Assembly (NCBI GenBank): GCA_022340315.1
Contig: JAJDOD010000116.1
Location: forward strand, 1 to 37,267
Length of the DNA: 37,267 nucleotides
Direction of reading: 5' to 3'
Origin: Silicimonas sp.
Lineage (GTDB): Bacteria > Pseudomonadota > Alphaproteobacteria > Rhodobacterales > Rhodobacteraceae
In this document: in pieces, positions 1 to 37,267 of the stretch
How positions within the stretch are numbered: the first letter of the stretch is position 1
How the letters are laid out: each line of letters starts with the position of its first letter
Notes under the pieces: generated by a model
The model's database searches: none
What the model saw: only the letters and a program-made list of their open reading frames with translations
What the model was told of the DNA's origin: nothing
Translations under genes and position numbers: made by a program

Positions 1-391
1 TCGCCGGGCCGATCACGCTGGGGCTGCCGCCCAACGCCCGGAAGGCACGCGCGACATGTCGCCGCTCGACACCGGGAATGTCCGAACCGATCAGCACGCT
101 CGGCCCTGTGGTCATGGCCAGGACCCGCGCCATGCGCTGCCCCAGATCGCCGTTCCCCTGCGGGATGCGGCGCAGGCGAACCGGCCAGCACCGGCTGGCC
201 ATACCCTCGAAATCAGGCGTGACGGCAAGCGCCAGATCCCAACGCGGATCCTGCAGACGCCGCAGCAACGCCCGAACCTGCCGCCGGTACCACCATGCCG
301 CTTCCGCCATGCCAATGGACCGCCCCAGCCGCGTCTTGACACGGCCTGGCCGAGGTTCCTTGACCATGACGATCAACGTCGGGCGCCTCAC
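1..391 (-). CDS. TIGR04282/DUF2064-type glycosyltransferase, N-terminal part (runs off window start)
   Basis: Minus-strand reading from a GTG at 391 (GTGA overlap with the upstream stop) gives [40 protein letters not shown]...PSVLIGSDIPG, typical of this family. The ORF track missed it because of the GTG start and truncation. Confidence 0.75.
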   Translation of the reverse strand, partial: MRRPTLIVMVKEPRPGRVKTRLGRSIGMAEAAWWYRRQVRALLRRLQDPRWDLALAVTPDFEGMASRCWPVRLRRIPQGNGDLGQRMARVLAMTTGPSVLIGSDIPGVERRHVARAFRALGGSPSVIGPA

Positions 392-804
392 AGCTCCATC
401 TTCATGTCGCGGTGGGGAATGCCTGCATCCATGAACTCGGGTCCATAGGGTTCGTAGCCAAGCGCCTCGTAAAACGTCAATGCATGGGTCTGCGCAGCAA
501 GCCGCGCCTCGCGCAAACCCTCGTCGCGCAAGACATCCGCCGCCGCCCGCATGATCGCCTTGCCAAGACCCAGGCCGCGCACCGCATCCAGCACCGCGAC
601 CCTCCCGATCTTGCCATAGCCATCACCGACGACAATGCGCGCTGTTCCCACCGGCTGGCCCTCGTGAAGCGCGATCAGGTGTATGGCGTCGCTGTCCAGT
701 TCGTCCCGCTCGATGTTTTCAGGCACGTTCTGCCCGATGATGAACACGACGCGCCGGATCTCAAGCACCGCCTCCATGTCCTCCGGACCGGCCCTGCGGA
801 TCAT
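388..804 (-). CDS. GNAT family N-acetyltransferase
   Basis: 138 aa ORF with GNAT pattern ([11 protein letters not shown]...[25 protein letters not shown]...[26 protein letters not shown]). Confidence 0.9.
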
Positions 805-1943
805 GCGAAATAACTCTCGAGAATACGTCGATACACCATCTTCAACCTGCGAATATCGTCCACCGACACGCGCTCATCCACCTGGTGCATGGTCTTGCCG
901 ACCAGGCCGAACTCGACCACCGGACAATGATCCTTCACGAAACGCGCGTCCGAAGTGCCTCCGGAAGTCGACAGCTCCGGAACCATCCCGGTCTCGGCCT
1001 CTATTGCCGCTGAAACGAGGTCCGAGAGCGGCCCCGGCGGCGTCAGGAAGCTCTCGCCCGAGATCTTGAAACGACTTGCGAAGTCGATGCCGGTTTCGCT
1101 GGCGATTTTCTCCACCTCCTCTTCCAGCCATTGCGTCAGGCTGGCGCCAGAGTGTCCGTCATTGAAGCGGATGTTGATTGCGGCGCTGCACGAGGCCGGA
1201 ATAACGTTGGTCGCCGTGTTGCCGGTGTCAAAGGTCGTGACCGCCAGCGTCGAAGCATCGAAATGCTCGGTCCCACGGTCCAATTCGGCAGACGCCAGCC
1301 GGTCGATCAGTCGCGCCATCGCGGGAACCGGATTCTTCGCGCGGTGCGGATAGGCCGAATGCCCCTGCACGCCTGTCGCGGTGAACCAGGCAGTCATCGA
1401 GCCGCGCCGACCGATCTTGATCGCCTCGCCAAGTTTCGCAGGGCTCGTCGGCTCACCAACAACGCAGACCGACATGGCCTCACCGTGAGAACTCATCCAA
1501 TCGAGAATGGCGGTCGTGCCGTCGGTCGCATCGGCCTCCTCGTCGCCGGTCACGGTGATCACGATGGCGCCTTCTGGAGGCGCGTCCGCCACCAGGTCGA
1601 CGGCAGCAGCAACAAAGGCCGCCACACCGCTCTTCATGTCCGTCGCTCCTCGCCCATAGAGCCAGCCATCGACGATCTCCGCACCGAATGGCGGTTGCGT
1701 CCAGGCGGCTTCGTCGCCCACCGGCACGACGTCCGTATGCCCGTTGAAGCCGAACGTCTTCGGATGACCCTTGTCGCCCCATCGCGCGACGAGATTGGAG
1801 ATTCCGCCCCGATCCGCCCGGAAGCACTCGAAACCGGCTTCAGTAAGAAGCGCTTCCAGAAGCGAAATCGCGCCTCCTTCCTCGGGCGTGACGGAGGGAC
1901 AGCGCACCAGATGGGCGGTCAGGTCTACTGGATCACAACTCAT
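801..1943 (-). CDS. dapE: Succinyl-diaminopimelate desuccinylase
   Basis: M20 peptidase motifs ([49 protein letters not shown]). Start taken at [24 protein letters not shown]. Confidence 0.93.
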
Positions 1944-2236
1944 GCCTTTGGCTAACCTGTGGCCCGGTACACCGCAATCCACTTCCTCGAGCCGGAGCTA
2001 CGCAAGTCCGGTCCTGCCCTTGGTCCGCCTGTGGCACGAATATCACCTCGGCAATCTGCGGGAACACCGATTCTTTCCGGAATGGTCGAGTTAGTTCATT
2101 GTTCCCCATAGATAAACCCGAGGCAGGGTCACAGGGTGCGGGACGGAGAAAACTTCGGCCGCACGGCATGTTGCGAAGACGATCGGCTGCGGGCACCCCG
2201 CGCCGTGGCCTGCCCCGATTTCGGCACGAGGCAGGC

Positions 2237-3802
2237 ATGGCAGAACTGACATACGATACCACGGCCTCCGCGCTTCAGATGGCGCAGTTGATCTTCGGTG
2301 ATGCAGTGACGGTCACGGGAGCCACCTACACAGGCGATCCGGACGCATCCGCGATCTATTCGGACGGCGACTCGATCTCACCGGGCGTTACGCCCAGCGA
2401 CAGTGGCGTAATCCTTTCCACCGGCGAAGCGCAGGCATTCACGCGAAATGGCGGCAACCCCAATACCAATCAGAATACCAACACGACCACTCCCAGCAGC
2501 GGTCCCAACGGCGATCCGGATTTCGATGCGATTGCAGGGCTCGAGACATACGATGCCTCGTATCTCGAAGTCTCTTTCATCCCTGACGAGGGCGTAGAGT
2601 TCATCACGCTCGAGTTCGTGTTCTCATCCGAGGAGTACCCCGAGTTTGCCGGGTCCATCTACAACGACATGGTCGGCGTGTGGATTGACGGTGAAAACGT
2701 CCCGCTCGCCGCCGGCTCCGGCCTGGCAAGCGTCGGAAACATCAACGATTCCGGAGGCGTCAATCTTTTCCAAAGCAACACGAACGACGAATTCAACACT
2801 GAGATGGATGGTTTTACCATTTCGCTTTCGTTCGTAATCCCGGTCACGCCCGGCGAAGAGCAGACCTTGAAGATCGGTGTCGCAGACGTCTCGGACAACC
2901 AGTACGATTCCAACCTGCTGATCGCCGCGAACAGCGTCCAGGGAGAGCTCATCGCGACCACGGATGAGTACCTGCTGCGCCCCGGAGACGAACGCATCGC
3001 AGATGTTCTCGCCAACGACATCAACCTGACCGGCGGTGCGGCCTTCATTACCCATATCAATGGACAAGCAGTCACACCCGGCGACAGCGTTACCCTGACA
3101 ACCGGACAGACGGTAACGCTGAACGCCGATGGCACGCTCAGCCTCGTCGGAAACGAAGCCTCCGAAGACGTCGCGTTCACCTACGAAATCGGCACAACGA
3201 CCGGCGACAGCGCCGTTGGCTTTGTCATCATCGACACCGTTCCATGCTTCGTGGCCGAAACCTTGATCCGCGCCGAGAAAGGGAACATTCCCGTCGAGCA
3301 CCTGAAAATCGGCGACCGCCTTTTCACGCGGGACGACGGCTTGCAGACTTTGCGTTGGATAGGGCGGCGACGGCTCCCCGCCGAGGGCAAGATGGCCCCC
3401 GTCCGAATCTCCGCAGAAACCTTCGGCTCACACGACGATTTGCTGGTCTCCCCTCTCCACCGAATTCTGATTCAGAACCCACACGCCGAACTTCTCTACG
3501 GGTCAAGCGAAGTGCTCGTCATGGCGAAAGACCTGATCGACGGGCGTAACGTGCGGCAGGTTTCAGGTGGGTATGTCGAGTACTTTCACCTCCTCTTCGA
3601 CCGACACCAGGTGGTTTGGTCGAATGGCCTGGCCAGCGAAAGCTTCCTGCCGGGTCCGCAAACAATCGGGAGTTTCGAGGCCGACATGGTGGCAGAGATT
3701 CGCGCGATCTTTCCCGATCTCGATCCCGAGAGCGGTGCCGGATACGGGCCAACCGCCCGTCCCGCACTGAGGCGCTACGAGGCACGCCTGCTGGTTGCCT
3801 GA
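2237..3802 (+). CDS. Choice-of-anchor L domain / C-terminal Hint domain protein
   Basis: FVFSSEEYPEFAGSIYNDMVGVWIDG resembles choice-of-anchor L. PCFVAETLIRAEKGNIPVEHLKIGDRLFTRDDG...SPLHRILI...HQVVWSNGLASESFLPG is Hint_2-like. Start placed at MAELTYDTTASALQMAQLIFG within the longer ORF. Confidence 0.85.
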   Translation: MAELTYDTTASALQMAQLIFGDAVTVTGATYTGDPDASAIYSDGDSISPGVTPSDSGVILSTGEAQAFTRNGGNPNTNQNTNTTTPSSGPNGDPDFDAIAGLETYDASYLEVSFIPDEGVEFITLEFVFSSEEYPEFAGSIYNDMVGVWIDGENVPLAAGSGLASVGNINDSGGVNLFQSNTNDEFNTEMDGFTISLSFVIPVTPGEEQTLKIGVADVSDNQYDSNLLIAANSVQGELIATTDEYLLRPGDERIADVLANDINLTGGAAFITHINGQAVTPGDSVTLTTGQTVTLNADGTLSLVGNEASEDVAFTYEIGTTTGDSAVGFVIIDTVPCFVAETLIRAEKGNIPVEHLKIGDRLFTRDDGLQTLRWIGRRRLPAEGKMAPVRISAETFGSHDDLLVSPLHRILIQNPHAELLYGSSEVLVMAKDLIDGRNVRQVSGGYVEYFHLLFDRHQVVWSNGLASESFLPGPQTIGSFEADMVAEIRAIFPDLDPESGAGYGPTARPALRRYEARLLVA

Positions 3803-3805
3803 GCG

Positions 3806-4441
3806 TTAGAGCCCCAACATTGCGACCGCGCCCGGCAGTTCCTCTGGGTGCGATACCGTCGTGGTCGCGTGCCGCCATTCCTCTTCGTTGCCATAACCCC
3901 AGCGCACCGCGATCGAGGGCATCCCGACCGATTGCGCTGCGGCGAAGTCATGGTGCCGGTCACCGACCATGACCGAGCTTGCGGCATCCTCGCCGGTTCG
4001 CTCCAGAGCATAGGCAAGCAGATCGCCCTTCCAGTTTCGCGTGCCATCCAGTTCCGGCCCGAATTCCGCACTCAAGAACCCAGACAGACCGAAATGCGCA
4101 GTTATCTTGGTCGCGGCCACGTGCGGCTTGGCGGTGGCCAGGTAAAGCTTGTGTCCCGCCGCATCCAGTTCTTCGATCATCGGGAACACGCCGTCATATA
4201 CCTCGGCGTCGAACATCCCGCCCATTTCGTAGATCTCGCGATAGGCGTCGATGACCTCCTGCGGGTCACGCATTCCAATCTGTTTGAAACTGTCCGCGAA
4301 AGGCGGTCCAATCATCCAGGTCAGATCCTGCGCAACCAGGTCATGCCGCCCGACGGTGGCCAGCGCCTCCTTCAGCGACGACAGAATTCCGGGACGCGAA
4401 TCCATAAGCGTTCCATCGAGATCTAGGAATATCGCGCTCAA
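3806..4441 (-). CDS. HAD family hydrolase (phosphoglycolate phosphatase-like)
   Basis: FLDLDGTLMDSRPGI motif I; YLATAKP motif II; VMVGDRHHDFAAA motif IV. Confidence 0.9.
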   Translation of the reverse strand: MSAIFLDLDGTLMDSRPGILSSLKEALATVGRHDLVAQDLTWMIGPPFADSFKQIGMRDPQEVIDAYREIYEMGGMFDAEVYDGVFPMIEELDAAGHKLYLATAKPHVAATKITAHFGLSGFLSAEFGPELDGTRNWKGDLLAYALERTGEDAASSVMVGDRHHDFAAAQSVGMPSIAVRWGYGNEEEWRHATTTVSHPEELPGAVAMLGL

Positions 4442-4767
4442 GCGTCCCCCTCCTTCAAGACAGTGGTTTCGGCGACGATCACGGCGTTGTCATCCAGGGC
4501 ACGCCGCATCAGCGCCCGGTCTTCGTCTCCGATCTCGTGCCCTTCCTCCTCGCGCTCCCGCAAGGTGCCGTAGCTCGTCACGTCGAGGGGAACAAGGTCG
4601 GCGGATTTCAGCACCGCGACGGTCTCGCGAACCGCTTCACCTTCGTCTCGACCCGAAGAATAGCAGAGGAGCGCCGCCCCGATCGCGTCCGGAGGCAGAC
4701 CGTCGCCAGGTCCGCGGCCGGTCTGAACCAGTAGGGTATAGACTTCGGTTTCCCTGTTCTTCGCCAT
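4438..4767 (-). CDS. Conserved hypothetical protein (unknown function)
   Basis: 110-codon ORF with ATGA-type overlap with the downstream HAD gene. No recognised motif. Confidence 0.7.
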   Translation of the reverse strand: MAKNRETEVYTLLVQTGRGPGDGLPPDAIGAALLCYSSGRDEGEAVRETVAVLKSADLVPLDVTSYGTLREREEEGHEIGDEDRALMRRALDDNAVIVAETTVLKEGDA

Positions 4768-4810
4768 GTCCGCGGCCTAGGCCGTTCTAGGAACAATGTC
4801 CATGTGCAAG

Positions 4811-5476
4811 CTAGTACCAGGGAATCAACGGGGCCGTTTCGGGCATCTCGGGAGACATCGATTCAGGCCGTTCATATAAAAGGCGGAAACCGGCACGCGC
4901 CGTCCAGTCCATGCCGCTCTTGGGCGCCTGCTTCCAGAGGCGACCGGCCAGCTCCGAGTTGGTTTCCTCTCGAATGGCATTCAATAGAACCTGATCGCCC
5001 CCCGCCTCCAGCATTCGAATGACATCATCGGGCTGCCGCGTCAGGCACTCCTCAGCCCGCGGAGCTTCGTGCAGCTTCACCACACCTTGCCGTTCGGCGG
5101 TGCGGAACCCGTTCATCAGGGCAGCCCTTACAGGCGGATCCGCCAGGCAGTAGTGATCGCGAAAGGCATCGTAGTTCCAGTAGAGATCATCGGTTCCACC
5201 GCCCATCTGAATTCGATCCAGCAAAAGGATCGCGGTTCCAACGATGAAGCTGTTGAAATCGTCATCCGGCATCGCCGCAGCCTGCAGCACTGTCGAATAT
5301 ACGCGTGAGCCGTCATCTGCGAAGACGCCGCCCACCGACACTACGGCCTGAAGCGCCGCGCGGTCGGCTCCGTGCCGACCGAGACGCTCCACCGCATCGC
5401 GATGAAAGTGCACCACGTCTTGCAGGTCAGAAACGGCCTGCCGTGTGCGGAAAACATCCGCGGAACTCGTAAACAT
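4811..5476 (-). CDS. Hypothetical protein (unknown function)
   Basis: 221 aa ORF in an otherwise uncovered gap with plausible composition (MFTSSADVFRTRQAVSDLQDVVHFHRDAVERLGRHG...). No recognised family. Confidence 0.7.
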   Translation of the reverse strand: MFTSSADVFRTRQAVSDLQDVVHFHRDAVERLGRHGADRAALQAVVSVGGVFADDGSRVYSTVLQAAAMPDDDFNSFIVGTAILLLDRIQMGGGTDDLYWNYDAFRDHYCLADPPVRAALMNGFRTAERQGVVKLHEAPRAEECLTRQPDDVIRMLEAGGDQVLLNAIREETNSELAGRLWKQAPKSGMDWTARAGFRLLYERPESMSPEMPETAPLIPWY

Positions 5477-5603
5477 CCATAAAAATTAGCCTAAACAAAT
5501 GGCCAAATGGCGGCACCTCGGAGACGGAAGCAGGAAAAACCTGAGACAAGTATCGCCCGTGCCATTTTGGGCACATGGGTGCCGCGCAAAGGCACCTAAC
5601 GGA

Positions 5604-6431
5604 TTAGTCCCGCAACAGTTCGTTGATGCCTGTCTTGGAGCGTGTCCGTTCATCGACCCGCTTCACGATTACCGCGCAATAGAGGTGCACGCCGCCCGTG
5701 GATGGCATCGACCCAGCGACGACCACCGAATAGGGCGGCACCTCGCCATACATGACCTCACCGCTTTCGCGATCGACAATCTTGGTCGACTGACCGATGA
5801 ACACGCCCATGCCCAGGACAGACCCCTCGCGCACGATGACACCTTCGACGACCTCGGAGCGCGCGCCGATGAAGCAATTGTCCTCGATGATCGTTGGCCC
5901 CGCCTGCATCGGCTCAAGCACGCCGCCGATCCCGACACCGCCTGACAGGTGGACGTTCTTGCCGATCTGCGCGCACGACCCGACCGTGGCCCAGGTATCC
6001 ACCATCGTGCCGCTGTCGACGTAGGCGCCGAGATTCACGAAGGACGGCATCAGCACCACGCCCGGCGCGATATAGGCCGAGCGGCGGACGATACAGTTCG
6101 GAACCGCACGAAAGCCAGCCGCCTTCCACTGATCGTCGTCCCAGTCCTTCCACTTGCTGTCGACCTTGTCCCACCAGGCCCCGCCCTGGGGGCTACCGGA
6201 CTGCTGCTCCATATCCTTCAGCCGGAAGCCAAGCAGAACCGCCTTCTTCGCCCACTGGTTCACATGCCAGTCGCCTGCCTCACCGCGCTCCGCAACGCGC
6301 AGCGTACCGCCGTCGAGCGCGTTCAGCGTTTCCTCGATCGCCTCGCGGGTCTCGCCTCCGGTCGCCGGAGTGATCTGATCCCGGGCGTCCCAGGCCGCTT
6401 CGATTGCCGTTTCAAGCTGAGCGTTTGACAT
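5604..6431 (-). CDS. dapD: 2,3,4,5-tetrahydropyridine-2,6-dicarboxylate N-succinyltransferase
   Basis: Left-handed beta-helix hexapeptides and signature [40 protein letters not shown]. Start at [18 protein letters not shown]. Confidence 0.95.
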
Positions 6432-6494
6432 GCGCCATCCTTCCGTTTCGTCGGCAGGGGACTTAGCGCGAGGTCGGCCCGAGGGCAATCGCTC

Positions 6495-7493
6495 CTAAGC
6501 GCGTTCGACAAGACCCGGCGCAGGCCGCAATTCACCCACGACCTGCCGGTTTCTGTTTTCGATCGGCCCGGCAAGATATGGTGCCAGAAGCGGATCGCTC
6601 GCATCTGCGACCCCCAGCCGGACCAGGATAGCCGCCATTGCGGCCTCGGCGCCGCGGGTCGCGCCGTCCTCGATCTTCAGCGCCACACCCAATTTCAAGC
6701 CGGGGAGGATCGCAATGTAGAACCCCTCGGCCCCGGTCTTGACCGCTGCGCCGCCCCTCGCCGCCTGCATCATCGCGGCGCAGGCGCGCCCCTTTCCGGA
6801 CACCAGTTCCGGGTGCGCCATCATGGCGTCGCGCAGTGCCGACATGGCGCGGTCGCGCGCGCCCGAAGCCTGCCCGGCCACCGCAAAGGCCGCCATGCCC
6901 CGCGCCATGCCCGCAAGGCTCACCGCGAAGTTCGGGGCCGAACAGCCGTCGATGCCGAAACCGGCGCTCTGCTCGTCGCAAACCTCCTCCATCGCCGTTC
7001 TGACCGCCCGCTGAACCGGATGTTCCGGATCCACGTAGTCGGGCGAAGCATTCAGATGACGCGTGAGCGTCAGAAAGCCGGCATGCTTGCCGGAGCAATT
7101 GTTGTGAACCCTCGTCGGCGCAACACCCTCACGGATCATCGCCTCGAACAACGCCTCGTCCTGCGATGGCTGCGGACCGCAGCACAGCGCGTGTTCGTCC
7201 AATCCGAGATCCGCAAGCCAGGCATTGACGAGGTCCACATGCCGTTGCTCACCGCTATGCGACGCGCAGGCCAGCGCAAGCTGACGGGTATCCAGATGCG
7301 CGCCCGCGCCACTTTCCAGAAGCGGCAGCGCCTGCAGCATCTTTGCCGACGACCTCGGAAGCACGACCTTGGACGGATCGCCCCAGGCCTCGACGATTTC
7401 ACCGTCGGCCCGCGTGATGACGGCATGCCCGAAGTGCCGCGATTCCACGAACGGCCCCCTCGTCACCTCTGCGAGCGCCACGCTCTCCAGCAT
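6495..7493 (-). CDS. Asparaginase (L-asparaginase II family, PF06089-type)
   Basis: EVTRGPFVESRHFGHAVI..., SSAKMLQALPLLESGAG, HNNCSGKHAGFL, GIDGCSAPNFAVSL. Confidence 0.88.
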   Translation of the reverse strand: MLESVALAEVTRGPFVESRHFGHAVITRADGEIVEAWGDPSKVVLPRSSAKMLQALPLLESGAGAHLDTRQLALACASHSGEQRHVDLVNAWLADLGLDEHALCCGPQPSQDEALFEAMIREGVAPTRVHNNCSGKHAGFLTLTRHLNASPDYVDPEHPVQRAVRTAMEEVCDEQSAGFGIDGCSAPNFAVSLAGMARGMAAFAVAGQASGARDRAMSALRDAMMAHPELVSGKGRACAAMMQAARGGAAVKTGAEGFYIAILPGLKLGVALKIEDGATRGAEAAMAAILVRLGVADASDPLLAPYLAGPIENRNRQVVGELRPAPGLVERA

Positions 7494-7642
7494 CCAGATC
7501 CCTCGCAAATCAAGATGGCAATTTTCTGCCGCAGGGGCTTCCCTCTCTCTGCCCAGTTACGTTATTCGTTCCACCAAGAACAACAACAATCTAACCGTTG
7601 GGCCGCGCCAACCCGGCGCCAGAGCGACGAGCAGGCAAAGGC

Positions 7643-8173
7643 ATGGACATGACTGGACGGATCGTTACCGCACTTACGACAGCACTGATCGCAACCACCA
7701 CGCCAGCACTGGCGCAGGACGAATCCAACCGCGTCGCCGCGGAAACCGACTGGGCGGTGTTCCAGGGCAGCGAACCCAAGGAGTGCTGGGCAGTGACCGC
7801 GCCGAAGGAGACCGTCAATACCCGTGACGGCAACGTGGTTTCGGTCCGGCGCGGGGACATTCTGCTTTTTGTCACCTACCGGCCCGAACAGAACATCTCG
7901 GGCGAAGTCAGCTTTACCGGCGGCTACCCGTTCGCGGACGGCTCGACCGCCACGCTCGAGATCGCCGGCACGACCTTCGAGCTGTTCACCGAAGGCGAAT
8001 ACGCCTGGCCCGCCACTCCGGCCGACGATCAGAAGATCGTCACGGCCATCAAGCGCGGAGCGGATGCCGTGGTCACGGCACGTTCGTCGCGGGGCACCCA
8101 GACCAAGGACACGTTCTCGCTTCTCGGCGCGACCTCGATGATCGAAGAGGCCGAGAAACTCTGCGCCGGCTGA
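7643..8173 (+). CDS. Invasion-associated locus B (IalB) family protein, secreted
   Basis: Signal-peptide-like N-terminus (MDMTGRIVTALTTALIATTTPALAQ) and IalB-like body (WAVFQGSEPKECWAVTAPKET...SFTGGYPF). Confidence 0.8.
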   Translation: MDMTGRIVTALTTALIATTTPALAQDESNRVAAETDWAVFQGSEPKECWAVTAPKETVNTRDGNVVSVRRGDILLFVTYRPEQNISGEVSFTGGYPFADGSTATLEIAGTTFELFTEGEYAWPATPADDQKIVTAIKRGADAVVTARSSRGTQTKDTFSLLGATSMIEEAEKLCAG

Positions 8174-8234
8174 TCCGGGCGGATTTTCTTTGGCATCCGG
8201 GCGCGGATCGCCTATATCGCCCATCTGATCCATC

Positions 8235-9434
8235 ATGGTGAGCGAAATGAGTGCCGACGCACCGATCACGCAGGACGTTCTGACGATCCCCCGCAAGGAT
8301 GCGGCCACAGACGGTCGCGTGAACCTTGTCGGCTTGACGCGCGATGGTCTGCGCGAGGCGCTTGTCGCCATCGGCACGCCCGAAAAGCAGGCACGGATGC
8401 GGGTCAATCAGATCTGGCAGTGGGTCTATCACTGGGGCGTGCGCGATTTCGAGGCGATGACCAATCTTGCCAAGGCCTATCGCGCCACCCTGGCCGAGAA
8501 TTTCAGGATCGAATTGCCCGAAGTTGTCAGCCGCCAGGTCAGCGACGACGGGACGCGAAAGTACCTGGTCCGGATCGCGGGAGGGCACGAGGTCGAGACG
8601 GTCTATATCCCCGAGGAAGATCGCGGCACGCTTTGCATCTCGTCCCAGGTCGGCTGCACGCTGACCTGCTCGTTCTGCCACACCGGCACGCAGAAACTGG
8701 TGCGCAACCTGACCGCCGGCGAGATCGTCGGCCAGATCATGCTGGCGCGCGACGATCTCGGCGAATGGCCGGAACCGGGCGTCGGCTCGGGCGAGGCGGG
8801 GCCGCGGCTTCTGTCGAATATCGTGCTGATGGGCATGGGCGAGCCGCTCTACAATTTCGAAGCCGTTCGCGACGCGATGAAGATCGCGATGGACGGCGAA
8901 GGAATAGCGCTGTCGCGCCGCCGGATCACGCTTTCCACCAGCGGCGTCGTGCCCGAGATCGCGCGCACGGCCGAGGAGATCGGCTGCATGCTGGCGGTCA
9001 GCTTCCACGCGACCACCGACGAGGTACGCAACAAGCTTGTGCCGATCAACAAGCGCTGGCCGATCGCCGAGTTGCTGGAGGCGCTGAAAGCCTATCCGAA
9101 GCTCTCGAACTCCGAGCGGATCACGTTTGAATACGTGATGCTGAAAGGCGTCAACGACAGCGACGAGGACGCGCGCCGCCTGGTGCAACTCATCAAGGGC
9201 ATTCCGGCGAAGATCAACCTGATCCCGTTCAACGAATGGCCTGGCGCGCCCTACGAGCGCTCGGACTGGCCGCGGATCAAGGCCTTTGCCGATATCATCT
9301 ACAAGGCCGGATACGCCTCGCCGATCCGCACGCCGCGCGGCGAAGACATCATGGCCGCCTGCGGGCAGCTCAAATCCGCGACCGAGCGGGCGCGCAAGAG
9401 CCGCAAGGAAATCGAGGCCGAGACCGGACTTTAG
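8235..9434 (+). CDS. rlmN: 23S rRNA (adenine2503-C2)-methyltransferase
   Basis: Radical [11 protein letters not shown] within [40 protein letters not shown]-terminal [11 protein letters not shown]. Confidence 0.96.
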
Positions 9435-9664
9435 CCGACCCGGCTCAGGATCCAGAGCAGGACCACCGCACCGACCGTCGCCAGGATGAGCGAGCCGACA
9501 AGCCCGGTCGCCGCAAGTCCAACAGCGTTGCCGATAAACCCGCCGATCAGTGCGCCGATAACACCGACGAGCAGGTTTCCAAGCATCCCGCGCCGGCTCT
9601 TCATGATTTGGCCTGCCAGCCAGCCAGCCGCGAGACCGATGATCAGAAACAGTACAAGGCCCAT
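9431..9664 (-). CDS. GlsB/YeaQ/YmgE family stress-response membrane protein
   Basis: Small glycine-rich membrane protein: [35 protein letters not shown]. Confidence 0.88.
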
Positions 9665-9725
9665 CGTTCCGCCACTCCCAGGATGTCAGGACACCTTTCA
9701 GTTCTGAACCCAAGCACGCCGAGCG

Positions 9726-10574
9726 TCAACGCTCCGGGCTGTCGCGGCGCGTGGTCGGCAGATGCCAGTTCTCGATCAGGTCGATCGCCTCCTCGGCCGT
9801 CTCGACGAAGCGGAAGAGATCAAGATCCTGGGGAGAAATGGTGCCCGCATCGCTAAGGGCATCCCAGTCAATGATCTTTTGCCAGAAGTCCTTGCCAAAG
9901 AGCAGCATCGGCACGCGCCGCATCCGCCCGGTCTGGATCAGCGTCAGGGTCTCGAACAACTCGTCAAGCGTGCCGAACCCGCCGGGAAAAATCGCGACTG
10001 CGGCGGCGCGCATCAGGAAATGCATCTTGCGGATGGCAAAATAGTGAAAGTTGAACGCCAGATCCGGAGTGACGAAGGCATTGGGCGCCTGCTCGTGCGG
10101 AAGTACGATGTTCAGACCCATCGACACGCCGCCTGCTTCGTCCGCCCCCCGGTTACCGGCCTCCATCACGCCCGGCCCGCCACCAGTGACAATCACGTTC
10201 TCGCGCTGACCATCGGAGTTGCGGGTGGATTCTTCGGTCACCATGCGGGCGAACTTGCGCGCCTCCTCGTAGAACCGGCTGAGATCGGCCAGCGTCTCGG
10301 TCCGTGCGGAAGCCTTGTTATCCGGGCTCGGAATCCGCGCACCGCCGAACAGCACGATCGTCGAAGCGATGCCGTATTCCTCCATCAGCATCTCGGGCTT
10401 CAGAAGTTCCAGCTGCAACCGGACCGGACGCAACTCGTCGCGGCACAGAAAGTCGGGGTCCGCGAATGCGAGGCGATAGGACGGTGAACGCGTCTGGGGC
10501 GTATCCGGAATATCTCGCGCCGTTTCGATATCCTGGTGTGCATCGCGGAACGGGCGGTTCTTTTCGTCTTTCAT
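9726..10574 (-). CDS. LOG family protein (TIGR00730-type Rossmann fold)
   Basis: GGGPGVMEAGNRGADEAGG and PGGFGTLDELFE motifs. Confidence 0.9.
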   Translation of the reverse strand: MKDEKNRPFRDAHQDIETARDIPDTPQTRSPSYRLAFADPDFLCRDELRPVRLQLELLKPEMLMEEYGIASTIVLFGGARIPSPDNKASARTETLADLSRFYEEARKFARMVTEESTRNSDGQRENVIVTGGGPGVMEAGNRGADEAGGVSMGLNIVLPHEQAPNAFVTPDLAFNFHYFAIRKMHFLMRAAAVAIFPGGFGTLDELFETLTLIQTGRMRRVPMLLFGKDFWQKIIDWDALSDAGTISPQDLDLFRFVETAEEAIDLIENWHLPTTRRDSPER

Positions 10575-10643
10575 GGGCTTTCTCCCGTCGGCATCGGACC
10601 TGCATGGCAGGAGTGCGCCAGACGCGCAATGCGCTCAATCCGA

Positions 10644-11063
10644 TTATTCCGGATCGTCGCCCAGCCGTCGCAAGGATTTGACCTCGGACCGCCGCCGCTT
10701 CTCTGCAAGCCGCTTGCGCTTCTGACTGGCCGAGACCTTGGTCTTTATGCGCGGCTTTGGCTTGACGCTGGCACGGAGGATCATGTCAGCGAGACGCTCA
10801 CGCGCAATCTCGCGGTTGCGCGCCTGGCTGCGCGCCTCGGACACCTGCACGACCAACGCTCCATCCTTCGTCCAGCGCCGCCCGGCGATGCGCTTGAGAC
10901 GCCGCTTGACCGGCTCGGGCAGGTTGGGCGACCGCTCGGCCTCGAACCTGAGTTCGACCGCCGTCGCGACCTTGTTCACGTTCTGCCCGCCAGGTCCGCT
11001 CGAGCGTACGAACTGCTCAGTCAACTCCCAGTCTTCGATGGTTATCTCGGGCGTAATCCGCAT
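10644..11063 (-). CDS. arfB: Alternative ribosome-rescue factor / peptidyl-tRNA hydrolase ArfB
   Basis: GGQ motif in RSSGPGGQNVNKVATAVELRF and basic C-tail (KPKPRIKTKVSASQKRKRLAEKRRRSEVK). Start at MRITPEITIEDWEL. Confidence 0.92.
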   Translation of the reverse strand: MRITPEITIEDWELTEQFVRSSGPGGQNVNKVATAVELRFEAERSPNLPEPVKRRLKRIAGRRWTKDGALVVQVSEARSQARNREIARERLADMILRASVKPKPRIKTKVSASQKRKRLAEKRRRSEVKSLRRLGDDPE

Positions 11064-11166
11064 ACCGACTTTTGGCCCGGCGCGGTATGTGTTGGCAACC
11101 AACTCTGAAAACACTCGGCCACCGACAGCGTGGCGGCAAACGAGGAGGAAACATACGGCAGGCGGC

Positions 11167-12207
11167 CTAGCCGGTCTCAACCGTCACGGCGTCATCTCTG
11201 CCCGCCGCCGCCTTCAATGCATCAACCACCGCGATATTCCGCAACCCGTCCCGCGCGCTCACAAGAGGCGCGCTTTCCTTGGCGATCACATCAAGGAAAT
11301 GCAGCAGCTGGGCCTCAACCGGATCACGTGCCTCAACCTCGATCCTCTCGCGGTCCATCGGCGACCACCAACTCTGTTCCCCGGCATGGCTCCAGACCGT
11401 CAGATCCGGCAAGGACAGCGACCCGCCCGTGCCGGCCAGAAGGTAGCAGGACTGGTCGCATTTCGGGTAAACCGGGTTCTCGCCCGACGTCATCTCCCAA
11501 CTCCACGGTGCCGAGACGGTATCGCAGATGGACACCGTGCCGAGAGCGCCGCTGGCAAAGGTCAGGACAGCCGCAGCCGTATCTTCCACATCGAAACCGC
11601 GGACCGCGCTGCTCTCGACCGCTTTCACCGACCGCACCGGACCGCAGAGATGCTGCAGCAGATCGACGTCGTGGATAAGGTTGATATAACTCGGCCCTGC
11701 CCCTGCCTGCCTCCGCCACGCGGCCTGGAAGTAGTCGGCCGGCTTGTGAAGCCAGAAAAGCGCGTTTGCCGCCACCAACCGCCCAAGCCGCCCGCTCTCG
11801 ATCACCGACTTCGCCGCCTTGATGACCTCAGAGTGTCGCCTGTGATGCCCCACCAGAAGCGGAACACCGGTCGCCTCGGAAAGCTCCACCAAACGGCGGG
11901 CGGCGTCCGCCGTATCTGCCAGCGGCTTCTCGACAAGGACCGGAATTTCTGCCTCGAGACACACTGCTCCATGTTCGAGGTGCAGGGTATTGGGCGACGC
12001 GACGATCACGCCATCTGGATGCACCACCTCAAGGCAATCTTCGAGAGCCCCGAAAAACGGCACGTGCAGCTCTCCCGCCAATGCTTGAGCGGCAGGCGAC
12101 GGATCGACGATGGCAGCCAGTTGCGCATGAGACTGGACCAGGGCGATATGCGTCCGCCCGATAAGCCCGGCCCCGACAACCACGATTTTCAACTGGCTCC
12201 CTGCCAT
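11167..12207 (-). CDS. Gfo/Idh/MocA family oxidoreductase
   Basis: N-terminal Rossmann IVVVGAGLIGRTHIALVQ; EKPLADTADAARRLVE; VGHHRRH. Confidence 0.9.
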   Translation of the reverse strand: MAGSQLKIVVVGAGLIGRTHIALVQSHAQLAAIVDPSPAAQALAGELHVPFFGALEDCLEVVHPDGVIVASPNTLHLEHGAVCLEAEIPVLVEKPLADTADAARRLVELSEATGVPLLVGHHRRHSEVIKAAKSVIESGRLGRLVAANALFWLHKPADYFQAAWRRQAGAGPSYINLIHDVDLLQHLCGPVRSVKAVESSAVRGFDVEDTAAAVLTFASGALGTVSICDTVSAPWSWEMTSGENPVYPKCDQSCYLLAGTGGSLSLPDLTVWSHAGEQSWWSPMDRERIEVEARDPVEAQLLHFLDVIAKESAPLVSARDGLRNIAVVDALKAAAGRDDAVTVETG

Positions 12208-12333
12208 GTCCTGCAGCCCCCCGTCCCGATCGCGCAAAGCCGCCGCACAATGGGCCCCGGTGCCCGGATGTCAAGAACCGGTGCACGGCACCCTATCGAC
12301 GGGGCTCGGAGTCACTAGGCATGAAGAAAGTTG

Positions 12334-12410
12334 TGGCGCGCTGGGGAGGATTCGAACCCCCGACCCCTTGATTCGTAGTCAAGTACTCTATCCAGCTGAG
12401 CTACCAGCGC
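12334..12410 (-). tRNA. tRNA-Arg (anticodon ACG)
   Basis: Minus strand GCGCTGGTAGCTCAGCTGGATAGAGTACTTGACTACGAATCAAGGGGTCGGGGGTTCGAATCCTCCCCAGCGCGCCA: perfect 7-bp acceptor stem, anticodon stem CTTGA/TCAAG with loop CTACGAA, encoded CCA. Confidence 0.96.
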
Positions 12411-12493
12411 GCGGGCAGACGGGAGATAGCGGGCAAGGTCTCCTATTGCAAGGCGGTTTTTCCGTCACCGGCAAATGCATCGCATCAGGCGCT

Positions 12494-13897
12494 TCATTCC
12501 GCCGCTTGTTCCTGGCCTATCACCGTTTTCGGCAGCTGGATCGAGAAAACCGTTCCGTCCGCGCCAGTCTCCTTCAGGGTCAGCGCACCGCCGTGACCGC
12601 GAACAAGCTCGGCGGCGATTACAAGGCCAAGTCCGGCGCCGCCCTTGCTGGCAGCCCCCTGGAAAGGTTTGAATAAATATTCCTTCGCCCGCTGCGGAAG
12701 TCCAGGCCCGGTGTCCGCCACTTCAATCCACCATTCACGGTCGCTCTCGCCCGCCGTAATCGTCACCTCGCCCGGCTGGCGCGAAGCCGAGATCGCCTGC
12801 CGCGCATTCCGCACGAGGTTGGAAAGCACGCGGTAGATCTGCTCGGCGTCACCCCGGATCATCATGCCAGGCGGAACATCGCAATCGAACCGAACCGGTT
12901 CGCTGCCCACCGCCAACTGCTCGCCGTCGATGACATCCTGCGCAATCGACGCAAGCGGGATCAGTGCAAGCGCCGGTGGCGGCTCCTCGGCCTTGCCGAA
13001 CGCAAGCGTGCGCTCGCACAGGTTCACCGCGCGCCCGATCGAATTCATCAACTTGGGTGCCATCCGGGCCACGACCGGGTCATCGCTGCGCTCGATCCGG
13101 TCGGCGAATAGCTGGGCGGTGGTCAGGATGTTCCTCAGATCATGACTGATCTTGGCCACCGCACTTCCCAATGCCGCCAGCCGTTCCCGCTGTTTCAGCA
13201 GCGAGGTCAGGTCGCTCTGCATCGACTTCAGCGCCTGTTCGGCCTCGGCCAATTCCCGAACCTTGGCACTGGGCGAAATGATGCGGCGCGCATCGTCGGG
13301 TGCGGCGGCATAGGACTTCATGGCCGAGACCACACCCTTGATTGGACGCACGAGGAAGTAACGGACGGCAAAAAAGAGCAGCGTCGCGGTGAAGATCGAG
13401 ATGACTGCCGATAGGACCAGGATGCGGATGCCGTAGTCCAGCATTGCGGCCCGCAGGGGCTCGGTCGGCATGGTGATCTCGATCAGCAATCCCGCGTCCT
13501 GCGCCGGTGTCCCGATGACGCGGACAACTTCCGCGTTCGGGTTCAGCATCCGCTTCAGGGCATCCGCAATAAGCGTGCCAGCGGACGGATCGCGCAAATC
13601 GAATGTTTCTTCAACCGGGCGCGGCATGTCTGACGACAGCACAAGCTGACGAACCTCGTCACGCCGCAGGACCACGTTGAAGACCCCCGCGTTCTTGAGA
13701 AGCTCGTACTCCAGTTCGGGCTCGATCATGTCGTCGGCCAGAAGCGACAGCGAGGCGATCTGCGCGCGTTCCAGGCGATTTATCATGTAGTCCTGCCGGA
13801 AGCGCGCGATCGAGGGCACGAAGATGAACACTTCGGCCAGCATCACGAAGAGGATCGTGAGTACCAGGAAGCGGCCGGATAGTGTGTTCGTGAACAT
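12494..13897 (-). CDS. Membrane sensor histidine kinase
   Basis: Two hydrophobic segments, linker LVRPIKGVVSAMKSY, H-box AKISHDLRNILTTAQ, N-box NLVRNARQAI, G-boxes ADTGPGLP and GGAGLGLVIA. Start at MFTNTLSGRFLVLTILFV. Confidence 0.92.
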   Translation of the reverse strand: MFTNTLSGRFLVLTILFVMLAEVFIFVPSIARFRQDYMINRLERAQIASLSLLADDMIEPELEYELLKNAGVFNVVLRRDEVRQLVLSSDMPRPVEETFDLRDPSAGTLIADALKRMLNPNAEVVRVIGTPAQDAGLLIEITMPTEPLRAAMLDYGIRILVLSAVISIFTATLLFFAVRYFLVRPIKGVVSAMKSYAAAPDDARRIISPSAKVRELAEAEQALKSMQSDLTSLLKQRERLAALGSAVAKISHDLRNILTTAQLFADRIERSDDPVVARMAPKLMNSIGRAVNLCERTLAFGKAEEPPPALALIPLASIAQDVIDGEQLAVGSEPVRFDCDVPPGMMIRGDAEQIYRVLSNLVRNARQAISASRQPGEVTITAGESDREWWIEVADTGPGLPQRAKEYLFKPFQGAASKGGAGLGLVIAAELVRGHGGALTLKETGADGTVFSIQLPKTVIGQEQAAE

Positions 13898-13905
13898 GGG
13901 TCCTC

Positions 13906-15327
13906 TTAAGGAAGAAAGCGCTGCACGAAGCCTACGACCTTCTTCACGTTTGGATTCGCGAAAAGTTTCGGCCCGAAATAGGCGCCCGCCGCGCGCTTGT
14001 TGATCTCGCCGAGCGTCGGATAGGGCGCGACCATGTTCGCCACGGCCCCCATCTTCATCTTGTTCGCGATCGCCAGCGCCCACACGCCGATCAGGTCGCC
14101 CGCATTTTCACCCACGATCGTCACGCCGATCGGCTTTCCCGCGAAAACCATCACCTTGATGAAGCCTTCGGTATTGCCTGACGCAATGGCCCGGTCGTTG
14201 CCGGAATAGTCGAAACGGACCGTGGTGATGGAACCCTTGCCGTGTTTTCGGACTGCCTCGGCCTCCGTCAGCCCGATCTGTGCCAGTTCGGGATCGGTAT
14301 AGGTGACCCAGGGGACGTGTTCGGTGCGCGCCTTCGATGGCAAACCAAAAAGCATCGAGCGGATCACGACACCTGCATGATAGCCGGCAACATGGGTGAA
14401 CTGCAGCCCGCCTGCCGCATCGCCCACCGCATAGACCCGCCGGTTGGAAACCGAGCGCATACCGGCGTTCACCTTGACGCCTTGCTTGGTGAAGCCGACC
14501 CCTGCCTTGTCGAGATCGAGCTTTCGAAGATTAACCTTCCGGCCCACCGCCACCAGAACGTGGCTACCTTTGAAAGTGCCGTTCGTCGTCTCGATTGTAA
14601 TGACCTTGCCGCGCTTCGAGATCTGCTTTGCCATCGCACCTTCGACGATCTCAACGCCCTCGGCCCGCAATTTCTCGACGACCACGGCAGCCGCCTCCGG
14701 ATCGTCTCGGCCCAGCGCCTTGGCACCTTCGATCACAGTTACCTTCGACCCAAGCCGGATGTGTGCCTGCGCCATCTCCATTCCGATTGGCCCGCCGCCG
14801 ATGATCAGCAGGTGGTCGGGTTTCTCACGCAGATCGAAGATGTTCTCGTTTGTGAAGTGCTCAACCTTCTCGATACCGGGGATCGGCGGAACCAGAGGCG
14901 ACGACCCCGTGGCGATCACGATACGGCGCGCCTCGATCACGTGCTTGCCCGCCTTCACCTCCCGCTCGTTCAGGAAGCTGCCATAAGCCCGGATGACCCG
15001 CACGCCGAGGCTCTCGAAGCGCTTCTGGCTGTCATGCGGCGCAATGGCCGCGATGGCCTTTGCCACGTGTTCCTTGGCGGCCGCATAATCGACCTTCGGC
15101 TTGACCGGGGTGACGCCAAAAGGTTCGCCCGTCGTCATGGCATGGGCATGCTTTCCCGCCGCAATCAGGGCTTTTGACGGTACGCATCCAAAATTCAGAC
15201 AATCGCCGCCCATCTTGCGGCCTTCCAGCAGAACGACGCTCGCCCCCATCTGAACCGCGCCAGCGGCGACCGACAGCCCCCCGGACCCGGCACCGATCAC
15301 CAGAACATCTGTCTTGATACGCTCCAT
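13906..15327 (-). CDS. FAD-dependent pyridine-nucleotide disulfide oxidoreductase (MerA/Lpd-like, probably not a true mercuric reductase)
   Basis: VIGAGSGGLSVAAGAVQMGA, redox CxxxxC in GGDCLNFGCVPSKALI, IIGGGPIGMEMAQ, AVGDAAGG. No HMA domain and no C-terminal vicinal cysteines. Confidence 0.9.
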   Translation of the reverse strand: MERIKTDVLVIGAGSGGLSVAAGAVQMGASVVLLEGRKMGGDCLNFGCVPSKALIAAGKHAHAMTTGEPFGVTPVKPKVDYAAAKEHVAKAIAAIAPHDSQKRFESLGVRVIRAYGSFLNEREVKAGKHVIEARRIVIATGSSPLVPPIPGIEKVEHFTNENIFDLREKPDHLLIIGGGPIGMEMAQAHIRLGSKVTVIEGAKALGRDDPEAAAVVVEKLRAEGVEIVEGAMAKQISKRGKVITIETTNGTFKGSHVLVAVGRKVNLRKLDLDKAGVGFTKQGVKVNAGMRSVSNRRVYAVGDAAGGLQFTHVAGYHAGVVIRSMLFGLPSKARTEHVPWVTYTDPELAQIGLTEAEAVRKHGKGSITTVRFDYSGNDRAIASGNTEGFIKVMVFAGKPIGVTIVGENAGDLIGVWALAIANKMKMGAVANMVAPYPTLGEINKRAAGAYFGPKLFANPNVKKVVGFVQRFLP

Positions 15328-15330
15328 AAA

Positions 15331-16071
15331 TCAAAGACCTTCCTTGCCGCGAACGGCTTTCAACAGAATCGGCAAGGCGGCAAGCGCGCACAAACCAAGA
15401 ATAGGCAACAGGATATGCGGCTCGAAGATGATTGCCAAATCCGGCGTTTCGCCACGCGCGAAAACATCGCCCAACCCGGACCCGACCGAGGTGTAGACGA
15501 CCGCGCCGGGGATGATGCCCAGAAATGTCGAGATCAGGAACCGGTGAAGCGGCACGCCCAGGAAGCTCGGCAGCAGGTTGGCAATGAAAAACGGCACCGC
15601 CGGCACAAGCCGGATCAGGAATAGCATCGACCACTGGTTCTCGTCGATCCCGTCCTTGATCTTCTTGATCGTCCCATCCGAAGCTTCAAGCCTCGCACTC
15701 ATCTTCTCACCGAAGCCCATCCGCGCCGCCATGAAGATGGCCGCTGCCCCGATGGTCGCCCCCATGACGTTGAACAGGGCACCCGGGAATGTCGCGAACA
15801 GGAAACCGCCGGTCAGGGTCGCGATGGTCGCGCCTGGAAGCGAAAAGGCCACGATCACCACATAGGCTGCAATAAATCCCAGAACCGTCAGAACGTAATT
15901 GGCATCACGAAAGGCGATCAGCGCCTCGCGATTTTCGGCCAGCGCCTGGAAACTCAGGTAGTCGCGCAGCGTGAACGCCCCCACGGCGGCAACCGCGAGG
16001 ATCACAAGAAGCGGCAGCCGCTTTGCAAGCCCGCCGCTCGCCTGTGTCGGGGTCTCGGTCATATCGGCCAT
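15331..16071 (-). CDS. TVP38/TMEM64 (DedA-like) membrane protein
   Basis: Polytopic; SLPGATIATLTGGFLFATFPGALFNVMGATIGA and RLVPAVPFFIANLLPSFLGVPLHRF are family-typical. Confidence 0.9.
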   Translation of the reverse strand: MADMTETPTQASGGLAKRLPLLVILAVAAVGAFTLRDYLSFQALAENREALIAFRDANYVLTVLGFIAAYVVIVAFSLPGATIATLTGGFLFATFPGALFNVMGATIGAAAIFMAARMGFGEKMSARLEASDGTIKKIKDGIDENQWSMLFLIRLVPAVPFFIANLLPSFLGVPLHRFLISTFLGIIPGAVVYTSVGSGLGDVFARGETPDLAIIFEPHILLPILGLCALAALPILLKAVRGKEGL

Positions 16072-16375
16072 TCCAATCACTTTCTTTTCACCGGGTCCAT
16101 CGTCCGGCACCAAACATGGCACCCGTTGGCGGCGATTGTCAGGCGCATCACGCGCGAGTGAAGCCAGGTGATCTGGGGCCTGCCTGGCGCCCTGTTTCTG
16201 AAATAATTATGCGCCTTCCAACCCTCATTGGACGCAAATATTACAGTTTCCTCCTCCTCGCTCGCTTCGCCGAGGAAACTGATCCGAAGGCGTTGACTTG
16301 GCTCTGCGATCCGCTTAGAGACCGGGCTTCGGAAAAGAAGACGCCCGAATCCGGGCAACCTGACGGAGAACGCTC

Positions 16376-16516
16376 ATGTCGACGAAGCGCACATTCCAGC
16401 CCTCGAACCTCGTCCGCAAGCGGCGGCACGGGTTCCGCGCACGCATGGCGACGAAAGCGGGCCGCAAGATCCTGAACGCGCGTCGCGTGCGGGGACGCAA
16501 GAAGCTCAGCGCCTGA
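16376..16516 (+). CDS. rpmH: 50S ribosomal protein L34 (46 aa; absent from the ORF track because of its size)
   Basis: [46 protein letters not shown], preceded by GACGGAGAACGCTC and followed by rnpA. Confidence 0.98.
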
Positions 16517-16584
16517 CGCGCACGAGCCTGTCGTCTGTGATGGAGCCGCCGCGGGAAACCGTCGGCGGTTTTGTCGTCTAAGCC

Positions 16585-16932
16585 ATGCAATTCCGTGACC
16601 TCACCCTCTTGCGCAAACGCGCCGACTTTCTGGCCGCCGCCGCCGCGCGCCGGGTCTCGACCGCTGCATTCACTTTGCAATACCGAAGGCGCGCCGGCGA
16701 TGAGGCCGAAGGCATTCGCGTCGGGTTCACGTGTTCGAAGAAGGTCGGCAATGCCGTGGCCCGCAACCGCGCCAAGCGACGCCTCAGGGAAATCGCCCGA
16801 CTGACCTTGCCCGAACATGGGCGTTCGGGCTTCGACTATGTTCTGATCGGTCGCCGCGACAGCACCGCCGCTCGCGAATTCGCGGACCTTCAGCAAGACC
16901 TCCGCGACGCGCTCACAAAGGCACATCCTTGA
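16585..16932 (+). CDS. rnpA: Ribonuclease P protein component
   Basis: [28 protein letters not shown] signature; position between rpmH and yidD. Confidence 0.96.
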
Positions 16933-17150
16933 GTCCGGCCGCGCACATCGTCGCGCTTCCGGTACGCGCCTACCGCCTGATCTTCAGCCCCTGGGTCGGC
17001 CATAACTGCCGCTACCTGCCCACCTGCTCTGCCTATGCGCTGGAGGCGCTTGAGAAGCACGGAGCGCTGAAAGGTGGCTGGCTCGCTGCCCGGCGGATTC
17101 TCCGCTGTCACCCCTGGGGCAACAGCGGCGTCGATAACGTCCCAGACTGA
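16929..17150 (+). CDS. yidD: Membrane protein insertion efficiency factor YidD
   Basis: TTG start overlapping the rnpA stop (TTGA); [51 protein letters not shown] is diagnostic. Confidence 0.93.
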
Positions 17151-17227
17151 TCGCGCCTCTGCAATTCTGCACAACCGGCATCGCGTTGACCTTCCGGCCA
17201 ACTGAACCAGCTTTGTCGGGACAACCG

Positions 17228-18106
17228 ATGACAGGATCCGAAATGCCCGACACCTACTCGCCGCCCGACGTCTGGACCTGGGAAAGAGAGAACGGCGGCC
17301 AATTCGCCAAGACCAACCGGCCCGTCGCAGGTGCAACACATGACAAGGAGTTGCCGGTCGGCAGGCACCCATTTCAGCTCTATTCGCAGGGAACGCCCAA
17401 CGGTGTGAAAGTCACCGTGCTTCTCGAGGAACTTCTCGCCGCCGGCGAGGCAGGCGCCGAGTACGACGCCTGGCTGATCCGCATCGGCAACGGCGACCAG
17501 TTTGGGTCGGGCTTCGTCGAGATCAACCCGAATTCCAAGATACCCGCGCTTGTCGACCGGTCTGGCGAATCCCCGGTCCGCGTCTTCGAATCCGGCGCTA
17601 TTCTTCTGCATCTCGCCGAGAAGTTCCGCAGATTCCTCGGTCCCGCCGAAGACCGTCCGGAGATGCTTTCCTGGCTTTTCTGGCAGATGGGCAGCGCACC
17701 CTACCTTGGTGGTGGCTTCGGTCATTTCTACCACTATGCTCCCGAGAGGTGGGAATACCCAATCAGCCGCTACGCGATGGAAGCGAAGCGGCAACTCGAC
17801 GTCCTCGACCGACACCTCGTAGGACGACAATACATGGTCGCGGACGAGTTCACGATCGCTGACATGGCGATCTGGCCCTGGTACGGGCAACTGGCGCTCG
17901 GGCGGCTCTACAATGCCGGCACGTTCCTCGATGTCGAAAGCTATGAAAACGTCCTTCGCTGGGCCAGAGCCATCGACGCTCGCCCGGCAGTTCAACGCGG
18001 CCGCATGGTGAACCGGCTCTCTGGCGAGCCGTCGACGCAGCTTCGCGAGCGCCACGATGCGCGCGATTTCGACACGAAAACCCAGGATAGGATCGGGCAG
18101 GACTAG
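17228..18106 (+). CDS. yghU: Glutathione-dependent disulfide-bond oxidoreductase (YghU-type GST)
   Basis: TYSPPDVWTWERENGGQFAKTNRPVAGATHDKELPVGRHPFQLYSQGTPNGVKVTVLLEELL is typical of YghU. Confidence 0.92.
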   Translation: MTGSEMPDTYSPPDVWTWERENGGQFAKTNRPVAGATHDKELPVGRHPFQLYSQGTPNGVKVTVLLEELLAAGEAGAEYDAWLIRIGNGDQFGSGFVEINPNSKIPALVDRSGESPVRVFESGAILLHLAEKFRRFLGPAEDRPEMLSWLFWQMGSAPYLGGGFGHFYHYAPERWEYPISRYAMEAKRQLDVLDRHLVGRQYMVADEFTIADMAIWPWYGQLALGRLYNAGTFLDVESYENVLRWARAIDARPAVQRGRMVNRLSGEPSTQLRERHDARDFDTKTQDRIGQD

Positions 18107-18159
18107 CTGTCGGACGCGTATGTTGCAGGGCCATTCATTAAAAGTGTTTCCTGCGAAGT

Positions 18160-18222
18160 ACCGCCGCGCACCGATGTCGGCACCGACGTAATACCGACGT
18201 TATACCGACGTAATACCGACGT
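18160..18222 (+). repeat. 11-bp-period tandem repeat, copy 1 (upstream of ttcA)
   Basis: ACCGCCGCGC-ACCGATGTCGGC-ACCGACGTAAT-ACCGACGTTAT-ACCGACGTAAT-ACCGACGT. The 11-mers are at 18182-18192, 18193-18203 and 18204-18214, with a partial at 18215-18222. Confidence 0.95.
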
Positions 18223-18329
18223 GCCGTTTTCCGCATTCTTTGGGCCCTGTCACGACAGTACGCGGGCCTAACCCGATCTTCATCGCGGTCTCGCTTGCCC
18301 GAAACCCCGGAAGCGATTACTCCGGCTTC

Positions 18330-19169
18330 ATGCTCGACGATGGCGACGATATTCACCCGCTCTTCAAGGGCGCACCCGCTTCGACGGAGTTCAAGAAGCT
18401 CCGCAAGCGGATCGTGCGCAATGTCCGCGAAGCCATCGAGCACTATGGCATGATCGACCGAAGCGCACCTCCGGCGCGATGGCTCGTCTGCCTCTCGGGC
18501 GGCAAGGACAGCTACACCTTGCTTGCCGCGCTCTACGAGTTGAAGTGGCGCGGCCTTTTGCCCGTGGATCTTCTCGCCTGCAATCTCGACCAGGGCCAGC
18601 CCGGTTTCCCGGCAACCGTACTTCCAGAGTTCCTGCAGAAGATGGGCGTACCGCACCGGATCGAGTACCAGGACACCTATTCCATCGTCACCGACAAGGT
18701 GCCCGCCGGCCGGACCTATTGCGCACTCTGCTCGCGGCTCCGGCGCGGTCACCTTTACCGGGTGGCGCGCGAGGAAGGCTGTTCGGCGGTGGTTCTTGGG
18801 CACCATCGGGACGACATCCTCGAAACCTTTTTCATGAACCTCTTTCACGGCGGAAGGCTGGCCACCATGCCACCGAAACTGGTGAACGAGGAAGGCGATC
18901 TTTTCCTCTATCGCCCGCTCGCGCATGTCGCCGAGGCGGACTGTGAAAAGTTCGCAAGGTCAATGAACTACCCGATCATTCCCTGCGATCTCTGCGGCAG
19001 CCAGGACGGGCTTCAGCGCCAGCAGGTAAAGGCCATCCTCGACGGCTGGGAGAAGAACGCGCCGGGGCGTCGGCAGGTGATGTTCCGGGCGCTGATGAAC
19101 GCCCGGCCGTCTCACCTGCTCGACCCCAAGCTCTTCGATTTCGCGGCTCTTGACCTGAAGCGGCCTTAA
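18330..19169 (+). CDS. ttcA: tRNA 2-thiocytidine biosynthesis protein TtcA
   Basis: PP-loop [47 protein letters not shown]. Start chosen at [12 protein letters not shown]. Confidence 0.93.
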
Positions 19170-19213
19170 CCTCTTGGTATTCCGTCGCTGATAAGCCGCA
19201 TTCCAATCGCGGA

Positions 19214-20752
19214 ATGTCGAAGACACCAATGCAAACAGATCACAACAGATCGGTGATATCCGTACTCTTTGGCCAGACGCCGCTGGTGCTCGTGCCCTTT
19301 ATCGTACTCGCCGCATTCCATTCCGGCAGCGACATTACGCTGGCCGCGGTGGCGATTGTCCTGCCGTTTTGCGTGGCCTTCGTGATGTCCCGCCAGCCCG
19401 CAGCGCGCGACACGGCGGACCGGGACGCTCTGACCGGGCTGATGGGCCGCGACTCTCTGATCGACTGGGCGGAACGCTCCCTGCCGCGCACGAAAGGGAC
19501 AGGTCGCCAGGTCGCGGTCATCGTTGTGGCAATCGAAAGCCTCGATGTTGTCGAAGAACGGTTTGGCCGCGACGCCCGGGATGCGATCCTGCTCGAATCG
19601 CTGGACCGGTTGCGGCGGATGCTTCGGGAAGGGGATATGGTCGCACGGATCGGCAACAAACTGGCAATCGGCTTTGAAAATATCCGATCCCCGGAAACAG
19701 AAGCGCTCACCCTCCTCGCAAAACGCATCCAATCCACATTCGACTCACCATTCACAAGTGGTCCGACGCGGGCGCAAAATTCGGTGGCGCTTGGCATTGC
19801 GGCCGGGACGAACGCTAGATCTTCCTCTGGGACCCGCATTGTCGCAGGGGCGCAACGGGCATGCGAGCAGGCTGTGATCTCCGGGCCAGGCTCGATCCAC
19901 TTTCACAGCGGTGGATTGTCCCGCGACATCGGGACGGATCGGAACAATGCGCAGGACTTGAGCACGGCGCTGGAAACGAGCGAGATCTTCGCCTGGTTTC
20001 AACCGCAGATCCGAAACCTTGACGGTAAAGTCACCGGGTTCGAGGCGCTTGCACGTTGGGACCATCCTGAACGCGGTCTTCTCGCACCGGCCTGTTTTCT
20101 TCGGGATATCGAGAAATCCGGTCTGTCGCAGAGATTGGCCGAAGTTGTACTGAAGCAATCGCTGATCGCGCTGAACATCTGGGACGCGTCAGGCTTCGAT
20201 GTCTCGACCGTATCGGTCAACTTTTCCGGTACCGAGCTTCGGAATCCGCGGCTCCCGGACTACATTCGCTGGGAACTCGACCGACACGGAATAGCTCCGG
20301 ACCGCCTGGTAATCGAAGTTCTTGAAACGGTCGCCTCTGAGTCTACCGAGGATGACGTTTCGCGTACGCTGACGGCGCTTTCGCGCATTGGCTGCAGGAT
20401 CGACCTCGACGACTTCGGAACAGGCTCTACCAGCTTCATGAACATTCGCCGCTTCGATGTCGACCGGATCAAGATCGACAAGAGCCTCGTGAACAAGATC
20501 GACTGCGACGATGCGCAGTACGCCATGCTCTCAGCCGTTCTTGCGTTCGGTGAAAAGCTGGGAATAGACACGCTTGCCGAAGGCGTCGAGACGCCTGGCG
20601 AAGCAGCTGTCCTCGCCTCGCTCGGCTGTGGAACGATGCAGGGCTATGCCATCAGCCGCCCCATGCCACTTGGAGAAACATTGCTTTGGCTCGAAGACAG
20701 GGCCGAAACCTGGCCGCTTACTGCCGACGCAATGGTGCGTGGAACGGCGTGA
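19214..20752 (+). CDS. Degenerate GGDEF / intact-looking EAL domain protein (putative c-di-GMP phosphodiesterase)
   Basis: N-terminal hydrophobic segments; GGDEF-like region lacks the signature (ARIGNKLAIGF at that position); EAL domain has FEALARW, VNFSG, IEVLET, DLDDFGTG, KIDKSL, AEGVET. Confidence 0.9.
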   Translation: MSKTPMQTDHNRSVISVLFGQTPLVLVPFIVLAAFHSGSDITLAAVAIVLPFCVAFVMSRQPAARDTADRDALTGLMGRDSLIDWAERSLPRTKGTGRQVAVIVVAIESLDVVEERFGRDARDAILLESLDRLRRMLREGDMVARIGNKLAIGFENIRSPETEALTLLAKRIQSTFDSPFTSGPTRAQNSVALGIAAGTNARSSSGTRIVAGAQRACEQAVISGPGSIHFHSGGLSRDIGTDRNNAQDLSTALETSEIFAWFQPQIRNLDGKVTGFEALARWDHPERGLLAPACFLRDIEKSGLSQRLAEVVLKQSLIALNIWDASGFDVSTVSVNFSGTELRNPRLPDYIRWELDRHGIAPDRLVIEVLETVASESTEDDVSRTLTALSRIGCRIDLDDFGTGSTSFMNIRRFDVDRIKIDKSLVNKIDCDDAQYAMLSAVLAFGEKLGIDTLAEGVETPGEAAVLASLGCGTMQGYAISRPMPLGETLLWLEDRAETWPLTADAMVRGTA

Positions 20753-20880
20753 TCTGAGCCGGGTTTCGGGAATTTCCTTGTCGATTCGCAGGTCCGAAAT
20801 CCCGGAAAACGCCTTGACCTTTCGTGCTTCGGAGGATTGAACCACGAGCGCAATCTTGGCATTCGCGGGGCTGGCACTTA

Positions 20881-22854
20881 ATGGACGATCAGAACAAGAA
20901 CCTCGTACTGGCGATGGTATTGAGTTCCCTGGTCCTGGTGATCTGGATGGTTTTGTTTGCGCCGCCTCCGCCAACGGAGACCGCGCAGCCGACCGGCACC
21001 GAGACTGCCGAGGGAGTCGCAAGCGTGCCTGTCGCCACGACGGGCGATCCAGCCGGCAGCCCGGAGGCGAGCGTTGCCGCGACGCCCGAGGCGGTTCGCG
21101 TGCCCATTGAAACCCCGAACCTGCGCGGCAGCATTTCGCTCGCCGGGGGCAGGATCGACCAGTTGGCCCTTGCCGACTACGAGGTATCGCTGGATCCGGC
21201 TTCAGAAGAAGTGACCCTGCTTTCGCCGGTGGGTTCGGCCAAACCCTACTATGCCGTATTCGGCTGGGTTCCCGGCGGCACTCTCGGTGACGAGGATGTT
21301 CCAGCGACCGACACCGCTTGGACACTCGACAGCGGCAATACTTTGACACCCGACAGCCCCATCGTGCTCCGCTGGGACAGCCCTGCCGGCCTCGTCTTCC
21401 GCCGCACGGTCGAAGTCGACGACCGTTTCATGTTCACCGTCACGCAGTCAGTCGAGAATACAAGCGACGCCAGCCATCGCCTCGCACCTTATGGTCTTGT
21501 GGCTCGCCACGGAGAACCGCAGGATCTGTCAGGCTTTTTCATCATCCATGAAGGCGCCATCCGACGCACTGACGGTGAGTTGGAGGAACTTGACTACTCC
21601 GACATGCCAGACCTCGCGAACGACGAGCGCTGGGGCACGAGTGCGAGTGTGAAGGAAGCCACCACCGGCGGCTGGGTCGGCTTCACCGACCATTATTGGA
21701 TGACAACGCTGATCCCCGAACAGGGCTCGCCATTCACGAGCGTCGTGCAGTACCTCGCACGTGAGGACGTCTATCGAACCGCGGCCCGAATGCCGACGCT
21801 GGAAGTTGCCGCCGGCGCCACGGAAGAAGTGACAACCCAGGTCTTTGCCGGAGCAAAGGAGTGGGAGACCATCCGCGACTACGAAGCCGGGCGCAAGATC
21901 GACGGTTTCATGCCGTCGCTCTCCTATTTCTTCGGTCTCGGCGGCGGCGAAGTCATCGAGGGTTTCGTCGATTCCATCGACTGGGGCTGGTTCTACTTCC
22001 TCACAAAGCCGATTTTCTTCGCGCTCCACGAGTTCAATGCCGCGATCGGCAACATGGGATGGGCGATCATCGCGCTGACGCTGCTGATCAAGGCAATCGT
22101 CTTCCCGCTGGCCCGAAAATCCTATGTCTCGATGGCCAGGATGAAGGAACTGCAGCCCGAGATGGAGAAGCTGAAGGAACGCGCCGGAGACGACCGTCAG
22201 AAACTCCAGCAGGAGATGATGGCGCTCTACAAGAAGGAAAAGGTCAACCCGGCGGCTGGCTGTCTGCCGATCCTTCTGCAGATCCCGATCTTCTTCTCGC
22301 TCTATAAGGTGATCTTCGTCACGATCGAACTACGCCACGCACATTGGTTCGGCCCGTTTAACGACCTTTCCGCACCCGATCCGACCTCGATCTGGAACGG
22401 TTTTGGCTGGTTGCCCTGGGCGGCTCCGGACGCGGGCACGTTGACCGCCACGATCTTCATCGGCATCCTGCCAATTCTGCTCGGCATCTCGATGTGGCTT
22501 CAGCAGAAACTGAACCCGGCCCCGGCCGATCCAACCCAGCAGATGATTTTCGCCTGGATGCCCTGGGTGTTCATGTTCATGCTCGGCGGGTTTGCCAGCG
22601 GGCTTGTGATCTACTGGATCGCGAACAATGTCATCACGTTCTCGCAGCAGTACTTCATCATGTGGCGGCATGGATATAAGCCCGATCTTCTCGGAAACAT
22701 AAAGGGGACGACGAAGCCCCAACCGGTTTCAGCAAACAAGGACAAAGCCCCGGTGAGCGCGGAGACGCCGCCGCAATCCGAGAGTACCTCTGATGCCGAG
22801 CCAGAACCCAAAGGTCCCACGCCGCCGAAGAAGCGCCGGAAACGGAGAAAATGA
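20881..22854 (+). CDS. yidC: Membrane protein insertase YidC
   Basis: MDDQNKNLVLAMVLSSLVLVIW N-terminus, periplasmic domain, then LTLLIKAIVFPLARKSYVSMARMKELQPEMEKLKERAGDDRQKLQQEMMALYKKEKVNPAAGCLPILLQIPIFFSLYKV. Confidence 0.97.
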   Translation: MDDQNKNLVLAMVLSSLVLVIWMVLFAPPPPTETAQPTGTETAEGVASVPVATTGDPAGSPEASVAATPEAVRVPIETPNLRGSISLAGGRIDQLALADYEVSLDPASEEVTLLSPVGSAKPYYAVFGWVPGGTLGDEDVPATDTAWTLDSGNTLTPDSPIVLRWDSPAGLVFRRTVEVDDRFMFTVTQSVENTSDASHRLAPYGLVARHGEPQDLSGFFIIHEGAIRRTDGELEELDYSDMPDLANDERWGTSASVKEATTGGWVGFTDHYWMTTLIPEQGSPFTSVVQYLAREDVYRTAARMPTLEVAAGATEEVTTQVFAGAKEWETIRDYEAGRKIDGFMPSLSYFFGLGGGEVIEGFVDSIDWGWFYFLTKPIFFALHEFNAAIGNMGWAIIALTLLIKAIVFPLARKSYVSMARMKELQPEMEKLKERAGDDRQKLQQEMMALYKKEKVNPAAGCLPILLQIPIFFSLYKVIFVTIELRHAHWFGPFNDLSAPDPTSIWNGFGWLPWAAPDAGTLTATIFIGILPILLGISMWLQQKLNPAPADPTQQMIFAWMPWVFMFMLGGFASGLVIYWIANNVITFSQQYFIMWRHGYKPDLLGNIKGTTKPQPVSANKDKAPVSAETPPQSESTSDAEPEPKGPTPPKKRRKRRK

Positions 22855-23594
22855 CGACAAGGCTGGCGCAAATTTGGCGGCATCCTGTCAAGGCAATCGG
22901 ACGCGAAGCGCTTGACGAAGTCACACTGGCGCCGGGCGCATGGCTTCCGCAGGATCGGGTCTGGGCCATTGCGCATGAACGCGCGAAAGTTCCCGGAAGC
23001 GGTTGGGCCCACAAGATCAATTTCCTGCGTGGCGACACCGAGCCCGCGTTGATGGCAATCGAATCATCGCTCGATGATGCGACCGGCGAGTTGACGATGT
23101 CTCACCCCGAGGCAGGTCAGGTGCGCTTCAACCCTGAGAATGGCGCGGATGTCTTCCTTGAATGGATAGCCGGCATCTGGTCTGCGGACCTTCCCGCGCC
23201 GGTGTCGCTCTATCGTGGAGGAGACGCCCACCTGACGGATGTCCCCGACCCCTGGATCTCCATCGCCTCGCTCGGTTCCAACCGCGCGCTTGGCCAGCGG
23301 TTGGGACAGGACTTGTCACCCCACCGGTGGCGGGCAAACCTATGGCTCGACCGCATTGCGCCATGGGCTGAGAAAGAGTGGGTCGGTCAGACAATTGCGA
23401 TCGGTGAAGTCACTCTGAAGATCGCCTGCGAGATCACGCGCTGCAAGGCGACGATGGCCAACCCCGAGACCGGTCGGCGCGACGCCGATACGCTGGCAGC
23501 GCTGGACGCGCTCGGCCACCAGGAGTTCGGGCTCTACGCCGAGGTCGTCACGGGCGGAACGATCCGCAGCGGAGACAAGGTAGTGACGTCATGA
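22851..23594 (+). CDS. MOSC domain-containing protein
   Basis: IWRHPVKAIGREALDEVTLAPGAWLPQDRVWAI...ITRCKATMANPETGRRDADTL; ATGA overlap with yidC. Confidence 0.9.
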   Translation: MTTRLAQIWRHPVKAIGREALDEVTLAPGAWLPQDRVWAIAHERAKVPGSGWAHKINFLRGDTEPALMAIESSLDDATGELTMSHPEAGQVRFNPENGADVFLEWIAGIWSADLPAPVSLYRGGDAHLTDVPDPWISIASLGSNRALGQRLGQDLSPHRWRANLWLDRIAPWAEKEWVGQTIAIGEVTLKIACEITRCKATMANPETGRRDADTLAALDALGHQEFGLYAEVVTGGTIRSGDKVVTS

Positions 23595-24238
23595 CCCTGC
23601 CCTTCCCTCTCGCCGCACCGGAGGCGTCTGCCGTCGAGGCAGGGCGCAAGCTGTTCGCGCAAGGCACCGACTTCCTGAAAGGCGTCGTCGCGATGGAGGG
23701 AATGCCCCCCGATGACCGCATCGAGGTGTGTTTCGCAGGCAGATCGAACGTCGGCAAGTCGACCCTGATAAACGCATTGACCGGGCGCCGCGCGCTGGCA
23801 CGGGCGTCGAACACGCCGGGACGCACGCAGGAGATCAACTTTTTCACCCTGTCCGACAGCCACTATCTGGTGGACCTGCCCGGCTACGGCTTTGCCAAGG
23901 CGCCCGTCAAGACGGTCGAGAAGTGGCAGAGGCTGTTGAAAGCCTACCTCGCAGGGCGCGCGACCCTGCGTCGAACGTTTGTCCTGATCGACGCCCGGCA
24001 TGGGATCAAACAGGTCGACGAGGGCATTCTCACACTGCTCGACACGTCTGCGGTGGCATTTCAGGTGGTTCTGACCAAGGCCGACAAGGTCAAGGCCGCC
24101 GAACGCGACAAAGTGTTGGAACAGGTTCGCGGCGCACTGCAATCCCATGTGGCTGCCTTCCCCGAGATCGTGGTTACCTCATCAGAGACGGGCGACGGGA
24201 TTGATACGCTGCGCGCGATCATAGCAACCCTTGCTTGA
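23591..24238 (+). CDS. engB: Ribosome biogenesis GTP-binding protein YihA/YsxC (EngB)
   Basis: G1 AGRSNVGKSTLINALTG; RASNTPGRTQEINFF; DLPGYGFAKAP; LTKADK. Confidence 0.96.
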   Translation: MTLPFPLAAPEASAVEAGRKLFAQGTDFLKGVVAMEGMPPDDRIEVCFAGRSNVGKSTLINALTGRRALARASNTPGRTQEINFFTLSDSHYLVDLPGYGFAKAPVKTVEKWQRLLKAYLAGRATLRRTFVLIDARHGIKQVDEGILTLLDTSAVAFQVVLTKADKVKAAERDKVLEQVRGALQSHVAAFPEIVVTSSETGDGIDTLRAIIATLA

Positions 24239-24283
24239 GCGCGGTGCCGGGACGGTCTAGGGAAAACGGGTAGAGGGACACCC

Positions 24284-25150
24284 ATGAAAGCCAGAGACAT
24301 GAACCGCGACTGGATCGCCGCAGCCCGCACCCTGAACGAGGCACTGCCCTTTCTGCAGCGCTACGACGAGGCCACAGTCGTCATCAAGTTCGGCGGCAAT
24401 GCGATGGGCGATGACGAGGCGATGGCCAGTTTCGCCCGCGACATCGTTCTGATGCGCCAGGTCGGCGTGAATCCGGTCGTCGTGCACGGCGGCGGCCCCA
24501 TGATCAACGAGATGCTCGCAAAGCTGGGCATCAAGAGCGAGTTCGTCCGCGGCAAGCGTGTTACCGACCAGCCGACCGTCGAAGTGGTCGAGATGGTGCT
24601 GTCCGGTCTTGTCAACAAGCGGATCGTCCAGGCGATCAACGCTGAAGGCGGACGCGCCGTGGGGCTCTCCGGCAAGGACGCCAACCTCATGCGCTGCACT
24701 CAGAGCTCACCCGAGCTTGGTTTCGTCGGCCAGCCGGACACGGTAGATCCGACGGTGCTCCACACGCTCATGGCCGCGGAGATCATCCCGGTAATCGCGC
24801 CGCTCGGGTTCGGGAGCGATGGCCAGACACTGAACGTCAACGGCGACACTGCCGCGGGCGCCATCGCAGCCGGCCTCGCCGCTGACCGCCTGTTGCTTCT
24901 GACGGACGTCAGCGGTGTGAAGAACGCGCAGGGCGAGGTTCTGACAGAACTCACGCCGGAACAGATCACCGAGCTGACCGAGCAGGGCGTAGTCGCGGGC
25001 GGCATGATTCCGAAGACTGAGACTGCGCTGGAAGCGATCCGCGGCGGTGTTCGGGCTGTGGTCATACTGGATGGACGGGTCAATAATGCTTGCCTGTTGG
25101 AGCTTTTCACCGAGCACGGGGCCGGCAGCCTGATCCGCCCGGCAAGATGA
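24284..25150 (+). CDS. argB: Acetylglutamate kinase
   Basis: [65 protein letters not shown]. Confidence 0.97.
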
Positions 25151-25803
25151 CCCTCGAGGCGATCGAGGCGGATGCCCAGGCTCAAGCCCTGACAATACTC
25201 GGCCACTGCCCGATCCTCCCTGTTGACGGGCTTGGCACTGGGACGATCGTGTTGCTCGGCCCCGCGGAGCCGGGCTTCTGGGCGCGGGTCCAGACGGCAT
25301 CCGAGTTCAGCGACGGGAAGGCTGACCCTCTGGATCGCTGGTCGTTGCGCATTGTGTCGGCCTTGGCAAGGGAGCATGACGCAACGCCCCTGTTCCCATT
25401 CGGAAACCCCTCGCGCCCATTCATATCCTGGGCGCTTCGCAGCAAGCGCGCCTGGGTCTCACCGGTCGGACTACTGATTCACGAGAATGCCGGGCTGCTT
25501 GTCTCCTATCGCGGCGCGCTTCTCTTGTCGCAGATCGTCGACCAACCCGAGGCAGCGCCGACCCCCTGCGCCTCCTGCAAGAACAGGCCATGCGTCACCG
25601 CTTGCCCGGTTCACGCCCTGACAGAAGACGGATACGATCTGACCGGCTGCCACGAATACCTCGACCGGCCCGTGGGTGCGACTTGCATGAATGGCGGTTG
25701 CACCGTTCGTCGATCCTGCCCCGTCAGTCAGGGATACCCACGCAGTCGGTCACAATCTGCCTTTCACATGGCTGCATTTCATCCGCCCAAGACAGATCAA
25801 TAG
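25147..25803 (+). CDS. Ferredoxin-like Fe-S protein of unknown function
   Basis: [28 protein letters not shown]...[14 protein letters not shown] cysteine cluster; 4-bp overlap with argB. Confidence 0.8.
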
Positions 25804-25850
25804 TAGCAGCGACACTTGCGAACACGCGGGTTCGCGGATCAGATGCGTGC

Positions 25851-26357
25851 ATGGCACTGACCCTGATCCTGATGCGACACGCAAAATCCGACTGGGGCGA
25901 TCCCTCCCAGGACGATTTCGACCGACCGCTGAACAATCGCGGTCGCCGGTCGGCCTCGGCAATCGGGCGCTGGCTGGCGAAGCAGGGCTATCTCCCTGAC
26001 AAGGTTCTTGTCTCCGGCGCACGCCGTACCGTGGAAACCTGGGAATGCATGGCCGGGTCTCTGCCGGGAACCGCCGTGATGGAAAGTGCCCCGGTCCTCT
26101 ACCTGGCCGAACCGGGGACGATCCTGAACGTGCTTCGCGGCGAAGACGCCCGTACGGTCATGATGATTGGCCACAACCCGGGTTTCGCGTTCGTCGCCAG
26201 CGCTTTGGCCGAGCGGCTACCCGGCCACGACAAGTTCAGCCAGTACCCGACGGCGGCCACGACCGTCTTCGAGTTCCCGGCCTCAACCTGGTCGGCAATC
26301 GAGCCAGGGACCGGCACCGTGCTTGACTTCGTGGTGCCTCGCGACCTGCCTGAGTAA
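25851..26357 (+). CDS. Histidine phosphatase family protein (SixA-like)
   Basis: LILMRHAKSDWGDPSQDDFDRPLNNRGRRSA (RHG motif) and MMIGHNPGF. Confidence 0.9.
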   Translation: MALTLILMRHAKSDWGDPSQDDFDRPLNNRGRRSASAIGRWLAKQGYLPDKVLVSGARRTVETWECMAGSLPGTAVMESAPVLYLAEPGTILNVLRGEDARTVMMIGHNPGFAFVASALAERLPGHDKFSQYPTAATTVFEFPASTWSAIEPGTGTVLDFVVPRDLPE

Positions 26358-26380
26358 TCACCGGCCCGGGAGCTGCAGAA

Positions 26381-26447
26381 AGTTTCGATGGATGTCCGGG
26401 GGACGCTGTCCCCCGGATCGGTCGGTCCGCACCAGCGGGCCGAAACT
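26381..26447. repeat. GC-rich hairpin element, copy A (also a candidate terminator between convergent genes)
   Basis: AGTTTCG (26381-26387) ... TCCGGGGGAC-GCT-GTCCCCCGGA ... CGAAACT (26441-26447); abuts the aapP stop codon. Confidence 0.75.
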
Positions 26448-27232
26448 CAGTGACCGAGGATTTGGCTAAGGAACAGCTTTGTCCGGTCTGATTTGGGATT
26501 GTTGAAGAACTCTTCCGGTTCGTTCTGCTCGACGATCTGGCCGGCGTCCATGAATATGACCCGGTTCGCAACCTGGCGGGCAAAGCCCATCTCGTGCGTC
26601 ACGCAAATCATCGTCATGCCTTCCTGGGCAAGTTCGATCATCGTGTCGAGCACTTCCTTGATCATCTCGGGGTCAAGTGCCGAAGTGGGCTCGTCGAACA
26701 GCATGATGCGCGGACGCATGCACAACGATCGCGCGATGGCGACACGCTGCTGCTGACCGCCGGAAAGCTGACCCGGATACTTGTTCGCCTGGTCCGGAAT
26801 CTTGACCTTCTCAAGGAAGTGCATCGCGGTTTCTTCGGCTTCCTTCTTGGGTGTCTTGCGAACCCAGATCGGTGCCAGCGTGCAGTTCTCGAGAATGGTC
26901 AGATGCGGGAACAGGTTGAAATGCTGGAAGCACATGCCGACCTCGGACCGGATCCTGTCGATGTTCTTCAGGTCCGAAGACAGCACCGTACCATCGACTT
27001 CGATCGTGCCCTGCTGGTGTTCCTCCAGCGCGTTTATGCACCGGATCAGGGTTGATTTCCCTGATCCCGACGGACCGCAGATGACAATCCGCTCACCCCG
27101 GTTAACAGTCAGGTCGATGTCGCGCAGCACGTGGAACGTGCCGAACCATTTGTTCATCTTGGTAATGGTAATCGCGATCTCGTCGCTAACCTTCATTTGA
27201 GCGGCTTCAGCCATATGACTCATCATCCCCAA
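26447..27232 (-). CDS. aapP: Amino-acid ABC transporter ATP-binding protein (AapP-type)
   Basis: Walker A GPSGSGKS; signature [15 protein letters not shown]; Walker [15 protein letters not shown]; position after AapM/AapQ-like permeases. Confidence 0.93.
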
Positions 27233-28531
27233 TTATCTGTGGTCGGTGGCCAGGCGACGTTCAAGCCATTGCGAATACTTCGAAATACCGTAGCAAACGA
27301 TAAAAAACAACATTGCGGCGAAACTGAAGAGCTCCCAGTAAACCCCGTTCCACTCCGTCGAAGCCAGGATTGGTCCCCGGATCATGCCGACCAGGTCGAA
27401 CATCGAGATGACCGAGACAAGTGTCGTATCCTTGAACAGGCCCACCGCCACATTGACGATGCCCGGAATCGAGATCTTCAATGCCTGCGGAAGGATGATC
27501 AGCCGCATCGCTTGCGGATAGTCCAATCCAAGGCTGTCGGCCGCCTCGTACTGACCCCTCGGCAGGGCGGCCAGACCGCCACGGATGACTTCGGCGATAT
27601 AGGCCGACGAGAACATGGTGATCATGATGACGACGCGCAGGAACAGATCGACCGTGCTGTCGGGCGGAAAGAAATAGGCCAGCATCACTGAGGCCACGAA
27701 AAGAAGCGTGATAAGCGGCACGCCCCGGATGAACTCGATGAAGATCACGCAGATACCCTTGATCAATGGCATGTCGGACTGACGTCCAAGGGCCAGCACG
27801 ATACCCAGTGGCAGCGAGAGCGAAACACAGGTCACGCCAAGCATCAGGTTGAGCATGAAGCCGCCAAGGTCACGGCTCGGCACCTGGCTCAGCATGGCGT
27901 TTTCCGACGCGGTGTCCGGAATCACTATCCCGCCCAGTGTCCAAATCACAAAGGCCGCGACGATAGCGCCAAAGAAGCCGGTCGCGAAGCTCTGCTTGCC
28001 GTAGCGATCAAAGACGACAAAACCGGCCACAAAGCCGAGGAGCGCCACGATCGGCACCAGGATCGACCCGCCCCAGATCAGCCAGAAGGCGATGAACGGA
28101 TACAGTCCTGTAAAGATCAGAAGCTTGCGCGGCAGATCGAAGAACAACACCGGCGCAGCCGCGAAGAACAATAGCAAAAATGCCAGGTTCGGTCGCCAGT
28201 ACTGGTCCGACGGATACTTGAAACCGTAAAGAAGCTGGTTCCAGCGCTCGCTCAGTACCGAGAAACAGGCGCCGACCTCGCCTTGAAGGGCATCGCGGCA
28301 TTCGGACAGGCTGGCGGTGCTCCAGACACCATTCAGAAGCCAGGGAACAGTTCCGGCGAGGATCGAATAGATCGCCCAGATTGCAACCAGCGTCAAAGCA
28401 GAGTTGGCAGGTGTCGCGAACAGGTTCTGGCGCAGCCACTTTATGACGCCTGTCTCCGACGCAGGTGGCGGTGACGGCGGAATCTGGGTCTTGCGGGCGA
28501 AGGCGACCGAATGTGCGTGTGTATCCGCCAT
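27233..28531 (-). CDS. aapM: Amino-acid ABC transporter permease (AapM-type)
   Basis: EFIRGVPLITLLFVASVMLAYFFPP, SAYIAEVIRGGLAALPRGQYEAADSLGL, IILPQALKISIPGIVN. Confidence 0.92.
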   Translation of the reverse strand: MADTHAHSVAFARKTQIPPSPPPASETGVIKWLRQNLFATPANSALTLVAIWAIYSILAGTVPWLLNGVWSTASLSECRDALQGEVGACFSVLSERWNQLLYGFKYPSDQYWRPNLAFLLLFFAAAPVLFFDLPRKLLIFTGLYPFIAFWLIWGGSILVPIVALLGFVAGFVVFDRYGKQSFATGFFGAIVAAFVIWTLGGIVIPDTASENAMLSQVPSRDLGGFMLNLMLGVTCVSLSLPLGIVLALGRQSDMPLIKGICVIFIEFIRGVPLITLLFVASVMLAYFFPPDSTVDLFLRVVIMITMFSSAYIAEVIRGGLAALPRGQYEAADSLGLDYPQAMRLIILPQALKISIPGIVNVAVGLFKDTTLVSVISMFDLVGMIRGPILASTEWNGVYWELFSFAAMLFFIVCYGISKYSQWLERRLATDHR

Positions 28532-28532
28532 C

Positions 28533-29747
28533 TCAGCGCTCCTTCAGTTTCATCGAGTTGTTGTAGACATTCATGCCCGCCGAAATCAGCAACGAAATCG
28601 TCAGATAGAACAGCATCAGCAACAGGACACATTCGATGGCGCGGCCCGTCTGGTTCAGCGTGATGCCTCCGAGCGTTGCCGTGATGTCGGCGTAGCCGAC
28701 AGCAATCGCAAGCGAAGAGTTTTTGGTGATGTTCAAGTACTGCGAAATCAGCGGCGGGATAATGACCCGCAGAGCCTGCGGCAGAATCACCAGGTTCATG
28801 ACACGCCCGGGACGAAGTCCGAGCGCCGAAGCTGCCTCGGTCTGCCCCTTGCTGATTGCCTGGATACCTGCACGGACGTTCTCCGCGATGAAGGCGCCAG
28901 TATAGATCGAGAGAGCGAACCAAAGTGCAATCAAGGGTGCACCGATCTGCAGACCGCCACGGAAGTTGAAACCGCCAAGTTCCGGATAATCGAGGCCGAT
29001 CGGTCTTCCGAGCAGGAAGTACATGATGACTGAAGGCAGAAAGAAGATCGCGAGACTTGGCCATGCCATCGGCAGAAGCTTGCCCTCGGCATAGAGCATC
29101 TTGGTCGCATAGCGGCGATAGGCAATGACGCCCACGACGGACGCAACGAACGTCAGCACCACGACAATCGAGCCTGGTCCCCAGACCGGAGCTGGAATGT
29201 AGATTCCGCGATTGGTAAATGCGATGGCGCCGAAAAGCATCGTCGCCTCGGGCTCATCACCTCGGAAGGCGCGAGGTGCGGGAAGCACCGCAGTCATGAT
29301 CGTGAAGATGATGATGATCCAGATCAGAACCGGGATGTTACGGAAGATCTCGACATAAACCGACATCAATTTGCGGACGAGCCAGTTGTTCGAAAGCCTG
29401 AGCACGCCCGCGAAGACACCGAATACCGTCGCTGTAAGGCAGGCGAGGAATGCCACCAGCAATGTATTGAGGATGCCGACAATCGCAGCGCGACCGTGTG
29501 TCGACTGGCTGTCATATTCGATCAAACGCTGGTTGATGTCATAACCTGAGGGCTCGCCGAAAAACTGGAACGAGATGTTCAGTCCAGCCGCCCGCAGGTT
29601 CTGGATGAGGTTGTTCCCCAGGTACCAGAAAGCCAGTGCCAGCAGAATCGCGGCGATGGCCTGGAAAGTGAGTGAACGGTACCGTGTATCGTTCAAAAGC
29701 ATCGAAAGTCGGAACGATGCCTGTTCCGGATCCGTTACCGTAGACAT
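28533..29747 (-). CDS. aapQ: Amino-acid ABC transporter permease (AapQ-type)
   Basis: EIFRNIPVLIWIIIIF, AFIAENVRAGIQAISKGQTEAASALGL, VILPQALRVIIPPLISQYLN. Confidence 0.92.
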   Translation of the reverse strand: MSTVTDPEQASFRLSMLLNDTRYRSLTFQAIAAILLALAFWYLGNNLIQNLRAAGLNISFQFFGEPSGYDINQRLIEYDSQSTHGRAAIVGILNTLLVAFLACLTATVFGVFAGVLRLSNNWLVRKLMSVYVEIFRNIPVLIWIIIIFTIMTAVLPAPRAFRGDEPEATMLFGAIAFTNRGIYIPAPVWGPGSIVVVLTFVASVVGVIAYRRYATKMLYAEGKLLPMAWPSLAIFFLPSVIMYFLLGRPIGLDYPELGGFNFRGGLQIGAPLIALWFALSIYTGAFIAENVRAGIQAISKGQTEAASALGLRPGRVMNLVILPQALRVIIPPLISQYLNITKNSSLAIAVGYADITATLGGITLNQTGRAIECVLLLMLFYLTISLLISAGMNVYNNSMKLKER

Positions 29748-29831
29748 GAAGCGTACCCCCTGATCTCAACTCCGATTGGAGCTGCATGCCGCCCGGCGCC
29801 AGTAGAAACGCTCTTCTTGCGCGGCATATGG

Positions 29832-29860
29832 AAAAGGGCGCAGAAATTCTGCGCCCTTTT
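29832..29860 (-). terminator. Stem-loop between aapJ and aapQ (partial terminator / mRNA-stability hairpin)
   Basis: AAAAGGGCGCAGA-AAT-TCTGCGCCCTTTT: 13-bp perfect stem with a T-run at its 3' edge, just downstream of the aapJ stop. Confidence 0.88.
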
Positions 29861-29871
29861 CTTTATTTTGC

Positions 29872-30891
29872 TTACCGGAACGGCGGTGCGTAGATCAGAC
29901 CACCGTTCGTCCACTGCGCGTTCAGACCGCGAGCAAGACCGATCGGAGTGTTCTCACCGATGTTCTTCTCGAAAATCTCGCCGTAGTTTCCGACGGCTGC
30001 GATCGCACGCTTGGCCCAATCGGCGTCAAGGCCGATCATCTCGCCAAGGTTGCCTTCCGTGCCAAGCAGGCGGTTGATCTCGGGGTTGTCGCCGGCGGCA
30101 GAGCCAAGCTCGCCGACATTGGCCGAAGTGATGCCAAGCTCTTCCGCGGCGATGAGGGCGTTAAGCGTCCAGCGCACGATATCGCCCCACTCGTTGTCAC
30201 CATGCCGGACCAGCGGGCCGAGCGGTTCCTTGGAGATGATCTCCGGCAGGATCACGTGAGCCGTCGGGTCCTCAAAGGTCGCGCGTGTAGCGGCGAGACC
30301 GGAAGCGTCCGTCGTGTAAACGTCGCAGGCACCGGCGAGATATTGCTGCTGAGCTTCCGCATTGGTCTCGATCGGAACCGGCTCGTAGCTGATGTTGTTG
30401 GCGCGGAAAAAGTCCGCCAGGTTCAGCTCGGTGGTCGTGCCGGTCTGGATACAAACCGTCGCACCGTCGAGATCCTTGGCCGAAGTCACGCCAAGCTCCT
30501 TCGGAGCCATGAACCCCTGGCCATCGTAGTAGTTGATGCCGGTGAAATCGGTCTTCAGGTCGGTGTCACGCGAGAACGTCCAGGTGGTGTTCCGCGAAAG
30601 CATGTCAACTTCGCCCGAAGACAGAGCCGTGAAGCGGGTCTTCGTGGTCAGCGGCACAAACTCGACCGCGTTGGCATCTCCGAGAACGGCAGAAGCCACG
30701 GCACGGCAGAGAGCGACGTCGAAGCCTTCCCAGTTGCCGTTGGCATCGGGAGCAGCGAAGCCGACCAGGCCGGTCGACACGCCGCAGTTCATCTTGCCAC
30801 GCGCCTTCACGTCATCAAGCGTGGCAGCGCCTGCGACGCCGCCGGCGAGGGCAGCACCAGCGAGAGCGCCAAAGAATACGGATTTTTTCAT
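29872..30891 (-). CDS. aapJ: Amino-acid ABC transporter periplasmic substrate-binding protein (AapJ-type)
   Basis: Signal peptide MKKSVFFGALAGAALAGGVAGAATLDDVKARGKMNCGVSTGLVGFAAPDANGNWEGFDVALCRAVASAV; SBP-3-like. Confidence 0.94.
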   Translation of the reverse strand: MKKSVFFGALAGAALAGGVAGAATLDDVKARGKMNCGVSTGLVGFAAPDANGNWEGFDVALCRAVASAVLGDANAVEFVPLTTKTRFTALSSGEVDMLSRNTTWTFSRDTDLKTDFTGINYYDGQGFMAPKELGVTSAKDLDGATVCIQTGTTTELNLADFFRANNISYEPVPIETNAEAQQQYLAGACDVYTTDASGLAATRATFEDPTAHVILPEIISKEPLGPLVRHGDNEWGDIVRWTLNALIAAEELGITSANVGELGSAAGDNPEINRLLGTEGNLGEMIGLDADWAKRAIAAVGNYGEIFEKNIGENTPIGLARGLNAQWTNGGLIYAPPFR

Positions 30892-30985
30892 TTTTACCTC
30901 TTCCTGAATCGCCGCGTTTCCGACGCGGCAAAGAGGGCCCCTTTACCAGAACCCCTGTTGATCTGGCGGTTCGACCGCCGAATGC

Positions 30986-31007
30986 GCGGAATTTGGTCGG
31001 ATTCCGC
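30986..31007 (-). promoter_or_regulatory. Candidate operator dyad within a putative aapJ promoter
   Basis: GCGGAAT-TTGGTCGG-ATTCCGC; minus-strand TTGACC (31014-31019) about 17 nt upstream of CCAAAT. Confidence 0.4.
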
Positions 31008-31049
31008 CACATAGGTCAAGGGTTGGACCCAAAAAAGCGACAAAAGGCC

Positions 31050-31072
31050 TTCAGGCGGAAAACCTGCCTGAA
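31050..31072 (-). terminator. Possible terminator downstream of the ATP12 gene
   Basis: TTCAGGC-N9-GCCTGAA dyad directly after the ATP12 stop; minus strand continues GGCCTTTTGTCGCTTTTTT. Confidence 0.45.
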
Positions 31073-31105
31073 TTCAGTCTCTTCTCATGGCCGAAGTTCA
31101 ATTTT

Positions 31106-31810
31106 TCAAGCAGCTTGATAAAATCTCGCCGCATGAAGAAACGCGCTTTGCTTTATTTCGGCGTGTTCTGCAGATTCCTCATCGTGGCCCCATTGCTCGA
31201 TCTGCCATTTCTCGTCGATACGAGAGGTATCCCAAGCAGTCTCCGCCGGTGTCCGCCCTTCCGTAACGGCAAGCGCAAGCACGAAAGACCCGGACAGGCT
31301 GACAAGATCATGGAATGCGGTGATCTGAAAATCGGACATCGGGCGCATCTGCTCGGTCAGACACGAGAGCGCATCCGGGACCTGACCGATCGGCATTACA
31401 CCCGCCGTAACATCCAATCCTGCACCGAAGACGGTCCTTGCCCAGTCAAGAAGAGGATCCCAAGCCTCACGTTGGCGCTCGGCTAGTGCTTCTGGCTGTT
31501 CGGCGCGGTAGCACAACAAATCGGTCCCGGCATACTCTGCAAGATGCGCCTCGACCTCGGCCCTTTGCGTGGCAACCTTGTCGATCGCCGCGTTGCTGGA
31601 CCGTGTCCAGGGCATCGAAACCGGATCAACCCGTTCTTCCTGCGCGTCCCATTCCGCGGCGATAAGCTGCGCGATTTCCTGGGTCGGGACGATCAGTTCC
31701 GCCTTGGCGGGAGTGCGGACCGTCCGGCTGTCCAACTTGATCTGATACCCGCCATCACACGTGTGCACGCTCGCGGCCCTCCAGAACCGCTTCATGGCCC
31801 ATTCGCTCAT
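31106..31810 (-). CDS. ATP12 family F1-ATPase assembly chaperone
   Basis: MKRFWRAASVHTCDGGYQIKLDSRTVRTPAKAELIVPTQEIAQLIAAEWDAQEERVDPVSMPWTRSSNAAIDKV. Confidence 0.92.
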   Translation of the reverse strand: MSEWAMKRFWRAASVHTCDGGYQIKLDSRTVRTPAKAELIVPTQEIAQLIAAEWDAQEERVDPVSMPWTRSSNAAIDKVATQRAEVEAHLAEYAGTDLLCYRAEQPEALAERQREAWDPLLDWARTVFGAGLDVTAGVMPIGQVPDALSCLTEQMRPMSDFQITAFHDLVSLSGSFVLALAVTEGRTPAETAWDTSRIDEKWQIEQWGHDEESAEHAEIKQSAFLHAARFYQAA

Positions 31811-32853
31811 TCGAACGCCTCTTCATCGAAAGGGTCGGCCGGCACATCATTCTCGAACCAGTCGAACATCGCCCAGGTCCGCGCCATATGCTCGGGGAGC
31901 GGTGCAGTCAGCGTTACGCGATTGCCCGTCACAGGATGCGTGAAACTCAGGTGGCGCGCATGCAGATGCAGCTTGCGGCTGATTTCACCGCCGAGCTGCG
32001 CGCCCCACCCGTCGCCCAGGTTCTCCTGACCCGAACCGCCGTATTTTCCGTCTCCCACGATGGGGTGCCCGATGGCCGCCATATGCGCCCGCAACTGGTG
32101 CGTCCGGCCGGTGACCGGGACCAGGGCGACCCAGCTCGCACGCGTGCCCAGCGAGGAAAGCACGGCGTAGTCGGTCGTGGCGTGCTTCGCTCCCTCCGTT
32201 CCATCAACTTCCTTCGGGTGCACCGCGATCATCTTCTCCCCTTCCCCCGCCTTGCCGTGCCCGGGAGCCTTGACCAGGCCGAACTGGATCGTACCCGGCG
32301 AGGGCGACGGCGTCCCTGCAACGGCCGCCCAGTATATCTTGCGCGTCTCACGGGCTCGAAAAGCCTTTGCAAGCGCGCTCGCAACGGCCCGCGTGCGGGC
32401 CATCAGCAGCACGCCCGACGTATCCTTGTCCAGGCGATGCACCAGACGCGGCTTTTCCTCGGCCTCGAAACGGATGGCTTCCGCCAATCCGTCCACGTGG
32501 CGCAACTGCTTGGACCCGCCCTGCGTCGGCAGACCCGGCGGCTTGTTCAAGGCGATGATGTGGTCGTCGCGATAGATCACCGCTTCTCGCATCATGGTCG
32601 CATCCGCCTCGCCTATTGCCGGCTTCCGAACGGCCGGCGCCGGTTGTTCCGGCAGCGGCGGCACGCGCACTGTCTGCCCAACCTCAACCCGGGTCGCAGG
32701 CTTTACGCGCCCACCGTCCAAACGGATCTCGCCCTTGCGGCACATCTTCTCGATACGGCCCTGCTGCACATGTGGAAACCGACGCCGAAACCAGCGGTCC
32801 AGCCGCTGATCGCCCTCGTCGGCCCCAATCTCGATCTGTTGCACGCCGCTCAT
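31807..32853 (-). CDS. RluA family 23S rRNA pseudouridine synthase (RluC-like)
   Basis: N-terminal S4-like segment; LVHRLDKDTSGVLLMART; TGRTHQLRAHMAAIGHPIVGDGKYGG. Confidence 0.94.
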   Translation of the reverse strand: MSGVQQIEIGADEGDQRLDRWFRRRFPHVQQGRIEKMCRKGEIRLDGGRVKPATRVEVGQTVRVPPLPEQPAPAVRKPAIGEADATMMREAVIYRDDHIIALNKPPGLPTQGGSKQLRHVDGLAEAIRFEAEEKPRLVHRLDKDTSGVLLMARTRAVASALAKAFRARETRKIYWAAVAGTPSPSPGTIQFGLVKAPGHGKAGEGEKMIAVHPKEVDGTEGAKHATTDYAVLSSLGTRASWVALVPVTGRTHQLRAHMAAIGHPIVGDGKYGGSGQENLGDGWGAQLGGEISRKLHLHARHLSFTHPVTGNRVTLTAPLPEHMARTWAMFDWFENDVPADPFDEEAFE

Positions 32854-33266
32854 GCCAGCACGCTCCGCGCCACCACCATCCCGACAGCAAGGCCAAGGAT
32901 CGACAGTACGACCGAAAGCGCGACATAAAGTGCCGCCTGTCCGATGTCACCGCGCTCGTAGAGCGTCATGGCTTCCAGCGAGAAGGCCGAAAAGGTCGTG
33001 AACCCGCCTAGAAGACCAGTCATCACGAATGGAGATACATGCGTCAGTCCGCGCTGTGCCGCCAACACCACGAAGACCCCCATCAGGAAACTGCCCAGAA
33101 TATTGACCGCTAGGATTGCAACCGGGAAACTCGTTGGCCCCAGCAGCCGGAAAACTCCGACGCCGAACAGGTACCTCAGCGACGCGCCAAGTGCGCCGCC
33201 AAGAGCCACGGAGATAAGGGGTCCAAACATGCGCCCGGGTCTGTCGCGGCTCATGCGAGAAGTCAA
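32850..33266 (-). CDS. crcB: Fluoride efflux transporter CrcB
   Basis: GGALGASLRYLFG...NILGSFLMGVF...GLLGGFTTFSAFSLE. TTG start at 33266 overlaps the rarA stop; ATGs at 33254 or 33230 are alternatives. Confidence 0.93.
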   Translation of the reverse strand: MTSRMSRDRPGRMFGPLISVALGGALGASLRYLFGVGVFRLLGPTSFPVAILAVNILGSFLMGVFVVLAAQRGLTHVSPFVMTGLLGGFTTFSAFSLEAMTLYERGDIGQAALYVALSVVLSILGLAVGMVVARSVLA

Positions 33267-34570
33267 CTGTTCCGCTTGGTCCGCAGCTTGGCGAAGTAGT
33301 CCAGCCGCCGCTTCAACTCGCGCTCGAACCCGCGTTCGAGCGGTTGATAGAAAACCGGTCGTTTCATGCCTTCGGGAAAGTAGTTCTGACCCGAAAACCC
33401 GTCCTCCGCATCGTGATCATAGGCATAGCCCTCACCAAAGCCCTGTTGCTTCATCAACGCGGTTGGCGCGTTCAGGATATGCTTCGGAGGCGGACCTGAA
33501 CCGGTCGATCTGGCGCTCGCGCGCGCCGCCTTGTAGGCGGCGTACCCCGCGTTCGACTTCGGTGCGAGGGACAGATAGACGACAGCCTGCGCCAGCGCCA
33601 ACTCACCCTCGGGGCTTCCCAACCGCTCATAGGTCCCCCAGGCGTCGATACACACTGCTTGCGCCTGCGGATCGGCCAATCCTATGTCCTCGACCGCCAT
33701 GCGGGTGATCCGGCGCGCAAGGTACCGCGGGTCCTCGCCGCCCTCCAGCATGCGTGCGAACCAGTAGAGCGCGGCGTCCGGGTCCGAGCCACGAACCGAT
33801 TTGTGCAGCGCGGAGATGAGATTGTAATGCGCATCCCCCGACTTGTCGTATTGCGCAGCACGCCGGGCCAGTCGCGCCGACAGCCCCTCGACGGAAAGCT
33901 TGCTGTCGGTATCCCACGACATCACCTGCTCGACGAGGTTGAGTGCAGCGCGGCCATCGCCATCCGCCATCTCGATCAGAGCGTCCCGCGCATCGCCTTC
34001 AAGCGGTAGCGGACGACCAAGTTCGGCTTCCGCGCGCTGCAGCAGATGTTCCAGGTGGGTGGGAGACAGTCGCTCCAGTACCATCACCTGCGCGCGGGAC
34101 AGCAACGCCGCGTTCAACTCGAAGGACGGATTTTCCGTTGTCGCCCCGACAAGAAGGATGGTGCCATCCTCCATGTGTGGCAGAAACCCGTCCTGCTGCG
34201 CCTTGTTGAAGCGATGAATTTCATCAACGAAAAGTAGCGTTCCCCGACCAGCTTGCCGACGCAGCTTCGCCGCCTCGAAGACCTGTCGCAGTTCCGCCAC
34301 GCCCGAGAAGATCGCGCTGATCTGCACGAAATGCCGATCGGTCGCGTCAGCCAGCAACCGCGCGATCGTCGTCTTGCCCACGCCTGGCGGCCCCCACAGG
34401 ATCAGTGATCCCAGACTGCCTGCGGCCAGCATCGAGCCGAGCGGCCCGTCGTGGCCCAGCAGAGCATCCTGGCCCACCACATCGCCAAGCGTGGTGGGTC
34501 GCAGCCGGTCCGCCAGGGGACGCGGCGCCTCGCTCGCAGGTTTGCTTCCGGTGTCGAACAGATCGGCCAT
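33263..34570 (-). CDS. rarA: Replication-associated recombination protein A (MgsA/RarA AAA+ ATPase)
   Basis: LILWGPPGVGKTTIARLLA; LFVDEIHRFNKAQQD; LVGATTENPSFELNAALLSR. Confidence 0.96.
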   Translation of the reverse strand: MADLFDTGSKPASEAPRPLADRLRPTTLGDVVGQDALLGHDGPLGSMLAAGSLGSLILWGPPGVGKTTIARLLADATDRHFVQISAIFSGVAELRQVFEAAKLRRQAGRGTLLFVDEIHRFNKAQQDGFLPHMEDGTILLVGATTENPSFELNAALLSRAQVMVLERLSPTHLEHLLQRAEAELGRPLPLEGDARDALIEMADGDGRAALNLVEQVMSWDTDSKLSVEGLSARLARRAAQYDKSGDAHYNLISALHKSVRGSDPDAALYWFARMLEGGEDPRYLARRITRMAVEDIGLADPQAQAVCIDAWGTYERLGSPEGELALAQAVVYLSLAPKSNAGYAAYKAARASARSTGSGPPPKHILNAPTALMKQQGFGEGYAYDHDAEDGFSGQNYFPEGMKRPVFYQPLERGFERELKRRLDYFAKLRTKRNS

Positions 34571-34640
34571 GCCATCTAGCTAAGCCCGACAGGTACAAAG
34601 GGGAAGCCCGCGCTTGATCGGTCCGCAAGTATCCCAGGGG

Positions 34641-34691
34641 GGTCCGGGGGGACAGAGTCCCCCCGGCGGATCGCCGCGGCAGCGGCGAAAC
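34641..34691. repeat. GC-rich hairpin element, copy B (candidate luxI terminator)
   Basis: CCGGGGGGAC-AGA-GTCCCCCCGG (34644-34666), then GCGGATCGCCGCGGCAGCGGCGAAAC abutting the luxI stop; same modules as 26381-26447. Confidence 0.75.
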
Positions 34692-35282
34692 CTAGTGCAG
34701 CTTGCTCGCCAGCGAGATATTCACGCAAACGCTCCGATCACCGTCATCGGTTTCGATCACCGGCCCCGCCGGCACACAGTCGATACCCGTGCGGCGGGCA
34801 AGCCGCGGGCTATGCTCGGGCACGATCCCGATCAGCGATGTCGCGCCAAGGCCGCGTGCCGCGCGAACCATCTCGTCAATCAGCGAGCACTGCACCCGCA
34901 ACCGCATCTTGGATGGCACACTGTCAGACACGAAGACCCGGCTCGATTCCCAGGTATGTGGCGCGACAGGCGCCTCCTCGTGCAGTAGATCGCGCGGAAT
35001 TGCATCCAGAAGCCCGAGTTGGGCGTCCCGGATCATGTAGGAGTAGATGCCACAACGAGCGGTGGTCGGCGTCAGGCGCACACCCGCCAGGACATGGCCA
35101 AACTCGTGCACCGCGACCCACCGGCTGGCGGGCGTGTCATACTGGTCGAACTCCATGCCCATCGCCTCGGGAAGTTCCCAGTGATTGCGCTGGATGAACG
35201 TCTTGTGCCGCGCACGCAGCATGTTGGCAAACAACTCGCCGTGATTGTGAAGATTCTCGAAAGAAAGGGTCGTAACTTGCAT
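34692..35282 (-). CDS. luxI: LuxI-type acyl-homoserine-lactone synthase
   Basis: RARHKTFIQRNHWELPEAMGMEFDQYDTPASRWVAVHEFGHVLAGVRLTPTT...WESSRVFVS; adjacent luxR. Confidence 0.92.
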   Translation of the reverse strand: MQVTTLSFENLHNHGELFANMLRARHKTFIQRNHWELPEAMGMEFDQYDTPASRWVAVHEFGHVLAGVRLTPTTARCGIYSYMIRDAQLGLLDAIPRDLLHEEAPVAPHTWESSRVFVSDSVPSKMRLRVQCSLIDEMVRAARGLGATSLIGIVPEHSPRLARRTGIDCVPAGPVIETDDGDRSVCVNISLASKLH

Positions 35283-35339
35283 AGTACAGCCTCCGGTCTG
35301 GGTTGAAAAAACCTGCAGACGGGGAGGCAGAGACCGCTC

Positions 35340-36011
35340 TTAGAGCAGCTGATATTCCCGAGCTTTCTTGAGCGCCTGGGCCGTGGTTCTGGCCCCGAGG
35401 CGCGCTCGGGCGGATTGCAAGCGTGCCTTGAAGGCGCTCTCCGAGATTCCAAGTTTCGCAGCTGCGGCAGCATGCCGATCCCCATCAGCCAAGAGACGCA
35501 GCGCTTCAATTTGCGCTGGCGTCAGTTCGGTCGGGGGCTCGGCGGAGTGGTGAAGGTTGCGAACAATCCTCGCAGCTTCGGCCATCTCGTCGTCGGTAAA
35601 CTCGCGCTCTCCATGCGCCATTCCCACGATACTTCGCGACGTGATTGGTCCAAACGAAAACACAGCCCCATAGTTCAGCCCGTAGCGACGGGCCTGACCG
35701 AGAATATTAAAAGGATCTGGAAGCTTGATTGCGCTCCAGCGCGTATGTCCCTTCACTCCGAGCCCCCAGAAAACAATGGGATCGCGCAGTGCATACGCAT
35801 TCTCGTCATATACTTTGGTCCACTCGTCCGAGTACGTCCGGACATATATTAGAGGGGATGCAAAGCGGATGTGCAGTCCGGCTGAGAACCCGGCAGGCGC
35901 CAGGTTCGCCAATTCGTTCAGGTTGGCTTGTAGTGATGCTTCATCGTGACGAGGCGCACGTTTCCCTTGATCCTTGGTCAGGATTTCGAAGGGCTCGTTG
36001 TCTCGCCACAT
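35340..36011 (-). CDS. luxR: LuxR-type autoinducer-binding transcriptional regulator
   Basis: Autoinducer-binding-like domain (WTKVYDENAYALRDPIVFWGLGVKGHTRWSAI) and C-terminal HTH (LTPAQIEALRLLADGDRHAAAAAKLGISESAFKARLQSARARLGARTTAQAL). Start at MWRDNEPFEI preceded by GGAGAA. Confidence 0.9.
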   Translation of the reverse strand: MWRDNEPFEILTKDQGKRAPRHDEASLQANLNELANLAPAGFSAGLHIRFASPLIYVRTYSDEWTKVYDENAYALRDPIVFWGLGVKGHTRWSAIKLPDPFNILGQARRYGLNYGAVFSFGPITSRSIVGMAHGEREFTDDEMAEAARIVRNLHHSAEPPTELTPAQIEALRLLADGDRHAAAAAKLGISESAFKARLQSARARLGARTTAQALKKAREYQLL

Positions 36012-36024
36012 GTGCTTGTTTTCT

Positions 36025-36054
36025 CCAAATCGTGCCGATTTGGCATTTTGCCAA
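36025..36054 (-). promoter_or_regulatory. Two overlapping dyads in the luxR 5' region (operator or RNA switch candidate)
   Basis: CCAAATCG-TGC-CGATTTGG (36025-36043) and TTGGCA-TTT-TGCCAA (36040-36054) share 36040-36043. Confidence 0.6.
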
Positions 36055-36174
36055 TTCCCGGTTCCTGCCGGATATGCCTGTACTTTTAGACAGTTTGCAA
36101 CCGGCGCAGTCAACCTTAAATTGTATTGTGAGACGGTTACTCTACGTAAAGCGCGAACTCGGGAGCTCTGCCGG

Positions 36175-36336
36175 ATGTCCAAGACCCGCCCTCAGAAGAT
36201 CAAGCCAAGCGACTACCGCATTCTTTCCAACTTCCTGAAAGCAAGCGAAAAACTCGAAATTAAGGCGGCGGAGGCACAGGATCAGTTGCTCATGTCCCTG
36301 GCGCTTGCGCTGCACCGGAGTGCTCGAAGCTGCTGA
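36175..36336 (+). CDS. Putative small protein (53 aa), divergent from luxR
   Basis: GGGAGCTCTGCCGGATG gives a plausible RBS/start; MSKTRPQKIKPSDYRILSNFLKASEKLEIKAAEAQDQLLMSLALALHRSARSC; fills a gap with no competing gene. Confidence 0.45.
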   Translation: MSKTRPQKIKPSDYRILSNFLKASEKLEIKAAEAQDQLLMSLALALHRSARSC

Positions 36337-36339
36337 AAC

Positions 36340-36365
36340 GGAAAAACCGCCCTCGGGAGGGCGGT
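36340..36365 (-). terminator. Rho-independent terminator downstream of rplQ
   Basis: Minus strand ACCGCCCTCCCGAGGGCGGTTTTTC: GC-rich stem followed by T5, 28 nt after the rplQ stop. Confidence 0.9.
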
Positions 36366-36392
36366 CCATCCTGTTTTCCGGCAATACTCGCC

Positions 36393-36818
36393 TTAATCTT
36401 CCGCTTCGAGAAGATCCTCTTCGGCAAGTCTGGCGCGGTCCGCGGCGCCTTTGGCGTCCACATCGCGGTCGACAAGTTCGATAATGGCCATCGGGGCCAT
36501 GTCGCCGTAGCGGAATCCGGCCTTCAGAACACGGGTATAGCCGCCGTTGCGCTCGGCATAGCGGGGGCCGAGGACTTCAAAGAGCTTTGCCACGTGGCTG
36601 TCCTGCTTTAGGCGGGACGCGGCGAGGCGGCGCGAGTGCAAATCGCCCTTCTTTCCAAGGGTGATCAGCTTGTCCGCGATGCGCTTCAGCTCTTTGGCTT
36701 TCGGCAAGGTGGTCTTGATCTGTTCGTGTTCGATGAGCGAGCCGGCCATGTTCGCGAAGAGCGCCTTGCGGTGCTCGTGCGTGCGGTTGAGGCGGCGGTA
36801 GCCACGTGCGTGACGCAT
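36393..36818 (-). CDS. rplQ: 50S ribosomal protein L17
   Basis: [64 protein letters not shown]. Confidence 0.97.
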
Positions 36819-36918
36819 TGTTTTTACTCCATTCTTGCCCTCTACGGGCGCTTTTGCTTTGTCCGGCCGGTGCTGCGTGCGTCACCGGCTCACCTTGGGG
36901 CGGAATGCCCGAAATCCG

Positions 36919-36979
36919 ACGTCGGTATAACGTCGGTATTACGTCGGTATCGCGTCGGTGGATGAACCGACGCGATACC
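36919..36979 (-). repeat. 11-bp-period tandem repeat, copy 2, plus inverted unit forming a 14-bp hairpin (rpoA-rplQ spacer)
   Basis: Minus strand ACCGACGCGAT-ACCGACGTAAT-ACCGACGTTAT-ACCGACGT (36959 to 36919). Plus strand GGTATCGCGTCGGT (36946-36959)-GGATGA-ACCGACGCGATACC (36966-36979). Confidence 0.95.
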
Positions 36980-36988
36980 TTTTGTTCC

Positions 36989-37267
36989 TCAGAACTGGTC
37001 CTCGAACTTCTTGGCCAGGTCCTCGATGTTCTCCGGCGGCCATTCCTCGACATCCATGCCGAGGTGCAGGCCCATGCCCGAGAGCACTTCCTTGATCTCG
37101 TTAAGCGACTTGCGGCCGAAGTTCGGAGTGCGCAGCATCTCGGCTTCGGTCTTCTGGATCAGGTCGCCGATGTAAACGATATTGTCGTTCTTCAGGCAGT
37201 TGGCCGAACGCACCGAAAGCTCCAGCTCGTCCACCTTCTTCAGCAGAAGCGGGTTGAACTCGAGACC
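36989..37267 (-). CDS. rpoA: DNA-directed RNA polymerase subunit alpha, C-terminal part (runs off window end)
   Basis: [62 protein letters not shown] is the alpha-CTD. Confidence 0.97.

Follow-up and report, generated by a model that had tools for sequence, protein, structure and literature searches.

Phased direct repeats of about 11 bp for cooperative protein binding are known from R1 parC, the site of ParR, and from plasmid iterons, and the arrays described here resemble them in this layout. The site families of SlmA, Noc and MatP offer another likeness, as in each a specific site is repeated at tens of scattered positions. To our knowledge, few chromosome-wide, strand-oriented site families have been described in bacteria, and such families, exemplified by KOPS, Chi, Noc and SlmA sites, each led to a central chromosome process. 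Among the targets of response regulators, PhoP sites consist of 7-bp direct repeats with a strictly required 4-bp spacer, and PhoP binds tetra-motif DNA with higher affinity than two-motif DNA (PMC4832192).

The window, a stretch of 37,267 nucleotides, belongs to the MAG of a marine bacterium of the Rhodobacteraceae, 3.33 Mb in 210 contigs. As stated in a preliminary description of this DNA, it contains two exact copies of the 30-mer ACCGACGTAATACCGACGTTATACCGACGT, at 18182-18211 (+) and 36919-36948 (-), for which 100 dinucleotide shuffles give a chance expectation of 0. The 11-bp tandem period reported there was also recovered, by TRF, at 18182-18222 and 36919-36959, with four units at each site. 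Array 1 (18182-18221, +) is composed of four ACCGACG units (18182-18188, 18193-18199, 18204-18210, 18215-18221) separated in order by TAAT, TTAT and TAAT, and bordered by the conserved bases C at 18181 and T at 18222. A degenerate fifth unit, ACCGATG, lies 12 bp upstream on the same strand (18170-18176, within the feature 18170..18181), and degenerate 5' units of this kind are also present at other sites. The array is preceded by a glutathione S-transferase (GST)-like gene (17186..18106, +) and followed by ttcA, encoding tRNA 2-thiocytidine synthetase (18330..19169, +; TtcA match NCBIfam PRK10696), whose ATG at 18330 is 108 nt from the array end. Array 2 (36920-36959, -; spacers CGAT, TAAT and TTAT) occupies the rpoA-rplQ spacer and ends about 101 nt before the ATG (36818) of rplQ, the gene for ribosomal protein L17 (36393..36818, -; Pfam L17 match). 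On its other side lies the 3' end of rpoA (36989..37267, -), which continues past the window edge and is identified from the preliminary description and from synteny with rplQ in 30 genomes.

These two sites belong to a much larger set. In the window genome, a three-unit pattern gave 63 matches and a four-unit pattern with at most three mismatches about 57 sites, with a mean gap of 55 kb; the reversed control pattern gave none. A dispersed repeat family, one of the options raised at the outset, is supported by these copies. Exactly four in-register units are found at 53 sites, the unit being ACCGACG-YRAT (a 7-bp motif and a 4-bp spacer, hence the 11-bp period), and an in-register fifth unit was seen once. 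Only two of 212 units depart from ACCGACG, and the last two bases of the spacer are always AT (no exception in 159), while its first two are YR (TA, TG, CG or CA) with register preferences, such as TG in the third spacer of 40 of the 53 sites. The TAAT/TTAT alternation, which had been taken to speak against simple slippage, is ordinary variation of this YRAT spacer. The array is preceded by C and followed by T in 57 of 58 cases each; outside this core the information content drops and the flanks diverge. The pattern search is biased toward good matches, yet few sites with one to three mismatches were found, so the family appears sharply pristine in this genome. The arrays do consist of tandem repeats, and could be read as products of slippage or of a local duplication, a vanishingly unlikely origin given the constant unit number, the register-specific spacers, about 57 dispersed copies and the orthologous placements described below. 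The polar four-box array family is real and, as far as the open literature shows, previously undescribed: we found nothing relevant there on the ACCGACG motif or on Roseobacter repeats, and we know of no regulator with this motif.

With up to two mismatches allowed, matches were present in 28 of 397 sampled Rhodobacteraceae genomes (at least 28 genera), and array-bearing genomes hold from one to about 200 three-unit matches (maximum 201). None of the approximately 380 genomes from other families matched in a class-wide sample of 385, where the only matches were three Rhodobacteraceae members. One 29-mer searched against 84,980 GTDB species genomes hit at least 80 loci; among the matches listed, all are from Rhodobacterales or unassigned alphaproteobacterial MAGs, and the taxa include Shimia, Pseudooceanicola, Roseovarius, Silicimonas, Boseongicola and Pseudohalocynthiibacter. 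In these other genera, again among the matches listed, three perfect units are accompanied by a recognisable fourth (at least five of seven matches) in 39 of 80 loci, and by no further units. An origin from plasmids or phages was rejected, since neither 72,556 plasmids nor 50,697 phages yielded a convincing match in a search subject to a low-complexity filter. In one genome (G239) the reversed control pattern matched nine times and the true pattern never; these matches may belong to repeats of similar sequence from an unrelated family. Closer to the window genome, whose arrays are pristine, those of three sister species (G001-G003) are mostly decayed and a genus mate (G004) has none, a contrast that looks as if maintenance depended on a factor. 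Pristine arrays also occur in G299, G245, G312, G180 and G270.

Some placements are old. Arrays stand before lpd in three genera, in the same orientation and 23-25 bp away, and others occupy shared positions beside transporter genes. Of 23 genomes belonging to the genus or to array-bearing genera, 13-14 have an array before the chorismate mutase gene, with placement, orientation and distance all kept; none of eight comparison genomes (seven array-free relatives and G004) has one there. The rpoA-rplQ spacer carries an array in six array-bearing genomes in addition to the window genome; G001-G004 have a different stem-loop there instead. The local duplication that the preliminary description had kept as an alternative is excluded by these placements together with the genome-wide copies. 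The ttcA copy is lineage-specific: G004 and G245 carry the GST-like gene upstream but no array, and elsewhere an array upstream of ttcA was found only in G180 and G396, beside other sequence.

Almost all sites lie between genes, and their neighbours (lpd, chorismate mutase, smpB, nuoD, transporters, rplQ, ttcA) have no common theme. Sixteen lie between convergent genes, 13 between divergent genes, and 12 and 10 in the two tandem arrangements, which reveals no preference for gene direction. The preliminary description had noted that both arrays are read the same way as the gene that follows and end roughly 100 nt before its start; this holds for the window sites, but the above counts show that the shared direction is not a general rule. 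With a link to gene direction unsupported, an ordinary operator role is unsupported too, and a role as operator of ttcA or rplQ was likewise rejected as a general rule, the ttcA copy not being conserved. More broadly, the arrays could serve as the operators of one large regulon of the conventional kind, probably under an OmpR/PhoB-type response regulator that controls the adjacent genes. The 7+4 direct-repeat geometry and the conserved distance of 23-29 bp before the lpd and chorismate mutase starts would fit such a regulon, but the convergent sites, the tandem sites of which about half oppose the genes, the several arrays inside operons (nuo, rpoA-rplQ), the thematically unrelated neighbours and an orientation that tracks strand skew instead of genes make it decidedly unlikely.

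This strand polarity was scored with 200-250 bp around each array left out of the skew. ACCGACG runs along the locally C-rich strand at 53 of 58 sites of the window genome (p 3e-11), at 27 of 28 sites of G299, and in 71 of the 80 GTDB loci among the matches listed (p 4e-13, counted per locus, with several loci from one genome). Same-composition 7-mers lie on the C-rich strand in just 58% of cases, which rules out chance composition. In G083, a complete chromosome with a clean two-replichore skew, nine of ten array matches follow the skew. A coarse replichore split of G299 gives 45 of 66 (p 0.003) and a 20-kb skew split 23 of 27, as arrays track the local skew even inside flipped blocks of about 40-100 kb; polarity is weaker in G424 (13 of 18, p 0.10, partly from one-mismatch matches). 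A by-product of gene direction was also ruled out, since genes of either strand near arrays give the same skew sign, and in G299 and G424 the skew is independent of coding direction.

The skew declines a few kb from the arrays, probably because they sit in long-resident core DNA. The arrays do not appear to create it: at the orthologous rplQ and chorismate mutase loci, local skew is unchanged between genomes with and without an array, and the idea of the array as its cause was not supported there. The flipped blocks themselves (40-100 kb within one replichore of G299 C1, at about 1.7, 1.96-2.02 and 2.28-2.39 Mb; L244, L342, L247) are not explained by gene direction and are probably inversions. 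Because arrays follow the local skew inside these blocks, they may not depend on their present orientation with respect to the fork; orientation may have been set relative to replication and later carried along by inversions. About 57 copies oriented by GC skew, some of them at positions kept across genera, differ on every count from the hundreds of randomly placed and oriented copies lacking orthologous conservation that the preliminary description had equated with a generic dispersed repeat.

We also considered that the arrays act in transcripts, as a terminator, an attenuator or an RNA-protein site. When four sites were folded against shuffles, array 2 at rpoA-rplQ stood out (z -5.7), its first unit being part of a 14-bp inverted repeat, GGTATCGCGTCGGT-TCATCC-ACCGACGCGATACC (36946..36979, -), and other genera have different stem-loops in the same spacer. 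This stem, which recurs in G245 with a different loop, is local to that site and not a family trait: the remaining folded arrays are no more structured than shuffles (z +2.2 to -0.1), arrays occur in both orientations relative to genes, and no Rfam covariance model matched over them, the search yielding nothing beyond a TPP riboswitch, unrelated to the arrays, and one chance match below threshold. An RNA-level element is therefore very unlikely, and was set aside. The TPP riboswitch (RF00059, L065:4015-4118) lies near one array site. Separately, the rplQ leader (window 36819-36915, -, and L255-L284) contains, downstream of the variable stem-loop, a family-conserved block GGGCATTCCGCCCCAAGGNGAG..GACACGCATC..GACAAAGC, perhaps a ribosomal-protein leader or an element for processing.

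Around 26 sites are embedded in a longer, degenerate intergenic mosaic element of about 200 bp with the layout CGTTAACnnnCCGTTAACCTTTCTTACCGCACGC..GCCGCCC..ACCGACCCATCC-[array]-TTGCGTTTTCGCCCC..GGCGTTAACGC..CGTTGCCCGCAACACC..CGCGCGC..CGTTAACC; both window sites have the core of about 45 bp only. GTTAAC occurs in 41 copies within 150 bp of arrays and in 12 in the rest of about 240 kb, CGCRCGC..GTTAA was found only near arrays in the fetched DNA, and mosaic modules also flank arrays in another genus (G299). In the mosaic elements (L032-L087), GTTAAC often forms TTAAC repeats with 11-bp spacing, reminiscent of CtrA half-sites. Two subfamilies share nearly identical downstream parts, a mark of recent multiplication, and because copies have common flanks such amplification explains part of the similarity between arrays. 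The array could then be the conserved centre of an intergenic mosaic repeat of the REP/BIME/RIME or MITE kind, either selfish or neutral, with a strand bias arising from insertion into the single-stranded lagging-strand template and orthologous copies as old insertions. Beyond the GTTAAC enrichment and the recent multiplication, the alignment of 26 copies over about 200 bp with GTTAAC, GTTGC..GCAAC and CGCRCGC modules, the patchy distribution (0-200 copies per genome) and the lack of the ttcA copy in relatives with the same GST-ttcA order all speak for such a repeat, as does an in-frame array in valS of two Shimia species (L149:1778-4951, L133:4861-7998), which adds about DTDVIPTQYRRDTDV between AEMNGV and AQTANKW. 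However, about half of the sites are core only, including all the conserved placements checked and thus the deeply conserved sites; there is no hairpin of the sort usual in REP or IS200/IS605 products (z near 0), no target-site duplication was identified, and core identity far exceeds flank identity. Patchiness and common flanks keep the selfish repeat alive as a possible explanation, which we nevertheless regard with some doubt; if it held, the family would stand out among mosaic repeats by its strand selectivity.

The reading that we tentatively prefer, at somewhat less than even confidence, is that a protein binds these polar arrays in phase with the helix, and that their role concerns the chromosome as a whole and not individual promoters. 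Protein binding, as suggested in the preliminary description, gains support from about 57 sites with strictly four units, an invariant motif, a variable spacer and some conserved orthologous placement. Each site would be a putative binding array of about 45 bp, C-(ACCGACG-YRAT)x3-ACCGACG-T, for a single sequence-specific DNA-binding protein whose four subunits could line up head to tail along one helix face. The 7-bp motif and strict 4-bp spacer suggest a protein with OmpR/PhoB-type winged-helix geometry. This trans-acting factor would place the arrays under purifying selection, and new sites may have spread partly as the core of the mosaic element. From about one site per 55 kb, the avoidance of gene bodies, the indifference to gene direction and the single skew orientation, we infer that the arrays might serve in organising, orienting or tracking the chromosome instead of controlling neighbouring promoters. 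Against such a role stand the patchy distribution, odd for a core chromosome function, the roughly random spacing in G299 (CV 0.91) with no concentration near ori or ter, the unchanged local skew at orthologous loci and the weak polarity in G424. A bolder version, in which Rhodobacteraceae possess a polar system dedicated to chromosome organisation, is speculative and seems to us unlikely: a putative head-to-tail tetramer would bind the roughly 60 oriented arrays of four boxes on each chromosome and mark strand and direction in segregation, in replication or in nucleoid occlusion, and arrays would decay where the protein is lost. The sharp definition of the arrays, their visible decay in sister species and their survival across genera at some loci should make a trans-acting factor traceable.

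Compared with the systems mentioned above, the arrays differ from R1 parC and iterons, which lie at replication or partition loci, in being chromosomal, dispersed and made of four units, without a plasmid match or adjacent par or rep genes seen. They differ from the palindromic, non-polar sites of SlmA, Noc and MatP in being direct repeats with polarity. Like BIME and REP of enterics and the RIME and ABC elements of rhizobia, they are dispersed intergenic copies of recombined modules that are patchy between lineages; unlike them, their core is a four-unit direct repeat and not a palindrome, excess structure among the four folded sites is confined to rpoA-rplQ, and they are strongly strand-polar with some placements kept across genera. 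With KOPS, recognised by FtsK, and with Chi, recognised by RecBCD/AddAB, they share a replication-related strand bias, measured here by skew and replichore proxies, at about the 90% level. Those families comprise hundreds of 8-mers, whereas the arrays are about 45 bp long, intergenic, present in only some genera within a single family and sparse (about 57-66 sites, mean gap 55 kb), with no increase towards ter. Unlike OmpR/PhoB sites, they are not located at promoters or pointed at a regulated gene, always count four units, exist in about 57 near-identical copies and are polar with strand skew; like the pho box and PhoP sites, they are head-to-tail repeats of a 7-bp motif with a strict 4-bp spacer and an 11-bp period.
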